Source of the DNA: Priestia megaterium NBRC 15308 = ATCC 14581 | Lineage (GTDB): Bacteria; Bacillota; Bacilli; Bacillales; Bacillaceae_H | DNA length: 64,000 nucleotides | Assembly: GCF_000832985.1 (NCBI RefSeq) | Contig: NZ_CP009920.1 | Coordinates: 3,838,501-3,902,500 of the forward strand | Direction of reading: 5' to 3' | Notes under the pieces: generated by a model | What the model was told of the DNA's origin: nothing | Database searches by the model: none | Seen by the model: only the letters and a program-made list of their open reading frames with translations | Translations under genes and position numbers: made by a program | Part shown: one piece after another, positions 1-64,000 of the stretch | Layout of the letters: each line of letters opens with the position of its first letter | How positions within the stretch are numbered: position 1 is the first letter of the stretch

Positions 1-2
1 GA

Positions 3-182
3 AGCACCCGTGCTAAAAAGTTAAATAAAGAGTTATACCTTGTGACCTTTGAAGAAAACTGGACCAACGGGAAACGAAAAGGACACTATGTAATGTCTTA
101 TAAAGTAAATCGCAGCAGTGTCTCAGGGTATGGCGGAAGTGATACAACACCTCCTTATTATGAAAAGGTATTAGAACAATAA
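3..182 (+). CDS. C-terminal end of an unidentified protein (cut by window edge)
   Basis: An open frame runs from the left edge to a TAA at 180-182 and gives 59 residues. It is lysine-rich and ends with a polar tail containing GYGGSDTTPPYY. I do not recognise the family. The next gene follows after 41 bases with its own ribosome binding site, so the two could be co-transcribed. The other two frames hit stops within the first 25 bases, which favours this one. The upstream part lies outside the window. Confidence 0.5.
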   Translation, partial: STRAKKLNKELYLVTFEENWTNGKRKGHYVMSYKVNRSSVSGYGGSDTTPPYYEKVLEQ

Positions 183-223
183 AATAGTAAAAATTAAGTT
201 TATGAATAAAGGAGCTTTGATCT

Positions 224-736
224 ATGTCTAAAATTTCCCTAGCAGAGGCTGTGAAATTGAAAAGTGTATTATCAAAACGAATACACGAATTAGAAGAAGA
301 GATGGATCGTGTTGCATTTGTAGAGATTGAAAAAGGGGAGAAGATTCCTCCTCAGGCTCGATCACTATCTGATGTTGAACAGGATTTAGAGGACATTCGA
401 AAGGATTTGCGTCTACTTGATAAATTAATGTATCAGGCCAATATCCAAAATAATATTACTTATAATGAACACAAACTAACAATTGTAGAAGCGATTGAAT
501 ATGCCACTCAATTACGTGCTAAAGCAAGAAAATACAAAGAGTTTGGATCATCGTCTAAAGAAGAATATCCCTACTATGGAGAAGGGGTATCCATTATTAA
601 AGTGGCTACATTTGATCCTGAAGAATATCGTCTAAGAGGGCTAGAGGTTGAAAAAAAAGCAAATAGATTATCAAATTTAATTAACGCTAAAAACTATCAA
701 ATAGAGTTAGAGTTTGATGGAGATAAATATTTTTAA
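224..736 (+). CDS. DIP1984-family protein
   Basis: Encodes 170 residues, highly charged and helical. The N-terminal half (about 1-75) has the pattern of a long coiled coil (LAEAVKLKSVLSKRIHELEEEM, then DVEQDLEDIRKDLRLLDKLM), followed by a second helical stretch that begins LTIVEAIEYATQLRAKA. This layout and the NITYNEHKLTIVEAI segment resemble the DIP1984 family, whose function is not established. There is no signal peptide or membrane segment, so it is probably cytoplasmic. AAAGGAG lies before the ATG. Family assignment is by eye; the reading frame itself is secure. Confidence 0.6.
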   Translation: MSKISLAEAVKLKSVLSKRIHELEEEMDRVAFVEIEKGEKIPPQARSLSDVEQDLEDIRKDLRLLDKLMYQANIQNNITYNEHKLTIVEAIEYATQLRAKARKYKEFGSSSKEEYPYYGEGVSIIKVATFDPEEYRLRGLEVEKKANRLSNLINAKNYQIELEFDGDKYF

Positions 737-927
737 CCCTTGAAGAGGTGAGACTCCCTTCAAGGCATAGAAGGAGAATGTTTAGTGTACTCAAAGTACT
801 ATTGTGATGGCAAGTGATAAAACCAATAATCCAATGACCCATTACACTGTTACTATTTACCAATAACTAACTATAGCAATGGACGGTCGATGACCAATAC
901 CTCCTTGTTTTTAACTCCTTCTATGGT

Positions 928-963
928 GCCCTTACTTGTAAGTTAAGTAAGGGCCTTATTTAT
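928..963 (+). terminator. Intrinsic terminator between convergent units
   Basis: Perfect 10-bp stem (GCCCTTACTT / AAGTAAGGGC) with a 7-base loop and a T-rich 3' side. It lies between the plus-strand DIP1984-like gene and the minus-strand SMR genes and could serve both directions. Confidence 0.7.
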
Positions 964-973
964 CTTATTTTTA

Positions 974-1285
974 TTAGAAAGCTTTCAGTATAATAACACC
1001 TGTAATAATAAGAGTAACCGAGATAATCTTTCTTTTGTTTTTTGATTCCTTAAATATATAAATACCTAACAGCGTTGTACTAACAATCGTCAGCCCTGCC
1101 CATATAGCAAAAACGATTCCAATTTCAAAATAGTGCGTCGTTAGAGAAATAAAATAAATACAAGCAATGAAGAGTAGAAATGCGCCTATCGTGGGAACAG
1201 TTTGTCTAAGGCCTTTAGATAGTTTTACACACATTTGGCCTGCAATGCCTAAAACTAAGCCCATCGTTAAAAATACGTATCCCAT
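974..1285 (-). CDS. SMR-family efflux subunit lacking the TM1 glutamate
   Basis: A 103-residue protein with four hydrophobic segments, the size and layout of small multidrug resistance (EmrE/EbrAB-type) subunits that export cationic drugs or metabolites using the proton gradient. It keeps the TM3 motif AIWAG with its aromatic Trp and the KLSKG turn after TM1. However, the essential TM1 acidic residue (Glu14 of EmrE) is missing: the aligned stretch is VLGIAGQMC. It is translationally coupled to the preceding SMR gene (stop and start share one base, TAATG), so the pair most likely forms a heterodimer in which this subunit does not carry the proton/substrate-binding carboxylate. Confidence 0.85.
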   Translation of the reverse strand: MGYVFLTMGLVLGIAGQMCVKLSKGLRQTVPTIGAFLLFIACIYFISLTTHYFEIGIVFAIWAGLTIVSTTLLGIYIFKESKNKRKIISVTLIITGVIILKAF

Positions 1286-1623
1286 TACGCTGTCCTTCTT
1301 TCTTTAGAGCTCCCTTTAATGTTAAGAGAAACTGCACCGATTATAATAAGAGAAACTCCTAAAATTTTAGATAAAGAAATAGTTTCATCAAAAAAGATAA
1401 TACCTGTGACAACAACAAGTACAGTTGCTCCTCCTGCATACAAAGCACTTGCTACTCCTACTTCACCTTTGGCGTTAATTAGCATATAAGCAGCAATTGA
1501 AGAACAATAAAATAGTATGGCGAGAACAGTAGGAACAAAGTTTGTGAATCCATTTGTAAGATTAAGAAAAAATACTGCGATTACCTCCAAGATGATGGCA
1601 AGAAACAATAGTAAATAAAACAA
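1285..1623 (-). CDS. SMR-family efflux subunit carrying the TM1 glutamate
   Basis: A 112-residue four-helix SMR protein and the first gene of a two-gene minus-strand unit. TM1 contains the expected acidic residue (AIILEVIAVFFL, Glu13). The TM3 position that is Trp in EmrE is Tyr here (SALYAGGATV). The C-terminal tail is basic and polar (KGSSKERRTA). A purine-rich binding site (AGGAGGAGATC) precedes the ATG. It overlaps the next SMR gene by one base and is divergent from a LysR regulator. Family knowledge says paired SMR genes form obligate heterodimers; the substrate cannot be inferred. Confidence 0.87.
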   Translation of the reverse strand: MFYLLLFLAIILEVIAVFFLNLTNGFTNFVPTVLAILFYCSSIAAYMLINAKGEVGVASALYAGGATVLVVVTGIIFFDETISLSKILGVSLIIIGAVSLNIKGSSKERRTA

Positions 1624-1807
1624 TCAGATCTCCTCCTTTCAGTCACCTGATTTTAAGAACTTTACGTAATTGCTACTAAATAATTGCAATAGCACTCGGA
1701 TGTCATTATTTTATCTAGAGCTTGATATCTTGTAAAATAATGATAAATGATTATAGATATCACTATTATTAATACCTAAATCAATGTAAGTGGAAAGGAG
1801 GATGTTT

Positions 1808-2695
1808 ATGGAAGTAGAAGATATACGCATATTTATGGCTGTAGCAGAATACGGCAGTGTAAGCCTTGCCGCTGATAAGCTAGGCTATGTCCAACCAAAT
1901 GTAACAGCACGTATTCGGTCTCTTGAACGAAAAATTGGACACCCATTGTTTCATCGTCACAGACGAGGAATGACATTAAATGTAGAAGGTCGAAAACTTT
2001 TAACATATGGAGAACAAATGATGCGGCTGATGGATGAAATACAGAAAGCATTTCAAGATGAGCGTAACCTTGTTGGATCATTATGTATTGGATTAGTTGA
2101 AACGGTAGTAGGGTTTCCTGAAATCATTTCTTCCTATCATAATAAGCACAAAAATGTGGATATTTCTCTAGTGTCAGGAGTAAGTACACAATTAATAGAG
2201 AAAGTTCTTAAGTTTCAGTTAGACGGGGCATTTGTAGCAGAACCAGTAAATGTGTCAACGCTTGATCAAATTCCAGCTTTTGATGAAGAAATTGTACTTG
2301 TATGCAGTGCAAATGAAAAAGGGAAGAAGCAGATTCAGTCTGCCAAAGAGTTGCTGCACTTACCATTCATTTTATTTAATGAAGGCTGCCAATATAGAGA
2401 AAGACTACAGCAGTGGTTAAAAGACGAACAAATAGTATCACCAAAAATCATGGAATTTGCTACACTTGAAACGATTATGGGGACAGTAGTTTCTGGTCTT
2501 GGTGTGACACTTATAGCCCGATCATTAGCGGAAAGATATGAGCGGGAAGGGTTAGTACAACTCTTTTCAATACCTGAGCCTTACAGAAACCTCAGGATTG
2601 TGTATGTTCGTCGCTCCGACTCCTATCTAGGAGTAACTGAGGGTGAATTTATAAAGACAATCAGCGAAGTAAGAGAAGGGAAAAAGCAGAAATAA
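1808..2695 (+). CDS. LysR-family transcriptional regulator
   Basis: A 295-residue LysR-type regulator: an N-terminal winged helix-turn-helix (about 1-60: FMAVAEYGSVSLAADKLGYVQPNVTARIRSLE) and a periplasmic-binding-like effector domain (about 90-290). I chose the ATG at 1808 rather than the GTG at 1790 because AAAGGAGG (1794-1801) sits six bases before it, inside the longer frame. It is divergent from the SMR efflux pair; the roughly 180-base shared region probably holds both promoters. LysR proteins usually control the divergent gene, so control of the SMR pump is the likely role, with an unknown inducer. Confidence 0.87.
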   Translation: MEVEDIRIFMAVAEYGSVSLAADKLGYVQPNVTARIRSLERKIGHPLFHRHRRGMTLNVEGRKLLTYGEQMMRLMDEIQKAFQDERNLVGSLCIGLVETVVGFPEIISSYHNKHKNVDISLVSGVSTQLIEKVLKFQLDGAFVAEPVNVSTLDQIPAFDEEIVLVCSANEKGKKQIQSAKELLHLPFILFNEGCQYRERLQQWLKDEQIVSPKIMEFATLETIMGTVVSGLGVTLIARSLAERYEREGLVQLFSIPEPYRNLRIVYVRRSDSYLGVTEGEFIKTISEVREGKKQK

Positions 2696-2841
2696 ACAGA
2701 CGGTTTTTTCATACAGAGCTTTTTTATTTACCCTATGTTTAATATGAATGCACCAAGTGTTAACTAGAAAGGTAAAAGTGAGTTTTTAAGCTCACTTTTT
2801 ATATGGCATAAATCATAAATGCTTTTAAAGGAGCCAGCACA

Positions 2842-3318
2842 GTGAAAATAGAGGACCAAAAATTTGCAGAACGAGTGCTGAAACACTTACTTATTGGCAG
2901 TCAAATAGACGGCCTGAAATTTGGGATTAATAGTTCTACAACTCTATTGTATTTTACTAATTATAATAGAAAAGATGATGGTGATTTTGTTTTAAACATC
3001 GAAACAAATTGGACTGTATATCCTGAAGCCTGTGATACATACCCATCATCAGAGGGTGAAGTGCCCTTTAATACAGAAGAGCAACATTTTAAGCATATTT
3101 GGGATATTAGGAGACAAAAAGTAGTAAACGTTCAGCTAGATACTGTATCGCCTCATCTTATCATTTCTCTAGAATCGGGGAGAGTTTTATTTGTGAATGG
3201 CTACGATCCTACCTACGAATGCTGGCAATTAGGAGACCCTTTTGGAGGAGTTGATTGGCTTTTAGTTGCAACTCCGGGCGGTGACATAGCTATTTGGTGT
3301 CCTAGTGAATTTGAATGA
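2842..3318 (+). CDS. Uncharacterised 158-residue protein
   Basis: Starts at a GTG with AAAGGAG (2827-2833) upstream. The product is acidic and soluble, with a predicted beta-rich C-terminal half containing WQLGDPFGGVDWLLVATPGGDIAIWCP. There is no signal peptide or transmembrane segment. I do not recognise a family. It lies at the head of a run of similar-sized Bacillus orphans (to 4526), some decayed, which resembles the immunity-gene clusters downstream of polymorphic toxins. That is context only; no toxin gene is visible here. Confidence 0.65.
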   Translation: MKIEDQKFAERVLKHLLIGSQIDGLKFGINSSTTLLYFTNYNRKDDGDFVLNIETNWTVYPEACDTYPSSEGEVPFNTEEQHFKHIWDIRRQKVVNVQLDTVSPHLIISLESGRVLFVNGYDPTYECWQLGDPFGGVDWLLVATPGGDIAIWCPSEFE

Positions 3319-3397
3319 GCGTTATGTTAACTATTCTTGTATATAGTGTACAAAAAAATCACTTAGGAAAATGGTAAAACATATGGAGGAAACATGC

Positions 3398-3883
3398 ATG
3401 AATACTATCTTAGAGAGCTTTTATGATTTAAAGGAAATAGTAAGTTCTTTTAATAATCTCCATGAGAAGTACAATTGGTTGTTGAGTGATTTAGATGGAT
3501 CTTTTCCAGATAAGTATCTTCATTACTTTACTGACTACAGAATTTACAACAACAGAACGAACACTAGTACATACTGGATTACAGGTGAAAAGCTCACGGA
3601 GCTTGCTAATAAAGAGGATATCTATTTTATATGGGGAGTTTTCTCAGCCTTTGATAAGAAAGAAATTATAAATTTAGATGTGCTTAAAGAAGAGCCTTAT
3701 GCTGATGGTAATCCGGATTTTTGGATTGAAGCACCAATAATTCAGCACCCTAAAGCAATTATAGAATTAGTTTTTTGGGACTCATCTTTAATTTTGCTTC
3801 TGAGCAAGGACGAAGAAATATCTAGGTATTTTAGAAACAAGTTTGCAAAATGGAAAGACCTAGAGGAGTACAATAACGAGTAG
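3398..3883 (+). CDS. Uncharacterised 161-residue protein
   Basis: The start is placed at the ATG at 3398, in frame with an ATG at 3371, because GGAGGA (3385-3390) lies seven bases before it. The product is soluble and rich in aromatic residues (YNWLLSDLDGSFPDKYLHYF, YFIWGVFSAF, ELVFWDSSLILLL), like small Bacillus immunity-type or DUF orphans. No catalytic motif, signal peptide or membrane span is evident. It follows the 158-residue orphan by 79 bases and precedes a decayed gene. Function unknown. Confidence 0.65.
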   Translation: MNTILESFYDLKEIVSSFNNLHEKYNWLLSDLDGSFPDKYLHYFTDYRIYNNRTNTSTYWITGEKLTELANKEDIYFIWGVFSAFDKKEIINLDVLKEEPYADGNPDFWIEAPIIQHPKAIIELVFWDSSLILLLSKDEEISRYFRNKFAKWKDLEEYNNE

Positions 3884-3884
3884 T

Positions 3885-4043
3885 CTTATAACTTATATAT
3901 ACTATAAAAGAAAAAACATCTATCGGAACTATCCTCAGGAAACAGCCACGGTTAAATGGATAAATGACGAAACAGTTGAAATCAGTGACCATACATTAAA
4001 CGTTAAACAAGATACATTTAATGCTAATGATCGGAGTAACTAA
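3885..4043 (+). pseudogene. Truncated remnant resembling the C-terminus of a DUF5412-type protein
   Basis: An open frame with no start codon or binding site reads IYRNYPQETATVKWINDETVEI and then SDHTLNVKQDTF before a TAA at 4041-4043. The pattern YP..T..VKWIND.TV.I....LNV..DT resembles the conserved end of DUF5412 proteins of Bacillus. The N-terminal part is absent and the preceding gene's stop lies immediately upstream, so this is a 5'-truncated fragment. The family match is from memory and moderate. Confidence 0.45.
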
Positions 4044-4223
4044 ATACTATTTTTAAACAATTAAGAGCTTTTGGTATTAATTATTTAAAAACGGGCTTAA
4101 TAAACAAGCAAAGCTGAAGCATCAAGCTACACTTATTTACTGTTGCTAAAATCGTTTCCTAGCGTTCGTCTAGAAAACAGCAGAGTAGACATTATTTACA
4201 TGTAAAAGAATAAACATTGGTAA

Positions 4224-4526
4224 TTGGATTATGTATTCAAAAGGGGGAGAACGGAAGAGGCAGCTGAATATGCTTTACATATTCAATGTTCTTGGCGTAT
4301 TGCCAAAGGTAATAAAATTGAAGATATAAACGAACACACGATTGTAGAAAGAGTTGACTCGGACGAAGTAGGAGGGCTAAAGATTTTTTTACCTCAAGGT
4401 TATTTATTAGAGGTGTTTCCAGATACGTCAGAAGACGATGAATACAGCGAGTTCTCGAGACTTTTCAAACGGAAGGAAGACAGCTCTCACTTTGTTGTCA
4501 CAGGAAATGGTCTTAAAAACGAGTAA
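4224..4526 (+). pseudogene. Probable N-terminally truncated orphan (GNG-tail family)
   Basis: The frame can only start at a TTG with no convincing binding site. The protein has a soluble core (ALHIQCSWRIAKGN) and an end (GYLLEVFPDTSEDDE, then SSHFVVTGNG) that in my memory characterises a family of roughly 130-170-residue Bacillus orphans; here only 100 residues remain and the usual N-terminal region is missing. It is best read as a decayed gene, although translation from the TTG cannot be excluded. It forms the end of the orphan cluster 2842-4526 and is followed by a strong terminator. Confidence 0.5.
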
Positions 4527-4543
4527 TCCTATAATTAAAGAAA

Positions 4544-4591
4544 TGAAAAAAGCACAAACCCGTTGGAAACGAACGTTTTTGTGCTTTTTTC
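4544..4591. terminator. Bidirectional intrinsic terminator
   Basis: Stem AAAAAGCACAAA / TTTGTGCTTTTT with a partly paired apical part (CGTT / AACG) and T runs on both strands. It serves the plus-strand orphan cluster and the convergent 48-residue minus-strand gene. Confidence 0.85.
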
Positions 4592-4606
4592 TTATTTTAT
4601 AGTGAG

Positions 4607-4753
4607 TTACATATAATCATAAGCGGAATCATCAAAATAGAGCCAGTGATAATATTCAACCTGCGGATCTGTCATCTTCGAAACTTCTTCTTCATTGAAT
4701 TTTTGATACTCAACTAATTTCTGCACTTTAGAATTTCTTTCCACTTGGCTCAT
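4607..4753 (-). CDS. BH0509-family small protein
   Basis: A 48-residue product, MSQVERNSKVQKLVEYQ at the N-terminus, then EEVSKMTDPQVEYYHWLYFD. AAGGAGG lies seven bases upstream of the ATG. The pattern MS..ER....Q.LV.......EEV.KMTD.EVE..Y matches the short BH0509-type proteins common in Bacillaceae, of unknown function. A palindromic cre-like sequence (AGAAAGCGTTTTCT, 4799-4812, two end mismatches to the CcpA consensus) lies upstream. Convergent with the orphan cluster. Confidence 0.65.
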   Translation of the reverse strand: MSQVERNSKVQKLVEYQKFNEEEVSKMTDPQVEYYHWLYFDDSAYDYM

Positions 4754-5107
4754 TTTAAATCCTCCTTATAGTTTGAGAAGTAACAATGTATTTAAATGTA
4801 GAAAGCGTTTTCTTTTTCTTGTTTTTATTATATATCTCAATATGAGATTAAAACAATATCAATTATAGATGATTTTTCAAAAAACAATATAGAAATGGTA
4901 TCATGGCGTCGGATAGGGACAACAAGGCTTCTGCAATCGAAATTAAATAATAGGTGATTCCCAATGGCAAGGCTAAAAATTTTTTGTTAGTATCGTTGCT
5001 TAATCCCTAAAAAACATTATGATAACTAGCTCTATAAATTAGAAATAAAGCTAACTGTGTTAAGCTAGCTTTATATTTTTTATGCTGTTTTCCAGAGCTG
5101 TAAATTT
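4754..5107. other. Intergenic region
   Basis: No supported coding frame. It contains the leader of the 48-residue gene, a cre-like palindrome (4799-4812), AT-rich sequence, and a hairpin at 5046-5073. Confidence 0.5.
5046..5078. terminator. Hairpin terminator downstream of the 63-residue gene
   Basis: Arms AAAGCTA (5047-5053) and TAGCTTT (5066-5072) followed by a T run on the plus strand; on the minus strand it follows the gene at 5108-5299. Confidence 0.5.
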
Positions 5108-5299
5108 TCAACTATCGTTCACTTTGTTATAAAAACTCTTTAACATTTTCATCATGTTACGCCCTGAAGTTCTTGACATTTGATTATTATCTTCATCATC
5201 ATGAGAACTCAGGTACCAACTTCCTTTGTTATCTTCATTTAATCTATATACCTTATTCGTTCTACTATCTGTATAAAAGTTTCCATCCTTCAGTCTCAC
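5108..5299 (-). CDS. Uncharacterised 63-residue protein
   Basis: Starts at GTG with a G-rich segment (GAGGGGGGA) about five bases upstream acting as binding site. The sequence is hydrophilic, MRLKDGNFYTDSRTNKVYRL followed by an Asp/Asn-rich middle and a basic helical end (RNMMKMLKSFYNKV). It could be a small beta-hairpin protein with a disordered tail. No family recognised. An opposing 61-codon frame (5173-5358) lacks a binding site and is considered a shadow. Confidence 0.5.
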   Translation of the reverse strand: MRLKDGNFYTDSRTNKVYRLNEDNKGSWYLSSHDDEDNNQMSRTSGRNMMKMLKSFYNKVNDS

Positions 5300-5447
5300 A
5301 CAATCCCCCCTCTACCAAGTGTCTATCCTGTATTATGCCCAAGATATCAATTTTATGAAAAAATTCATATACACAAAAACAGCAGATTTCTTAATACGCT
5401 TATTATTTTGTAAGTAATATACACAGGCGCAAAAAAGGATAAGAGCT

Positions 5448-5552
5448 ATGAGTGAGAAAATATTTGGTGATGGAGAAATAGTAAATAGAAGAGTATGGAA
5501 TGAATTAGTGACAATTTTAAAAAGTCATTATGTAAAAAAACACGAACTATAA
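5448..5552 (+). CDS. Small 34-residue protein
   Basis: Short frame MSEKIFGDGEIVNRRVWNEL, then VTILKSHYVKKHEL, preceded by AAAAAAGGATAAGAG. The composition is protein-like (amphipathic helix, charged ends) and the gene ends 40 bases before a good terminator. No family is recognised. It is too short to be certain; expression evidence would decide. Confidence 0.4.
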   Translation: MSEKIFGDGEIVNRRVWNELVTILKSHYVKKHEL

Positions 5553-5592
5553 TTATTGATGAATAAGTGTTGATATAAAAATCTTTTTAAGT

Positions 5593-5625
5593 AAAAACAG
5601 ACTCTGAAAATAGAGTCTGTTTTTT
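5593..5625. terminator. Bidirectional intrinsic terminator
   Basis: Perfect 13-bp stem (AAAAACAGACTCT / AGAGTCTGTTTTT) with a six-base loop; T tails on both strands. It terminates the cold-shock gene on the minus strand and the small plus-strand frame. Confidence 0.9.
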
Positions 5626-5636
5626 AGTATGGTTTC

Positions 5637-5837
5637 TTATGCTTTATTTACGTTTGTCGCTTGTGGTCCACGTTGTCCCTCTTCGATATCAAAAGTCACT
5701 TCTTGCCCTTCATCCAAGGATTTAAAGCCTTCACCTTGAATAGCTGAGAAGTGAACAAATACATCTTCTCCACCTTCGCGCTCAATAAATCCAAAACCTT
5801 TGTCAGCATTAAACCATTTCACTTTACCATGTTCCAT
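5637..5837 (-). CDS. csp: CspA-family cold-shock protein
   Basis: A 66-residue single cold-shock domain, the normal family length. Both nucleic-acid-binding motifs are present: RNP1 KGFGFIE (residues 13-19) and RNP2 VFVHFSAI (26-33). It opens with the standard [18 protein letters not shown] start. It acts as an RNA chaperone or single-strand nucleic-acid binder in the cytoplasm. AGGAGG precedes the ATG. Monocistronic, with its own terminator. It cannot be assigned to cspB, cspC or cspD from sequence alone. Confidence 0.95.
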
Positions 5838-6457
5838 TTTTTGTTGCCTCCTAAAATGTAGAAAATAAACCAGATTATCATTAAATCTAGCTTATTTATA
5901 TATTATCCCAATGGAGACATCTTAAACTTAAATTAATTTGATCTTTTTAACTTTCTTTATCATCACTCATTCCATTAAAATGTAACAAGTGTATGGCTAT
6001 AACATCATAGTGAGGTTCTCGTGCAAAAACTTCAAATAAACATGGAAATGATAGAAGTCGAGTATTAGCCACTGTTCACCCAATCATTAAGGGCATTGCA
6101 TTCATAAATATGAACCTCAATTAGATACGAGAGCATAATGGGAGCTGTCTGTCCAAAAGAAAGGGAAGTTCACTCAAAAAATTTTTGAATAGTGGTGTAA
6201 AAATACATTCGATTAGATAGAAATCTATATACCTTTTTCATATAAATACAACCTTCGCACTACAATCAATAAACTTGTTTCCAAATAAAAAATGACGCCG
6301 TTGGAGGCGCCATTTTTTATAGGATAGAGAAGGACACACCCTATGCACGGGCGGTACTCTTAACACATCGTCTTGATTTGATAATACCCAGCGTTTAAAT
6401 TTACTAAACCTTTGGTTATGATGCTTTATGCAGAATATCTACGTTTACCTATTAAAA
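5838..6457. other. 620-base intergenic region
   Basis: No coding frame is supported. It includes the csp leader, an 8-bp inverted repeat with about 93 bases between arms (TGAGGTTC 6011-6018 and GAACCTCA 6112-6119), and a terminator hairpin at 6287-6318. Confidence 0.5.
6287..6318. terminator. Intrinsic terminator
   Basis: Stem AAAAAATGACGCC / GGCGCCATTTTTT with one mismatch and T runs on both strands. On the minus strand it lies about 140 bases past the secreted-protein gene at 6458-7102. Confidence 0.75.
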
Positions 6458-7102
6458 TTATTTATTAAATTTCTTTGGAAACTGCTTCACAACTCCCGCA
6501 GATATAGTATCTGCCATTAAGATAATATGTGATACTCCTTCATCAATTGCAACGATTCTCGCCTCCCAATCTCTTTCTAAGCTTGCAGATAAATCATTTG
6601 TCACTAATTTTAAATGCATATACAGTAATTTTTTCAAATCTTCATTTTTTAAATAAGGGTTGGCCTGGCTAAGGAACGCTGCTATATCATCAGCATTTCT
6701 ATACCATTCTTGGTTTAATTGATTCACCAAGGCTTTCTTTCCCGTTTTAGCCGCATCTACAATCTTGCCAGCAATCACAATATGTTCCTTGAGCAAATCC
6801 GTAAGTTTATTCCCAGCTTTTTCTCCGTATATCGGCTTCACAGCATTCCCGATATCTTCTTGATTTTTTAATAACCTTGTCAACACTTGTTTTTGGTCTT
6901 CTGATCCTGCTGTTGTTGCACTTGTAATATAATTGCTTGTCCACAGTACATGATCCATCCAAAGTCTTCTGAATTCATTTTCAAACTTTACCTGAGATTG
7001 ACTAACACGATGTTCTTGTGTTTCAGCACGAGCACTACTTGGTTCAACTAGCATGTTTAGCGAAAATAACAACATAAATCCCATCAATAATAATCTTTTC
7101 AT
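6458..7102 (-). CDS. Secreted helical-repeat protein of unknown function
   Basis: 214 residues. An N-terminal signal peptide is clear: MKRLLLMGFMLLFSLNML then an AxA-type cleavage site (SSARA-ET, about residue 26). The mature part is all-helical and looks duplicated: LWMDHVLWTSNYI ... DIGNAVKPIYGEKAGNKLTDLLKEHI and, later, WYRNADDIAAFLSQANPYLKNEDLKKLLYMHL. That suggests two related helical hairpins. It is likely released or wall-associated. Similar Bacillus proteins carry only uninformative annotations. Monocistronic; binding site GGAGGGAG before the ATG. Confidence 0.75.
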   Translation of the reverse strand: MKRLLLMGFMLLFSLNMLVEPSSARAETQEHRVSQSQVKFENEFRRLWMDHVLWTSNYITSATTAGSEDQKQVLTRLLKNQEDIGNAVKPIYGEKAGNKLTDLLKEHIVIAGKIVDAAKTGKKALVNQLNQEWYRNADDIAAFLSQANPYLKNEDLKKLLYMHLKLVTNDLSASLERDWEARIVAIDEGVSHIILMADTISAGVVKQFPKKFNK

Positions 7103-7558
7103 AAAAACGCTCCCTCCAATTTAAACGAGTATGCGCCTTATTATTTGTATATGGGATTTTTCACATTCCTCAAAATGTTACATTCTAATAGTGATTTTTT
7201 ATAGGGTATCTCCATACTTTCAATCAGCCAACATAGAGGAAGGGGGAGAGAGGATACCTTTTTGTAAGGTTAGAGCAGAAAAAATAAAGCTTTTTTTGTT
7301 CACTAACAAAGAAACAATCATTGAGGTCTAATTTCCTTCCAAGTTTTTTGACTCATTCAATTATTTATACATTCTCTAAAAAATGTCTTTAACATAAGAA
7401 CCTAATGGCAACACTATAAACAATAGTTAGTGAATAGGATTTCTTTGCATAAATTTGGGGTTTTTTCCAGATGAAACTCAAAAAATGAGATAAAGATTAA
7501 TGAGCTATTCCTTTCACATAAGCTTGTCAGAATACTATCTAGAGAGAGGTCGAACAAT
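7103..7558. other. Intergenic region upstream of acetolactate synthase
   Basis: A 66-codon frame at 7131-7331 has no binding site and an odd Cys/Ile-rich composition, so it is not called. The rest is AT-rich and presumably holds divergent promoters for the flanking genes. Confidence 0.5.
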
Positions 7559-9154
7559 ATGAAAGTGACGGATACACTTGTTCAATGTTTAGAAAATGAG
7601 GGAGTTGAATATATTTTCGGAATACCCGGTAAAGAGACCTTGGACTTTATTGATTCCTTATCCAACTCTAAACAGATTCAATTCGTGAATGTGAGGCATG
7701 AGCAAGGAGCTGCTTTTATGGCAGATGTATACGGAAGGTTAACAAACAAAGTAGGGGTATGTTTATCAACATTAGGCCCTGGAGCTACTAATTTATTGAC
7801 AGGTATATCTAGTGCAAAGCTAGACCATTCTCCTGTTGTTGCTTTAACAGGACAGGCTGCTTTGGGAAGGCAGCATAAAGATTCGCATCAGTATATGGAC
7901 ATTATCAAAATGGTGGAACCGGCAACGAAGTGGGGTGTTCAGATAAAAGATGCACAAACGATTCCTGAGATTATTCGAAAAGCATTTAAAATTGCACAAA
8001 TGGAAAAGCCAGGACCCGTAGTAGTAGAATTGCCAGAAGACTTAGCAACTCAAATCGTTCCCATTAAACCTATTTCACTTACATCTATACCCGTAAGTAT
8101 ACCTATAATGGAGTCCATTCAGGCTGCCAATACTCTTATTGAGCAGTATGAGAGACCTTTTGTTATTATCGGTAACGGCGCTATTAGACAGGAAGCCGTG
8201 GATGAGCTTCAACGATTTATTGAACGCCTTCAATCACCGGTTACCCATAGTTATATGGCTAAAGGTGTACTGTCTAAAGATCATCCACAAAATTTCTTTA
8301 CGTTTGGATTTAATGAAAAAGATGAAGTGCTCGCAGGCTTAAAGGAAGCTGATCTACTTATTGTAATTGGGTTTGATCTTGTCGAAAGGTTACCCAAAGA
8401 ATGGAACACAGAAAAAACACCAATTTTACATATAGATACTTTACCGGCAGAAGTAGATGAATATTACCCTATAGAGGTCGAATTGGTTGGAGATATAAAG
8501 CAGACTTTACGAGTATTCAATCAGCTTGATATTCCTTCTAAACCATGGATTCCCTCTGGTAATCTCCAGAAACAAATTAAGCAATCTTATCACATTGAAG
8601 AGAAAAAGATAGATAGCGATTTGCTGCCTTTGACAATCGAGAATATCTTGCATATTATTGACAAGCTCTCTTCAGAGAAAACAATTGTGATTTCAGATGT
8701 GGGAGCTCATAAAGTATCTATAGCCCGAACTTATCAACCTAAAAACCCTAACAGGCTCATTATATCAAATGGTCTAGCTGCCATGGGTATTGCTCTACCA
8801 GGCTCAATTGGAGCTAAGTTAGCCTGCCCTAATGATCCAGCTATTTGTATTACTGGAGATGGAGGAGTTTTAATGAATTTTGCTGAAATAGAGACGGCAA
8901 AGCGCTTAGGGCTTTCATTCATCATTATTGTTTTAAACGACTCTACATTAAAAATAGAGCAGGAAATGATGAACAAAAAGTTTGGTAAGAGCTATGGAAT
9001 AACTTTTACAAACCCAGATTTTGTTCAACTGGCAAAAAGCTTTGGAATTAAAGGCGAACAGGCAAATAGTTTAGTTGGATTTGAAAATATAATGAAAAGA
9101 GCCTTACAAAGTTTAGATGAGATTGTCCTAATTGACGTTCTTCTAAAAAGCTGA
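7559..9154 (+). CDS. Acetolactate synthase, large-subunit type (ThDP enzyme)
   Basis: 531 residues. Condenses two pyruvates to 2-acetolactate plus CO2, or a closely related ThDP reaction. The PYR domain carries the catalytic Glu in RHEQGAAFMADVYGR (about residue 48), then STLGPGATNL. The PP domain carries the ThDP/Mg motif GDGGVLMNFAEIETA ... LNDS (about 430-460). It stands alone: no small subunit (ilvN), ilvC or alsD nearby, which fits a catabolic or stand-alone form rather than the ilv operon copy. GAGAGAGGTCG lies before the ATG. The length is shorter than B. subtilis AlsS (about 570). The exact substrate is uncertain. Confidence 0.85.
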   Translation: MKVTDTLVQCLENEGVEYIFGIPGKETLDFIDSLSNSKQIQFVNVRHEQGAAFMADVYGRLTNKVGVCLSTLGPGATNLLTGISSAKLDHSPVVALTGQAALGRQHKDSHQYMDIIKMVEPATKWGVQIKDAQTIPEIIRKAFKIAQMEKPGPVVVELPEDLATQIVPIKPISLTSIPVSIPIMESIQAANTLIEQYERPFVIIGNGAIRQEAVDELQRFIERLQSPVTHSYMAKGVLSKDHPQNFFTFGFNEKDEVLAGLKEADLLIVIGFDLVERLPKEWNTEKTPILHIDTLPAEVDEYYPIEVELVGDIKQTLRVFNQLDIPSKPWIPSGNLQKQIKQSYHIEEKKIDSDLLPLTIENILHIIDKLSSEKTIVISDVGAHKVSIARTYQPKNPNRLIISNGLAAMGIALPGSIGAKLACPNDPAICITGDGGVLMNFAEIETAKRLGLSFIIIVLNDSTLKIEQEMMNKKFGKSYGITFTNPDFVQLAKSFGIKGEQANSLVGFENIMKRALQSLDEIVLIDVLLKS

Positions 9155-9214
9155 TTGCGATTTCTCCATTATTTTAACGAGTTATCTTTGTTAAGGGATT
9201 AATTTGTAGATTCA

Positions 9215-9775
9215 CTAGGAAATAAATGTTTTTAATTTTTTGAAATAAGCTAAGCTGAGTTCAACCCAAATCCAACTATAAAGGAAAGTAAATACAAAAA
9301 TTAAACCAGTAGTAGAAAGAGAAAAATTTTTAGAAATCACGGGACCTAGTACTGGGAATTTGAAACCGTACAATAGGGTAATAATCCCAACAGTTAATAG
9401 AGTGGCCCCACTTATAATAATGTACAATCTCTTTTTAAAAAAGTAAAAAGCGGCTCCTATGCCCATTCCCAATATTCCTGTTGTAAAAGGAAAAATAATA
9501 AGTTCACTTGGCTGGATAATCAGAAGAAGCAGATTTGTTAGTATATAGGTAATAAACCCTAGAGGGAGCGAAAGTATAAAACAAAAAAGAATGGGTGCAG
9601 TAGAGAATGGACTAATAAAAACTCCTATTCCTGGTAAGAAACCTCCTGCTGATTGAAAAAGGGCTGCTAAGCTGGCGAAAAGAGCGCCTGAGACAAGCTG
9701 CTTAGTTTTAGATAGTCTATTAAAAAAAAGCTGCGCAGATTTTACTTCACTTGAAAGAGACTTTAAAAAGTACAT
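9215..9775 (-). CDS. Multi-pass membrane protein, ECF S-component-like
   Basis: 186 residues from the ATG at 9775, which follows GAGGTG by six bases; the in-frame GTG at 9784 overlaps that binding site. Five to six hydrophobic spans. The first segment after a short basic N-terminus (TKQLVSGALFASLAALFQSAGGFLPG) and the aromatic/Gly-rich loops resemble substrate-binding S-components of energy-coupling-factor vitamin transporters, but no specific ligand motif is recognised and no ECF ATPase is close. It could instead be a generic small membrane protein. A TATAAT at about 9806-9811 (minus strand) is a likely promoter element. Confidence 0.6.
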   Translation of the reverse strand: MYFLKSLSSEVKSAQLFFNRLSKTKQLVSGALFASLAALFQSAGGFLPGIGVFISPFSTAPILFCFILSLPLGFITYILTNLLLLIIQPSELIIFPFTTGILGMGIGAAFYFFKKRLYIIISGATLLTVGIITLLYGFKFPVLGPVISKNFSLSTTGLIFVFTFLYSWIWVELSLAYFKKLKTFIS

Positions 9776-10126
9776 GAATTTCACCTCGGTTAACTGTTTT
9801 TACATTATAAGGGGTTAAAGAGAGATTTAGATCATTGCCTGATATATCAACTCTTACATGTAATATATAAAGAAATTAAGCGGGAGGACTAATAAGTCGC
9901 ATTTACTTTTAAAGGAATAGGCCATATCCGTTAAGATAAATTTCTTTATCTTTCTAAAGGTATGTACTGTAGCCCATAAAATGAATCTTTTATGGGCTTT
10001 ATTGATTAAAGGCTTTTTTATTTTCTTGAAAGTTCATTTGTTCATTCCTACAAAATAGCTGGTAAAAAAATTAAGCTACAATTTTTAGGAGAAAATCAAT
10101 ACCCACTCGAATTTTATAAATATAAA
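9776..10126. other. Intergenic region with two hairpins
   Basis: Contains a small stem AAGATAAA / TTTATCTT (9933-9952) and the stronger hairpin at 9971-9993. No coding frame with a binding site is seen. Confidence 0.45.
9971..10003. terminator. Terminator hairpin
   Basis: AGCCCATAAAA / TTTTATGGGCT around a short AT-rich loop, T-rich on the plus side. On the minus strand it lies downstream of the PQQ-type dehydrogenase and probably ends that transcript. Confidence 0.65.
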
Positions 10127-11557
10127 TCATGGAACAATTTCAAAAACAGTACCTTGATTAAAGTCAGACACTTTCATAGAGCCATAAACTCCTAAATAAA
10201 GCTTGGTTTGATCCAGGTTCGTTCCCAAACTAACGTAGTAAGCTGATTGGGAACCAAAATTATAATCAACTTCCACAACACTAAAATCATTTAGCTTACA
10301 ATCTGTACCTGCTCTGGTATAAGCTAAAACTCCTCTAATTGGGGATTGAGATTCTTTAACCTGTGCAATATCCGTAAACATAACGCTTCCTGTTAAGCTA
10401 GAGATTTTATTCCCCATATATGGCTGAACTCCTGTAAGGGAGGTCCCTCCAAATTTATTGGGGCGGGGATCTTTGTGAAAATAACTTGTTAAAGGCTGAA
10501 TACGTCTCACTGAAGTTTTTACCGCTTCATTGTAATAAGCAATTATTTTCTCATCCAAGGCCGGATTTTCAGAACACCTTTTTATAAACGAAGTCGGAAA
10601 ATCTCCTTCCCATCCCCGCCAGCCAAGGTTAATAAATCCTTCTTGGCTGGGTTTGGCTCTCATTAAAGAAGCTTGAACAAGTTGAGGAACAGGTATTGGC
10701 TTATAATGAACAAATGAAAAAATCGACTCTACTACGTCTTGTCCAACATTTCCCACATATTTGATGTACTGATTATAAAATTTTTGAAATGAAATACCCG
10801 TTATATTGCGAACACCCTTAGCAATGAGCGTAAGAGTTTCCTGAATAGGTGAGGGGAGTTCACTAAAACGTGTGACTACGGGTGGATTATGGATAAATGT
10901 ATTCTTACCTACATCAATTTCAATTATTTTCCCGTAAATTTCTATATCATCCTGACTTAAGTTAAAGGGGTCATAGCCTGATCCACCATCTCCGGTTGTA
11001 AAGATAAGTTTTCCAGTTTCAGGTGAAAAGTTTAAGCTGTTGACACCATTATGATTAAAAAATGGTCTTCTTAAGTTAAGTAACGTCCGTCTTTTTTGAG
11101 GCTGAGCATTTGGTTGGAAAACCCATTCTTCCACTGTATCAATATGATCATATTTAGTTTCTCTATTTATCCACCTTAAGTTTGAAGTTTTAGGATCACA
11201 CGGGTTAGGCCTATAATGTTCGGAAAGTGCACCTGGGCCTTGTGTTCCAGCTGCTGAGTAATGAAGATAAAACAGACCATTATAATAAAATTCTGGATGA
11301 AACGCTAGCCCTAGCAATCCTCGTTCATCATATCCTCCGCGGGAAACACCTGGTTCAGACGTACCTAATTTTATGATTCGTGAGCGAATATCTAAAAAAG
11401 TCTGTATAGCTTCGTCTCTTATGTAAAAGATCTCTCCTACTTGGGTTGCAATAAATAAACTTTCAAATGAGTCACCAGGAAGTATAGCTGTTTTCAACAC
11501 AGTAGGTAAATTTATTTTACTAACAATAGGCCGTAAACTAACCTTAGCTTTTATCAA
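10127..11557 (-). CDS. PQQ-dependent sugar dehydrogenase-like protein (GSDH/YliI fold)
   Basis: 476 residues with features of the soluble glucose/sorbosone dehydrogenase six-bladed propeller: an opening blade LFIATQVGEIFYI, the GLLGLAFHPEF motif, the HNGVNSLNFSPETGKL segment (His-Asn-Gly typical of the PQQ pocket), TTGDGGSG and a VRNITG segment. Family enzymes oxidise sugars or aldoses with PQQ as cofactor. There is no signal peptide, whereas most homologues are periplasmic or secreted, and no pqq genes are nearby; PQQ would have to be scavenged. It is divergent from a membrane-anchored cupredoxin. Substrate unknown. Confidence 0.8.
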   Translation of the reverse strand: MIKAKVSLRPIVSKINLPTVLKTAILPGDSFESLFIATQVGEIFYIRDEAIQTFLDIRSRIIKLGTSEPGVSRGGYDERGLLGLAFHPEFYYNGLFYLHYSAAGTQGPGALSEHYRPNPCDPKTSNLRWINRETKYDHIDTVEEWVFQPNAQPQKRRTLLNLRRPFFNHNGVNSLNFSPETGKLIFTTGDGGSGYDPFNLSQDDIEIYGKIIEIDVGKNTFIHNPPVVTRFSELPSPIQETLTLIAKGVRNITGISFQKFYNQYIKYVGNVGQDVVESIFSFVHYKPIPVPQLVQASLMRAKPSQEGFINLGWRGWEGDFPTSFIKRCSENPALDEKIIAYYNEAVKTSVRRIQPLTSYFHKDPRPNKFGGTSLTGVQPYMGNKISSLTGSVMFTDIAQVKESQSPIRGVLAYTRAGTDCKLNDFSVVEVDYNFGSQSAYYVSLGTNLDQTKLYLGVYGSMKVSDFNQGTVFEIVP

Positions 11558-11771
11558 CTAACTTGACACTCCTTTTTAATGGTTTCTTTTATAAGAATAT
11601 GATTGTAACTGTTCTATTAGTATCAATACTATTTTATAAAGTTAGGCAATTTAATGGAATTTGTGCTTTCTATAAATAGAAATAAAGGAAAAACAATGAT
11701 TAATTCAAAAAAATAGTGATATTATTTTATGAATTGGAAAAGAATATGGCTTATAAAAGGAGTGAATGCAA

Positions 11772-12146
11772 ATGTCTGTGAAAAACTGGTTAATGGGATT
11801 AGTCGTTTTGTTTACGATGGTTATCAGTGTGATGACTTCAGGATTACTCGGTGTTTTGGCTGAATCCGACGCGGTAAGACAGAAAGCCATGGAGGTTCAG
11901 TTGAACGATGATTTCTTTAATCCAGAAACCATCACTATCCCGAGTGGAAAAACGACAACATTGATATTAAAAAATGAAGGTCAGAAAGAGCATACCTTCA
12001 CAGTAGAAAAGCTCGGAATTGACGCTGAAGTCCAGCCTGGAAAAGAAAAAACCATTACCGTAAAACCACAAAATCCTGGTACATATGAACTGATATGTAG
12101 GTATCATTTTAATAGTGGAATGGTGGGGAAAGTAATAGTCAAATAA
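11772..12146 (+). CDS. Membrane-anchored or secreted cupredoxin
   Basis: 124 residues. The N-terminal hydrophobic segment (about 6-28) is a signal anchor or signal peptide. The rest is a plastocyanin-like beta sandwich with a complete type-1 copper site in canonical order: His in KEHTFTV, Cys and His in LICRYH, Met in NSGMVG. Start chosen at 11772 because AAAGGAG (11757-11762) lies nine bases upstream; the ATG at 11766 is too close. It acts as an extracytoplasmic one-electron carrier. It sits divergently next to the PQQ-type dehydrogenase, which suggests, without proof, a role as electron acceptor. Confidence 0.83.
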   Translation: MSVKNWLMGLVVLFTMVISVMTSGLLGVLAESDAVRQKAMEVQLNDDFFNPETITIPSGKTTTLILKNEGQKEHTFTVEKLGIDAEVQPGKEKTITVKPQNPGTYELICRYHFNSGMVGKVIVK

Positions 12147-12398
12147 CAAGCAGGGCCAATCGGTCTCTGCTTTTTGAATTGAATATAACATACTTTCTTA
12201 ATTAACATAATAGATTTTAAAGGTATAAATAAATCGTTCACAATTTCAAAAAAGTAATAAATATTTATTTCAAATATATACTAAATGAAGAAAAAGCACA
12301 GGAAAGTATAGAATAAAAACAGCATTTATATCCAGGTTATTAAAAAATGTATCCTTAATGAGCAATGAGCATTGTTTAATTAAAAGGAGGAATTTTAT

Positions 12399-12590
12399 AT
12401 GGTCGATAATCAATCAAATAATTTAGAACAGGTATCAGAGAACAATACAGATGAAACCAAATTAGGTGATCTTGAGAAAGAGTTTGTAACAAAGCCTGCT
12501 AAGTCGTCTTCTGATCCTTATCCGCATAAATATTATACTGGAGACATTTCTATGGTTTCTAATGCTGTGCCACGAAACGATAAAGAATAA
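12399..12590 (+). CDS. Small hydrophilic protein, 63 residues
   Basis: AAAAGGAGG sits at good distance from the ATG. The product is acidic at the N-terminus and ends in DPYPHKYYTGDISMVSNAVP. There are no hydrophobic segments, so it is probably disordered, resembling small Bacillus proteins of sporulation or stress regulons. Its stop codon overlaps the start of a perfect 38-base palindrome. No family recognised. Confidence 0.6.
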   Translation: MVDNQSNNLEQVSENNTDETKLGDLEKEFVTKPAKSSSDPYPHKYYTGDISMVSNAVPRNDKE

Positions 12591-12627
12591 AAGTTTCTCT
12601 TATATATTAATATATAAGAGAAACTTT
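12590..12627 (+). terminator. Perfect 19-bp palindrome overlapping the stop codon
   Basis: AAAGTTTCTCTTATATATT and its exact reverse complement adjoin without spacer. No T run follows, so it is either a weak terminator or an mRNA-stabilising stem. Confidence 0.6.
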
Positions 12628-12834
12628 AGACCATTTAAGCTTAAGCTCTGTATTTTTTCAGAACCAAAATACATCTCATAAAAAACAGTTATGTTTCATT
12701 TGTTATTTTAAATTCGAAGTAATCGCTTTCATTTTTTGCTTTCTCGAAATCATTTGATAGGTTATAATAAATATCTACAGAAATATTAAATGATATGTAA
12801 GTAACAAGCAATTACACCCTTAATATTTTAAAAA

Positions 12835-12878
12835 AGAAAAACTCCCTTAACGTACTAGGGGAGTTTTTCTTTTTTAAA
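12835..12878. terminator. Terminator hairpin, copy 1 of a repeated element
   Basis: AGAAAAACTCCC / GGGGAGTTTTTCT stem followed by a T run. A 36-base core (12835-12870) recurs at 16387-16422 with three changes, all in the loop region. Confidence 0.8.
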
Positions 12879-12976
12879 TATCCAATATATTCTATTTAAA
12901 CTCATCAAAAAAGAAGTGTTCACTATTTTGAAGCCCGTTAAACTATTCTACTTAATATATGAGTAGGCTACGAAAT

Positions 12977-13001
12977 GTTTATATACCTGTAAATGGGGGA
13001 T
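12977..13001 (+). promoter_or_regulatory. SigB-like promoter for the DUF3243 gene
   Basis: GTTTAT, 13 bases, GGGGAT, close to the SigB consensus GTTTAA-N13-15-GGGTAT. About 45 bases before the start codon. Confidence 0.5.
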
Positions 13002-13046
13002 TTACCATATAAGAACATTGATACTTAATTGGAAGGAGAATGAAAA

Positions 13047-13364
13047 ATGAACAATAATACTGAAACTGTTGAAAATAAAGTAGAGGATAAACTAAATGAA
13101 ATGAGTCAAGAGAAGAAAGACAACATCCTTTCTAGTTTTAACGAATTTAAAAGTTACTTAGGAGATAAAGTCACAAAAGGTGAGAAACTAGGGTTAAATG
13201 ATAATCAATTAGCTCTAGCAGCTAAAAAAATAGCTGACTATCTCGCAGCACATGAGGAACCACAAAATGAAGAGCAATACTTGTTACATGAGTTATGGAA
13301 AGTTGGAAACGAGGAAGAACAACATCATCTTGCTCATATGCTTGTTAAATTAGTCAAAGAATAA
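13047..13364 (+). CDS. DUF3243-family protein (YmfJ-like)
   Basis: 105 residues. After a charged 30-residue N-terminal extension comes the DUF3243 pattern: FNEFKSYLGDKVTKGEKLGL, then IADYLAAHEEPQNEEQYLLHEL, and the hallmark end GNEEEQHHLAHMLVKLV. B. subtilis YmfJ is a shorter member; its function is not established. Binding site GGAAGGAG. A SigB-like promoter lies upstream, pointing to general stress expression. It is followed by a strong terminator, so it is monocistronic. Confidence 0.85.
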   Translation: MNNNTETVENKVEDKLNEMSQEKKDNILSSFNEFKSYLGDKVTKGEKLGLNDNQLALAAKKIADYLAAHEEPQNEEQYLLHELWKVGNEEEQHHLAHMLVKLVKE

Positions 13365-13433
13365 TCTAAATCAATTATAGATTGCTTTTTGCCATTATTT
13401 ATTAGGGGGTCAAGCGTATTCAATCAACGTAGC

Positions 13434-13470
13434 AAAGAGCCACTTGCGTAAAACAAGTGGCTCTTTATAA
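13434..13470 (+). terminator. Intrinsic terminator of the DUF3243 gene
   Basis: 13-bp perfect stem AAAGAGCCACTTG / CAAGTGGCTCTTT with a seven-base loop. Confidence 0.85.
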
Positions 13471-13612
13471 TGGTTAGGTGTCAGGTAATATCGTTGCAAA
13501 AGTAAGAATAAGCCGAAATCGAAATATGTTATCTGAAAACTCTTCTATTGTCAACTTAATAAAAATGCATAACTACAGAAAAGAAATAAGGGTCGGTTAT
13601 TTTCTTCTCTTT

Positions 13613-13783
13613 TTATTCATTTTCTTTAGAATCTTCTTGATAATGCTCATTTAAGTATGGGTTCTCTGTCGTAGCAAAATTAACAGATTGAAGGCTAGTT
13701 TCAGGATCCATTCCATAATAGCCTTTTAGTTTCGCATTTTCTAGCTCGCCACTTCTAAGTTTTGGTTCTTTTTTCTCTTTCAT
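13613..13783 (-). CDS. Small hydrophilic protein, 56 residues
   Basis: MKEKKEPKLRSGELENAKLK, then GYYGMDPETSLQSVNFATTE and an acidic end. GAGGTG lies before the ATG. It contains no hydrophobic core, like small spore or stress proteins. The adjacent minus-strand gene is sspH, so a sporulation role is possible. Family not recognised. Confidence 0.55.
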   Translation of the reverse strand: MKEKKEPKLRSGELENAKLKGYYGMDPETSLQSVNFATTENPYLNEHYQEDSKENE

Positions 13784-13860
13784 GCTGCACCTCTTTTTTC
13801 TTATAAATAAAGCTTACAGAAATATGGTATCAGTTATTGGGTTCTATTTGGAGATGGAAG

Positions 13861-13887
13861 AAAAGAATGTAAAAAACTACATTCTTT
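13861..13887 (-). terminator. Terminator of sspH
   Basis: 10-bp perfect stem AAAGAATGTA / TACATTCTTT with a six-base loop, followed on the minus strand by a short T run; 12 bases beyond the sspH stop. Confidence 0.7.
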
Positions 13888-13899
13888 CTTTCCGACTTT

Positions 13900-14079
13900 T
13901 TATTTTTCTTCTAAATCAAGGACTGGAACCATACGGTCTTCATCATGTGTTCCTCTCGCATGAACGGTAGCTATACTTGATGTTTCATCTACACTTTTAA
14001 TCCAAATAGGAACTCCGTGGTAATGAACATCAATTTCCTTGGGGGAAGAAAGAATTTGTTTAGCTCGATTTATTTCCAT
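13900..14079 (-). CDS. sspH: Small acid-soluble spore protein, H type
   Basis: 59 residues, the family's normal length. It starts MEINRAKQILSSPKEIDVHY and continues GVPIWIKSVDE, ending with VPVLDLEE; this matches the SspH pattern M.I.RAK.I..S...I.V.Y.G.PV.I..VDE ... VPV..LEE. Minor SASPs of this type accumulate in the forespore. GAGGTG lies seven bases upstream of the ATG. It has its own terminator. Convergence of sequence pattern and length makes this secure and identifies the host as a spore former. Confidence 0.88.
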   Translation of the reverse strand: MEINRAKQILSSPKEIDVHYHGVPIWIKSVDETSSIATVHARGTHDEDRMVPVLDLEEK

Positions 14080-14355
14080 GTTATCACCTCATTTTTTAGT
14101 ATGTCCTTGTGATGCATCAATTAAAAGATAAAGCTATATTTCCTCACCAATAACTTGACTACATTCTATAACTCACTTCGTCAAAAATTAATCTATTCTT
14201 TAACCTTACAAAAATCGAACATCAATGGGTTTGCTTAACCTCATTTTATTCTTTAATTCGAATACGTATAAATATGAAAAATGAGCACATACTGTACCTA
14301 ATCAGATTCCTCCTTTTGCTGACGAATCGTTTCTCCTTTAATATGTTAAGTTTAC

Positions 14356-14385
14356 AAAAAACATCTGTCTTCACAGGTGTTTTTT
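14356..14385. terminator. Intrinsic terminator
   Basis: AAAAAACATCTGT / ACAGGTGTTTTTT with a CTTC tetraloop and T tails on both strands. No adjacent gene clearly uses it. Confidence 0.7.
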
Positions 14386-14420
14386 ATTTTGAGAAAATAT
14401 ATTATTTGTATACAAACTAA

Positions 14421-14446
14421 GTTTTATTTTACTTCTAGTAGGGGAA
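14421..14446 (+). promoter_or_regulatory. SigB-like promoter
   Basis: GTTTTA, 14 bases, GGGGAA (or 15 bases and GGGAAT), 37 bases before the next start codon. Confidence 0.45.
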
Positions 14447-14483
14447 TAAAATAGTAAATTAAATCGGAGAGGATGAGGGATTT

Positions 14484-14771
14484 ATGATAGAGATGGAGGT
14501 AAAGAACCTTCAAAGGTCAGAAACTAAATTTAGAAAGGCTGAGTCAGAATACTTAAATAAGGCAATCGAAGAATATTTCGTTCGTCGTACATACCATAAT
14601 GCACCAGTAGTTGATGCACTTCGATATGTACTAACGATTGATAATAAAAGGGAACGTTTAGAAAGTGCCGTTGAACTTTTTGGAGATAATATCAAAGAAG
14701 TAAATAACCAAGATATTATAAACTATTTAAATCAATGTAGATGTTATAAGGAAATAAGAGATACAGTCTAA
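14484..14771 (+). CDS. Uncharacterised 95-residue helical protein
   Basis: The frame starts MIEMEVKNLQRSETKFRKAE and continues with amphipathic helices, including YLNKAIEEYFVRR and VVDALRYVLTIDNKRERLE. GGAGAGGATGAGG precedes the ATG. Soluble, without motif recognised. A SigB-like promoter upstream suggests a stress-induced protein. The opposite-strand frame at 14510-14695 is a shadow. Confidence 0.6.
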   Translation: MIEMEVKNLQRSETKFRKAESEYLNKAIEEYFVRRTYHNAPVVDALRYVLTIDNKRERLESAVELFGDNIKEVNNQDIINYLNQCRCYKEIRDTV

Positions 14772-14832
14772 ATTTGATGCTATCTTATGAAAAAATTTAT
14801 AGTTCATAAATAACCAAAAGAGGATTGGAGAT

Positions 14833-14916
14833 ATGAACTATAAACAAAAGGATTATTATATTAGCGCAAAAGAAAATGAATATTATAAAGTACTAAATGT
14901 AGTCGATTGGATTTGA
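14833..14916 (+). CDS. Possible 27-residue small protein
   Basis: MNYKQKDYYISAKENEYYKV followed by seven residues and TGA. AGAGGATTGGAG lies before the ATG. It is Tyr/Lys-rich. It could be a translated short frame or a truncated remnant; low confidence. Confidence 0.3.
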   Translation: MNYKQKDYYISAKENEYYKVLNVVDWI

Positions 14917-15069
14917 GTCAATAATCCGGAGGCATTCTCTCAAAAATAAGGGTAAGGACTTAATTACATGGTGTCCATAAAATTATACTTAAATGATTCT
15001 TGCGTGAAAGGAAATTTACTGTTATATTAAATTCAATTAAATATTTTCTTATTTCAATATTTTTTGAAG

Positions 15070-15244
15070 TGAGGATAGAGGTGCAAAGATCATAAGTATA
15101 CAATTTGAGGAGAATGAGATCCAATGACAATTGTGGAAAGGGGTATTTGCCGAAGCTGAAAGAATCTCATGTTCTTGAAGCTGGTTCTGCTGTTGAATAA
15201 ATACAGAACTGTCATATGGGAAACTGTATGGAGGGCTATCTTAC
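15070..15244 (+). ncRNA. Lysine riboswitch (L-box)
   Basis: The conserved L-box core is visible in order: GAGGATAGAGGTGC (15071-15084), GAGGAGAATGAGATCC, GGGGTATTTGCCGAAG, GGTTCTGCTGT, ACAGAACTGTCATATGG and CTGTATGGAGGGCTATCTTA. The P1 helix forms between GATAG near 15074 and CTATC near 15236. It binds lysine and, when bound, favours the terminator downstream. It sits directly upstream of dapA, which encodes the first lysine-branch enzyme, so feedback is by transcription attenuation. Confidence 0.95.
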
Positions 15245-15280
15245 GCACGGAAACTATTTTTGATAAATATTGTTTCTACT

Positions 15281-15311
15281 GCAGCAACGAATCCCTCGTT
15301 GCTGCTTTTTT
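15281..15311 (+). terminator. Riboswitch-controlled terminator
   Basis: GCAGCAACGA / TCGTTGCTGC with a five-base loop and six T's. The expression platform of the lysine riboswitch, 63 bases before dapA. Confidence 0.9.
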
Positions 15312-15373
15312 GCGTTTCTTATGAATGGCTCTGACCCCTCTAATTTTAAAAATTTTATAAAGGGTGTGTAGTT

Positions 15374-16261
15374 ATGAATTTTGGCCAAGTATTAACAGCA
15401 ATGGTTACCCCGTTTGATCAGAATGGCGAAATTGACTTTAACGCGACGAAAACGTTGGTTGAGCATTTAATTACAAATGGCACAGACGGCTTAGTTGTAG
15501 CTGGTACAACTGGAGAGTCTCCAACATTAACCACAGAAGAAAAAATTGAATTATTCAAATGTGTTGTAGAAGCTGCTGCTGGAAGAGTCCACGTCATCGC
15601 TGGAACTGGCTCAAACAACACGCAAGCTTCGATGAGCTTAACGAAACTTGCAGAGGAAACAGGAGTCGATGGTATTATGCTCGTTGCTCCATACTATAAT
15701 AAGCCGTCTCAAGAAGGCTTGTACCAGCATTTTAAAACGATTGCCGAATCAACCTCTCTACCAGTTATGCTTTATAATATCCCAGGGCGAAGCATAGTTA
15801 ACATTTCTGTTGAAACAGTTGTTCGTCTATCAGAGATCACTAATGTTGTGTCAATTAAGGAAGCAAGTGGCAACTTGGATGCCATGGCAGAGATTATTAG
15901 CAAAACACCTAGCGACTTTACACTATACAGCGGCGATGATGGGTTAACAATACCAGTATTAGCAATTGGCGGGGCAGGAGTTATTTCAGTTGCTTCCCAC
16001 ATCATTGGCAATGATATGCAAGAAATGATTAATGCCTTCAAAAATGGCGATGTCCAAAAAGCTGCTGCTACACATCGCAATCTGCTTCCAATTATGAGAG
16101 CATTATTTATTGCGCCAAGTCCTTCACCAGTAAAAGCTGCATTAAATCTAAATGGAATACAAGTTGGCGGTGTTCGTTTGCCAATGGTTCCTTTAAGCAA
16201 TAAAGAGCAAAGTGCACTAGAAAAAGTTCTGCAAGCTAGCGGCATTAACGCTACCTGTTGA
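15374..16261 (+). CDS. dapA: 4-hydroxy-tetrahydrodipicolinate synthase
   Basis: 295 residues, the normal DapA length. Condenses pyruvate with aspartate semialdehyde in lysine/diaminopimelate synthesis. Signature elements: AGTTGESPTLT (about 41-51), APYYNKPSQEG, catalytic Tyr in LYNIPGRS (about 133-140), and the Schiff-base Lys in SIKEASG (about 161-167). It is expressed from behind a lysine riboswitch. No asd, dapG or spoVF genes are adjacent, so this is probably an additional, lysine-regulated copy apart from the usual dapG-dapA operon; that is inference. AAAGGGTG serves as binding site. Confidence 0.95.
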   Translation: MNFGQVLTAMVTPFDQNGEIDFNATKTLVEHLITNGTDGLVVAGTTGESPTLTTEEKIELFKCVVEAAAGRVHVIAGTGSNNTQASMSLTKLAEETGVDGIMLVAPYYNKPSQEGLYQHFKTIAESTSLPVMLYNIPGRSIVNISVETVVRLSEITNVVSIKEASGNLDAMAEIISKTPSDFTLYSGDDGLTIPVLAIGGAGVISVASHIIGNDMQEMINAFKNGDVQKAAATHRNLLPIMRALFIAPSPSPVKAALNLNGIQVGGVRLPMVPLSNKEQSALEKVLQASGINATC

Positions 16262-16291
16262 AATAAATAAAAACAGGTTAGGAGAGAGAGC

Positions 16292-16375
16292 ATAGCTAAA
16301 ACGACCGATTCAATCGATACATTAAGGCAAGATTGGTACCCAAAGCTCAAGATGGATGAATCATCATTTAGCTAA
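16292..16375 (+). other. 27-codon frame with ATA in the start position
   Basis: After AGGAGAGAGAG (a good binding site) the frame reads ATA GCT AAA ACG, then TTDSIDTLRQDWYPKLKM and a short end before TAA. If the ATA were ATG this would be a normal small gene start or the remaining 5' end of a second cistron. It may be a decayed gene behind dapA. Confidence 0.3.
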
Positions 16376-16386
16376 CTTCTAAAAAT

Positions 16387-16430
16387 AGAAAAACTCCCTT
16401 AACGCATTGGGGGAGTTTTTCTGTTTTTTT
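16387..16430. terminator. Terminator hairpin, copy 2 of a repeated element
   Basis: AGAAAAACTCCC / GGGGAGTTTTTCT with T runs. The core 16387-16422 differs from 12835-12870 at three loop positions only. It serves dapA and, in the other orientation, the DMT permease gene. Confidence 0.85.
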
Positions 16431-16522
16431 ATGTATGTATACTATATACATCTTCAGTTGCCATCCAGAGGGAGACCTATTTCACTATATGTTCATTCTT
16501 CTGTCGGTATTGGTGCAAGAAC

Positions 16523-17368
16523 TTATATCTTAGTCAACACGATTCCGCATAGAGTAAGAATAATTCCTATTAATTGATATTTTTTAAGTCTCTCTTTAAA
16601 GATAATTAAGCTCCCAATTAAAACAACAATACAATTTAAACTAATGATTGGATAAACCACACTGGATGGACCTTCCTTTAGGGCGAATAAATAACAGCTG
16701 TAACCAATCGTACTTAATATACCAACTAGTATACCTATCTTTATTTCAATTTTATGTGCAGTTAATTTTTTAAATTCTTTCCGAGCTAATAAACTTAAAT
16801 AGACAGCTCCTCCGCCATACATTGAAACAAGCATTTCACCCATACTAAAGTGCTGATACGTGCTGAATTTCATAATAACACCAACTGTGCCGATAGATAG
16901 AAGAGCTAAACAGCAGCTCAAAATCCATAATTTATACTCTATGTGTGCCGTTTTGTTTGGTTGATACTGAATAATACAAGCTGCCAATATAATAATGACG
17001 ATACCAATCCAATTTGTTAAAGGAATGGATTGAGGAAATAATAAGGATGTAGCTATAACAACAATGACTGTATTCATCGCAATAATGGTAGATGTAATAC
17101 TCGCAGGTCCTTTCTCAAAGGCTTTCGACATTTGGATATTGCCATTGGCATTTAAGATACCGATTAGTGCCCCCGTTAAAATAGGTAAAATGTGAAATTC
17201 AAAACTTCCTTTAATAATAGTAAATAATAAGAGGATAAAAAAAGAAATCCAATAAAAGAAAAGTTGAATACACACTTTAGATAAATGTTGAAGGGCACCC
17301 CATTTAAATAAAGTATTGTTTACTCCGAAGCATACAGCTGTCCCTAAAGCAGATATAAACCATAACAT
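16523..17368 (-). CDS. DMT (EamA) family permease
   Basis: 281 residues with about ten hydrophobic segments in two five-helix halves, the normal EamA layout. The repeat is visible in NGNIQMSKAFEKGPASITSTI in the first half and GYSCYLFALKEGPSSVVYP in the second, the conserved amphipathic turn at the end of each bundle. Family members export amino acids, sugars or other metabolites; the substrate cannot be read. Its 5' region contains a 7-bp perfect inverted repeat. The neighbour on the other side is the lysine-regulated dapA, but no functional link is shown. Confidence 0.85.
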   Translation of the reverse strand: MLWFISALGTAVCFGVNNTLFKWGALQHLSKVCIQLFFYWISFFILLLFTIIKGSFEFHILPILTGALIGILNANGNIQMSKAFEKGPASITSTIIAMNTVIVVIATSLLFPQSIPLTNWIGIVIIILAACIIQYQPNKTAHIEYKLWILSCCLALLSIGTVGVIMKFSTYQHFSMGEMLVSMYGGGAVYLSLLARKEFKKLTAHKIEIKIGILVGILSTIGYSCYLFALKEGPSSVVYPIISLNCIVVLIGSLIIFKERLKKYQLIGIILTLCGIVLTKI

Positions 17369-17385
17369 AGTGTGTAATTCCTTCC

Positions 17386-17405
17386 TAGTAGTTTTTATAC
17401 TACTA
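17386..17405. promoter_or_regulatory. Inverted repeat upstream of the DMT permease
   Basis: TAGTAGT / ACTACTA with six bases between, about 18 bases before the start codon. A possible operator or leader hairpin. Confidence 0.4.
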
Positions 17406-17728
17406 AATTATACAATTTATATAATAGTTTTAATATTTCAATTTAATGAAAAATAGCTTCGGATAACTCTTTTGTAAAAGTATAAAGATGAGAAGTATAA
17501 ATTTATTACGAACCTAAGGGCTGTGCTCTTTTATTAAAACCTCGTTCCCTATCATTCTTACACCTTTTTACTGTCCAATAAAATGCGATGAATTTTTCAA
17601 ATCCATTCACCATTTTCTTCTCATTAAAACCTAAAGCTTTGTATCCTAAAACTCAAATGGACGTTTTAGAAGATGAGGTGCGGGAATCAAGTGAAGTAAG
17701 ACAATGATTAAATAAAGGAGGAGTTGCT
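17406..17728. other. Intergenic region
   Basis: No coding frame. Divergent promoter region of the DMT permease and the CBS protein; the SigB-like motif at 17663-17687 is the only element recognised. Confidence 0.45.
17663..17687 (+). promoter_or_regulatory. SigB-like promoter for the CBS protein
   Basis: GTTTTA, 13 bases, GGGAAT, about 42 bases before the ATG. Confidence 0.5.
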
Positions 17729-18154
17729 ATGAATATAACAGAAGTGATGACTTCTAATATTGAGACAGGTAACCTTAAAAGTTCATGTGGTGAGATAGCT
17801 AATATGATGAAGAATGTAGATGTAGGAGTTATTCCAATTTGTGAAGATGATAAGCTAATAGGCCTAATAACGGATCGTGATTTAGTCGTCAAGGGATTAG
17901 CTAATAATTTTAATACGAATACACAAATATCTGAAATGATCAATACTGATGTCATTACCGGTACAAAATACATGTCTGTAGAGCAGGCTTCAGATCTCAT
18001 GTCTCAGCATCAAATACGCAGACTTCCTATTGTAGAAAACGGAAAACTCATTGGAATGCTTTCTTTGGGAGATTTAGCGGTAAGTAATACTTCAAATAAA
18101 GAAACAGGAAAAGTTCTTGAGAATATTTCAGCTCCTGCTGAATTTAATAAATAA
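17729..18154 (+). CDS. CBS-domain pair protein (YhcV-like)
   Basis: 141 residues made of two CBS motifs: residues about 7-60 (VMTSNIETG ... IPICEDDKLIGLITDRDLV) and about 72-125 (DVITGTKYMSVEQASDLM ... RRLPIVENGKLIGMLSLGDLA). Each ends with the G.(I/L)(T/S).(R/G)DL motif that usually binds adenosine nucleotides. Cytoplasmic, with no fused enzyme domain. AAAGGAGGAG before the ATG. The SigB-like promoter suggests general-stress expression. A terminator follows. Confidence 0.88.
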   Translation: MNITEVMTSNIETGNLKSSCGEIANMMKNVDVGVIPICEDDKLIGLITDRDLVVKGLANNFNTNTQISEMINTDVITGTKYMSVEQASDLMSQHQIRRLPIVENGKLIGMLSLGDLAVSNTSNKETGKVLENISAPAEFNK

Positions 18155-18454
18155 ACAAGCAACAGATTTTATTTATAAATAGTTTCTTTTTTAGTTTTTA
18201 AAATAAGTATGAAGAAGGAGTGGACATGACTCCTGTCAATAGAAAGTAATAAACGAGCCTTTTTTGTACTTCATGCTATAGGTAAGGGTAAGCCAATGAA
18301 AATTAGCTTGCCCTTAATTTATACATGACAAAGATTAATTGTAAATTTACCCCTTCTAGTCTCGTTGCTATGTTTGCAGTGAAAAAGCTATTTTAAATTG
18401 GAAATAATACTATTAAATTGCAATCGCTCTCAGCTTATTATAGATTAAAGATAT
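18155..18454. other. Intergenic region
   Basis: Contains a terminator hairpin at 18283-18316 and the promoter region of the LacI-type gene. No coding frame. Confidence 0.45.
18283..18320 (+). terminator. Terminator hairpin downstream of the CBS gene
   Basis: TAAGGGTAAGC / GCTTGCCCTTA with one mismatch and a T-rich tail. Confidence 0.65.
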
Positions 18455-18466
18455 CGAAACGTTTCG
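18455..18466. promoter_or_regulatory. LacI-type operator, site 1 (autoregulatory)
   Basis: Perfect palindrome CGAAACGTTTCG, with ATATC before and CCTGG after, 15 bases before the regulator's ATG. The same 12 bases recur at 20078-20089 and 20205-20216. Confidence 0.8.
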
Positions 18467-18481
18467 CCTGGAGGTTTTTAA

Positions 18482-19507
18482 ATGGCTACAATGAAGGATA
18501 TATCTAAAAAAGCTAATGTTTCCCTTTCTACCGTGTCAGCTGTAATTAATCAATCAGCATATGTCAGTCCGGCACTTACCAATAGAGTGATGCAGGCAAT
18601 TAAAGAATTAAATTATAAACCAAATGCAGTAGCACGAAGCTTGAAAAAAAAGAGAACTAACACGGTTGGTGTCATAGTTTCAAATCTTTCAAATCCCTTT
18701 TATCCCCCATTGATCGAAGGTATAGAAGATGTATCGTTTAATAATAATTTCAATGTAATCCTGTGTAATGTATCAAATGGACATAAAAAGATTTTGACTT
18801 ATTTAGAACTAATGCTGGAAAAGCAGGTTGACGGTCTCTTATTAGCTAATATTGCTAATTCGGAGGATCTAAATGAAGTTGAAAAATCAGGATTAAAATA
18901 TGTTTTAATCAATAGAAAACCCTCATTTTATGATAAAAATTTTGTCGGAGTTAATAATCCACTCTCTTCTGAGCTAGCAGTTAATCATTTAGTAAGACAA
19001 GGCTATAAAAGAATCGCTTTTTTGGGAGGTGATTTGGGAATCAATACTGCGAGAGAAAGAAAAGCAGGATTTATGAGTTGCATGACTCTAAATGGATTGG
19101 ATATTGATCCAATGCTTATCTTTGATGGAGAATATTCCTTAGAATCAGGATATACCAATGTAAAAAAGATGATTGAGCAAGTGGAAGTATTACCAGAGGC
19201 CATTTGTACTGCAAGTGACATAATAGCTTTCGGAGTGATAAAGGGACTAAGAGATTCTGGTATTCGTGTTCCAGAGGACATTTCAGTTATTGGAAATGAT
19301 AACAATTCCTTTTCTGAAAATTTCCTTGTTCCTTTGTCCAGTATTGACCATTCTACATATGATATGGGTAAAATATCCATGGAGTTTCTATTGGAAATGA
19401 TCAAAGAAAAAGATGAAACTCGGGCTAGACAAATCATACTTACCCCATCTTTAGTAGTACGCGAAAGCTGTGGATATAAAAAAAATAAGATTGATAAACT
19501 TTATTAA
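18482..19507 (+). CDS. LacI-family repressor of the BKACE module
   Basis: 341 residues. N-terminal LacI helix-turn-helix (TMKDISKKANVSLSTVSAVIN, about 3-23) with the hinge (NYKPNAVARSLK), then a periplasmic-binding-like core (about 62-330) for effector binding and dimerisation (VGVIVSNLSNPFYPPLIEGIE). GGAGG lies before the ATG. A LacI-type palindrome overlaps its own leader, and two more copies flank the promoter region of the BKACE operon 570-700 bases downstream, so it probably represses both. The effector is likely a keto or hydroxy acid catabolised by the operon; that is inference. Confidence 0.9.
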   Translation: MATMKDISKKANVSLSTVSAVINQSAYVSPALTNRVMQAIKELNYKPNAVARSLKKKRTNTVGVIVSNLSNPFYPPLIEGIEDVSFNNNFNVILCNVSNGHKKILTYLELMLEKQVDGLLLANIANSEDLNEVEKSGLKYVLINRKPSFYDKNFVGVNNPLSSELAVNHLVRQGYKRIAFLGGDLGINTARERKAGFMSCMTLNGLDIDPMLIFDGEYSLESGYTNVKKMIEQVEVLPEAICTASDIIAFGVIKGLRDSGIRVPEDISVIGNDNNSFSENFLVPLSSIDHSTYDMGKISMEFLLEMIKEKDETRARQIILTPSLVVRESCGYKKNKIDKLY

Positions 19508-19643
19508 ATCAACTTTAGGGTAACAATATAAGAAAGTTAAAGGGGTTAAATTAATTTAATGTCATTGATACTAAGAAGTAAAAACACAGGCATCATTGAA
19601 AAGCTAAAAATTGTTTTTCAAAAACGTATTCACATATTTGATG

Positions 19644-19683
19644 GACGCGTCTCTATAACAGCCGTTATAGAGACGCGTCTTTA
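19644..19683 (+). terminator. Intrinsic terminator of the LacI-family gene
   Basis: 16-bp perfect stem (GACGCGTCTCTATAAC and its complement) with a four-base loop and T's after it. Confidence 0.92.
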
Positions 19684-20038
19684 ATTTGTCTTAATATTTA
19701 ACAGCTTGCTTATTAATTTTTTCTTTGTAAAGGAGTATCGTAGAGTCAAACCACAGAATATCAATCAATACTAACGTATGCATTCATCTTTTTATGGTTA
19801 TTAAACCATTTAATAGTCCTGGTTCTTTTAATATTTTGTGGGTGTGATACCGAAGAATTTCATGCTAATTTTCTTGTTTTTATAGATTCTAAGACTCTGA
19901 ATGTTGTCTAAGTATTAGTATGTAATATAAGTAACTAAATTGTTAAACAAATATAGAGTATCATCGCACGTAACTGCTTATTATTTCGATAGTAGGGGGT
20001 AGATCACCAATAATATTCTGAATTTCTTTAGAAAGTTC

Positions 20039-20089
20039 TTGATTTTGCAAACGCTAACAAATTATAATAAGTATTGACGAAACGTTTCG
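20039..20089 (+). promoter_or_regulatory. Promoter with cre site and LacI-type operator (site 2)
   Basis: TTGATT (20039-20044), 18 bases, TATAAT (20063-20068). The spacer contains TGCAAACGCTAACA (20046-20059), one mismatch to the CcpA cre consensus. The palindrome CGAAACGTTTCG (20078-20089) covers the expected start of transcription. Confidence 0.7.
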
Positions 20090-20204
20090 CTAATATATTT
20101 ATCAAATTTAAATTAAAACTTTTTAAAAGCTTGTAAAATAGGAATTTAATAATAAAATTTGGTTATTTTTTATTATTTATGTGACTTTTATGTTGTGTTT
20201 TCAT

Positions 20205-20216
20205 CGAAACGTTTCG
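20205..20216. promoter_or_regulatory. LacI-type operator, site 3
   Basis: CGAAACGTTTCG again, 115 bases after site 2 and 40 bases before the TTG start of the BKACE gene. Two sites on one leader could allow looping. Confidence 0.75.
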
Positions 20217-20255
20217 CTAAAACACCAGTAATGTTAAACAAATGGAGGGGTTTTT

Positions 20256-21107
20256 TTGGAAAAATTAATTATTACTGTTGCTCCAACTGGAGCTCAGACA
20301 ACTCGCAAACATACTCCTTATGTACCTTTTACTCCAAAGGAAATTGCCGATTCTGTTTATGAAGCGTGGCAAGCAGGGGCGTCTATAGCCCATATTCACG
20401 TAAGAGATGAAGACGGAAATAATTCTCTTGATTTAGGTACCTATGTAGAAGTCGTTAATCGCATAAAGGATAAATGCGATATTATTATTAACTTAACGAC
20501 AGCTGGTGGAGTGGCCATGAACGATGAAGATCGTCTTCGAGTATGTGAATTAGGATCTGAGTTGGCAACTTTTGATGCTGGTTCAATGAATTTTGGTAGT
20601 GATGTATTTCTTAATTCACCTAATTTTCTGGAGCGCTTGGCAAAAAAAATGAAGGAGTATGAGATAAAGCCTGAGATTGAAATATTCGATGTCGGTATGA
20701 TTGATAATACCTTGCGAATTGCTAAAAAGGGCTTCATCGACTCCCCCTTTCATTTTCAGTTTGTTTTAGGTATAAGGGGAGGGATGGCAGCTACACCCAA
20801 GAATTTATTATTTTTAGCTGAAAGTATTCCTGCCGGTTCAACTTGGTCGGCAATTGGAGCAAGTAAAGATCAATTAGCTATCAACACAATGAGTATTATA
20901 ATGGGGGGACATGTTCGCGTAGGAATGGAGGACAGTGTCTATTATCGACAGGGTGAATTGGCGAAAACCAACGCTCAATTTGTAGAAAGAATTGTAGGTT
21001 TATCTCAAACTTTAGGAAGAGATGTCGCTACTCCGAACCAAGCTAGAGAAATTTTAGGTTTGGATAATTCAAAGCGCTTGAAGGGATTAAGTAGCATTGG
21101 TAAATAA
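20256..21107 (+). CDS. Beta-keto acid cleavage enzyme (BKACE, DUF849)
   Basis: 283 residues, a (beta/alpha)8 barrel. These Zn enzymes cleave beta-keto acids with acetyl-CoA, giving acetoacetate plus a new CoA ester. Features: N-terminal ITVAPTGAQTTRKHTPYVPFTP, the metal-binding HIHVRDEDG (His-X-His, about 48-56), INLTTAGG, and the C-terminal HVRVGMEDS (about 222-230). Translation starts at TTG with AATGGAGGGG just before it. First gene of an operon with a dehydrogenase and a permease. The exact keto acid cannot be told from sequence; known family members handle 3-keto-5-aminohexanoate, dehydrocarnitine and others. Confidence 0.9.
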   Translation: MEKLIITVAPTGAQTTRKHTPYVPFTPKEIADSVYEAWQAGASIAHIHVRDEDGNNSLDLGTYVEVVNRIKDKCDIIINLTTAGGVAMNDEDRLRVCELGSELATFDAGSMNFGSDVFLNSPNFLERLAKKMKEYEIKPEIEIFDVGMIDNTLRIAKKGFIDSPFHFQFVLGIRGGMAATPKNLLFLAESIPAGSTWSAIGASKDQLAINTMSIIMGGHVRVGMEDSVYYRQGELAKTNAQFVERIVGLSQTLGRDVATPNQAREILGLDNSKRLKGLSSIGK

Positions 21108-21267
21108 TCTAGGAAATCTTGGCTGCTCTTTGCTTTTCCAAGCATCAATCCGGTCAGATTCTTTTAATTCTCCTTAAAATGAGTAAAAGGAGAGGATGAG
21201 CACCTCTGAATAAAGTAATATTGTAGATTGAATAATTTCGACCCATCGTGTGGGATCGAAGAAGACA

Positions 21268-21336
21268 CAAAAAAGGCATTAAAAGAGAGCATTATAATTA
21301 TTCTGAAACTTTAAATTTTAATAGCCTTTTTATTTA
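21268..21336 (+). terminator. Long terminator-like hairpin inside the BKACE operon
   Basis: Arms AAAAAGGC(A)TTAAAA and TTTTAA(T)AGCCTTTTT flank about 36 bases, followed by T-rich sequence. It may cause partial termination between the first and second genes. Confidence 0.55.
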
Positions 21337-21419
21337 TTTATCAATTTTAGTAGAAGAAAATGCACTTAATAAACTTGAGTTCATTCAATAAATTAATCAT
21401 TCTCCAGGGAGGAATACAT

Positions 21420-22472
21420 ATGAGAATTGCAATAATGGGTTCAGGTTCCTTAGGAACTATAATAGGAGCCTTAATTACTGCAGGAGGACAAAAAGTAGAT
21501 TTAATCGATATCAATAAGGAACATGTATCCGCGCTCAATCATTCCGGTGCAAAGATTACTGGCTTTATGGATCTTTGCGTTCCTGTAAAGGCCATGTTAC
21601 CCCATGAAATTACTGGTCAATATGATTTAGTTTTTTTATTAACTAAACAGGTTTACAATCAGGCTTCTTTAGAACAATTGCTTCCGCATCTTCACTCTAC
21701 TAGTATCGTCTGTACGTTGCAAAATGGTATACCTGAGGACTTCGTTGCTGCTTATATTGGACATGAAAGAACCATTGGTGGTGTTGTAGGATTTGGTGCT
21801 ACCTGGCTTGGTCCAGGTGTATCCGAACTTGCAACAGAAACTCGAATTTTAAAAAAATATGCGTTTGATATTGGTGAATTAGATGGATCAATAACTCCTC
21901 GACTCAAGGAAGTAAAAAGAATTTTAGATTTAGTTGGTCATTGTGATATCTCTTCTAACATCATGGGAATAAAATGGGCAAAATTATTAATGAATGCAAC
22001 ATTTAGTGGCATGTCAGCTGCATTAGGCTGTTGTTTTGGGAAGGTTTTAGCCAGTGATCCAGCAATGGTTAGCTTAGCCTACATTGCAGACGAAACTATA
22101 AAGGTTGCCCATGCTTATGGAATTAAATTAGAGAGGATTCAAGGAAAAGATATGAAGGTTCTTGAACTTCAAGATGAAAATGATATATCTAATAAAATGG
22201 ATTTTTATCAAGAGGTTTGGGGACCACATAGTAATACAAAAGCGAGCATGTTACAAGACTTGGAAAAGAAAAGAAAAACTGAAATTGACTTTATCAACGG
22301 TTTTATTTGTAGAAAGGGGAGGGAGGCAGGAATAAAAACTCCTTATAATGATTTAGTTGTCAAATTAGTGAAGGAAGCTGAAAAAAAAGGTAGTTCTCCA
22401 AGATTTACAGATAATATAAAGCACTTTAATCCCAATTTATTAAGTATGCGTAAAATGAGCTTCAAAGAATAG
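21420..22472 (+). CDS. Ketopantoate reductase (ApbA/PanE)-family dehydrogenase
   Basis: 350 residues from the ATG at 21420, which follows AGGGAGGA; the longer frame from 21360 lacks a binding site. N-terminal Rossmann fold MRIAIMGSGSLGTIIGALI (GxGxxG), then QNG in CTLQNGIPE, and the C-terminal helical domain with KWAKLLMNATFSG (conserved Lys and Asn of the family). Panto-type enzymes reduce ketopantoate with NADPH; here, beside a BKACE and a permease, a role in oxidising a 3-hydroxy acid to the BKACE substrate is more likely (inference). Longer than typical PanE (about 300). Confidence 0.85.
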   Translation: MRIAIMGSGSLGTIIGALITAGGQKVDLIDINKEHVSALNHSGAKITGFMDLCVPVKAMLPHEITGQYDLVFLLTKQVYNQASLEQLLPHLHSTSIVCTLQNGIPEDFVAAYIGHERTIGGVVGFGATWLGPGVSELATETRILKKYAFDIGELDGSITPRLKEVKRILDLVGHCDISSNIMGIKWAKLLMNATFSGMSAALGCCFGKVLASDPAMVSLAYIADETIKVAHAYGIKLERIQGKDMKVLELQDENDISNKMDFYQEVWGPHSNTKASMLQDLEKKRKTEIDFINGFICRKGREAGIKTPYNDLVVKLVKEAEKKGSSPRFTDNIKHFNPNLLSMRKMSFKE

Positions 22473-22676
22473 CGTGCTATATAGTCTGAAGTAAAGCCTC
22501 CACGGATTTACAGAATAGGGAAGAGGAGCAACCAATAAATAGATTGTGTATTCTATGGGACTTTAAATAATAGATGTTAGATCACTTATAGGCTTCTGAA
22601 AATTTCGTAAACGGTCCTTTTTTCATACGTTTTATATTGTAAAAACTAACTATTTATTAAAAATAAGGAGGATTGT

Positions 22677-24116
22677 ATGGATCTTATTGTTATTCTTTTA
22701 TCTTTAGGACTGCTTATGTTTATTGCTTATCGAGGGTTTTCAGTAATTCTTTTTGCGCCGCTTTGTGCGTTGTTTGCAGTCTTGTTGACTGAGCCATCAT
22801 ACGTACTCCCTTTCTTTTCTAATATTTTCATGGAAAAGATGGTTGGTTTTGTTAAGTTATATTTTCCGGTGTTCCTTTTAGGAGCTATATTTGGAAAAAT
22901 AGTTGAAATGTCTGGAGTGGCAAAATCTATTGCTCAAACTATAATCAGTTGGGTGGGACCTAAACGAGCAATTTTAGCTACTGTACTACTAAGTGCAATA
23001 CTGACTTATAGTGGTGTAAGTTTGTTTGTTGTTGCCTTTGCTGTTTACCCGTTTGCTTCCAACATATTTCGTGAATCAAATATTCCCAAACGCCTGCTCC
23101 CCGCAACTATTATTTTAGGGGGCGCAACATTTACGATGGATGCCTTACCTGGAACGCCACAAATACAAAATGTAATTCCTACTACCTTTTTTAAGACAGA
23201 TATTTACGCTGCTCCAATGCTAGGGATAATTGGTGGGGTTATTGTTTTTTCTGTTGGAATGATTTATTTAGAATCACGTTCTCGAAAGGCTCGCAAAGCT
23301 GGAGAAGGATATTCAGGTTTTGAAGGTAATGAAGTAGAAATGGCAGCCACTATCCAGGCTGAAGAGGAGAATTATTCAATAAACCTCAAGACTTCAAACA
23401 GCCGTTCTCGTGAACTTCTTGCATTTGTCCCACTAATTCTTGTTGGGGTCACTAATAAATTTTTCACTACGATTATTCCTAAGTGGTATCCAAACGGATT
23501 TGATTTCTCTTCCATCGGCCTAGATTCTTTTGGGAAGGTCGAACTTTCCCAGGTTACTGGAATTTGGTCAGTAGAACTTGCCTTATTATTTGGAATAATT
23601 TCTACGATATTATATAACTGGAGAGAAGTACAATCCAAATTTAAAGAAGGGATAAATATTAGCATTGGTGGAGCTTTACTAGCAACCATGAATACAGCCT
23701 CCGAATATGGATTTGGCGGTATTATTGCTGCACTTCCTGGCTTTAGCGTTGTTCGAGATGGTGTTTCGCATATATTTACGAATCCACTTGTCAACGGAGC
23801 CGTAACAACTAATGTTTTGGCGGGAATTACCGGATCAGCTTCCGGAGGAATGGGGATTGCACTAAGCGTGATGGGTGAAAAGTATATGGAGGCGGCAGCC
23901 CAATATAACATTCCTCCAGAAGTCATGCACCGGGTAATTGCAATGGCTTCCGGAGGGATGGATTCACTACCCCATAATGGAGCAGTCATTACGATCCTTA
24001 CCGTTTGTGGTTTGACACATGTTCAATCGTATCGTGATATTTTTGCTATCACTATTTTGAAAACGTTAACTGTCCTTATAATCATTGGAATCTATAGTTT
24101 AACTGGCATCGTTTAA
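22677..24116 (+). CDS. GntP-like proton-coupled carboxylate permease
   Basis: 479 residues, about 12 membrane segments. It carries the GntP/ion-transporter pattern KLYFPVFLLGAIFGKIVEMSGVAKSI in the first half and GFGGIIAALPGFSVVRDG plus MASGGMDSLPHNGAVITIL near the end. A soluble loop (about 195-235) splits the halves. GntP-type carriers import gluconate or other hydroxy acids. As the third gene of the LacI/BKACE module it most likely imports the substrate. AAGGAGG lies before the ATG. It ends at a strong terminator. Confidence 0.83.
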   Translation: MDLIVILLSLGLLMFIAYRGFSVILFAPLCALFAVLLTEPSYVLPFFSNIFMEKMVGFVKLYFPVFLLGAIFGKIVEMSGVAKSIAQTIISWVGPKRAILATVLLSAILTYSGVSLFVVAFAVYPFASNIFRESNIPKRLLPATIILGGATFTMDALPGTPQIQNVIPTTFFKTDIYAAPMLGIIGGVIVFSVGMIYLESRSRKARKAGEGYSGFEGNEVEMAATIQAEEENYSINLKTSNSRSRELLAFVPLILVGVTNKFFTTIIPKWYPNGFDFSSIGLDSFGKVELSQVTGIWSVELALLFGIISTILYNWREVQSKFKEGINISIGGALLATMNTASEYGFGGIIAALPGFSVVRDGVSHIFTNPLVNGAVTTNVLAGITGSASGGMGIALSVMGEKYMEAAAQYNIPPEVMHRVIAMASGGMDSLPHNGAVITILTVCGLTHVQSYRDIFAITILKTLTVLIIIGIYSLTGIV

Positions 24117-24211
24117 TATTTTATTTATTAGTACGTTTAAGATAGTATAAATAGGAATGTTATTTTGTATTAAGAGGCTCATTAGCTTTCTGTCCAAAAG
24201 TTTCATGAACA

Positions 24212-24265
24212 AAAAAACTACTGATACCTTGGGGTCACTCCCCTGGTGAGTCAGTAGTCTTTTCT
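24212..24265 (+). terminator. Intrinsic terminator of the BKACE operon
   Basis: ACTACTGA / TCAGTAGT with an inner hairpin (GGGG / CCCC region) and TTTT after it. Confidence 0.8.
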
Positions 24266-24432
24266 GTTTTAGATTGTATGTAGTACTATTCTTAGTCACC
24301 AGAATTATGATTAGAATAAGTAAAAAGCCCCTAAAACTAATAAGGACTTTTATATTTCGTATTATTTGACGGCTTCTTTTTCTACCAATCATCCGCATTA
24401 TATAAACTGACTTTGTATGTGCTATACATACT

Positions 24433-24714
24433 TTAGTGGTGAATGTTTTTACTGAATTTTCTTTTTACAGACTCAGCTATAGATATAATTAGTAGGGAGA
24501 TAAGTGATGAGATAAAAGCAGTAAAGCTAATTGTTCCTACTCTCATACCAATCCATCCTCCGATAAGGAAACTTAAGATAACAATGCCAACACTAACCAC
24601 TCCTACAACTAGAGGTGCTATATATTTAATAGTAGGTTTTTTTCTGCTGAGTGCATATGAAAGTACAATTAAACCAGCAATTATAATTGTAGAAACTATC
24701 TGTAAGTCACCCAT
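24433..24714 (-). CDS. Small membrane protein, YesK-like
   Basis: 93 residues, three hydrophobic segments (about 7-23, 32-51, 58-80), ending in a basic tail KRKFSKNIHH. The middle IAPLVVGVVSVGIVILSFLIGGW-type segment resembles the YesK family of small Bacillus membrane proteins. Function unknown. The antisense frame 24443-24730 mirrors it and is considered a shadow. Confidence 0.6.
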   Translation of the reverse strand: MGDLQIVSTIIIAGLIVLSYALSRKKPTIKYIAPLVVGVVSVGIVILSFLIGGWIGMRVGTISFTAFISSLISLLIISIAESVKRKFSKNIHH

Positions 24715-24770
24715 TATTAACAGCCTTTAAATTCAAGATATCCATACTAGTATATTCTCCTAATGAAGTA

Positions 24771-26321
<1,551 letters not shown>

Positions 26322-27227
26322 ATGGACTTTAGACAAATCCGTTATTTTATGGAGGTTGCTACACGCGAACACGTAACTGAAGCCGCTCATTCTTTACATG
26401 TAGCACAATCCTCGGTAAGTCGACAAATAGTAAATTTAGAAAATGAATTAGAAGTTGATTTGTTTATCAGAGAAGGAAGGAGGGTACATTTAACGCCAAT
26501 TGGAAAAATATTTTTTGAACGAATGAAACATGCCATGAATGTGATAGACGATGCGAGACGTGAGGTTAAGGAATATTTAGATCCTGAAAAAGGAACAATA
26601 CGCATTACTTTTCCAATAAGTTTAGCAGCGTATACGTTACCAACTGTAATCTATGCATTTAGATTGCGCTATCCGGAAGCAAAATTTCAGTTAAAACAAG
26701 CGCTTTACCTGGAATTAATTGAAGGTGTGATTAAAGGAGATTTTAACCTTGGCCTGATAGGTCCACTTCCTCTTAAAGAAAAAAAACTTCAACAAAAAGT
26801 TTTATTTACGGAAAATATTGTGGCTCTTTTGCCAATTCACCACCGCCTTGCAAAAGAATCCTCCGTAAAACTTCAAGAACTAGTAGACGAACCGTTTGTT
26901 TTATTACCTGAGGGTTTTGTCTTTCGAGATATTGTTGTGAATGCTTGTCAGAATCTTGGCTTCACACCAAATGTTGCCTTTGAGGGGGATGATATCGATG
27001 CGTTGAAAGGGTTAGTTTCTGCTGGTTTAGGTGTAACACTCATGCCAGAAGTCACGCTAGTCGATAGCTTGCCGCGCTCAACAGTTAAAATACCACTGGT
27101 TGAACCAAACGTAACAAGGACTGTAGGCGTTATTACCCCAAAGGAACGAGCACTACTTCCAACAGAAAAGTTATTTTATGATTTCCTACAGGAATTTTTC
27201 ACTAGATTAGATGATTTTAAGAGCTGA
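26322..27227 (+). CDS. gltC: GltC-like LysR-family regulator
   Basis: 301 residues, close to B. subtilis GltC (300). The N-terminal helix-turn-helix begins MDFRQIRYFMEVATREHVTE and continues SLHVAQSSVSRQI; the effector domain spans about 90-295 and includes the GltC-like stretch GTIRITFPISLAAYTLP. In B. subtilis GltC activates gltAB in response to 2-oxoglutarate and glutamate. Here it is divergent from gdhA rather than gltAB, which suggests it controls the glutamate dehydrogenase. AAGGAGG precedes the ATG. A perfect 7-bp hairpin (AATCCCT / AGGGATT, 27324-27345) lies downstream. Confidence 0.85.
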   Translation: MDFRQIRYFMEVATREHVTEAAHSLHVAQSSVSRQIVNLENELEVDLFIREGRRVHLTPIGKIFFERMKHAMNVIDDARREVKEYLDPEKGTIRITFPISLAAYTLPTVIYAFRLRYPEAKFQLKQALYLELIEGVIKGDFNLGLIGPLPLKEKKLQQKVLFTENIVALLPIHHRLAKESSVKLQELVDEPFVLLPEGFVFRDIVVNACQNLGFTPNVAFEGDDIDALKGLVSAGLGVTLMPEVTLVDSLPRSTVKIPLVEPNVTRTVGVITPKERALLPTEKLFYDFLQEFFTRLDDFKS

Positions 27228-27671
27228 TTTATACTCAAGAAAAAGCACGTGATTAGCAGAGAAAAGTGATATATTACATTTTTTGTTACCTGGATCCCTT
27301 TTTGGGGAATATAAACAAAAAAGAATCCCTTGAAAACAAGGGATTTAAGAAAGGCTACGATTACGAATTATGCAGCTTTTATACATATGCTTATCTTTAT
27401 AATAAATCGCTTTTATGAAAAAATATGTTGTAATTTACTTACTAACACACATTTCATATCTAGTTTTATAAAAAGCTGCCTCTCCTGACGCTCCGAGGCA
27501 GCTTTTTATCTCGTTAACATATTAACAATAGCTGTTCAGTCAACGTTACTTTGGTTTGTATAACAGTTTTTAAATACTTAAGTCTTTTGATTTTTTCTTA
27601 AATCTCAAGGGGTTTTTCTTTAAAAAGGGCAAGCATTCCGTCCGGAAAAGTTACTTTCACAGATAGATAAC
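27228..27671. other. Intergenic region between gltC and nikA
   Basis: Contains the AATCCCT / AGGGATT hairpin (27324-27345), the terminator at 27469-27512 and AT-rich sequence before the nik control region. No coding frame. Confidence 0.5.
27469..27512 (+). terminator. Intrinsic terminator
   Basis: AAAAAGCTGCCTC / GAGGCAGCTTTTT, 13-bp perfect stem with a 12-base loop and T run. Confidence 0.92.
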
Positions 27672-27698
27672 AATATTGAAAATAAAGTTTTCAATATT
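27672..27698. promoter_or_regulatory. Perfect inverted repeat just upstream of the nik promoter
   Basis: AATATTGAAAA and its exact complement TTTTCAATATT separated by TAAAG; it ends three bases before the -35 box. A candidate operator for an unidentified regulator. It does not match Fur, Zur or NikR consensus sequences. Confidence 0.6.
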
Positions 27699-27701
27699 AC
27701 A

Positions 27702-27745
27702 TTGACAAGAATGCGAATCCTGCTTACAATTGAAAACGATTATCA
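27702..27745 (+). promoter_or_regulatory. Consensus promoter with Fur-like box for nikABCDE
   Basis: TTGACA (27702-27707), exactly 17 bases, TACAAT (27725-27730). Immediately after the -10 lies TGAAAACGATTATCA (27731-27745), 12 of 14 fixed positions of the 7-1-7 Fur box TGATAATnATTATCA. Repressor binding here would block transcription start. Confidence 0.7.
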
Positions 27746-27770
27746 ACATCAAGTAGGAGGAGACACCGTT

Positions 27771-29396
27771 ATGTCTAAGGGGAAAATTAGTCTGAAAATT
27801 AAGTTAACATTTGTGTTTATTTTAATTTTGTCAACATTATTAGTTGGTTGTTCAAATAATAATAATGGGGAATCAACATCGAAAGGCAGTCATGATAATA
27901 TGCTTACGATTGCTTGGCCAAGAGATGTAGGGGAAATGAATCCACATGTCTACAACCCTTCACAATTATTTGCTCAATCTATGGTGTATGAACCATTAGT
28001 AAGCTATCAAGCTGGCGGTAAGATAAAATCAAGTCTAGCTAAGTCATGGGAAATCTCTGAGGACGGTAAAGTATACACGTTTCATTTGCGTGAAGGTGTA
28101 AAATTTTCTGATGGGACAGATTTTAATGCAGAAATTGTTAAAAAGAATTTTGATACTATTTTGAATAATGCTAAATTACATAGTTGGTTAGGTTTCATTA
28201 CGAAAGTATCTCAAACAGAAGTAGTGGATAAAAATACTTTTAAATTAACGTTGACTGAACCATATTACCCAACAATTCAGGAGCTAGCTGTAGTTCGACC
28301 AGTTCGCTTTTTAGGTGAAGCTGGTTTTCCTAAAGATGGTGATACTTCAAAAGGGATTGTTAAACCCGTAGGTACAGGTCCATGGATTTTAGAAAAGTAT
28401 AAAGCTGACGAATATGCTATTTACAAACGCAATGAAAATTATTGGGGAGAGCTTCCAAAAGTAGCAAAAATCAAAGTGAAAGTTATTCCGGATGCGGAAA
28501 CGAGAGTGCTGGCATTTGAAAAAGGTGACTTGGACATGATTTATGGAGAAGGAGTTATCAGTCTAGATACGTTTAAACAATTAAAGTCTACTGGAAAATA
28601 TGAAACTAGCGTTTCTGAACCGATTGCAACAAGACAGCTTGTTATGAATACAAAAACAGAACAGCTTTCAGATGAACGTGTACGTGAAGCGCTGCATTAT
28701 GGTTTTAATAAAGATGCAATGGTTGAAGGAGTTACTTCAGGTTTAGAAGAGGAAGCAGACCATATCTTACCTGCAAATCTACCTTATACTAACGATATTG
28801 ATGTTAAGTCAGTAGGCTATGATGTAGAAAAAGCAAAGGCACTATTGGACAAAGCAGGATGGAAACTTCCTAAAGGAAAAACGGTTCGTGAAAAAGATGG
28901 AAAATTGCTTGAAATTGAGCTAATGTATGATTCAGCAGAATCCATTCAAAAGGCAATGGCAGAAACTCTCCAATCTGAATGGGCGGCAATTGGTGTGAAA
29001 TTAAACATTGTGGGCGTTGAATTAGCAGACCAAGTTCAAAGATTTAAAGATAATAAATTTGATATTAATTTCTTTAGTAACTATGGAGCTCCTTATGATC
29101 CTCATACATTTTTAAACATTGTCGCATCAAAAGGATATGGATTTAATGAAGCTATTTCAGCATATCCAAATAAAGATGAGTTAATCAAACAAATGGTGAA
29201 GGTTCCTCAAACAACAGATGAAAAAGAACGTCAACAGCTTTATGCGTCTATTTTAAAGTCGCTACAAGATCAAGGAGCTATTATTCCTGTTTCTTATATT
29301 AAGAAAACAGCCATTTATCAAAAAAACGTAACAAACTTTAAGTTCCCTGCTAATCGTGACGAGAATCCATTCACAGGAATTAGCATCAAACAGTAA
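27771..29396 (+). CDS. nikA: Nickel ABC transporter substrate-binding lipoprotein
   Basis: 541 residues from the ATG at 27771 (AGGAGGAGA upstream); the longer frame beginning at 27702 runs through the promoter and is rejected. Lipoprotein signal with lipobox LLVGC (about residue 27). SBP_bac_5 fold. It follows E. coli NikA closely by eye: TIAWPRDVGEMNPHVYNPSQ, then FAQSMVYEPLVSYQ, RPVRF, GTGPWILEKYK, GAPYDPHTFL and a VSYI end. It binds Ni or another metal chelate and delivers it to NikBC. The related CntA proteins bind metallophore complexes, so the ligand may be a metal-metallophore. Confidence 0.87.
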   Translation: MSKGKISLKIKLTFVFILILSTLLVGCSNNNNGESTSKGSHDNMLTIAWPRDVGEMNPHVYNPSQLFAQSMVYEPLVSYQAGGKIKSSLAKSWEISEDGKVYTFHLREGVKFSDGTDFNAEIVKKNFDTILNNAKLHSWLGFITKVSQTEVVDKNTFKLTLTEPYYPTIQELAVVRPVRFLGEAGFPKDGDTSKGIVKPVGTGPWILEKYKADEYAIYKRNENYWGELPKVAKIKVKVIPDAETRVLAFEKGDLDMIYGEGVISLDTFKQLKSTGKYETSVSEPIATRQLVMNTKTEQLSDERVREALHYGFNKDAMVEGVTSGLEEEADHILPANLPYTNDIDVKSVGYDVEKAKALLDKAGWKLPKGKTVREKDGKLLEIELMYDSAESIQKAMAETLQSEWAAIGVKLNIVGVELADQVQRFKDNKFDINFFSNYGAPYDPHTFLNIVASKGYGFNEAISAYPNKDELIKQMVKVPQTTDEKERQQLYASILKSLQDQGAIIPVSYIKKTAIYQKNVTNFKFPANRDENPFTGISIKQ

Positions 29397-29412
29397 ATAG
29401 CAGGAGGTTTTC

Positions 29413-30357
29413 ATGGGCAATTATATACTAAAACGAATTATGTCCATCATTCCAGTTTTTCTTTTGGCTGCACTTCTCACGACTGGCATGATTCATCTTT
29501 CACCGGTGGATCCAGCTGAAGCTTATTTAACAGCAGCACACATCCAGCCGACTGATGAGATCTTGGCTCAAAAAAGACATGAGTTTGGTTTAGATCAGCC
29601 ATTCTTTATTCAATATGTAAACTCTATTATGAAGATATGCCAACTTGATTTTGGCATATCTTATGTTTCAAATAAGCCCGTTTGGAATGAAGTTATATAT
29701 CGAATACCAGCTACCGTTCAACTAGCCATAGCGAGTATATTAATAGCGGTGTTTGTCAGCGTGCCTCTTGGGTTTCTCGCAGGAGTAAAGAAAGGCAGCG
29801 TTATTGATCATTTTAGCCGTTTACTCTCCTTTTTTGGTGCGTCTATTCCAACTTTTTGGCTAGGCTACATACTGGTTTTTTTCTTTTCTGTTAAGCTTAA
29901 TCTTTTTCCAGTAGAGGGAATCGGAACATGGCAGCATCTTGTACTGCCTTCCATTACGCTAGCTCTTCCTTTAATAGCAATGTATACAAGATTGTTACGT
30001 GCGAGTGTTCTTGAAAACTTGCAACAACCATATGTGCTATTTGCTCGAACTAGAGGACTTAAAGAAAAAACGATTATGACAAAACATGTGCTGAGAATTG
30101 CTATTTCCCCAATGATAACTGGGCTTGGAATGAATCTTGGAAAATTGCTTACGGGCACAATTATCGTTGAATCGGTTTTTTCTTGGCCTGGATTTGGGCG
30201 TTATTTCATTGAAGCTATTTTTAATCGTGATATACCTGTTATACAATGCTACGTGCTAATAGCAGCCAGTTTGTTTATTTTGAGTAATTTAATTGTAGAT
30301 ATAGTTCAAATGTATATAGACCCGCGTATTTCCAGGAAAGAAGGACAGCATCGATGA
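29413..30357 (+). CDS. nikB: Nickel/peptide-type ABC transporter permease
   Basis: 314 residues, six membrane segments, DppB/NikB type. N-terminal KRIMSIIPVFLLAALLTTGMIHLSPVDP, then the EAA loop ARTRGLKEKTIMTKHVLRIA (about 215-235) that contacts the ATPase. AGGAGG precedes the ATG 16 bases after nikA. The next permease overlaps its end by four bases (ATGA), so it is translationally coupled. Confidence 0.87.
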   Translation: MGNYILKRIMSIIPVFLLAALLTTGMIHLSPVDPAEAYLTAAHIQPTDEILAQKRHEFGLDQPFFIQYVNSIMKICQLDFGISYVSNKPVWNEVIYRIPATVQLAIASILIAVFVSVPLGFLAGVKKGSVIDHFSRLLSFFGASIPTFWLGYILVFFFSVKLNLFPVEGIGTWQHLVLPSITLALPLIAMYTRLLRASVLENLQQPYVLFARTRGLKEKTIMTKHVLRIAISPMITGLGMNLGKLLTGTIIVESVFSWPGFGRYFIEAIFNRDIPVIQCYVLIAASLFILSNLIVDIVQMYIDPRISRKEGQHR

Positions 30358-31187
30358 TAACAAGTATACGTACGATATTTAAAAGTCAAAAAGTAATTCC
30401 CATATGTTCAACAATATTAGGTATTCTTTTTATCATCGCCATATTGGCCCCTTGGATTACACCAAATGATCCCATTGCCGTCAATTTAGCTTATAAATTG
30501 CAGCCTCCAAGCTGGGATTTCCCATTAGGAACTGATCATTTAGGAAGATGTAACTTGTCACGTATTTTATATGGAGCACGCATCTCATTAGGTTTTGCTA
30601 TACTTATTTTCATTTCATCGTTAGCAATTGGTTTAATTATTGGAACGTTTTCAGGTTATAAAGGTGGTTGGATTGATCATATTTTAATGAGATTTTGCGA
30701 TGGTGTTATGGCTTTTCCAAGCCTTATTCTTGTACTAGGATTGGTTGGTATATTTGGACCTGGACTGTCACAAGTAATCTTAGCGCTGATGCTTGTACAA
30801 TGGGTTTATTACGCGAGAATGTTCCGAGGAATGGTCCTTAGTTTGAAAGAACAGAACTTCATCTCCGCTGCGAAGATCAGCGGTTCTTCTCAATGGAAGA
30901 TCATTAAAAATCATATTATCCCCAATGTGTTACCTCCGCTTGTTGTAATGGGTACGTTGGAAATGGGATGGGCTATCATGGATATATCTGCTATGTCTTT
31001 TCTGGGATTAGGCGTCCAGTCTCCTACACCTGAATGGGGAGCAATGATTCACGAAGGAAAATCATATATTCGGACGAATCCAGAACTGATGCTTTATCCA
31101 GGTTTGTCTATTATGCTTGTTATTGTTACATTCAATCTATTAGGCGAAGCGTTATCAGAACGTTACGGTGTCAAACGTCGATTTTGA
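30354..31187 (+). CDS. nikC: Nickel/peptide-type ABC transporter permease
   Basis: 277 residues, DppC/NikC type with an N-terminal tail and about six spans: ILAPWITPNDPIAVNLAYKLQPPS, PLGTDHLGRCNLSRILYGARISLGFA, and the EAA loop SAAKISGSSQWKIIKNHIIPNV. Forms the channel with NikB. ATGA overlap with nikB. The following ATPase begins 16 bases later. Confidence 0.87.
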   Translation: MITSIRTIFKSQKVIPICSTILGILFIIAILAPWITPNDPIAVNLAYKLQPPSWDFPLGTDHLGRCNLSRILYGARISLGFAILIFISSLAIGLIIGTFSGYKGGWIDHILMRFCDGVMAFPSLILVLGLVGIFGPGLSQVILALMLVQWVYYARMFRGMVLSLKEQNFISAAKISGSSQWKIIKNHIIPNVLPPLVVMGTLEMGWAIMDISAMSFLGLGVQSPTPEWGAMIHEGKSYIRTNPELMLYPGLSIMLVIVTFNLLGEALSERYGVKRRF

Positions 31188-31203
31188 AAAGGAATGAAGA
31201 AAG

Positions 31204-32031
31204 TTGGGAACAGAAGAGTCAAAAGTGTTACAAGTTAGAGATTTACGTGTTCAAATAAAAACAAAAAATGGTGTTGCAACTCTTGTTCAAGATATAAATT
31301 TTGAACTGAAGCCTGGGGAAATTCTTGGTCTTATTGGTGAAAGCGGTTGTGGTAAAACCGTTACAAGCATGTCCATTCTCCAGCTCCTCAATCGTAAGGA
31401 AACAACAATTGAAGGGAGCATAACGCTAAAAGGCCAAGAATTAAATGGTTTAGCTGAGAAAGAAATGCGTAAGGTTCGTGGAAAGGATATAGCCTTTATT
31501 ATGCAAAACCCGATGAATGCTTTTACGCCAGTTTTTACTATTGGACACCAATTTATTGAGACTATTCGCTCTCATACGCATTGGAATAAAAAACAGGCAA
31601 CAGAGCTTGCCGTTGAGTCAATGAAACAAGTGAATTTACCTGACCCTGACAAGCTTTTGAAATACTATCCTTTTCAACTGAGTGGGGGTATGCTTCAACG
31701 ATTAATGATTGCTATTGCCGCAAGCCTGCATCCAGCTATTATTATTGCAGATGAACCGACAACCGCGTTAGATGTAAACAATCAGAAGAATGTACTACAT
31801 CATTTAGATAAAATTCGTTCTGAATATGGTTCAGCAATTTTATTAATCTCTCACGACCTAGGAGTTATCTCTGAAATGGCAGATGAAGTAGCCGTTATGC
31901 AACATGGGAAAATAGTAGAAAAAGCAGGTGTATTTCAGCTATTTGATTCACCAACGCATGAGTATACAAAGAAACTGCTAAATGCAAGACCAGCATTATA
32001 TTTAGAAGAACCTGTGATCAACTTAATTTGA
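31204..32031 (+). CDS. nikD: Nickel-type ABC transporter ATPase
   Basis: 275 residues. Walker A GESGCGKT (about 45-52), Q-loop AFIMQNPMNAF, signature LSGGMLQR (about 159-166), Walker B IIIADEPTTALD, H-loop SHDLG. It powers uptake together with NikE. No ATG exists near the N-terminus; the TTG at 31204 is used, preceded by a purine-rich AAAAGGAATGAAGAAAG. The domain starts immediately after, so a later start is excluded. Confidence 0.85.
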   Translation: MGTEESKVLQVRDLRVQIKTKNGVATLVQDINFELKPGEILGLIGESGCGKTVTSMSILQLLNRKETTIEGSITLKGQELNGLAEKEMRKVRGKDIAFIMQNPMNAFTPVFTIGHQFIETIRSHTHWNKKQATELAVESMKQVNLPDPDKLLKYYPFQLSGGMLQRLMIAIAASLHPAIIIADEPTTALDVNNQKNVLHHLDKIRSEYGSAILLISHDLGVISEMADEVAVMQHGKIVEKAGVFQLFDSPTHEYTKKLLNARPALYLEEPVINLI

Positions 32032-32063
32032 TATGTAAAAAGCATTTTATAAGAGGTGAACAA

Positions 32064-32885
32064 GTGAGTTTATTACAAGTAAATGAAGTCACTCATAGCT
32101 ACGGAAACCGAACGTTTTTCAAATGGCAAAATCGTTCTAAGAAAGTACTTTCTGATATCTCCTTCTCTATTGAAGAAGGGACATGCTTAGGAATGCTTGG
32201 TACGAGTGGAGCCGGTAAAAGTACTTTAGGAAAAGTAATTCTCGGCTTGGAAAAGCCACAGCATGGACAGGTTCTTTTTCAAGGACATGACATCTATACT
32301 GTAGATAAATATACTCGCCAAAAAATTCGGCGTGATCTTCAAGTTGTTTTTCAAGATTCGTACTCAGCAGTTAATCCCCGAATGACGGCTGAACGTATTA
32401 TTGCAGAACCGTTAGAAAACTATGAAAAATTAACATTGGCTGAACAAAAACGAACCGTGATTGAGTTATTAGAAAGAGTAGGGCTTGATGAAAAAGACTT
32501 AAAAAAATATCCGCATCAATTTAGCGGCGGTCAGCTGCAAAGGATCAATATTGCAAGGGCAGTCTCTCTTAAGCCAAAGCTCATTGTTTTAGACGAATCT
32601 GTAAGCAGTCTAGACATGGTTACGCAAACTCTCATTTTAGAACTATTAAAGGAGTTAAAAGAAGACTTTGGTCTGTCGTATTTTTTTATTACACATGATA
32701 TCAAAGCTGCTTATATGATTAGCGATACATTAGGTGTATTAGAAAAAGGAGAATTAATCGAATACTATAATTCGAAAAATCAGTTCTTTACTTCAAAAGA
32801 TCCTGTGGTAAAAGAGATGAGAGGTTCTATACTTGCAGAGCATCCGCGTTTTCGTTCAATTAGAGCAAGAAATAATCATATCTAA
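32064..32885 (+). CDS. nikE: Nickel-type ABC transporter ATPase
   Basis: 273 residues. GTG start at 32064 preceded by AGAGGTG; the frame's TTG at 32028 has no binding site. Walker A GTSGAGKST, Q-loop VFQDSYSAVNPRM (the dipeptide/nickel ATPase form), signature FSGGQLQR, Walker B IVLDESVSSLD, H-loop THDIKAAYMI. Last gene of nikABCDE. A GCCTCGATT / AATCGAGGC hairpin separates it from the MATE gene. Confidence 0.87.
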   Translation: MSLLQVNEVTHSYGNRTFFKWQNRSKKVLSDISFSIEEGTCLGMLGTSGAGKSTLGKVILGLEKPQHGQVLFQGHDIYTVDKYTRQKIRRDLQVVFQDSYSAVNPRMTAERIIAEPLENYEKLTLAEQKRTVIELLERVGLDEKDLKKYPHQFSGGQLQRINIARAVSLKPKLIVLDESVSSLDMVTQTLILELLKELKEDFGLSYFFITHDIKAAYMISDTLGVLEKGELIEYYNSKNQFFTSKDPVVKEMRGSILAEHPRFRSIRARNNHI

Positions 32886-32911
32886 TTTAAAGGTATACCC
32901 ATGTATTTAAA

Positions 32912-32951
32912 GGCCTCGATTTCATCCACGTAATCGAGGCTATTGCTTTTG
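32912..32951 (+). terminator. Hairpin between nikE and the MATE gene
   Basis: GCCTCGATT / AATCGAGGC stem, followed by CTATTGCTTTT. It may reduce but not abolish read-through into the MATE gene, which lies 35 bases beyond and has no separate promoter I can recognise. Confidence 0.6.
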
Positions 32952-32986
32952 TGTTTAACTCAAAATGATAGAAGGAGGCCGGTTGG

Positions 32987-34303
32987 ATGAATCATCGTAC
33001 GTATCTTACTTTGGCGATTCCCCTGACAATCTCAACGATGACTACGCCCTTATTAGGTGCGGTTGATACTGCTGTTGTAGGGCAACTTCCAGCTCCAGCT
33101 TATATTGGAGGAGTTGCGGTAGGAACTCTTATTTTTAATACGTTATATTGGGTATTTGGCTTTTTAAGAGTTAGTACATCCGCCTTTGCCGCACAAGCAA
33201 ATGGGGCAAGTGATCCAGATCAGGGAGTACTTGCTTTATCCCGGCCATTTTTATTAGCTGTAATAGTAGGGCTGCTTTTTATTCTTTTACAATGGCCAAT
33301 TGAACATGCCGCTCTCTTAGTAATTTCTCCTGATGCTGATGTAAGTAGGTTTGCAGTAGAATATTTTAGGATTAGAATATGGGGAGCACCTTTTACACTG
33401 ATGAACTATGTAATTCTTGGTTGGTTAATGGGAATGGCTAAGATTAAAGAATCTCTATGTTTACAGATACTTACAAATGTTTTGAATATGTTTTTAGCTA
33501 TTCTTTTTGTCCATGTTTTTTCTTTTGATGTACAAGGAGTCGCTACAGCAACCTTGATTGCTGAAGTTACAGCCTTCATATTAGGAGTATTCATTATTTT
33601 GAAAGCATCTCCGTTTAAATGGAAAATGCCATCAATTCAGGCACTTATGGATACAAATTCTATGAAGAAGATGTTTAATGTTAACAAGGATTTGTTTATT
33701 CGTACTATTTGTTTACTGGTCGTTATTAATATGTTCACAGCAAAAGGTGCTTCGTTTGGCACAGAATTTCTAGCTGCAAATGCTGTATTATTTCAAATCC
33801 ACTACATAATGGCTTATTTCTTTGATGGATTTGCTAATGCTTCCAGTATTCTTGTTGGTAAAGCAGTAGGGTCAAATGATAAAGAGCTATATAAAAAAAT
33901 ACTTACTTTATCTAGGCAGTGGTCGGTAATAACAGCAGTTACTATAGCCAGTTTATATGCACTTTTTCAAGAGCAGGTTATTGGGCTATTTACAAATTTG
34001 CCTGATGTGATCGAACTTTCACTTACGTATGGAGTATGGCTTATCATCTATCCCTTTGTTGCTTGTTTTGGCCTTGTCCTTTATGGGGTTTTTACAGGAG
34101 CAACTGAAATTGCTCCCGTTCGAAATTCTATGATTTACGCGATGATTGTCTATATCATTATACAGATTACAGCAACTCCTATCTGGCATAATCATGGCCT
34201 ATGGCTGGCTTTCATCATCTATACTATGGGGCGATCAGGGTTCCTAGTTATGTACACTCCTCAATTAAATAAAAAATTGTTACAGCTAAAGGGAGAAGGC
34301 TGA
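32987..34303 (+). CDS. MATE-family efflux protein
   Basis: 438 residues, about 12 membrane segments in two six-helix halves. The MATE motifs are visible: PLLGAVDTAVVGQLPAPAYIGGVAVG (TM1-2), SAFAAQANGA, and in the second half FDGFANASSILVGKAVGSNDKELY. It resembles the DinF-type branch. Exports organic solutes by Na+ or H+ antiport. AGGAGGCC before the ATG. It follows nikABCDE on the same strand after one hairpin, so it may be co-regulated by the Fur-like box; export of a metal chelator is one possibility. Confidence 0.87.
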   Translation: MNHRTYLTLAIPLTISTMTTPLLGAVDTAVVGQLPAPAYIGGVAVGTLIFNTLYWVFGFLRVSTSAFAAQANGASDPDQGVLALSRPFLLAVIVGLLFILLQWPIEHAALLVISPDADVSRFAVEYFRIRIWGAPFTLMNYVILGWLMGMAKIKESLCLQILTNVLNMFLAILFVHVFSFDVQGVATATLIAEVTAFILGVFIILKASPFKWKMPSIQALMDTNSMKKMFNVNKDLFIRTICLLVVINMFTAKGASFGTEFLAANAVLFQIHYIMAYFFDGFANASSILVGKAVGSNDKELYKKILTLSRQWSVITAVTIASLYALFQEQVIGLFTNLPDVIELSLTYGVWLIIYPFVACFGLVLYGVFTGATEIAPVRNSMIYAMIVYIIIQITATPIWHNHGLWLAFIIYTMGRSGFLVMYTPQLNKKLLQLKGEG

Positions 34304-34903
34304 AAAATTTATAACAAAATAGCGCCAGTTCATTCATGAGGGAATCCTTCAAAAGCGGATATACTAACGGTGCTGCTACTATCCTAAATAGATAGGTTAT
34401 TAAGAAAGTAGCCAGGGAGGACGGCCTCCTTTCTTAATAAAGGTGTGTTAAATGATTAGTGGATTTTTATCTAAGTAAAGCAAGAAATAAGAAAGCCGCC
34501 AAGTGCTTTTTTAAGAAAGCTTTGGCTTTTTTATACGTTTCCAAAGTTTAATTCTCTTTTACAAACAATTGTCCTTGCTCTAAAAATATATAGATTTCTA
34601 CTAAGAAATAAAAAATTCGTTATCTGTCCCGACTGAATAAAAAAATTCCATTCATCATCTTATAATAAATTTCTTTATTGAAAACAGCAATACGAATCTA
34701 ACGGATTCGTATTTTCCAGTGACATTCAAAATACTTCCCAAGCAATAGAAAGAAGAGGTTTTGAACGTTTATAATTAGGTTAAACATAAGGTAACAAATT
34801 ATTTTTTATTTATTCTGTATATTTAAATTATTCGTTCGTAGTGGTACAATAAAATGATGGAAAGAAGATATGATGCTTCTTTCTTAATAAAGGATGAAGA
34901 AAT
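34304..34903. other. 600-base intergenic region with structured RNA candidate
   Basis: No coding frame with a binding site (34854-35066 is a shadow of the next gene). It contains the hairpins listed at 34379-34535 and an extended -10 promoter TGGTACAAT (34842-34850) for the MpsC-like gene. Confidence 0.5.
34379..34535 (+). ncRNA. Candidate structured RNA ending in a terminator
   Basis: Three stems in a row: CTATC / GATAG (34379-34395), a long hairpin with perfect 12-bp arms TTATTAAGAAAG and CTTTCTTAATAA (34397-34440) capped by GGAGG / CCTCC around ACGG, and a terminator with a T run at 34492-34532. The 34397-34408 arm is also fully complementary to the leader of the next gene (34879-34890). 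No promoter is clear, so expression is unproven. Confidence 0.35.
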
Positions 34904-35599
34904 ATGGATATTAAGACTCAGCAAACAAAGCTGGCGAATAATGTGGGCAAATTGTTACGAGATAACTTTGGAAAAGGCCCTGAGGCTGTTCATGTTACGA
35001 TATATGAACCTTATGTTGTTATTTATGTCAGCGGCTTCGTATCACCTATGGAGCAAGTACTGTTAAACCAAAATGAAGAACTTCAGGTTATGACTACAAG
35101 AGAGCTGTTGGTAAAGACTCTTGAACCTCAAATCACTGGGCAAATTAAAGGGATTACAGACCTCGACATACAGCACTTATATTATGATTGGAACTTAGAT
35201 CACCACTCCGGAATTTTTGTGGGAGTGTGTCTGGACGATTTGAAAGCCGATTTGACTGAGGGGGACCCTTACCCAGGAAAACAAGCAATTCATGATCGAA
35301 TTATAAAGATGAGTGAGATTGCCCAAAAAGGACCTGAAAAAATTTCTTCATATAAATTAAGCGATCGTACATTGGTCATCGTACGCGAGGGAATACTGGT
35401 GGCTATTGAAAAGCAGCTAATTTCGTTAGGTTTTGATGACACCTTACGCATCTCTAAACGTCCTTTGGAAAAAGGAATCTTACGACAAAACGATGACTAT
35501 GATGAAATATTAAATGCGGACATTCTTGATATTTTTGTAGATTGGGATTTTGAAAAGGATAATAGTATTATTACACTTATCTTAAAACCAAAAAATTAA
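34904..35599 (+). CDS. MpsC/DUF2294-domain protein, copy 1
   Basis: 231 residues, soluble. Two related halves: residues about 8-105 (KLLRDNFGKGPEAVHVTIYEPYVVIYVSGF ... LYYDWNLDHHSGIFVGV) and about 145-230 (SSYKLSDRTLVIVREGILVAIEKQL ... DIFVDWDFEKDNSIITLIL). The GKGPE motif and the (Y/V)DW(N/D) block are typical of DUF2294, named MpsC after a component linked to the S. aureus MpsABC membrane-potential/bicarbonate system. No mpsA or mpsB is nearby. Extended -10 TGGTACAAT at 34842-34850; AAAGGATGAAG precedes the ATG. The paralogue lies at 36132. Confidence 0.8.
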   Translation: MDIKTQQTKLANNVGKLLRDNFGKGPEAVHVTIYEPYVVIYVSGFVSPMEQVLLNQNEELQVMTTRELLVKTLEPQITGQIKGITDLDIQHLYYDWNLDHHSGIFVGVCLDDLKADLTEGDPYPGKQAIHDRIIKMSEIAQKGPEKISSYKLSDRTLVIVREGILVAIEKQLISLGFDDTLRISKRPLEKGILRQNDDYDEILNADILDIFVDWDFEKDNSIITLILKPKN

Positions 35600-35632
35600 T
35601 GAGGCAGTAATGAATTGGACACACTGTGCCAA

Positions 35633-35685
35633 ACATAAGCCGAGGAAGCAAAGGACATACCTTTTCTTTTTCGGCTTATTTTTGT
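35633..35685 (+). terminator. Intrinsic terminator after MpsC copy 1
   Basis: ATAAGCCGA / TCGGCTTAT with inner AAGG / CCTT pairing and TTTTTG after it. Confidence 0.75.
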
Positions 35686-35776
35686 TGTCTAAAAAGAGTA
35701 AGTCCTTTTGTAACGGAATAATCCCCTAAAACAGCACCTGAAAATAGGATGTGCCAACAGAAAGGATTTGGTCGGG

Positions 35777-35992
35777 ATGGCTGATAATCATGAGATTGTA
35801 TTGTTTATGAAAGAGCTTCATCGATTGTTGCAGGATTACCAAAAGTATGACAATGAATTACACAAAGAAGAAATTAGCAAGGATATACTACTTTTAAGTA
35901 CCATTATCTATGGAAGTAAAATTGGAATTTTAAATAAAAGAAGAATCTTTAAACACAGGAAATACAAAGCTAAACAGAAACCAATCTATTAA
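35777..35992 (+). CDS. Small protein between the two MpsC-like genes
   Basis: 71 residues from the ATG at 35777, ten bases after AAAGGA; the in-frame TTG at 35768 is too close to it. The N-terminal half is an amphipathic helix (HEIVLFMKELHRLLQDYQKYDNELHKEE); the C-terminus is strongly basic (NKRRIFKHRKYKAKQKP). No family recognised. Its place between two MpsC paralogues suggests a partner or nucleic-acid-binding role, but that is only context. Confidence 0.55.
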   Translation: MADNHEIVLFMKELHRLLQDYQKYDNELHKEEISKDILLLSTIIYGSKIGILNKRRIFKHRKYKAKQKPIY

Positions 35993-36131
35993 AGTTATAC
36001 TAGTATGCCTCGTTTACACTTTATAAAAAGTGAATTCTTATTGCCGAAAATGATCTTATGAGGAAGAAGGATTTTTCATAAAACATCACGAATAGTATAC
36101 CTTATGAAACTAGAAACTAGGTGCACCATCT

Positions 36132-36821
36132 ATGGATAAAACGAAACTGGAAAAAGAATTAAGTAGCTATATGGGAAGGTTACTTCGTGAAAACTTTGGA
36201 AGAGGTCCTGGAGGTGTATTCACCGTCATTTCTCCTCCTTTTATAACCGTTTATTTTAAAGCCTTTTTATTACCTTTAGAAAAGACTTTGTTAGACAAGG
36301 GACAAGTTATCTATGTTCAAAAAACACGTGATTTGTTAATGGAGACTCTAATTGAAGAGATAAAAGGATATATACAATTAAATATACATTTAGATATTGA
36401 AGAATTTTATTATGATTGGAATTTAGAGCTGCAGTCTGGGATGTTTATCATGATCCATTCGGATAAAGAAAACATAGCTAATCATTCCTATAAAAATCAG
36501 AAATTGCTGCATAAAGAAGTTGAGGAAGTAACTCAAAAAGCAGAAAAGTTCCCTCACAATGTTTCTTCTTATCTATTAGATCAGAGAACACTTCTTATAA
36601 TCAGGGAAGGTATTATGGTAACTATAGAGAAAGAATTAGTTCAATTAGGATTTGAAGAAAACCTTACTTTGGCTAAAAGAAATCTCGAAAAAAAGCTACT
36701 TCATGAACATAGTCAATCGTTAGAAGTAATTTTAGATTCAAAGATAACAGATATACTAGTAGCATGGGACTTTCATAAAGATAAAAGTACAATTCTTCTG
36801 ATTTTAAACCCAACTTCATAA
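36132..36821 (+). CDS. MpsC/DUF2294-domain protein, copy 2
   Basis: 229 residues, full-length paralogue of the gene at 34904 with the same two-half structure: RLLRENFGRGPGGVFTVISPPFITVYFKAF, then EEFYYDWNLELQSGMFIMI, and in the second half SSYLLDQRTLLIIREGIMVTIEKELVQLGFEENL and DILVAWDFHKDKSTILLIL. The copies have diverged throughout, so the duplication is not recent. Binding site AGGTG. Followed by a very strong hairpin and then the RsbT-like kinase. Confidence 0.8.
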   Translation: MDKTKLEKELSSYMGRLLRENFGRGPGGVFTVISPPFITVYFKAFLLPLEKTLLDKGQVIYVQKTRDLLMETLIEEIKGYIQLNIHLDIEEFYYDWNLELQSGMFIMIHSDKENIANHSYKNQKLLHKEVEEVTQKAEKFPHNVSSYLLDQRTLLIIREGIMVTIEKELVQLGFEENLTLAKRNLEKKLLHEHSQSLEVILDSKITDILVAWDFHKDKSTILLILNPTS

Positions 36822-36855
36822 CGGCATTGATAAGCTAGGCACTGAACTAGATGTA

Positions 36856-36906
36856 GGCCAAAAAGAAAGGTTATGTAACCTTTCTTTTTGGCCTATTGTT
36901 TTTTTA
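36856..36906 (+). terminator. Strong hairpin between MpsC copy 2 and the RsbT-like gene
   Basis: 18-bp perfect stem (GGCCAAAAAGAAAGGTTA and complement) with a two-base centre, then a run of seven T's. It should end most transcription only 33 bases before the next start codon. Confidence 0.9.
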
Positions 36907-36938
36907 CTACTATTAAAATAAAGAAAGTGGTGATAATT

Positions 36939-37370
36939 ATGCTATTTCAATCGGATGAAAGAAAGGAACTTTTAACTGTTGAGATACACACGGAAGTGGA
37001 TATAGTAGAAGCGCGTCAGAAAGGGCGAATGTTTTCTAACTGCTTAGGCTTCAGCGCACTTGATCAGGCCCGAATTATTACCACTATTTCAGAATTATCC
37101 AGAAATATATATAAATATGCCACTAACGGAAAAATTACAATGGAAATAATAGAGAAAAAACCTGAAATAGGACTCAAAATAATAGCTATAGATAAAGGAC
37201 CAGGCATTAAAAATATTCAAAAAGCGCTAGAAAGTGGCTATACAACGTCAGGAGGGTTAGGCGTTGGTTTATCAGGGGTGAAAAAATTAATGGACGAATT
37301 CACCATATCATCTCAAGAAGACCATGGCGTTAACATCCAGGTTATAAAATGGAAAAAAAGAAATAAGTAA
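36939..37370 (+). CDS. RsbT-like serine kinase / anti-sigma regulatory factor
   Basis: 143 residues from the ATG at 36939 (AGAAAGTGGTG upstream). GHKL ATPase of the RsbT/SpoIIAB class: the N-box in ISELSRNIYKYATNGKITMEI, the G1 box IAIDKGPGI, the G2 box TSGGLGVGLSGVKKLMDEFTI. It matches B. subtilis RsbT closely in order and spacing (VDIVEARQKGR ... DQARI.T.ISEL.RNIY.YA). RsbT is the switch kinase of the SigB stressosome. Here no rsbR/rsbS/rsbU genes are adjacent; instead two MpsC-like genes precede it. A third or alternative partner-switch system is possible. Confidence 0.9.
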   Translation: MLFQSDERKELLTVEIHTEVDIVEARQKGRMFSNCLGFSALDQARIITTISELSRNIYKYATNGKITMEIIEKKPEIGLKIIAIDKGPGIKNIQKALESGYTTSGGLGVGLSGVKKLMDEFTISSQEDHGVNIQVIKWKKRNK

Positions 37371-37828
37371 AAGGAACACAAGTTAAACTGTAAACATTTA
37401 TCTACAACAGTAGGTAAAGATTTGTATAGATTTATCAGTAGCTAGACTGAAAAATCTATTTTTCATTAAGCACTATTAAGGTCAAAAAATTTTAAAAAGT
37501 TTAAGAAAGAACGGACTTCCTCTTTACAAAAGACTCCTTTATTGAATAGGAGATAGCTTCTAAAAACATCATCCCCTGATGATCCTGCTCTAGGATAAGG
37601 TTAAGATAAGATATTTCACATGCGTGAGTTGGTACCTTCAGCATGTGTTTCTCCTCTATTAACTCTTAGCAGTAGGACAAAAATGTTTCTTCGTAGTAGT
37701 CACAAGAGGCTTAGAAACATGAAAAAAAGGTGTAGAAAAGTATGAGCAATTGTATTTAATCGTTAAAATAATTGATCATAATCAAGCCTCAAAAACCATA
37801 GATTCTTGGAAATTATTAATAATGATAA
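37371..37828. other. Intergenic region
   Basis: AT-rich, no supported frame or clear terminator. The opposite frame at 37782-37973 lies over the MocR promoter and gene start and is rejected. Confidence 0.4.
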
Positions 37829-37857
37829 TTGTGATATAAACAGTGCAAGTATATAAT
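37829..37857 (+). promoter_or_regulatory. Promoter of the MocR-type gene
   Basis: TTGTGA (37829-37834), 17 bases, TATAAT (37852-37857). The start of transcription would fall about 17 bases before the ATG, leaving only the binding site as leader. Confidence 0.65.
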
Positions 37858-37880
37858 TGTGTGAAAAAAGGATGGATACT

Positions 37881-39269
37881 ATGCCGATTAATTCGTTTGA
37901 AAACTATCCGATGAGCTGGAAACCATCTGTTGATAAAACAAGAAAGCCTATTTACCAAGCCATTGCAGGACAATTGGAACAGGATATTATCAAGGGAGTT
38001 TTATTACCTGGAACAAAACTTCCTCCACAGAGAGAGCTAGCCGATTATTTAGATTTAAATTTGAGTACGATTTCAAAAGCATTTAAAGTGTGCGAGCTAA
38101 AGGGTTTATTAAGTGCTACTGTTGGAAGCGGTACATTCGTATCGTATGATGCGTTATCCAATGCGTATTTACTCGAAGATATAAAGCCTAGCCACTTAAT
38201 TGAAATGGGCGCGACATTGCCAGACAATGATTCATACGAGCCACTTCTCCTTCAACTAAAAGATATGCTACAAGAGACTGATTACGAAAAGTGGTTTAGT
38301 TATGGGAGGCCAGGTGAAAGTCTTTGGCAAAAAGATGCAGCTGTAAAGCTGATGAGAAGAGGCGGATTCAAAACAACAGTTGATCACATTTTATTTGCAA
38401 ATGGAGGACAAAATGCAATTGCTGCAATACTAGCGAGTCTTTGTCAGCCTGGAGATCGCATCGGGGTTGATCATCACACTTATCCAGGTTTAAAAACGGT
38501 TGCAGCTATGCTTAGTGTGCAATTAGTACCGATAAAATCAAAGAATTATGAAATGAGTCCAACTGCTTTTGAATATGCATGTAAAAATGACAATATTAAA
38601 GGCATTTACTTGATACCCGACTATCATAATCCAACTGCTTGCTGTATGTCCGTTAAAAACCGAGAAAGGCTTGCTGTGATTGCAAAAAAATATAACCAAT
38701 TTATTATTGAAGATGCAACGTATCATCTCCATCATGAGCGACCAATGCCAGCAGTGGCATCATATGCACCAGAACAAGTCATCTATATTGCGAGTTTATC
38801 AAAATCAATAGCACCAGGGTTACGACTAGCATATGTAGCAGCACCTAGTCGATTTAAAGAGCCTATTTCAAAGGCACTTTATAATTTAAATATATCAGTT
38901 TCACCATTATTAGCAGAGCTAACAGCACGTATTATTGTGTCAAATCAATTTGAACCCTTAGTAGAGAATCATCGTGAACAAGCTATTCTCAGAAATCGAA
39001 TTGCAAATCAATATTTAGAAAATTACACGTGTTTAGGTATGGAAACTGGTATATTTCGTTGGTTACTATTACCTGAAAAGATTACAGGTGCAGAATTTGA
39101 AACATTAGCTGCGCAGCAGGGCGTACAAGTGTATGCAGCAGAACGCTTTGTAGTTGGAAACAGTTGTCCAGACAGAGCTGTAAGAATCGCTATCTGTGCA
39201 CCAAAAACGATTGGAGAGCTTGAGCAAGGATTGATTATCCTTAAACGTTTACTTAACGACTATTTATAA
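37881..39269 (+). CDS. MocR-type GntR regulator with aminotransferase-like domain
   Basis: 462 residues from the ATG at 37881, preceded by AAAAAGGA. N-terminal GntR winged helix (IYQAIAGQLEQDIIKGVLLPGTKLPPQRELADYL, about 23-56) and a fold-type I aminotransferase domain (about 110-460) with the PLP Lys in SLSKSIAPGLRLAY and the conserved Asp in FIIEDATYH (DxTYH where many family members have DxxY). Such regulators sense PLP-bound amines or amino acids. It ends in a terminator and is followed on the same strand by an MFS transporter, its likely target. Confidence 0.9.
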   Translation: MPINSFENYPMSWKPSVDKTRKPIYQAIAGQLEQDIIKGVLLPGTKLPPQRELADYLDLNLSTISKAFKVCELKGLLSATVGSGTFVSYDALSNAYLLEDIKPSHLIEMGATLPDNDSYEPLLLQLKDMLQETDYEKWFSYGRPGESLWQKDAAVKLMRRGGFKTTVDHILFANGGQNAIAAILASLCQPGDRIGVDHHTYPGLKTVAAMLSVQLVPIKSKNYEMSPTAFEYACKNDNIKGIYLIPDYHNPTACCMSVKNRERLAVIAKKYNQFIIEDATYHLHHERPMPAVASYAPEQVIYIASLSKSIAPGLRLAYVAAPSRFKEPISKALYNLNISVSPLLAELTARIIVSNQFEPLVENHREQAILRNRIANQYLENYTCLGMETGIFRWLLLPEKITGAEFETLAAQQGVQVYAAERFVVGNSCPDRAVRIAICAPKTIGELEQGLIILKRLLNDYL

Positions 39270-39277
39270 TATTGTTT

Positions 39278-39310
39278 GCCATACAATTATAATATTGTAT
39301 GGCTTTTTTA
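39278..39310 (+). terminator. Intrinsic terminator of the MocR-type gene
   Basis: GCCATACAAT / ATTGTATGGC stem with TTTTTT after it, eight bases past the stop codon. Confidence 0.92.
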
Positions 39311-39381
39311 TCCATGTTATGATAATCCAAATCTAGTGAGAATATTTTCAAAAATAGAATGAGTTTTCTGAAAGGAAGGTT

Positions 39382-40710
39382 ATGATGGTACACGAGGATC
39401 ATGTAAAAGCTTCAGACAACCAATCAACTTGTTTACAAGAATATGTTAATTCACCAGAGAAACAAAAAGCTTTATATAAACGCACCTTATTTGTTGTAAG
39501 TGTTTCTCAAATCTTTGGCGGTGCAGGATTGACAGCAGGAGTTACTGTCGGTGCACTTATTGCACAACAAATGCTTGGTACAGATGCCTATGCAGGAGTA
39601 CCGACGGCTCTATTTACTTTAGGATCTGCAGGAGCTGCTTGGTTAGTAGGAAAGCTTTCTCAAAAAAAAGGGCGACGTGCAGGACTTACGACGGGTTTTA
39701 TTCTAGGGGGAGTTGGAGCGATTGGTGTTATTTTTTCTGCCATTCTTAATAGTATTTTTCTTCTTTTTTTTTCGCTCCTCGTTTATGGATCAGGAACAGC
39801 TACTAATCTACAAGCGCGTTATGCAGGAACAGATTTAGCCAAAGCAAAACAACGGGGGACCGCTGTTAGTATGGCCATGGTTTTCACTACATTTGGAGCC
39901 GTTGCAGGCCCGAATTTAGTTGATGTGATGGGGAATTTTGCTCTTTCTATTGGTGTCCCAGCACTTGCAGGCCCTTTCATTTTAGCAGCAGCTGCATATA
40001 TAGTAGCTGGTCTTGTATTTTATATTATGCTGCGTCCGGATCCGTTACTGATTGCAAGAGCAATAGAAGAGAATAAACAAGAACGTAACGCTCAAAAAAA
40101 TTTAACAAATACTCAGCAATCAACGAACAAAAAAGGAGTGGCTGTTGGGGCCACAGTTATGGTCCTTACTCAAATTGTAATGGTTGCTATAATGACCATG
40201 ACGCCTGTGCACATGAGACATCATGGCCACGGGCTAACTGAAGTAGGGGTTGTAATTGGCTTTCATATTGGTTCCATGTATCTTCCTTCACTATTTACAG
40301 GGGTCTTAATTGATAAAATTGGACGAACGGCGATGACAATTGCTTCAGGAATTATCCTTCTTTTAGCTGGGCTGGTAGCAGCTATAGCACCGAGTGATTC
40401 AATGGTTCTTCTAGTGGTTGCTCTATCGTTACTTGGATTAGGATGGAACTTAGGTTTAATTAGCGGGACAGCTCAAATAGTGGATGCTACAGAACCATTA
40501 ACACGTGCGAAAATACAAGGTACTATAGACGTTTTAATTGCTTTAGCAGGAGCTTCAGGAGGAGCTTTATCAGGAATAGTTGTGGCTCAATCAAGTTATG
40601 CCGTTTTATCATTAAGTGGAGGAATTCTATCTTTGATATTAATTCCGGTTATCATATGGGCTTATAGGAGTACAGGTGAAAATAAAGTTAAAGTAGGTCA
40701 AGGACTTTAA
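39382..40710 (+). CDS. MFS transporter
   Basis: 442 residues, about 12 membrane segments. An N-terminal 35-residue cytoplasmic stretch precedes TM1 (TLFVVSVSQIFGGAGLTAGVTVG). The motif between TM2 and TM3 is GKLSQKKGRRAGLTTGF, close to the MFS consensus GxLxDrxGRR. A hydrophilic central loop (about 215-250) separates the halves; the second half has GVLIDKIGRTAMTIAS. Substrate unknown. AAAGGAAGG precedes two possible ATGs (39382, 39385). It follows the MocR-type regulator and probably belongs to its regulon. Confidence 0.85.
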   Translation: MMVHEDHVKASDNQSTCLQEYVNSPEKQKALYKRTLFVVSVSQIFGGAGLTAGVTVGALIAQQMLGTDAYAGVPTALFTLGSAGAAWLVGKLSQKKGRRAGLTTGFILGGVGAIGVIFSAILNSIFLLFFSLLVYGSGTATNLQARYAGTDLAKAKQRGTAVSMAMVFTTFGAVAGPNLVDVMGNFALSIGVPALAGPFILAAAAYIVAGLVFYIMLRPDPLLIARAIEENKQERNAQKNLTNTQQSTNKKGVAVGATVMVLTQIVMVAIMTMTPVHMRHHGHGLTEVGVVIGFHIGSMYLPSLFTGVLIDKIGRTAMTIASGIILLLAGLVAAIAPSDSMVLLVVALSLLGLGWNLGLISGTAQIVDATEPLTRAKIQGTIDVLIALAGASGGALSGIVVAQSSYAVLSLSGGILSLILIPVIIWAYRSTGENKVKVGQGL

Positions 40711-40860
40711 TTTATCTGTGGTATGGAAGCCTGGCTCTCAAATAAATGATGTTACTCAAATTTACTTGTATTCTTCCACTTTCGTTTAAATAATAAACTT
40801 ATTGGCAATCAATAAATTTGTTACCTTTCTTACAGACGATACACTAACATTTCAATCACA

Positions 40861-40898
40861 CGAAAAACCTTCTACCTAACAGAGTAGAAGGTTTTTCG
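40861..40898 (+). terminator. Intrinsic terminator of the MFS gene
   Basis: CGAAAAACCTTCTAC / GTAGAAGGTTTTTCG, 15-bp perfect stem. Confidence 0.9.
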
Positions 40899-41031
40899 GT
40901 TTCAATTATTCATTGAAAATAGGTGTTGTTTTAAGAGATGTTTGGTGAATCCCCCCATGTAAAACTGTTTTAAGACTAAGTTTAATGTTCTCTTTTACTC
41001 AGGCAAACGTACACTCGCTATAATTGTGAAA

Positions 41032-41067
41032 AGCAAACTCTCATGCTAGAGAGCTTGCTCTTTTTAC
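41032..41067 (+). terminator. Second terminator without an obvious gene
   Basis: AGCAAACTCTC / GAGAGCTTGCT (one mismatch) followed by CTTTTT. Confidence 0.7.
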
Positions 41068-41264
41068 TTCCTAATATATAAATCCTGTTTGACAAAAAAC
41101 GATCTTTTTCAAGTACACCAAAAACGCACATTTATGATACATAGATTTTGAGTAAGTTTTAAAACAGGAATAAGATATGATTATGAAGGAAAAGAATTGA
41201 TTATAATCAATTCTCAAAAATCATGACTTGTAATATAGTCTTCTACATTTGAATAAAAAAGTGG

Positions 41265-41345
41265 TTGACTTTTCAGAATAATTAGTATTATAGTTATATT
41301 ATAAAATTGTTTGTAATAATAAAAACAAGTTTTATAATATAAAAC
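41265..41345 (+). promoter_or_regulatory. IclR gene promoter and operator
   Basis: TTGACT (41265-41270), 18 bases, TATAGT (41289-41294). The palindrome GTTTTATAATATAAAAC (41329-41345; 8-1-8) lies in the leader 16 bases before the ATG; a 13/17 match to its mirror form overlaps the -10 region (41291-41307). Confidence 0.65.
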
Positions 41346-41361
41346 AAAAGGGTGAAACTCC

Positions 41362-42126
41362 ATGCCTATTATTCAATCAGTAGATCGCGCCCTTCGTATC
41401 CTTGACCTATTTGATGAACATACGACAGAATTGAAAATAACAGATATAAGTGATCAAATTGGTCTTCACAAAAGCACTGTTCATTCATTATTGAAAACGC
41501 TTCAACAACGTGGCTACATTCATCAGAACCTCGAGAATGGAAAGTATGGACTAGGGATGAAACTTTTTGAAAGAGGAAACTATGTTATTCAGTCTTTAGA
41601 TATTAGACAATTAGCTAAAAAATATCTGATGGATTTATCAGCAAAAACAGGACAAACTACACATTTAGTCATCTTAGATGGTAAAGAAGGAACGTATATT
41701 GATAAAGTTGAAGGTCCTATGGCTGTTATTCTTTATTCTCGAATAGGAAAAAGAATTCCACTTCACTGTTCTGCAGTAGGAAAAGCTTTGATTGCTTTTA
41801 AAGAAAAGGATGAACTAGAGAAAATTTTATCTGGGTATGAGTATACTGAGCAAACCGAATTCACCATTACAAATGAAATTGAATTTTTGCAGGAACTTGA
41901 AAAAGTTCAAAGTCAGGGTTATGCCGTCGATAATCAAGAGAATGAACCTGGTGTCCGTTGCATTGCAGCACCTATTAGAAATCACGAAAATAAGGTTATT
42001 GCCGCTATAAGTCTTTCGACACTTATCGCAGGAGTAGATGACATTCAGTTAGGAATCTTTGTTCAGCAACTGAAACAAGCAGCTTCCGAATTATCAGAGC
42101 AGATGGGGTATGGGATACCGATTTAA
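41362..42126 (+). CDS. IclR-family regulator of the aldonate module
   Basis: 254 residues. N-terminal winged helix (SVDRALRILDLFDEHTTELKITDISDQIGLHKSTVHSLLKTL) and the C-terminal IclR effector domain with the characteristic end region IAAPIRNHENKVIAAISLS. AAAGGGTGAAA precedes the ATG. Its leader carries a 17-bp palindrome whose mirror image lies 60 bases upstream of the first catabolic gene, so it probably autoregulates and controls the operon to 51068. The effector is likely an aldonic or keto-deoxy acid (inference). Confidence 0.92.
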   Translation: MPIIQSVDRALRILDLFDEHTTELKITDISDQIGLHKSTVHSLLKTLQQRGYIHQNLENGKYGLGMKLFERGNYVIQSLDIRQLAKKYLMDLSAKTGQTTHLVILDGKEGTYIDKVEGPMAVILYSRIGKRIPLHCSAVGKALIAFKEKDELEKILSGYEYTEQTEFTITNEIEFLQELEKVQSQGYAVDNQENEPGVRCIAAPIRNHENKVIAAISLSTLIAGVDDIQLGIFVQQLKQAASELSEQMGYGIPI

Positions 42127-42167
42127 TAAAGAGGTTCCCTTCTCTTTTGTCTATATTAAAAAACTGA

Positions 42168-42184
42168 GTTTTATATTATAAAAC
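42168..42184. promoter_or_regulatory. IclR operator upstream of the catabolic genes
   Basis: GTTTTATATTATAAAAC, the exact reverse complement of the site at 41329-41345, ending 17 bases before the start of the FAH-type gene. Confidence 0.7.
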
Positions 42185-42201
42185 AAATGGAGGTTATTTA
42201 T

Positions 42202-43095
42202 ATGCGTATTATTCGATATTTAAGTGAAGATTCAGAACCTGTTTTGGCAGCCCTTACATCGGAAGAAACAGTTTACCCTCTTGAGCAGGAAGGGTTTATA
42301 GAGCTAATTCATCAAGCGAATGCACAAAAGATCTCTCCTCTTTCTTTTGTTCAACATATGATTTCTAAGTCTAAGCCTATCCCACAATCTATTGAAGAAC
42401 TTTCATTACTTGTACCTATTATTGCTCAAGAAGTATGGGCTTCCGGAGTTACTTACGAACGTAGCCGCGATGCTCGAAACTATGAAGCTACAGATGGAAA
42501 ATTAGACGCTACCACATTTTACGACAAAGTATATGACGCAGAACGTCCAGAAATTTTCTTTAAATCTACAGCTGCTCGCACAGTTGGACCCAATCAGGAA
42601 GTTTATATTCGTAGTGACTCTAAATGGCAAATCCCCGAACCAGAACTAGGTTTGATTATTAGTCAGGAAGGTGAAATCCTTGGTTATACAATTGGAAATG
42701 ATATGAGCTGCCGTGATATTGAGGGAGAAAATCCTCTTTATCTACCACAGGCAAAAATGTGGAAGCATTCTTGTTCTATTGGACCAGCCATTCTCCTCAC
42801 CGAATCCGTAAAAGATCCATATGACTTTGATATCATATGCCGTATTTATCGTCATGGAAATCTTGCAGTAGAGGGAACAGCTAGTACACGTCAATTAAAA
42901 AGAAAATTTGAAGAATTGGTTTCGTTCTTAGTACGTGATAATGAAATTTTTGATGGGACCGTATTATTAACTGGCACATGTATTGTACCACCAAATGACT
43001 TTACATTATTAGAAGGGGATCAGATTGAAATTGAAATTCCTAGCATTGGTATATTAAAAAATAGTGTAAGGTTACCAAGCAAAATTTCGGTCTAA
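42202..43095 (+). CDS. FAH-family 2-keto-3-deoxy-aldonate dehydratase (AraD1-like)
   Basis: 298 residues from the ATG at 42202 (GGAGG upstream; the ATG at 42187 overlaps that site). Fumarylacetoacetate-hydrolase fold with the acidic metal-binding triad in PEIFFKST...EPELG (Glu-Glu) and NDMSCRDIEGENPLYLPQAK. The stretch VTYERSRDARNYEA fits the 2-keto-3-deoxy-pentonate dehydratase branch (AraD1/KdaD), which converts 2-keto-3-deoxy-arabonate or -xylonate to 2-oxoglutarate semialdehyde. The next gene encodes the enzyme for the product, which supports this assignment. Confidence 0.83.
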   Translation: MRIIRYLSEDSEPVLAALTSEETVYPLEQEGFIELIHQANAQKISPLSFVQHMISKSKPIPQSIEELSLLVPIIAQEVWASGVTYERSRDARNYEATDGKLDATTFYDKVYDAERPEIFFKSTAARTVGPNQEVYIRSDSKWQIPEPELGLIISQEGEILGYTIGNDMSCRDIEGENPLYLPQAKMWKHSCSIGPAILLTESVKDPYDFDIICRIYRHGNLAVEGTASTRQLKRKFEELVSFLVRDNEIFDGTVLLTGTCIVPPNDFTLLEGDQIEIEIPSIGILKNSVRLPSKISV

Positions 43096-43205
43096 TTAAA
43101 TGATTTCAAACTTAATTATTAAACTCAAATTATTTTTTTGATTTTAAATATCAGAAATTTATGAATTTATTAAATTTTGATTCAGATAATATGGAGGGAA
43201 ATATG

Positions 43206-44672
43206 ATGAATATAACAACAGAAGAGAAAATGTATTTAAACTATATTGATGGAGACTGGGTAACGGGTTCTGTGGAGCAAGTGGATAGCAGTACCAATCC
43301 TGCTAATCGACATGATGTAGTCGGTTATGTACAGCATTCTGAAAAAGAAGATTTAGATCGCGCTGTTGCTTCTGCTAAAAAAGCTCAGGTTTCCTGGAAT
43401 AAACTGTCCGGGGCTGCTCGTGGTGAATATTTGTATAAAGTAGCAAATATGCTTGAGCAGCGCCTAGATGAAATAGCAAAGACAATGACCCGCGAGATGG
43501 GAAAAACATTTCCAGAAGCAAAAGGTGAAACTGCAAGAGGGGTCGCAATTCTTCGCTACTATGCAGGAGAAGGTCTAAGAAAAGTGGGAGATGTCCTACC
43601 TTCAACAGACTCTGAAGCATTTATGTACACAACCCGTGCTCCTCTTGGGGTAGTGGGTGTTATTACACCTTGGAATTTCCCAGTAGCTATTCCTATTTGG
43701 AAGATTGCTCCTGCTCTTATTTATGGAAATACTGTTATTTTGAAGCCAGCTCGAGAAGCAGCAGTTACTGCTGCAAAAGTTATGGAATGTTTTGCAGAGG
43801 CAGGTTTGCCACGTGGTGTGATTAATATGGTAACGGGTTCTGGTTCTGTTATCGGACAAGGTATTATTGATCATCCAGATATTAATGGGATTACGTTTAC
43901 AGGGTCTGATGCAGTCGGTAAACAAGTTGGTTTAGGCGCACTAAAACGTGGTGCAAAATATCAATTAGAGATGGGCGGAAAAAATCCAGTTATCGTTGCT
44001 AACGATGCCGATATTGAACAAGCAGTAGAGGCAACTATTAGTGGAGGATTGCGTTCCACTGGACAAAAATGTACAGCTACAAGTCGTGTAATTGTACAAA
44101 GTAAAATTTATGATGAATTTAAAGAAAAGCTGATTGAACAAGTGAAAGAAATAAAAGTTGGAAATGGCCTTGAAAAAGATGTTTGGATGGGGCCTTGTGC
44201 AAGTGAAGACCAGCTTAACACGGTACTTGCCTACGTAGAAAAAGGTGTTGAAGAAGGGGCTTCGTTAGTTTATGGAGGTAAACGTCTAGTTGAAGGGAAT
44301 TTGGCTGATGGTTTCTATATGGAGCCTACTATATTCGAAAACGTGACTAGTGGTATGACTATCGCTCAAGAGGAAATCTTTGGTCCAGTACTTGCCCTTA
44401 TGAAAGTTGAAACGTTAGAAGAAGCACTGAATGTTGCAAATGATGTAAAGTTTGGACTCAGTGCTTCCATTTTCACGAAATCAATTGGGCGTATGCTTTC
44501 ATTCGTAAATGAGATGGATGCTGGTCTTGTGCGTATCAATGCAGAATCTGCCGGGGTAGAATTACAAGCACCATTCGGAGGAATGAAACAATCTAGCTCT
44601 CACTCTCGTGAACAAGGTCAAGCTGCAATTGAATTCTTTACTTCTATTAAAACAGTATTTGTAAAACCGTAA
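43206..44672 (+). CDS. 2-oxoglutarate semialdehyde dehydrogenase (ALDH family)
   Basis: 488 residues. Start chosen at 43206: GGAGGG is six bases upstream; ATGs at 43203 and 43161 are less well placed. ALDH motifs: [17 protein letters not shown], the general-base Glu in LEMGGKNP (about 253), the nucleophile in GQKCTATSR (Cys about 287), EEIFGPVL. The start YLNYIDGDW and end [16 protein letters not shown] resemble KGSADH/YcbD enzymes that oxidise 2-oxoglutarate semialdehyde to 2-oxoglutarate with NAD(P). It is adjacent to the FAH-type dehydratase, completing a Weimberg-type route to the TCA cycle. Confidence 0.87.
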
Positions 44673-44774
44673 CTCCATTCTTTAATCATTGTATGAAATT
44701 AAATAATGATAAGGAGGTGCATAACTATCACTTCGTTTGTTTTCATCTATTTTAATTGATTAGGAGATAAACAA

Positions 44775-46079
44775 ATGCAAATTGAAACTAAAGAGCCCGT
44801 GCTTTCTACTGCACCAAAAAAAAATTGGAGATGGACGGTTGTAATCTGGTTAATTATAGGTGGGTTTATCAACTACCTAGATAGGGCAAATCTATCCATT
44901 GCTGCTCCGCAAATGATGAAAGATTTACATTTAACAAAAACAGATATAGGACTTTTAGGTACAGTTTTTTCCTGGTCTTATGCTTTAATGCAACTTCCTG
45001 CTGGTTGGCTAATTGATCGTTTTGGTACAAAAAAGATATATTCAATTGCAGTTTTGTGGTGGAGTGGAGCTACATTTATGATGGGACTCTTTAATAAGCT
45101 ACCTTCATTTATTATTGTAAGGTTACTACTAGGGGCTGGTGAAGCACCTTGCTGGCCAACAGGTGCAAAAATAACATCTTATTGGTTTCCAAAAAAAGAA
45201 AGAGGATTTGCAACAGGCCTCTGGGATTCGTCATCGAAATGGGGTCCTGCTATTGCTCCTCCTCTTTTAGTCGCAATCATGTTGGCTTTTGGATGGAGAT
45301 CATTATTTTATATTACCGGTATTGCAGGAGTGTTATTTAGTATTGCTTTTTGGATTTTTTATAAAAACCCTGAACATAGCAGAAAACTTTCTAAAGAAGA
45401 ATTCGAATATATTCAATCAGAAGGTGCTGGCTTTGAGGAAAACCTAGTAAATTCAAAAATTAAATGGAGATCGTTATTTAAATACAAAACTGTTTGGGGA
45501 ATGATTTTAGGATTCTTCTGTACCATTTGGATTTGGAATATCTTCTTAGTCTTCCTTCCTCTATATCTCGTTGAAGTGCATGGGGTTACGCTTCAAGAGC
45601 TAGGCGTTTATGCAAGTATCCCGTGGGTGGGTGGAATATTTGGTGCTATTTTTGGAGGGTATCTTACAAAAAAACTAGTAGATAAGGGCATAACGTCTCC
45701 AGTTAAGGCAAAACGTGCGCTAATTAGTATCTGTGCTATATTAGCTGCTATTGTGGTGATTTTTGTTCCTTTTGTGGATAGTCTTGCTATGAAAATAACT
45801 TTATTCACACTAGCACTTTGTTTTATTTCCGCAATTACAGGAAGTGCTTGGGCTCTTGCTGGTGATATTGCCCCTCCTTCTATGGTTGCATCTGTAGGCG
45901 CTATACAAAACTTTGGAGGTTATTTTGGAGGTGCACTCTCACCCTTTATAGCAGGTTTAATTGTAGATAAGACTGGATCTTACTCTCTTGCCTTCATATC
46001 AGGTGGTATTATTGCAGGATGTGCAGCACTTTGTTATTGGTTTTTAGTGAAAAACCCTATTCAAGAGAGAGTAGAATAA
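44775..46079 (+). CDS. MFS anion:cation symporter (GudP/ExuT-like)
   Basis: 434 residues, 12 membrane segments. The N-terminus WTVVIWLIIGGFINYLDRANLS contains the conserved YLDR(A/T)N of the ACS branch; then GWLIDRFGTKK and GAGEAPCWPTGAKI. ACS proteins import hexuronates, glucarate or aldonates with protons or sodium. Its position between the dehydrogenase and aldolase genes makes an aldonic or keto-deoxy acid the probable substrate. TTAGGAGAT precedes the ATG. Confidence 0.88.
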   Translation: MQIETKEPVLSTAPKKNWRWTVVIWLIIGGFINYLDRANLSIAAPQMMKDLHLTKTDIGLLGTVFSWSYALMQLPAGWLIDRFGTKKIYSIAVLWWSGATFMMGLFNKLPSFIIVRLLLGAGEAPCWPTGAKITSYWFPKKERGFATGLWDSSSKWGPAIAPPLLVAIMLAFGWRSLFYITGIAGVLFSIAFWIFYKNPEHSRKLSKEEFEYIQSEGAGFEENLVNSKIKWRSLFKYKTVWGMILGFFCTIWIWNIFLVFLPLYLVEVHGVTLQELGVYASIPWVGGIFGAIFGGYLTKKLVDKGITSPVKAKRALISICAILAAIVVIFVPFVDSLAMKITLFTLALCFISAITGSAWALAGDIAPPSMVASVGAIQNFGGYFGGALSPFIAGLIVDKTGSYSLAFISGGIIAGCAALCYWFLVKNPIQERVE

Positions 46080-46388
46080 TAAAATGACTATAAATAATGT
46101 GATATTAAGGAGGCTAAGCAAAGATTTATAATAACATTGCTTAGCCCATAATAACTAAATTCTTATTAGGTTAATTAAAGCATTTAAAAAGAAACAATTC
46201 TAGCTACTACACGTATCTAAAGAGACCCTTTATTAGAAGAAAGTCAATTCTTAACAAATAGAAGATATAGTAATCTCTTATTATCTTTTTGCCAAAATAC
46301 AAAAAAATTATATTTAAACAATTAAGTTAAGTTTTTATATGAGCTTAAAAAATTTGTTTTTATTAAATTTTAAAAGGATGGAAATATA
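46080..46388. other. Intergenic region within the aldonate module
   Basis: Contains the stem GGCTAAGCAA / TTGCTTAGCC (46112-46146) without a T run and then AT-rich sequence. A separate promoter for the aldolase gene is possible but not identified. Confidence 0.45.
46112..46146 (+). terminator. Hairpin between transporter and aldolase genes
   Basis: 10-bp perfect stem with a 15-base loop, not followed by T's; it may act as mRNA stabiliser or pause site rather than a terminator. Confidence 0.45.
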
Positions 46389-47309
46389 ATGAAAAAAACA
46401 ACAAGGTTTCATGGGGTAATTCCGCCTGTCTCTACAATAGTAGATCAAAATGAATGCTTAGATGAAAAAGGAATGAAAAATTTAATTGACTTTCTAATTG
46501 AGTCTAAAGTAAATGGGCTGTTTTTTTTAGGGTCGGGCGGAGAATTTAGTCAAATGTCAACTTCTTTAAGGAAGAAAGTAGCAGAATTTGCAGTTCAGTA
46601 TGTAAATGGACGTTTGCCAGTTTTAATTGGCACTGGTACTCCAAGCACAAAAGAGACTATCTCACTAAGTATGCATGCAAAAGAAATAGGGGCAGATGGG
46701 ATCGTAGTTATTAACCCATATTATTGGCCGTTATCCGAGGATAATCTCTTTCAGCATTTTGCTCAAATTGCTGAAAAAGTAGATATGCCCACCCTTTTAT
46801 ATAATTTCCCAGCATTAACAGGCCAAGATTTATCGCCAGAATTTGTTCTTAAACTAGTCGAATCTTATCCTAATGTTGTAGGCATTAAAGAAACCGTTGA
46901 TGCAGTCTCTCATACAAGGGAAATGATTTTAACTGTAAAGGCTGCCCATCCTGATTTTGCTGTTTTCTCAGGATACGATGATCATTTTTTAAACACGTTA
47001 TCTCTCGGTGGAGATGGCTCCATTCCCGGCACTGCAAATTTTGCACCAGAGTTTTCTGTAAATATTTATCAATCTTTTATGGACAAAGACTATGCTCGCG
47101 CAATTGAATCACATCGTCTATTGTCAGGTTTATTATCCTTATATCAAATAGATAAGCCTTTTGTAAGTGTAATTAAAGAAGCTCTTTCTTTAAGGGGGAT
47201 AAAAGTTTCTACAAACATGATAGCTCCAGCTCGCGAACTTAGTGAAAGAAAGAAGGAACAAGTAGAACAAATACTAGGCCAGGCACTAGGGACAGAAAAA
47301 TTTTCATAA
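46389..47309 (+). CDS. DapA-family 2-keto-3-deoxy-aldonate aldolase (YagE/YjhH-like)
   Basis: 306 residues. NAL/DapA barrel: GSGGEFSQMS (the GGEF variant typical of keto-deoxy acid aldolases, not the GTTGE of DapA), INPYYWPLSEDNL, catalytic Tyr in LLYNFPALTGQ, and the Schiff-base Lys in VGIKETVD (about 170). Cleaves 2-keto-3-deoxy-xylonate or similar to pyruvate plus an aldehyde (glycolaldehyde for C5). Directly followed by a YjhG-type dehydratase, the same pairing as E. coli yjhHG/yagEF. It represents the aldolase (Dahms-type) branch of the module. Confidence 0.87.
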   Translation: MKKTTRFHGVIPPVSTIVDQNECLDEKGMKNLIDFLIESKVNGLFFLGSGGEFSQMSTSLRKKVAEFAVQYVNGRLPVLIGTGTPSTKETISLSMHAKEIGADGIVVINPYYWPLSEDNLFQHFAQIAEKVDMPTLLYNFPALTGQDLSPEFVLKLVESYPNVVGIKETVDAVSHTREMILTVKAAHPDFAVFSGYDDHFLNTLSLGGDGSIPGTANFAPEFSVNIYQSFMDKDYARAIESHRLLSGLLSLYQIDKPFVSVIKEALSLRGIKVSTNMIAPARELSERKKEQVEQILGQALGTEKFS

Positions 47310-47428
47310 ATTATTAATGAAAGATGTTTTTTTCGAGGAACCTATATTCTCCAATTAATAGAAGATAGTATGTGCAACATAAAAATATATCTTTTTTTAT
47401 AAAAAATCTTATTAACGGAGGAATACAT

Positions 47429-49417
47429 ATGTCATTGCAATCCATATTTGGCGAAGAGGATGTATCTCTTTATAAAATTCAAACTCATGCGAAGGGAGCA
47501 GATGGTTCACTCCCACTTACACCCGAAATGTTGCTAGATTCACCAAGTGGTGACCTTTTTGGATTATCACAAAATGTTGGTATGGGCTGGGCACCTTCAA
47601 ATCTACTTGGAAAACAAGTTCTAATTCTCGGTACTCAAGGTGGAATCAGGAATCATGATGGCACTCCAATTGCATTAGGCTATCATACTGGGCATTGGGA
47701 AATAGGTTTATTAATGAAGGCATCAGCCCAAGAGATCAGTAGACAAGGTGGCGTGCCCTTCGCAGGGTTCGTAAGCGATCCATGTGATGGGCGCTCCCAA
47801 GGAACTGCTGGTATGTTTGATTCCCTTCCTTTTCGAAATGATGCGGCTATAGTTTATCGAAGATTAATTCGCTCACTGCCTACTCGCAGGGCAGTTATTG
47901 GAGTAGCTACATGTGATAAAGGTCTTCCAGCAATGATGATAGCTCTGGCATCAATGCATGACTTGCCAACTATCATTGTCCCTGGAGGTGTTACTCTTCC
48001 ACCTACAAATGGAGAAGATGCAGGAAAGATTCAAACAATTGGGGCAAGATACGCAAACAACGAAATTACTTTGCAAGAAGCTGCTGACCTTGGATGTCGT
48101 GCTTGTGCTACACCGGGAGGAGGATGCCAATTTCTTGGGACAGCTGGTACCTCTCAAGTTGTTGCGGAAGCTGTTGGAATGGCTTTACCCCACTCAGCAC
48201 TAGCACCTTCAGGCCAGTCAGTATGGATGGAGATGGCTAAGCAATCAGCACGTGCAGCTTTAGAAATGGAGAAGAAAAAGATTTTCACCAAAGATATAAT
48301 TACAGATAAAGCTATAGAGAATGCTATGGTCCTTCATGCAGCTTTCGGGGGTTCAACAAATTTATTACTTCATATTCCAGCAATTGCTCATGCAGCTAAT
48401 TGTAAGATACCTACCGTTGAAGATTGGACTAGAATCAATAAAAAAGTTCCTCGTTTGGTCGATGTACTACCAAACGGTCCTGTAGGCCATACAACTGTTA
48501 AGGTATTCTTAGCAGGTGGAGTACCGGAGGTGATGCTTCATTTGAGAAAATTAGGTGTTTTGCATGAAGATGTACTAACAGTTACTGGAGAAACTCTTGG
48601 TTCAAACCTCGATTGGTGGGAAAAATCAGAAAGACGTGCAATTATGAAAAAACAATTGTTAGAAGCTGATGGAATCAATCCTGATGATATTATTATGGAT
48701 CCAGCCAAAGCAAAAGAAAAAGGTCTAACTTCCACAGTTACATTCCCGAAAGGAAATATTGCCCCTGAAGGATCAGTAATTAAATCAACTTCTATTGATC
48801 CATCTGTGGTAGGAGAAGATGGGGTATATCGCCATATAGGAAAAGCAAAGGTCTTTACTTCAGAAAAAGCAGCCATAAAATCGATTAAAACAGGAGGCAT
48901 AGAAGCAGGAGATATAATGGTGGTTATGGGCGGTGGTCCTTCAGGAACCGGAATGGAGGAAACATATCAATTAACATCGGCACTAAAACATTTGTCTTTT
49001 GGAAAACATGTCTCCTTACTTACAGACGCGCGTTTCTCTGGTGTCTCTACTGGTGCATGTATCGGACATATTGGACCTGAGGCATTAGCTGGGGGACCAA
49101 TTGGAAAATTGCGTGATGGAGACATAATTGAAATCATTATTGACCGTAATCAATTAGTGGGTTCAGTTAATTTTGTTGGAACAGAGAATACGAGACTTTC
49201 TTTAGAAAAAGCAACTAAAGTCCTGCAAGAACGTGACCTTCATCCAGAACTAAAACCGGATCCGGGTCTTCCAGATGATACTCGTTTGTGGGCTGCGCTT
49301 CAATCGGTTAGTGGAGGAACGTGGCGTGGAAATATCTATGACACAGATCGAATTATTGAGGTTCTAAAAGCAGGCGTAGAAGCATTAGACAAAGAAAAAA
49401 CATTAGTACAGAATTAA
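47429..49417 (+). CDS. Aldonate dehydratase of the IlvD/Edd family (YjhG/YagF-like)
   Basis: 662 residues from the ATG at 47429 (GGAGGA upstream; the longer frame lacks a site). Iron-sulphur dehydratase: Cys ligands in [22 protein letters not shown] and [11 protein letters not shown]. The length and the N-terminal block [31 protein letters not shown] match the YjhG/YagF group (about 655 residues) rather than IlvD (about 560). YjhG/YagF dehydrate D-xylonate to 2-keto-3-deoxy-xylonate, the common precursor for the two downstream branches encoded here. Confidence 0.9.
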
Positions 49418-49450
49418 CCTATTAATATTAATTTAATTTAGGGACTTAAT

Positions 49451-49464
49451 TGAAAGCGTTTACC
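49451..49464 (+). promoter_or_regulatory. cre site upstream of gntP
   Basis: TGAAAGCGTTTACC, one mismatch to the CcpA consensus TGWAANCGNTNWCA, 150 bases before the permease gene. Confidence 0.6.
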
Positions 49465-49613
49465 AAAGGGCGTTTTTTCGAATAATTGTACTTTATGACT
49501 AGTAAACAAAATAGCATAAGCGTCCTAGAGTTACTTACTAATTAAAATATAAAGTTAGTGTTTCAATAAGTGGAGCAAGTAAAAATATTTTAATTATTTT
49601 TTGGAGGTATATC

Positions 49614-51068
49614 ATGCCATTATTTATAGTAGCGATTGGGATTATTCTGTTGCTAATTTTGATTACTGGATTTAAATTAAATACATTTGTTTCATTGATA
49701 ATTGTATCTTTTGTTGTATCTTTAGCACTTGGAATGCCTATGGAAAAGGTTGTCACATCCATTGAAGCTGGATTAGGAGGTACACTTGGTCATATAGCTT
49801 TAATATTTGGGCTTGGTGCAATGCTTGGGAGATTAATTGCTGACGCAGGGGGAGCTCAGCGTATCGCCATGACTCTAATTAACAAATTTGGAGAAAAAAG
49901 AATTCAGTGGGCTGTTGTAGTTGCTTCGTTTATTGTAGGTATAGCTTTATTTTTTGAAGTAGGATTAGTTTTATTAATCCCAATTGTATTTTCGATTGCG
50001 AAAGAATTAAGAGCCTCTATCTTGCACTTAGGTATTCCTATGGCTGCAGCTTTATTAGCAACTCATAGTTTCCTTCCCCCACACCCAGGACCAACAGTCA
50101 TAGCTGGTGAGTATGGTGCTGACATTGGATTAGTTTTACTCTACGGTATTATTGTTGCAATACCAACCGTCATTATAGCAGGTCCTTTATATACTAAGAT
50201 GGCTAAAAAAATTGTACCTGATGCATTCAAGAAGACGGGTAATATAGCTTCTTTAGGTGAACAAAAAACATTCAAACTTAACGAAACACCAGGTTTCGGC
50301 ATAAGCGTATTAACTGCAATGTTTCCTGTTTTATTAATGTCTATATCTACAATTCTAGATATGATTCAAAAATCAGTAGGATTTGAAGATGATACAACGA
50401 TTGAAATAATTCGTCTTATAGGAAACCCTTCATCTGCAATGTTGATATCTTTAATTCTTGCATTTTATACAATGGGAATAGCAAGAAATACTCCTATAAA
50501 AGAAGTTATGAACTCTTGTACATCATCAATTGCTGCAATTGGTATGATGCTATTAATTATTGGAGGTGGGGGTGCCTTCAAGCAAGTACTAATTGATGGT
50601 GGTGTAGGAGATTATGTAGCAGAATTGTTTAAAGGAACTTCAATGTCACCTATCATACTTGCTTGGGTAGTTGCTGCGTTATTACGTATCTCTTTAGGGT
50701 CAGCCACAGTTGCGGCTATATCCACTGCAGGATTAGTTATTCCAATGCTGTCTCAATACGATGCTAATTTAGCCCTAGTCACTCTTGCAACGGGAGCGGG
50801 AAGTGCAATTTGCTCACATGTTAATGATGCAGGATTTTGGATGATTAAAGAATATTTTGGATTAAGTATGAAAGAAACATTTTCAACATGGACAATACTT
50901 TCCACTATTACTTCCATAGCCGGATTAGGGTTCATTTTGTTATTAGATGCATCCTTAACTATCTCGATAATGTTAATAATTTCCATTAGCCTAGTAGCAA
51001 TGTATTTCAGTATTTTTAACCAGCCTTTCAAGCAATCTAAGGATAAAAGTGATGTTTTGGATGTATAA
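49614..51068 (+). CDS. GntP-family aldonate:H+ symporter
   Basis: 484 residues, about 12-13 membrane segments, the usual GntP length (about 440-480). Features: [58 protein letters not shown] (highly characteristic of gluconate permeases) and a near-terminal [23 protein letters not shown]. Imports gluconate or related aldonates. Last gene of the IclR module, with its own cre site upstream. GGAGG precedes the ATG and a strong terminator follows. A different branch from the GntP-like carrier at 22677. Confidence 0.92.
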
Positions 51069-51105
51069 AGGTATATATATAAAGCCTTTAAAAAAATAAA
51101 AGATT

Positions 51106-51140
51106 AAAAAGGCAGCCAAATATTTGGCTGCCTTTTTAGC
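51106..51140 (+). terminator. Intrinsic terminator of the aldonate module
   Basis: AAAAAGGCAGCCAAAT / ATTTGGCTGCCTTTTT, 16-bp perfect stem. Confidence 0.95.
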
Positions 51141-51414
51141 AAAATCGCACAACTAGACTATGCTTTTAATTACCTCTACTTTATGATCCAATCCCAGTTG
51201 TTATACTAGCTTTGATCATATTCGGTATTTCTCTGTATAGAAGAAATGATCCATCGTTTTCTGTATGTAAGGTAACCATTTAGATTGTTTTATAAACGCC
51301 TGCCTCTTTATGTTATATAAACAAACAATCCTCATATACATTTATTGAATGGCTTCTTTAAACTTGTCACGAAATAAAACATAAGTTGATAAAGATTACA
51401 TAGGAGGAGAAAAC
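51141..51414. other. Intergenic region
   Basis: No coding frame or recognised structure; presumably holds a sporulation promoter for the following gene. Confidence 0.4.
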
Positions 51415-52677
51415 ATGTTTGTTCATATAGTTCAACCTGGTGATACCCTGTCTTCAATAAGCAGTAGATATGATTATCCCATTGCGCAGCTTAGGAGGGT
51501 AAATGGGTTAGAAGAAACAAATATTGTTCCAGGTCAAGCCTTACTTATAGCTTCTTATGTGTACACAGTTCAACCTGGTGATACGATGAGGAGTATTGCT
51601 AAAAAAGCTTATGTATCCTTAGAACAATTAAAAGGAGCTAATCCTTCAGTCCATTATAATTATTTGCAGGTGGGAATGAAAATGAAAATCCCTAATATAT
51701 CAGACTATATTGCAGGTACACTGGAGTATTATGCCGTTCGAAATCCAGAATTAGATCGCGATTTAATTACTGATTTTGCAACTTATTCCTCGTCCATTTC
51801 TATCTTTGAATATCATTTTGGCACCAATGGAGATATTATGAATGATTTAAACGATTTAGTAGCAATTGAAACGACTTGGAAAAACCGAGTTACACCGTTA
51901 GTTACGATTACTAATCTAACTTCTGAAGGGTTTAGTTCTGATCTTGCCCATCAAGTTTTAAATAATCCTCAAGCAAGAAACAATCTTGTTAATAATATTT
52001 TTTATTTAGTATCTAGAAAAGGATACGGCGGGGTGAATATTGATTTTGAACGTGTAAAGGCCGAGGATAGAGATTTTTTTACAGGATTTTTACGTCAGCT
52101 GGGTGAACGTTTAAAACCTGCAGGGTACGTACTGACCATAGCGGTTCCAGCGAAGACAAGCGAAGATATTCCTTGGTTAAAAGGATATGATTACGGGGGA
52201 ATAGGTGCCGTTGTTAACTATATGTTCATTATGGCATATGATTGGCATCATGCAGGCAGCGAACCAGGGCCTGTTGCACCTATTACTGAAGTAAAAAAAA
52301 CAATAGAATTTGCGATAAAAAGTGTTCCGCGAAGAAAACTTATCATTGGAGTCCCTTTGTATGGATATAACTGGTCAATTCCTTACAAGCCCGTCACAGT
52401 AGCATCTGCTATATCCAATCAAGATGCGATTAAAACAGCGACGAAATATCAGTCTCCCATCCAATATTCTAAGGAGTATAAATCACCATTTTTTCAGTAT
52501 AGAGATCAAGGGGGACAGATGCACGAAGTATGGTTTGAAGATGTAAGAAGCATGAGTGAAAAAATGGTGTTAGTTCGTAAATTTGGTTTGCAAGCAATAG
52601 GAGCTTGGCAATTAACACTTGGATTTACGCCAGGGCCTTGGCTTTTAAAGAAATTTTTCACTATTAGAACGGTATAA
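51415..52677 (+). CDS. LysM-GH18 cortex/spore peptidoglycan hydrolase (SleL/YaaH-like)
   Basis: 420 residues. Two LysM repeats at the N-terminus (HIVQPGDTLSSISSRY, 4-50; YTVQPGDTMRSIAKKA, 51-95), then a GH18 barrel (about 100-415) with the catalytic segment GGVNIDFERV (Glu as proton donor) and MAYDWHHAG, VPLYGYNW. SleL/YaaH enzymes are N-acetylglucosaminidases that degrade cortex fragments during germination. There is no signal peptide, as in other spore-deposited members. AGGAGG lies before the ATG. A YkuD transpeptidase gene follows, consistent with spore envelope biology. Confidence 0.92.
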   Translation: MFVHIVQPGDTLSSISSRYDYPIAQLRRVNGLEETNIVPGQALLIASYVYTVQPGDTMRSIAKKAYVSLEQLKGANPSVHYNYLQVGMKMKIPNISDYIAGTLEYYAVRNPELDRDLITDFATYSSSISIFEYHFGTNGDIMNDLNDLVAIETTWKNRVTPLVTITNLTSEGFSSDLAHQVLNNPQARNNLVNNIFYLVSRKGYGGVNIDFERVKAEDRDFFTGFLRQLGERLKPAGYVLTIAVPAKTSEDIPWLKGYDYGGIGAVVNYMFIMAYDWHHAGSEPGPVAPITEVKKTIEFAIKSVPRRKLIIGVPLYGYNWSIPYKPVTVASAISNQDAIKTATKYQSPIQYSKEYKSPFFQYRDQGGQMHEVWFEDVRSMSEKMVLVRKFGLQAIGAWQLTLGFTPGPWLLKKFFTIRTV

Positions 52678-52796
52678 ATAGCACTAATTTTTATGAATCA
52701 ATTTAGATATTTTTCAGTTAACAGTTATTCGATATACGTGGTTAATAATAAAAAAATTCTATTTATATTAACTTATAAGAGATTGGAGGTAGTGCT

Positions 52797-53132
52797 ATGG
52801 CAAAAAGGATAGATGTCTCAATAAAGCAGCATCAATTAAAACTATATGATGGAGCTAAATTAGTAAAGACATATCCGATTGCTGTAGGGAAAATGATTAC
52901 TCCAACTCCAACCGGAAAATTTAAAATTATTAATAAAGATACTACCCCTCCAGCTGTATTTGGTCCCTTATGGATGGGACTGTCAAAACCTACATATGGA
53001 ATACATGGGACTAATGATCCAGCTTCTATTGGCAGAGATATGTCACATGGATGTGTCAGAATGGACAATGAAGATATTCTAGAACTTTCCTCTGTAGTTC
53101 CCATTGGAACGCCGGTTTACATACATAAATAA
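52797..53132 (+). CDS. YkuD-type L,D-transpeptidase, minimal form
   Basis: 111 residues, only the YkuD catalytic domain. The catalytic motif is complete: [22 protein letters not shown] with His, Ser-His-Gly-Cys and Arg (about 63-84). The N-terminal LysM domain of B. subtilis YkuD and a signal peptide are both missing. The family makes L,D cross-links in peptidoglycan. Binding site TTGGAGG. It is 119 bases behind the SleL-like gene and could be co-expressed in sporulation. How it would reach peptidoglycan without a signal is unclear; a mother-cell role is possible. Confidence 0.9.
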
Positions 53133-53236
53133 TAGTTTAAGAAGAGTGTGACTGTTTACATTTAGCTAATTGTCGAGATCGAGGGTATCAAAGTTTAAGT
53201 AGATGCTATACAATCACGGGCTCTTTGTACGAAAAC

Positions 53237-53268
53237 AAAAAAGTACCCCGATTAACAGAGGTACTTTT
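53237..53268. terminator. Convergent intrinsic terminator
   Basis: AAAAGTACC / GGTACTTTT stem with T runs on both strands, between ykuD and the minus-strand aldolase gene. Confidence 0.8.
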
Positions 53269-53279
53269 AGCATTTTAAC

Positions 53280-54239
53280 TTATTTTGATGCTGGAGACGT
53301 AGTAACTTCTGGAGACGTTACTTTGTCATAAAAATCTACGAATTTGTCACGATCCTCGCTATCACGGTAAGCCATAGCAACACGTGGATGTTCATTCAGT
53401 ACACCAGAAATCATGTAAGGAATGATATACCCCCACTCCCACTTTTGACGCATTTCAAGCATATGTTTTTCAATTACTCCAAGAATCGGCTTCATCTCAT
53501 AGCTTGGTTTTGGGATGTAGCTAACAAGCAGCTCTGTGTTACAGTTACCAGCTGCACGGCCCATACCATAAACAGATGAATCAAGGAATGTAACTCCATT
53601 ACGCATCGCAGTTAATGTATTAGCAAAAGCTAACTGCATGTTGTTATGCGTATGGATCCCAAGCTGTTTGCTAGGAATCATGGCTTGAAACTTTTTCACT
53701 TGATGCTCAATATCCGCAGGGTCTAGGCTTCCAAAGGAGTCAACGATATATACAACATCTACGGGGCTTTTCTTTACCATTTCAAATGCTTCAATAAGCT
53801 GATTTTCCGGTACGCTAGATAGTGCCATAATGTTAAGTGAAGTCTCATAGCCCAAATCGTGAAACATTTTTATAAGCTCTAAGCCTTTATCTACTTCGCG
53901 AATATAGCATGCCACTCGAATCATATCTAACATACTTTGTTCACTCGGCAGAATGTCGTTTGGATCTACGCGCCCAATATCTACTAAGGCAGATAGCTTC
54001 GTAAACTTTTTCTCAGGGATAATTTCTTTGAGAAAGTTATCGTCAAGAAATCTCCATGGATTGGGCTCGGTTGCTTGAAGAAGCTTAGGTGAATTTTTAT
54101 AACCGACCTCCATATATTCAACGCCGGCTGCGCTTAGGCCGTTATATAAGTCTTGCACAAATTCAACACTAAAATCCCAATTATTAATTAAACCTCCGTC
54201 ACGAATGGTACAGTCTATAATTTTGCTATTATGTCCCAT
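53280..54239 (-). CDS. DRE-TIM aldolase-domain protein (HMGL-like)
   Basis: 319 residues. TIM barrel of the HMG-CoA lyase/homocitrate synthase/4-hydroxy-2-oxovalerate aldolase group. Metal-site motif DCTIRDGGLINNW near the N-terminus (the DxxxRDGG form of the hydroxy-oxovalerate aldolases), GVEYMEVGYK, and the HTHNN motif GIHTHNNMQLAFANTL (about 192-207), followed by DSSVYGMGRAAGN. It may cleave a hydroxy-keto acid, but no pathway neighbour identifies it; similar stand-alone genes occur in Bacillus. GGAGGAAAC precedes the ATG. Confidence 0.82.
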   Translation of the reverse strand: MGHNSKIIDCTIRDGGLINNWDFSVEFVQDLYNGLSAAGVEYMEVGYKNSPKLLQATEPNPWRFLDDNFLKEIIPEKKFTKLSALVDIGRVDPNDILPSEQSMLDMIRVACYIREVDKGLELIKMFHDLGYETSLNIMALSSVPENQLIEAFEMVKKSPVDVVYIVDSFGSLDPADIEHQVKKFQAMIPSKQLGIHTHNNMQLAFANTLTAMRNGVTFLDSSVYGMGRAAGNCNTELLVSYIPKPSYEMKPILGVIEKHMLEMRQKWEWGYIIPYMISGVLNEHPRVAMAYRDSEDRDKFVDFYDKVTSPEVTTSPASK

Positions 54240-54714
54240 GGTAGTTGTTTCCTCCTATGTATTCTATTTATATAAATATTGTTTTAAACTTTATCGCTTT
54301 TATGCTTTTAAGTGTTAAACTCTCCTATTGTGTTTATACCATGACTAATTCAGAGGCGTCAATGTATTTTCTAAATGTTTCACTGCTTTACTGCATTTCA
54401 TGGTAGGAGATGCTTCGGCTTTTTATCCGCTTGATGCTCTTAAAACAACACCAAGTTCAGCACTACAACCCCTAGTATATACAAACACAACCTTTATTAC
54501 ATCACTACTTACTGCAATAAAGATTGTTTTTTAAGTGAAACTGTTTATTAGGGAGGGAACTGTCATTAGTATCTAGATTATAGGTTTAGATTGCTCTATA
54601 ATTAATCCATAAATTTGGGAAGAAATTTAAAACCTGAGAAATAAGAAACTTTTTTGCATTAACAGTTGTATAGGAAATATTAGTTGTTACTTAATCATTT
54701 TAATTTACTTGTCT
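54240..54714. other. Intergenic region with an unassigned terminator
   Basis: No coding frame. The only structure is the plus-oriented terminator at 54488-54533, which has no plus-strand gene before it. Confidence 0.45.
54488..54533 (+). terminator. Terminator without an obvious gene
   Basis: CAACCTTTATT / AATAAAGATTG (one mismatch), then TTTTTT. Confidence 0.6.
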
Positions 54715-55761
54715 TTACATCGTCCAAAACGTAAGAAATGATAAGAGTATAGAGGTAATAAACATCGCAATCAACGGCTTTAATGCTTTTGTTCGAAGAG
54801 CTTTCAAACTTACATTTAACCCTAGCCCGACCATAGCCATTGTTAAAAGAAAGGTAGTTAGAGTTGAAATATCATTCATGATCGTCTTAGGTATTATAAG
54901 GTGCTTACCAACGACATAACTCCCAAAAATACTCATGATTATAAAACCTATTAAAAACCAAGGGAATTCAATCTTGGTATCCTTTTCAATTTTTCCTGTT
55001 CGCTTCATCCAGTACATTAAGATAAAGCTTAATGGCACAAGTAAGAGCACTCTGCCTAACTTAGCCAACAGTCCAATAGCTAGAGCATCGCGTCCAGACG
55101 GTGCTGCAGCTAGAGCTACATGGGCAATTTCATGGAGACCTACGCCTGACCAAATTCCATATTGAATATTTGTTAAATGTATATAAGGTCTTAAAATGGT
55201 ATATCCAATCGCAAATAGGGTTCCCACTAAAGCAATAACACCAGCTCCGATAGCTGTATCTTCTTCTTTTGCTTTTACAATTGGAGAAACAGCTGCAATA
55301 GCTGCAGCACCGCATATTCCTGTTCCTATCCCTAAAAGAAGGGATAAACCGCTATCAGCCTTCATCCATTTGGCTAGAAAAACCGTTAAAACAATCGCAA
55401 ATACAGCCGTTCCCACATCGCGAAGCACCAATCCTAATCCGTGATGAATAACAACATCAATATTAAGCTTTAGTCCATATAAAACAATCGCATAGCGCAA
55501 CAGCTTTTTAGAAGAAAACTCGATTCCAAATCTTATTTTTTCAGGGTACCCCCAAATTTGACGATAAATGACTGCTATTATAATTGAACAGGCTAGTGGA
55601 CCAATATGATCGAATCCCGGGACTTTCGCTAATCCATAAGCCAGTAAAGCAAAAAGAAAAGTAAAAGCAATTCCTCCGGCCCATAAAGAAACATTAGATG
55701 ACGTCTGGGCATTTGTTCGTGAGAATAGAGTCCGTTTTTGGGCTTTATTTATATTTAACAT
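54715..55761 (-). CDS. YeiH/UPF0324-family putative anion exporter
   Basis: 348 residues from the ATG at 55761, which has GGAG nine bases upstream; the earlier TTG and ATG overlap that site. About ten membrane segments. The family blocks are visible: RYAIVLYGLKLNID, GTGICGAAAIAAVSPIVKAKEEDTAIG, GIWSGVGLHEIAHVALAA and a GLGLNVSLKALR end. The family (YeiH, YccA) is annotated as a putative sulfate exporter; physiological substrates are poorly established. No LysR regulator (yeiE-like) is adjacent. Confidence 0.9.
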   Translation of the reverse strand: MLNINKAQKRTLFSRTNAQTSSNVSLWAGGIAFTFLFALLAYGLAKVPGFDHIGPLACSIIIAVIYRQIWGYPEKIRFGIEFSSKKLLRYAIVLYGLKLNIDVVIHHGLGLVLRDVGTAVFAIVLTVFLAKWMKADSGLSLLLGIGTGICGAAAIAAVSPIVKAKEEDTAIGAGVIALVGTLFAIGYTILRPYIHLTNIQYGIWSGVGLHEIAHVALAAAPSGRDALAIGLLAKLGRVLLLVPLSFILMYWMKRTGKIEKDTKIEFPWFLIGFIIMSIFGSYVVGKHLIIPKTIMNDISTLTTFLLTMAMVGLGLNVSLKALRTKALKPLIAMFITSILLSFLTFWTM

Positions 55762-55900
55762 ACATTTCATCTCCAATATGAATTCTTATCAAGTGCAACT
55801 TCACACAAGAAGAGGATACTTTAACTATAAAAGAAGGTTTATTATTAGTAAAATATATATAAATCATAATTTCGATTAAAAATATTAATAACTAATGCGT

Positions 55901-55951
55901 AAAAGCAGCAAGTTGATCTTCAGATTCACTGAAAATCAACTTGCTGCTTTT
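55901..55951. terminator. Intrinsic terminator of the lgt paralogue
   Basis: AAAAGCAGCAAGTTGAT / ATCAACTTGCTGCTTTT, 17-bp perfect stem. Confidence 0.9.
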
Positions 55952-56042
55952 ATTGGTTTTTTAGTTCTCATTACACGTTTTGATATCTGAAACATAGTCC
56001 ATCAACTACTAATTTTACAAAACTGCATAAAAATATCGGTTC

Positions 56043-56858
56043 TTATGAGAGAAAGACAGCCTTACTAGTTGCCAAGCCTTTTTTGCGTCTATACCATAGC
56101 AGAATCAAGCTGCCTAGCACACAAAGGAAAGAAACTAATTGAGCTATTCTGATATGAGAGGTTAACATTAAGCTATCTGTACGCAGTCCTTCTATAAAAA
56201 ATCTTCCTATCGAATACCATAGCAGGTAAGTAAGAAAGACTTCGCCTCTTTTTAACAAGGATTTTCTTAGTACGATTAGAACAAGCACACCTATTATGTT
56301 CCAAAGTGATTCATAGAGAAACGTAGGATGATAGTAAGTTCCATTTATATACATTTGGTTAATAATAAAATCAGGCAAATGTAAAGCTTCTAAGAACTGA
56401 CGTGTAACAGGTCCGCCATGTGCTTCTTGATTCATGAAGTTTCCCCACCGGCCAATAGCTTGGCCTAATAATAAGCTAGGAGCTAAAACATCAGCCATTT
56501 TCCAAAAAGAAAGATTCTTTTTTCTGCAAAACCATATAGCTGTTAATACAGAGCCAATAATTCCACCGTGAATAGCTATGCCTCCATGCCAAATTGCTAT
56601 AATTTCGCCTGGGTGGTCTTTATAATAACTCCATTCAAAAAGTACGTAGTAAATTCGAGCAGTAATGATAGCAATGGGTAGTGCTAGCAGAAGTAAATCA
56701 GAGATGGTTTCTGAAGAGATCCCTCGTTTCTTTCCTTCTTTCGAGGCTAACAAGAAGCCTAAGAAAGCTCCTATTCCTATGATAATTCCATACCAATGGA
56801 CTTCAAGTGGACCAAGATGGAAGGCGATAGGGCTTAAAGGTTGTGTGTGTTGGTTCAT
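56043..56858 (-). CDS. lgt: Prolipoprotein diacylglyceryl transferase
   Basis: 271 residues, about seven membrane segments, the normal size. The Lgt signature [14 protein letters not shown] (about 137-150; includes the essential Arg and Asn) and the [13 protein letters not shown] block are present; [11 protein letters not shown] precedes them. Transfers diacylglycerol from phosphatidylglycerol to lipobox Cys in the membrane. It stands alone here, not with hprK and ppaX as in the usual Firmicutes operon, so it may be a second copy (the rest of the genome is not visible). The C-terminus is short and basic. Confidence 0.93.
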
Positions 56859-57051
56859 GTCTTTTCTCCTTTACTTCATATCGATTTTCTTACATTTTTT
56901 AAGAGTAGTATTAAATTAGAGTGCCTTTTTAGTATATCTAATTGGATAAAGAAAGGACAACTTTTGCTTACGAACGATCATGATTTCTTTGCCTACTTTA
57001 GTGTAACAGAATAATCTCCTTAGAATAGTCAAAATTAAAATAGACAGTACA

Positions 57052-57106
57052 TTGACTTAATTACCAAAATATACTATTATAATTTTAGACAATACACTGT
57101 CTAAAA
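57052..57106 (+). promoter_or_regulatory. Promoter and MarR-type operator
   Basis: TTGACT (57052-57057), 17 bases, TATTAT (57075-57080). Directly after it lies a perfect inverted repeat TTTTAGACA-N6-TGTCTAAAA (57083-57106), placed over the transcription start for autorepression. A partial half-site TAGACAGT lies near 57040. Confidence 0.75.
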
Positions 57107-57118
57107 TGGAGGGTGAAT

Positions 57119-57700
57119 ATGGATATTTATAAAGAGCTTTTCTTAATGCAGCAAACTTACGCTACCTTATTTTCTCTGGCAAATAAAATTCAAGTAAAAG
57201 GTGATAAATCTCTTGAACTTTTAACATCAAGACAGCATATGGCTATGGTGGCAATTGCTCATTTACCTGAAGATGAAACAACGTTGAATAATATTGCTAG
57301 AAAATTAGGAACTACAAAACAAAGCGTCAAACAGTTAATTACCATTATGGAAAAGAAGGGTTATGTTGACGTAGTTCCTAGCAGTAAAGATAAGCGTGCA
57401 GTTAACGTAAAAATTACAAAAGCGGGAAAAGAAGCACTGCTTGTTGTCTCAGAAAAAGGAATTTTCTTTTTGGAAGAACTTTTTAAAAAGTTCTCAACTG
57501 AAGAGTTGGAAATAATGTGGAAGCTTTTGAAGAAACTCTATAGCTTCGATGGGGAAGAACATGATGGATTTGAAGAAGAAGGCAACATCAAAATGGATGA
57601 TGATCACGATGAATTACAGTTGAGAGTAATAGGAGAACTTGAAAGTCGAAGAGTTCAAGCAATTGATAATATGAGAAAGAATATAAAAAAAACTCGATAG
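57119..57700 (+). CDS. MarR-family regulator
   Basis: 193 residues from the ATG at 57119, six bases after GGAGG. Winged helix with the recognition region [50 protein letters not shown] (DKRA wing, about 60-110). It has a long acidic extension ([19 protein letters not shown]) and a basic end. A perfect palindrome in its own promoter suggests autorepression. The next gene, a beta-lactamase-fold hydrolase, starts 74 bases later and may share the transcript. Confidence 0.9.
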
Positions 57701-57774
57701 GCTAATCTAACTTAAAGCATATCGATTAATCCTTTTAAAATTTTAAAAATAAAGGATAAGGGAGAGCAATCATT

Positions 57775-58803
57775 ATGTTTGAAATCAGCGATGAAACATT
57801 ACGATTAATTAATAAAACCTGCAAAGGAAAAAAGCACTTGAAACTAACCGTTGGCTACTTAACGGACAATCAGTCTATTATAAAAGTCTATAATGAAAGC
57901 GGTGAAATTGACTCGGCAAAAAGATATCATTATGAAATTGGTTCTATTACGAAAACTTTCACTGTATCGCTGTTATCAAAATACATATTTGAAAACAAGG
58001 TGTCGTCAAACGACTCTATACAAAAATACATAAAAGAACTTAAAGAAGATACGTGTTATCCTACATTGCTCCGCCTCGCTACTCACTCTTCTGGATATTC
58101 AGGAAGCTTACCTTTAAATAAACGGGAATATTTTAAAATAATTTTAAGTGTGATTTTTGGAGGAAGCGATTTGAATAAAAATAATCCGTTGCACATGGAT
58201 TTTAACAAAATGAAAATGCTAATTGAAAGAACTAAATTGAAAGAAGTAGATTATTCGTGGAAATATTCTAATTTCGGTATTTCACTTATTGGATATGTGT
58301 TAGGAACTGTTTCAGGCAAAGGATATTGGGACACTATGAATGACTTTCTTCATAATGAGCTTAGACTAAAGGATACTTATTTAGGTACTTCAAATAATAA
58401 TTTACAAGGTTATGACCGCCAAAATAATGATTGCGGCAACTGGCAGTGGGACAAAGAAAACTTTATATCACCGGCGGGGGCAGTATCCTCAACGGCTGAA
58501 GATTTACTTGAATACGCAAAAATAAATATGTACGAAGATAAACCATATCTTTCTTCTTGTCATAAAAAACACGGTAATGGAACAAAGAAATTTGATATGG
58601 GTCTTGGATGGTTGCTTTTAAAGAGAAATAATAATGTAATGTTGCACGGCGGTGGAACAGGATGCTTCAGCTCATTTTTAGGGATTGATAAAGAAAATAA
58701 AGTTGCGTCCGTCGTTTTAGCTAATTATAGACTAGGTAGAAATAATGATGAACATATAGGAATGTCTTTATTAGAAAGCCTGCAAAAGTCAAAAGATATA
58801 TAA
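57775..58803 (+). CDS. Serine hydrolase, class C beta-lactamase fold
   Basis: 342 residues. All three active-site motifs are present: SxxK in GSITKTFTVSLL (about 60-63), YxN in KYSNFGISLIGY (about 164-166), and HGG in MLHGGGTG (about 290-292). There is no signal peptide or membrane anchor, so it is predicted to be cytoplasmic, unlike PBP-type or secreted beta-lactamases; an esterase or D-aminopeptidase role is more likely. AAGGGAGAGC precedes the ATG. It follows the MarR regulator on the same strand. Confidence 0.85.
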   Translation: MFEISDETLRLINKTCKGKKHLKLTVGYLTDNQSIIKVYNESGEIDSAKRYHYEIGSITKTFTVSLLSKYIFENKVSSNDSIQKYIKELKEDTCYPTLLRLATHSSGYSGSLPLNKREYFKIILSVIFGGSDLNKNNPLHMDFNKMKMLIERTKLKEVDYSWKYSNFGISLIGYVLGTVSGKGYWDTMNDFLHNELRLKDTYLGTSNNNLQGYDRQNNDCGNWQWDKENFISPAGAVSSTAEDLLEYAKINMYEDKPYLSSCHKKHGNGTKKFDMGLGWLLLKRNNNVMLHGGGTGCFSSFLGIDKENKVASVVLANYRLGRNNDEHIGMSLLESLQKSKDI

Positions 58804-59032
58804 GAATAGTCTACAAAAAAACGAAGAAAATTAGTCTATTACAGTTCACCTTACCTCTTTACTCTCAATTAATTGAGAGATTATCATCAATATACCGACC
58901 TTCAAAAAGCATAGATACCGCTTCTTTTTTTGATGAAACCGTGCTATTATCATTAAGGTTTATAAAGAACAGAAAATTTGTGTCTTTACGTACATTCTTT
59001 TGGTATAGTGTTAGAAATAAGGAGTGGGTAAG

Positions 59033-59851
59033 TTGGTTTTTACTGAATTCTTCCAGCAGTTTCCCGTAAAGGTTTTAACGGTAGCGCTGTTGATTATACT
59101 TATCGTTTATTTTATTCGCAAATTCATTAAGCTTTTCTTTGATAAAACGAGCTTTTTAGATGAAAAACGAGAAGAAACCTTAATGCATTTTTCTAATCAG
59201 GTGACAAGAGTAGTAGGCCTGGCTTTTTTCTTTATTTATGTGCTTAGCCATTTCTTTGACTTCGGAAAGATTCTCACTAGTTCAGTAGTGTTGGCCAGTG
59301 CCCTGGCAATAATCCTCCAGCATATTATTCGTGATTATATAATGGGACTGACTTACTTGTTTGAACGCCAGATCCATCACGGAGATTATGTTATTCTCAA
59401 CGGAAACCGCCAAGGAAAAATAGAAGAAATCACCATGCGCTACTTAAAGATTCGCCAGTATGACGGCTACCTCTATACCGTCTCATATAGCAACATTACG
59501 GAACTTCAGAACGGAACCCGAGGAAGACGCCGGGTAAATGAAAGTCTTATTCTCAACTATAGACAAAACCCGGACGATGCTTTTAAAGTAATGGAGCAAG
59601 TAGCACAAACATGTAACGAGAAATATGGCCAGTATTTGCTGAAAGATGTGAATGGAATTCCTATAGAAAGTTTTCAATTCAATCAAATTACTGAACTGAA
59701 CGTAGGTTTTAAAGGTCACCAATATTCATTATCAGGCCTTGTGAAGGAAGCTGATTTTGTAGAAGCGGGTCAAAAGGTGAGATATGAACTCGCAATGGCT
59801 GCCTACAAAAATGACCTAATGATGGCTGAAAGCTTCGAGACAAGCCATTAA
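59033..59851 (+). CDS. MscS-family mechanosensitive channel protein
   Basis: 272 residues. Start proposed at the TTG at 59033, eight bases after AAGGAG; the GTG at 59024 overlaps that site. Hydrophobic segments at about 10-30, 55-75 and the pore-like helix ILTSSVVLASALAIILQHIIRD, then the MscS beta domain FERQIHHGDYVILNGNRQGKIEEITMRYLKIRQYDG. The pore helix is less Gly/Ala-patterned than in E. coli MscS, and the short form suggests a YbdG/YnaI-like or small-conductance member. Monocistronic with a terminator. Confidence 0.85.
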   Translation: MVFTEFFQQFPVKVLTVALLIILIVYFIRKFIKLFFDKTSFLDEKREETLMHFSNQVTRVVGLAFFFIYVLSHFFDFGKILTSSVVLASALAIILQHIIRDYIMGLTYLFERQIHHGDYVILNGNRQGKIEEITMRYLKIRQYDGYLYTVSYSNITELQNGTRGRRRVNESLILNYRQNPDDAFKVMEQVAQTCNEKYGQYLLKDVNGIPIESFQFNQITELNVGFKGHQYSLSGLVKEADFVEAGQKVRYELAMAAYKNDLMMAESFETSH

Positions 59852-59900
59852 AAATAAAACTCGTATATTGTTTATATACAAGCTTTTATACTTAAGATAA

Positions 59901-59938
59901 AAATACCCTTTTAATTTTTAAAAAGGGTGTTTTTATTT
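59901..59938 (+). terminator. Intrinsic terminator of the MscS gene
   Basis: ACCCTTTT / AAAAGGGT stem followed by a T run. Confidence 0.8.
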
Positions 59939-60077
59939 TTAAAAATATCTATTAAGTACTTCTCCAGTACAGATTAATTATCTGAAACGGAAAAAATTAA
60001 TTAGTATATCTAAATTATTCTTCTAGCGACATGGTAAAATTAAACAAAATACTAAAAGAGGTAAAGGGGGAGTAACT

Positions 60078-60839
60078 ATGTCACAAAAAGCTAATTATAC
60101 AAAAATCAACTCAAAAATGTGGGATGAGTGGGCTTCAGCTGGAGGAGAATGGTCATTAGCTATTAATCATCAAGATTTCGCAGATGCAACTCAAGGTATT
60201 TTTGATATTTACTTAACACCTTGTAAGCCTGTTCCACATAACTGGTTTATTCCATTTAAAAAAGCAAAAATATTGGGACTTGCTAGCGGAGGAGGACAGC
60301 AATGCCCAGTCTTTGCAGCACAGCATGCGGAAGTTACGGTTTTTGACTACTCTGATAAGCAATTAGAATTAGAAAAAATGGTGGCTACTAGAGAAGGCTA
60401 TTCCATTGATTTAGTTAAAGGAGATATGAGTAAGACATTCCCCTTTGAAGATGAGACGTTCGATATGATTTTTAATCCTGTATCAAACTGTTATATTCAA
60501 GATGTTGAACACGTTTGGCAAGAATGTTTCAGAGTTCTTAAAAAAGGTGGCGTTCTGCTATCTGGCTTTGCAAATCCTGCTCTTTATTTATTTGGAGAAG
60601 ATGAGAAAGCATTGCAAGTGGTTAATAAATTACCTTATGACGGAACTAAAAACACTGTAGAAAATGATGAAGAACTTATAAAGAATGGCGGTGTACAGTT
60701 TAGTCATTCTTTAGAAACTCAAATTGGGGGCCAGCTAAAAGCTGGATTCACTCTACAAGATCTTTATGAAGATCATCACCACAAAGGGAAAATCACTGAA
60801 TATATGCCTTGTTATATTGCGACTAAATCTATTAAATAA
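60078..60839 (+). CDS. Class I SAM-dependent methyltransferase
   Basis: 253 residues, Methyltransf_11 fold. SAM motif I ILGLASGGGQQCPVFAAQHAEVTVFDYS (about 69-95, GxGGG loop and acidic D), motif II/III FDMIFNPVSNCYIQDV, and the post-strand RVLKKGGVLLSGF. An N-terminal region (NSKMWDEWASAGGEWSLAI) is shared with a Bacillus group of unknown substrate. AAAGGGGGAG precedes the ATG. No neighbour suggests a substrate. Confidence 0.85.
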   Translation: MSQKANYTKINSKMWDEWASAGGEWSLAINHQDFADATQGIFDIYLTPCKPVPHNWFIPFKKAKILGLASGGGQQCPVFAAQHAEVTVFDYSDKQLELEKMVATREGYSIDLVKGDMSKTFPFEDETFDMIFNPVSNCYIQDVEHVWQECFRVLKKGGVLLSGFANPALYLFGEDEKALQVVNKLPYDGTKNTVENDEELIKNGGVQFSHSLETQIGGQLKAGFTLQDLYEDHHHKGKITEYMPCYIATKSIK

Positions 60840-61117
60840 TAGTTGGTTATCATATTGAATGAGCTACCTCAACTTTTTCCAATACGGCGTCATAGTAGAA
60901 TAATGGCTCAAAAATGAGATGCCATGTTCACCGAGAGAAATGGCAGAAAAAGTGGACGAGCTTTTAGAAAAAAACTTATAAGCCTATTTTTGGTTGAACA
61001 GATGCTTCAAAAGAATGAAATGGTTTACCTCCTATTTCTAATTACAGTATTTTTTGTTTTAACGTGGAAAAAAAGGGTAAATATTCTAATAATCACCTAA
61101 AAATAGGAGGAGATCAA
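60840..61117. other. Intergenic region
   Basis: A 20-codon frame (60919-60981; CSPREMAEKVDELLEKN) looks like the leftover end of a helical protein but has no binding site. Nothing else is recognised. Confidence 0.35.
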
Positions 61118-61591
61118 ATGAGAAAAGCGAAACAAGCTGTTGTAGCTTCTGCCGTAGGTTTAGCTGTGTTAGCGACGCCATTAGCTCTACCGAATTTAGG
61201 AGGTTCTGCAGGCTCCGCAGAAGCTGCAGAAGTTGGAGGAGACGTAACAGTTGATCCCGTAGCCATAGGACAAGCGATTGCAGATGCGGCTAAAACAGCC
61301 GACAATCGAAATGGTTTCGTCAAGGGAGCAATGGAAAAAGCATTCTTTGAATCAGGTCAACAATACAATGTAATGGTTATGAATTTGAGCCAAGGGTATA
61401 ATTCAGATCAATTACAAGGTGTTCAATATTTTGACACCGTAGATTATGATGGTATTACCTATGGTGTCTGGGTATTTGAAGAAGGAACATTTATTAATGA
61501 AGGCGATGGAGGTTATGATAACTGGGCTTTCAGAGGATGGTTTGAACGAACAGGAGATGACGAGAAAACAGTCAATTTTCATAGACCTTAA
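61118..61591 (+). CDS. Secreted protein of unknown function
   Basis: 157 residues from the ATG at 61118 (AGGAGGAGATCAA upstream). Signal peptide: MRKAKQAVVASAVGLAVLAT then a cleavage-like AEAAE about residue 38. The mature protein is acidic with an N-terminal helix (IGQAIADAAKTADNRNGFVKG) and a beta-rich end (YGVWVFEEGTFINEGDGGYDNWAFRGWFERTG) typical of a small extracellular beta domain. I do not recognise a family. Monocistronic, with a terminator. It could be an extracellular stress or antimicrobial-type protein, but no export or immunity gene is adjacent. Confidence 0.75.
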   Translation: MRKAKQAVVASAVGLAVLATPLALPNLGGSAGSAEAAEVGGDVTVDPVAIGQAIADAAKTADNRNGFVKGAMEKAFFESGQQYNVMVMNLSQGYNSDQLQGVQYFDTVDYDGITYGVWVFEEGTFINEGDGGYDNWAFRGWFERTGDDEKTVNFHRP

Positions 61592-61642
61592 TTAAAAATA
61601 AAGATAACAAGAGATTCCCATTAGGGAAGAGCATAGGAAGAG

Positions 61643-61669
61643 CCTTTACCGCCATGGTAAAGGTTTTTC
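61643..61669 (+). terminator. Intrinsic terminator
   Basis: CCTTTACC / GGTAAAGG with a five-base loop and TTTTT after it. Confidence 0.85.
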
Positions 61670-61800
61670 TCATTGAATAAGTTTGCATTTTCAAGTTAAT
61701 ATAGTTTCGCGGATACTACTTAATTAAGTACTTATATTATAAAAAAACAAGGCGTTATTAATAAAGAAGTAAAATATATTTAAGGAGTTTATTTAAACCG

Positions 61801-62175
61801 TTACAATCTTTTTAATTCTTCTTCCTGCTGACTTATATAAGCATTGCCCCACTTCTCTAAAGATTTTAGTATTGGAACAAAGCTTTCTCCAAGATCTGTT
61901 AAATAATATAAAACCCTTTTAGGGTTATCGTTTGTTTCTTCTCTTTCAATCAATCCGTTTTTTTCCATATCCCTAAGCTGCAGTGTAAGGATACGCTGGG
62001 TAATACCCGGTATTTCACGGCGCATTGCATTATAATACATGGGTGATTTTGATAACAAAGATAAAATAATACCTTTCCATTTACCACCCATCATATGCAT
62101 CGTTAACTCAATTGGACAAGCACGCTTTACAGTTAACGTACAAGGACCGTATTGATCACTTTTAAAGTCTGACAT
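61801..62175 (-). CDS. HxlR-family transcriptional regulator
   Basis: 124 residues, winged helix of the HxlR/YodB type. The N-terminal conserved Cys is present in KRACPIELTMHMMGGKWKGIIL (about residue 20), followed by NAMRREIPGITQRILTLQLRDMEKNGLIER. YodB-type members sense electrophiles or quinones through this Cys. It is divergent from a metallo-hydrolase gene 102 bases away, its likely target. GAGGTG precedes the ATG. Confidence 0.92.
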   Translation of the reverse strand: MSDFKSDQYGPCTLTVKRACPIELTMHMMGGKWKGIILSLLSKSPMYYNAMRREIPGITQRILTLQLRDMEKNGLIEREETNDNPKRVLYYLTDLGESFVPILKSLEKWGNAYISQQEEELKRL

Positions 62176-62277
62176 TTTTTCACCTCAATGGCTAGTAACA
62201 AAATTGTGCCTTCTTGTTACGTCTATTTTTTCTTACTAAACTTATATTATCAAATAAAACAAAAGAAGGTGCATCAA

Positions 62278-62952
62278 TTGGAATTTGTCCAAATTTCTAG
62301 ACATATTTACAAACTTACTTACAAAACTGTTGTGGGAATTCCTGTCAAAATTAATACATGGTACGTGCTAGATGGTGAGAGTGTTCATATCATTGATACA
62401 GGAATGAAAGACTATGCACATACTCAGTTAAATATAGCAAAATCTTTAGGTATCCCCAAAAGTATTTTACTCACACATGGCCATTTAGATCACATTAATG
62501 GCGCCAAGTATTTAAGAGATAATTTAAATATTCCTATTTACGCCCACGAAGTTGAAGCGCCTTTTATCAATGGCGAAAAACCATATCCAAATAAGGCAGA
62601 AAAAGAAACAACAGGGGTGGAACATCAAGTCGAAAGTCTAAGTAACAACATCATTAAAAAGTTACCTGTAGATGTGTATTTAACACCCGGTCATACACCA
62701 GGACATGTGATATACCACCATAAAGATGACAATGTGCTGCTAACTGGAGACTTATTCTTTTCTAACGCTGAATCCTTACATCCGCCGATTCGAAAGTTTA
62801 CAGTTGATATGGGTGAAAATATTAATAGCGGACGAATTATAGATAAAATTAAACCTTCTATTATTTCTTCATCACATGGCGAAGATGTCAAATACAACTG
62901 TGATTTATATCCTATTTATAAATTTATATATGAAGAAGAGGGAGAAAAATGA
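62278..62952 (+). CDS. MBL-fold metallo-hydrolase
   Basis: 224 residues from the TTG at 62278, preceded by AGAAGGTG; upstream the frame runs into the HxlR promoter and is hydrophobic, so it is excluded. Zinc ligands: LTHGHLDH (HxHxDH, about 66-73), the His in TPGHTPGH, Asp in LLTGDLFF and a late His in SSHGE. Likely hydrolyses thioesters or lactones (glyoxalase II or lactonase type). It overlaps the nitrilase gene by four bases (ATGA). Divergent from HxlR, so perhaps induced by reactive electrophiles. Confidence 0.87.
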   Translation: MEFVQISRHIYKLTYKTVVGIPVKINTWYVLDGESVHIIDTGMKDYAHTQLNIAKSLGIPKSILLTHGHLDHINGAKYLRDNLNIPIYAHEVEAPFINGEKPYPNKAEKETTGVEHQVESLSNNIIKKLPVDVYLTPGHTPGHVIYHHKDDNVLLTGDLFFSNAESLHPPIRKFTVDMGENINSGRIIDKIKPSIISSSHGEDVKYNCDLYPIYKFIYEEEGEK

Positions 62953-63755
62953 AAATACAATTATTTCAAACAGAGATTATAGAAGGTGAAGTTAAGCAAA
63001 ACGAAAACCGCATTGAGTCCTTATTTGAAGAAAAGCTGCATATAGATACTGAGATTGTTGTGATACCTGAAATGTGGAATACAGGTTATGATTTAAAAAA
63101 TGTAGCAGAAAAAGCAGATATTGATTTAAAGAGAACTTTTCCCTTTATTCAACGTTTAGCAATTAACCATCAAGTGAATATCATTGCAGGTTCAGTTTCA
63201 AATAAAAGAAATGAAAATATTTATAATACAGCCTTTGCTGTATCAAAAACGGGTAAGCTGCTCTATCAAAAAGATAAGATACATCTCGTGCCGATGTTGG
63301 ATGAACATCATTATTTAACAGGGGGAGATGAAGTCCCAGATGTCTTTGAGATTAACAATATCAAAGCCAGTCAAATTATATGCTATGATTTACGTTTTCC
63401 AGAAATCACACGCTACCCAACGTCTCAAGGTGCAAAAGTCATATTCTACGTTGCACAATGGACTACCAGAAATATAGACCATTGGAGAACACTATTGAGG
63501 GCAAGAGCTATAGAAAATTGTGTTTATGTCATTGCATGTAACAGCGTGGGAAAAGTGAGTAATGAAAATCATGTCGGCAACACTTACGCAGGGCATTCAA
63601 TGGTCATTGATCCAAATGGAAACATCGTAGAAGAGGGGGGAGATCAAGAAGAGATTATAACAGCGGAAATTCATATACAGAAAGTTACAGAACAACAAAC
63701 ATACATTCCAATATTTGAAAGTCTGAGACCGGATGTTTATAAGCATGCAGAATAG
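62949..63755 (+). CDS. Carbon-nitrogen hydrolase (nitrilase superfamily)
   Basis: 268 residues. Catalytic Glu-Lys-Cys triad: Glu in VVIPEMWNTGYD (about 41), Lys in LYQKDKIHLVPML (about 107), Cys in SQIICYDLRFPEI (about 142). Resembles the omega-amidase/YafV-MtnU branch that hydrolyses 2-keto-amides such as 2-oxoglutaramate. Translationally coupled to the metallo-hydrolase. Cytoplasmic. The AGAGGGAGAA binding site lies inside the previous gene. Confidence 0.88.
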   Translation: MKIQLFQTEIIEGEVKQNENRIESLFEEKLHIDTEIVVIPEMWNTGYDLKNVAEKADIDLKRTFPFIQRLAINHQVNIIAGSVSNKRNENIYNTAFAVSKTGKLLYQKDKIHLVPMLDEHHYLTGGDEVPDVFEINNIKASQIICYDLRFPEITRYPTSQGAKVIFYVAQWTTRNIDHWRTLLRARAIENCVYVIACNSVGKVSNENHVGNTYAGHSMVIDPNGNIVEEGGDQEEIITAEIHIQKVTEQQTYIPIFESLRPDVYKHAE

Positions 63756-64000
63756 AAATTTGTATATCATCTCAAATTTGGATGTTATCAGACTATCTTA
63801 TGAAGGTTTACTAAAAAAAGAGGAAATTCCACCTGAAAATACTATATTTTTTAAAATTAACATATGTATAAAAGGTGCACTTCTTATACATTAGTTTCTC
63901 ATCCACCTACTGAGAAAACGTTGATCAGTCAACAATGTATAAAAAGCTGCATACTCCGGAAAAAGGGCCCTTGGAAGAACTATCCTTCGTCAAGGGTCCT
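63756..64000. other. Region after the nitrilase gene, ending in a cut terminator
   Basis: No coding frame. At the window edge AGGGCCCTTG (63964-63973) can pair with CAAGGGTCCT (63991-64000); the T tail lies outside. An inverted repeat TGTATAA / TTATACA lies near 63862-63892. Confidence 0.5.

Follow-up and report, generated by a model that had tools for sequence, protein, structure and literature searches.

Two-domain MpsC genes, an RsbT-like kinase and a putative RNA switch outside Rfam in Priestia megaterium and its relatives

Riboswitches that control termination have an aptamer-like domain in which the 3′ strand of helix P1 is shared with an arm of the terminator. An RNA hairpin that overlaps a terminator is also found in the LicT/BglG-RAT and ANTAR antiterminator systems, where the protein has repeated domains. 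On the protein side, the closest described systems are the stressosome kinase RsbT, encoded with its partners in rsbRSTUVW-sigB, and the MpsC/DUF2294 family (PF10057). Staphylococcal mpsC is reported to be dispensable, and the open-licence literature yielded nothing relevant on DUF2294 or MpsC family protein.

A locus of Priestia megaterium NBRC 15308 = ATCC 14581 (NZ_CP009920.1) partly resembles each of these. It lies in a stretch of 64,000 nt, here termed the window, and coordinates are numbered within the window. The features of the locus are as follows.

34904 to 35599, plus strand: MpsC-A, two-domain MpsC/DUF2294 protein of 231 aa, with two PF10057 stretches (Pfam; MpsC tree)
35597 to 35645, plus strand: element copy A, P1/P2 part; P1 pairs 35603-35605 with 35639-35641 (model R1, fold)
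35635 to 35687, plus strand: terminator of element A; stem 35635-35679, then a U-rich tail; the 5′ arm contains the P1 3′ strand
35777 to 35992, plus strand: conserved small protein of about 71 aa, counted from ATG; relatives by profile; no Pfam family above cut-off
36132 to 36821, plus strand: MpsC-B, two-domain MpsC/DUF2294 protein of 229 aa, immediately 5′ of the kinase gene, with two PF10057 stretches
36817 to 36863, plus strand: element copy B, P1/P2 part; P1 pairs 36823-36825 with 36857-36859, P2 pairs 36835-36838 with 36847-36850
36853 to 36906, plus strand: terminator of element B; 20-pair stem 36853-36896, then a U run; predicted to be mutually exclusive with P1
36939 to 37370, plus strand: RsbT-like GHKL kinase, paralogue of canonical RsbT (Pfam, tree, residue table)

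The gene order and coordinates of a preliminary description are borne out, as are its two diverged, two-part MpsC paralogues: PF10057 matches two stretches each in MpsC-A (E 8.7e-31) and MpsC-B (E 4.6e-25), and the proteins are 41% identical over their full length. A MATE transporter gene flanks the locus on the 5′ side and a MocR-type regulator gene lies 3′ of the kinase (Pfam of the neighbours). Among the window neighbours searched with Pfam, mpsA and mpsB do not adjoin the MpsC genes and RsbR, RsbS and RsbU are absent beside the kinase, as had been described. The two-domain proteins, termed MpsC2, share the Pfam domain of MpsC/DUF2294 but differ from that family in having two domains per chain and no mpsA/mpsB alongside, and in their pairing with an RNA element and, for some, with a kinase. 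The reading of the locus in terms of membrane potential found no support.

For the small protein, ATG 35777 is the most probable start. Its relatives were found by profile search in 22 of 180 loci, and MpsC-A belongs to an MpsC2 clade that is usually trailed by a small gene (MpsC tree, small-gene survey). Pfam gives only weak matches below cut-off. A small protein does lie between the MpsC genes; its basic tail is mostly confined to Priestia (alignment).

An RsbT-like kinase gene is found 3′ of MpsC2 in 21 of the 99 loci read, the linkage occurring in nine families; a second survey gives 18 of 80 loci. The count omits L050, fetched for its kinase and not MpsC-linked. The linked genes are on the same strand and the kinase follows MpsC2 directly, except at one locus (L051) that has a small gene between them. 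The four-gene order is retained in Fictibacillus. The association of a two-domain MpsC with an RsbT-class kinase lacking rsb neighbours is therefore supported as real and conserved, and it extends well beyond the strain first described. The kinase-linked MpsC2 genes are not monophyletic, with six changes on the MpsC tree.

The window kinase matches HATPase_c (Pfam, E 5.8e-10). The genome encodes one other RsbT-like protein, 53% identical to this kinase, elsewhere on the chromosome in an apparently complete rsbRSTUVW-sigB-rsbX operon (names assigned from sequences). The start of the window kinase is most likely ATG 36939 and not TTG 36888, a codon within the terminator hairpin. No match to sequences of solved structures was found up to E 0.01. 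The kinase is of the same GHKL fold family as stressosome RsbT, and the ATP-site residues E45, N49, D78, G80, G82, G101 and G103, of the N, G1 and G2 motifs, are retained in all 21 linked kinases. It differs from stressosome RsbT in its neighbours, in the RNA element 5′ of it and in its surface residues: W13 is missing from 21/21 linked kinases, and D92, an Asp in 24/24 canonical RsbT rows and in 11/21 linked rows overall, is Ser in the window kinase and Asp in none of the 10 clade-B rows. D92 of B. subtilis RsbT is described as an RsbU contact residue (PMC12143880). Since this residue has been lost though the ATP site is kept, the window kinase probably acts outside the canonical sigma-B cascade.

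In the kinase tree, from which the partial L078 kinase was left out, the window kinase is separate from 24 canonical RsbTs (branch support 83/88). The linked kinases may have a single origin, which the tree does not reject (p-AU 0.168). Dedicated partners were also sought. A second RsbU for the kinase is ruled out, as a single RsbU_N protein is found in every one of 41 genomes, whether or not the module is present. A second RsbS is ruled out in Priestia, where ten genomes have one high-scoring RsbS-type match each, 96-99% identical to their own canonical RsbS, and the next matches among those listed are RsbR-like. Two genomes (G250 and G263) have second rsbS-rsbT pairs, with D92 retained.

Might the kinase have MpsC2 itself as its substrate or antagonist, by analogy with RsbS/RsbR, with the RNA merely setting expression levels? 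The conserved adjacency is consistent with such a protein partner switch, as are the intact ATP site with other surface residues altered, and Ser146 and Thr153, which are invariant in 13 kinase-linked MpsC2 rows. Against this, 78 of the 99 MpsC2 loci have no kinase. In addition, the AlphaFold2 model of MpsC-B (mean pLDDT 96) has no PDB match by Foldseek at E ≤ 0.001; of 516 weaker matches, the 50 that were listed include none described as a STAS protein, so MpsC-B is not an obvious RsbS analogue. The partner switch is judged rather unlikely. Pfam finds PF10057 alone in MpsC-A and MpsC-B, and together with the Foldseek matches listed this rules out MpsC2 as a STAS look-alike. MpsC-A has no match to sequences of solved structures up to E 1.

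At the RNA level, the element consists of helices P1 and P2, and the P1 3′ strand also belongs to the 5′ arm of an intrinsic terminator. P1 (GGY:RCC) closes a 4-pair hairpin, P2, with compact, conserved internal loops (RGNAAUGA / ACAUAA). Alignment A4 was drawn from 217 downstream stretches, of which 129 have the core and T run; 110 of these are distinct, 91 have the terminator end and 62 are less than 86% alike. A4 also includes five Rossellomorea-type copies and both copies from the window. With rows chosen by a GACATAAGCC-like core and T run, 99.8% of 473 cells are paired in A4, compared with at most 44.4% in slid controls. Covariation is 0.472 as against 0.282 in shuffles, none of 500 being as high; two of the five covariation measures are matched by shuffles (two-sided pair changes in 46/500, pair types in 87/500). 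Columns 24 and 38 display a purine swap: of 68 distinct rows, 43 have A.G and 25 have G.A. A structured, covarying, sensor-like domain is therefore present.

In the window, copy A scores 52.1 bits with model R1 (E 4e-11) and copy B 42.1 bits (E 1.5e-8), both with filters off, and the centroid fold of copy B is P1+P2. The fold of 35597-35692, element A with its terminator, has a z-score of -4.89; the P1/P2 part by itself is unexceptional in fold energy (z -0.73 and -1.29 for the two copies). Copy A, after MpsC-A (35597 to about 35687), had not been noted in the preliminary description. That description had placed a strong terminator at 36856-36906, which could isolate the kinase. The hairpin is real, with 20 pairs at 36853-36896, but it is half of what appears to be a two-state RNA element. 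It need not isolate the kinase: its sequence reads as that of a terminator that can be switched, and it is conserved along with the kinase gene.

Of 167 distinct copies, 164 can form both the P1 and the terminator pairings, with matches to R1 biased towards R1's own structure, and a terminator stem of at least 10 is found in 97 of 99 copies outside the model, as against 79 of 6520 random [AG]CC sites. The three strands change in concert (GGC/GCC/GGC, GGU/ACC/GGU, GAU/GUC/GAC). P1 and the base of the terminator cannot coexist, as the same RCC strand serves both; the expression platform is thus predicted to be mutually exclusive with the sensor fold.

Both window copies overlap the stop codon of the preceding MpsC gene, and many copies elsewhere are located just 3′ of an mpsC stop codon. 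The element as MpsC coding sequence is ruled out: offsets of the overlap vary and copies are also found apart from mpsC. The positions after mpsC, and the strength of the terminator (-33.8 kcal/mol in copy B), would suit plain, conserved terminators without switching, the kinase having its own promoter. Yet such terminators have no need of a conserved, covarying P1/P2 upstream; elements also precede the kinase, the small gene and other genes where no mpsC lies upstream, and in the window the gap between U run and kinase start is only about 30 nt. This explanation is improbable.

Rfam 15 has no family at gathering threshold in window positions 34250-37900 or seven element loci, which rules out a known RNA family in the stretches searched. 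The best match below threshold is to a plant microRNA model, MIR169_2 (33.8 of 50 bits, E 8.4e-6), at the terminator hairpin of locus L269. Neither rsbT nor megaterium was found as a term in two RNA-motif discovery papers.

In the genome itself the element occurs twice, once 5′ of the kinase gene and once 5′ of the small gene. Across 180 loci, 38 of the 40 RsbT-like genes have an element upstream. It precedes the kinase in a Fictibacillus genome (G310) where MpsC-B is absent from the locus, and the small gene in another genome (G076) where MpsC-A is absent. The element is the leader of the downstream gene, since copies precede the kinase or small gene even where the neighbouring mpsC is gone. 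R1 gave 196 matches, or 193 without the three weakest (L070, L102, L236), and 26 were merged as duplicates; for 28 of the 193 no gene was found within 420 nt downstream. A search of 36 sources found no element (best E 0.067) at four single-domain MpsC loci, at the sigB operon or at 30 RsbT loci of the canonical or second kind. Counting genomes regardless of phylogeny, 98 of 397 have the element, and 96 of these 98 carry MpsC2, compared with 142 of 397 overall; the other two have MpsC2 remnants beside the element. Of the MpsC2 genomes, 46/142 lack an R1 match, and a few of these show a variant element by eye.

Nearly all distinct copies (143 of 144) are of the A.G or G.A subtype. Copies after MpsC-A are A.G in 16/16 cases and those after MpsC-B-type genes G.A in 42/44, while subtypes are mixed after other MpsC2 clades (42 A.G with 10 G.A; 8 G.A with 2 A.G).

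These properties suggest a four-gene signalling module in which genes two and four are each gated by an RNA switch outside Rfam, with MpsC2 the likeliest effector, a reading given a probability of about 0.75. When no signal is present, the stabler terminator would form and transcription would halt before the kinase or small gene. Stabilization of P1/P2 would open the terminator base and allow RNA polymerase to read through, making the element an ON switch. Because the terminator is much more stable than P1/P2, a strong effector would be needed, or one that acts while the RNA is being transcribed. The candidate is a two-domain MpsC protein that would act on the element class belonging to it, with the kinase and small protein tuning MpsC.

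The chief rival to MpsC2 as effector is a small molecule, a reading that leaves the switch in place. P1/P2 would then be an aptamer for a metabolite or ion, and MpsC2, the kinase and the small proteins its regulon, with no contact between MpsC2 and RNA. The compact conserved loops, the 24/38 swap, the varied downstream genes, including those for Usp, PhyH and MEDS proteins, and the strand common to P1 and the terminator arm are consistent with this alternative. The aptamer-like domain and the common strand recall termination-control riboswitches, from which the element differs in having no Rfam family at gathering score in the stretches searched and in its association with MpsC2 or remnants of it. 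Its confinement to genomes with MpsC2 or remnants, in an order-wide draw, and the two subtypes in one genome, each behind its own MpsC2 paralogue, argue against a small molecule, which is held less probable than an MpsC2 effector.

A larger proposal is that MpsC2 proteins may form a new family of RNA-binding antiterminators, each for its own element subtype and switched by an RsbT-type kinase. The cascade would end on nascent RNA in place of a sigma factor and would control a small-protein stress regulon across Bacilli. The overlap of hairpin and terminator and the repeated-domain protein at the locus parallel LicT/BglG-RAT and ANTAR systems, but the RNA sequence differs, and CAT/PRD and ANTAR domains are absent from the six locus proteins searched with Pfam. 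The pI of MpsC2 proteins (median 5.5, range 4.9-8.8) is unusual for RNA binders. This proposal is speculative.

Switch and genes recur side by side in many relatives of Bacillus, which suggests a new regulatory circuit. It would comprise a structured RNA class that has a clear on/off architecture and, in the stretches searched, no counterpart in Rfam 15. It would also include an RsbT-class kinase seemingly acting outside sigma-B and several small genes that answer to one signal, and it offers a possible role for two-domain DUF2294 proteins. As the element marks its own regulon, effector and output can be sought directly. What was an oddity of gene neighbourhood may thus become a testable circuit.

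The MpsC/RsbT-like kinase locus is confirmed as observed, both in its gene coordinates and in the two PF10057 stretches of each MpsC. It consists of four genes, flanked by a MATE transporter gene and a MocR-type regulator gene:

34904-35599, MpsC-A, with two PF10057 stretches
35777-35992, small gene with an ATG start, between MpsC-A and MpsC-B
36132-36821, MpsC-B, with two PF10057 stretches
36939-37370, RsbT-like kinase with an ATG start, the last of the four genes

MpsC-A and MpsC-B are 41% identical. Across this Priestia genome PF10057 is matched eight times, in six proteins: the two double-domain proteins, three single-domain proteins and one divergent protein. The predicted structure of MpsC-B is of high confidence (pLDDT 96), and its fold has no match in the PDB at E ≤ 0.001. 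The membrane-potential reading proposed in the preliminary description is not supported. Upstream of MpsC-A, at 34379-34460, is a hairpin (TTATTAAGAAAG / CTTTCTTAATAA) with an unexceptional fold energy (z -1.26) and no match to R1, the search model for the new RNA element treated below. Two single-domain MpsC genes, L013 (own genome, C6:4669233) and L014 (C6:1862533), have as neighbours a gene that reads by eye as a formate transporter and formate dehydrogenase/molybdopterin genes, which suggests a link of single-domain DUF2294 to formate.

The linkage of MpsC to an RsbT-like kinase, also proposed earlier, is real. MpsC2 proteins, i.e. those with two PF10057 domains, are found in 142 of 397 genomes drawn evenly from the order (threshold E ≤ 1e-12). 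A first set of 99 MpsC2 loci is not a random sample, because loci were chosen to span many genera; in 21 of these the kinase follows on the same strand, and the 21 span nine genera of nine families (labels as assigned by the tool). The kinase is the immediate next gene after MpsC2 except at L051, where the small gene intervenes. In a second survey, which partly shares genomes with the first and covers the best 80 of 284 loci resembling kinase-linked MpsC2 in named genomes, the kinase is downstream on the same strand, at most 300 bases away, in 18 of the 80. Fictibacillus fluitans and F. enclensis have MpsC-A, small gene, MpsC-B and kinase as in the window; in Peribacillus, Metabacillus, Domibacillus and Cytobacillus loci, MpsC-A and the small gene are divergent from MpsC-B and the kinase. 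The small protein is present in 22 of 180 loci. MpsC-A and MpsC-B form separate clades in the MpsC tree, and the kinase-linked MpsC2 genes are not a single clade.

The window kinase is a paralogue and not the RsbT of the stressosome. The genome has two RsbT-like genes, and the other is inside a complete rsb-sigB operon (read by eye). Among the 51 rows of the best tree, 24 canonical RsbTs separate from 21 MpsC-linked kinases and five other paralogues with support of 83/88; a topology in which the linked kinases are monophyletic is not rejected (p-AU 0.168). ATP-site residues are retained in all 21 linked kinases, and Trp13, found in 24/24 canonical RsbTs, is lost in 21/21. Position 92 is Ser in the window kinase. 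Asp92 is absent from all ten rows of clade B, the subgroup of linked kinases that includes the window kinase, and is retained in the other 11. In B. subtilis RsbT, Asp92 contacts RsbU Arg91, as demonstrated by the charge swap described in PMC12143880. Since exactly one RsbU_N protein is present in each of 41 genomes, module-bearing or not, no second RsbU for the window-type kinase is found among them. RsbT paralogues that lack MpsC linkage occur at L156, L157, L159 and L160 (genomes G263, G291, G250 and G127); those of G263 and G250 adjoin a second RsbS (72% and 77% identity to Priestia RsbS), forming a second rsbS-rsbT pair.

Cross-genus comparison of the gap between MpsC-B and the kinase reveals a hairpin with conserved sequence. 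The 120 bases following 217 MpsC2 genes (196 distinct) contain, among the stretches listed, a larger conserved element: an RNA with helices P1 and P2 and then an intrinsic terminator. Both copies in the genome are inside the window, copy A after MpsC-A and copy B after MpsC-B. Selection of copies for an alignment (69, of which 68 are distinct) required a GACATAAGCC-like core with a T run downstream and ignored the 5′ strands. The alignment supports P1 (GGY paired to RCC) and P2 (4 pairs), with pairing in 99.8% of 473 cells; pairing falls to 44.4% or less when the partner strand is slid. Covariation is 0.472 vs 0.282 in shuffles, and 0/500 shuffles are as high; two cruder measures are matched by 46/500 and 87/500. 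Alignment columns 24 and 38 hold A with G in 43 rows and G with A in 25. Of 144 distinct copies aligned to the model, 143 belong to one of these two subtypes, A.G or G.A.

P1 shares its RCC strand with the terminator, where this strand forms part of the 5′ arm. Among 167 distinct copies, P1 is possible in 166, a terminator using the RCC strand in 165 and both in 164, and sequence changes preserve both pairings. Among 99 copies outside the model-building set, 97 have a terminator stem of 10 or longer at this strand, vs 79 of 6520 random [AG]CC sites at the same loci. Folded alone, copy B has P1 plus P2 as centroid with ordinary energy (z -0.73); folded with its 3′ part, the terminator prevails. 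Judged from sequence, the window terminator appears to be half of an RNA switch. Neither the window stretch nor any of seven loci with the element has an Rfam match that reaches the family's gathering score; the highest score below threshold is that of a plant microRNA model at the L269 terminator hairpin (33.8 of 50 bits). A variant, GGTAAATG ... ACC/GCC plus terminator, recognised by pattern and eye, is found 3′ of divergent MpsC2 genes that have no R1 match (L045, L046, L115, L117 and L119).

The element belongs, as a leader, to the gene that follows it. A copy is upstream of 38 of 40 RsbT-like genes in 180 loci, the exceptions being L114 and L050, the latter without MpsC linkage. A copy precedes the kinase in Fictibacillus G310 though the locus has no MpsC-B, and the small gene in G076 though MpsC-A is missing. 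Further copies stand in front of MpsC2 genes or of unrelated genes. By a crude call on 193 matches, not de-duplicated, the downstream gene is the kinase in 36, the small gene in 21, MpsC2 in 8, RsbR in 1 and another gene in 99, with no gene within 420 nt in 28. Recurrent other products are a ∼60-aa protein starting MKYLIDH, a ∼160-aa membrane-like protein, MEDS, Usp and PhyH. Control loci (canonical RsbT, second RsbT, sigB operon and single-domain MpsC; 36 sources) have no element (best E 0.067). At L269 and L283-L287 (family f21) the element lies before the ∼160-aa protein, which has an FIILPxVSxxxE-type motif, and no mpsC gene is seen adjoining it. Genomes G147, G264 and G381 have multiple copies, upstream of genes for universal stress, PhyH-type and glycosyltransferase-like proteins (L293, L294, L298-L301), possibly an enlarged regulon. 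At L043 (G020:C14) a stop codon interrupts the MpsC2 gene, a 565-aa protein similar to RsbU (E 2e-8) follows, and the element precedes an upstream 144-aa gene.

The element is found in 98 of 397 genomes of the order, and 96 of these have MpsC2; in the other two, broken MpsC2 remnants adjoin the element. A class-wide draw gives matches in 20 of 398 genomes, 12 being further Bacilli genomes outside the order, and all five loci opened among these 12 have MpsC2. Distinct copies after MpsC-A are of the A.G subtype (16/16) and those after MpsC-B-type genes of the G.A subtype (42/44); other MpsC2 groups show 42 A.G with 10 G.A, and 8 G.A with 2 A.G. Because of this co-occurrence, and because subtypes follow MpsC-A and MpsC-B-type genes, MpsC2 is the likeliest candidate for direct effector, with a probability of roughly 0.4. 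Counting against it are its typically acidic charge (median pI 5.5) and 46 MpsC2 genomes that have no R1 match, some with the variant element by eye; that a small ligand acts instead is only slightly less probable.

The RNA between these genes is the most interesting feature of the locus. It is a terminator/antiterminator RNA of a new class, as far as searched, and appears to gate the RsbT-like kinase.
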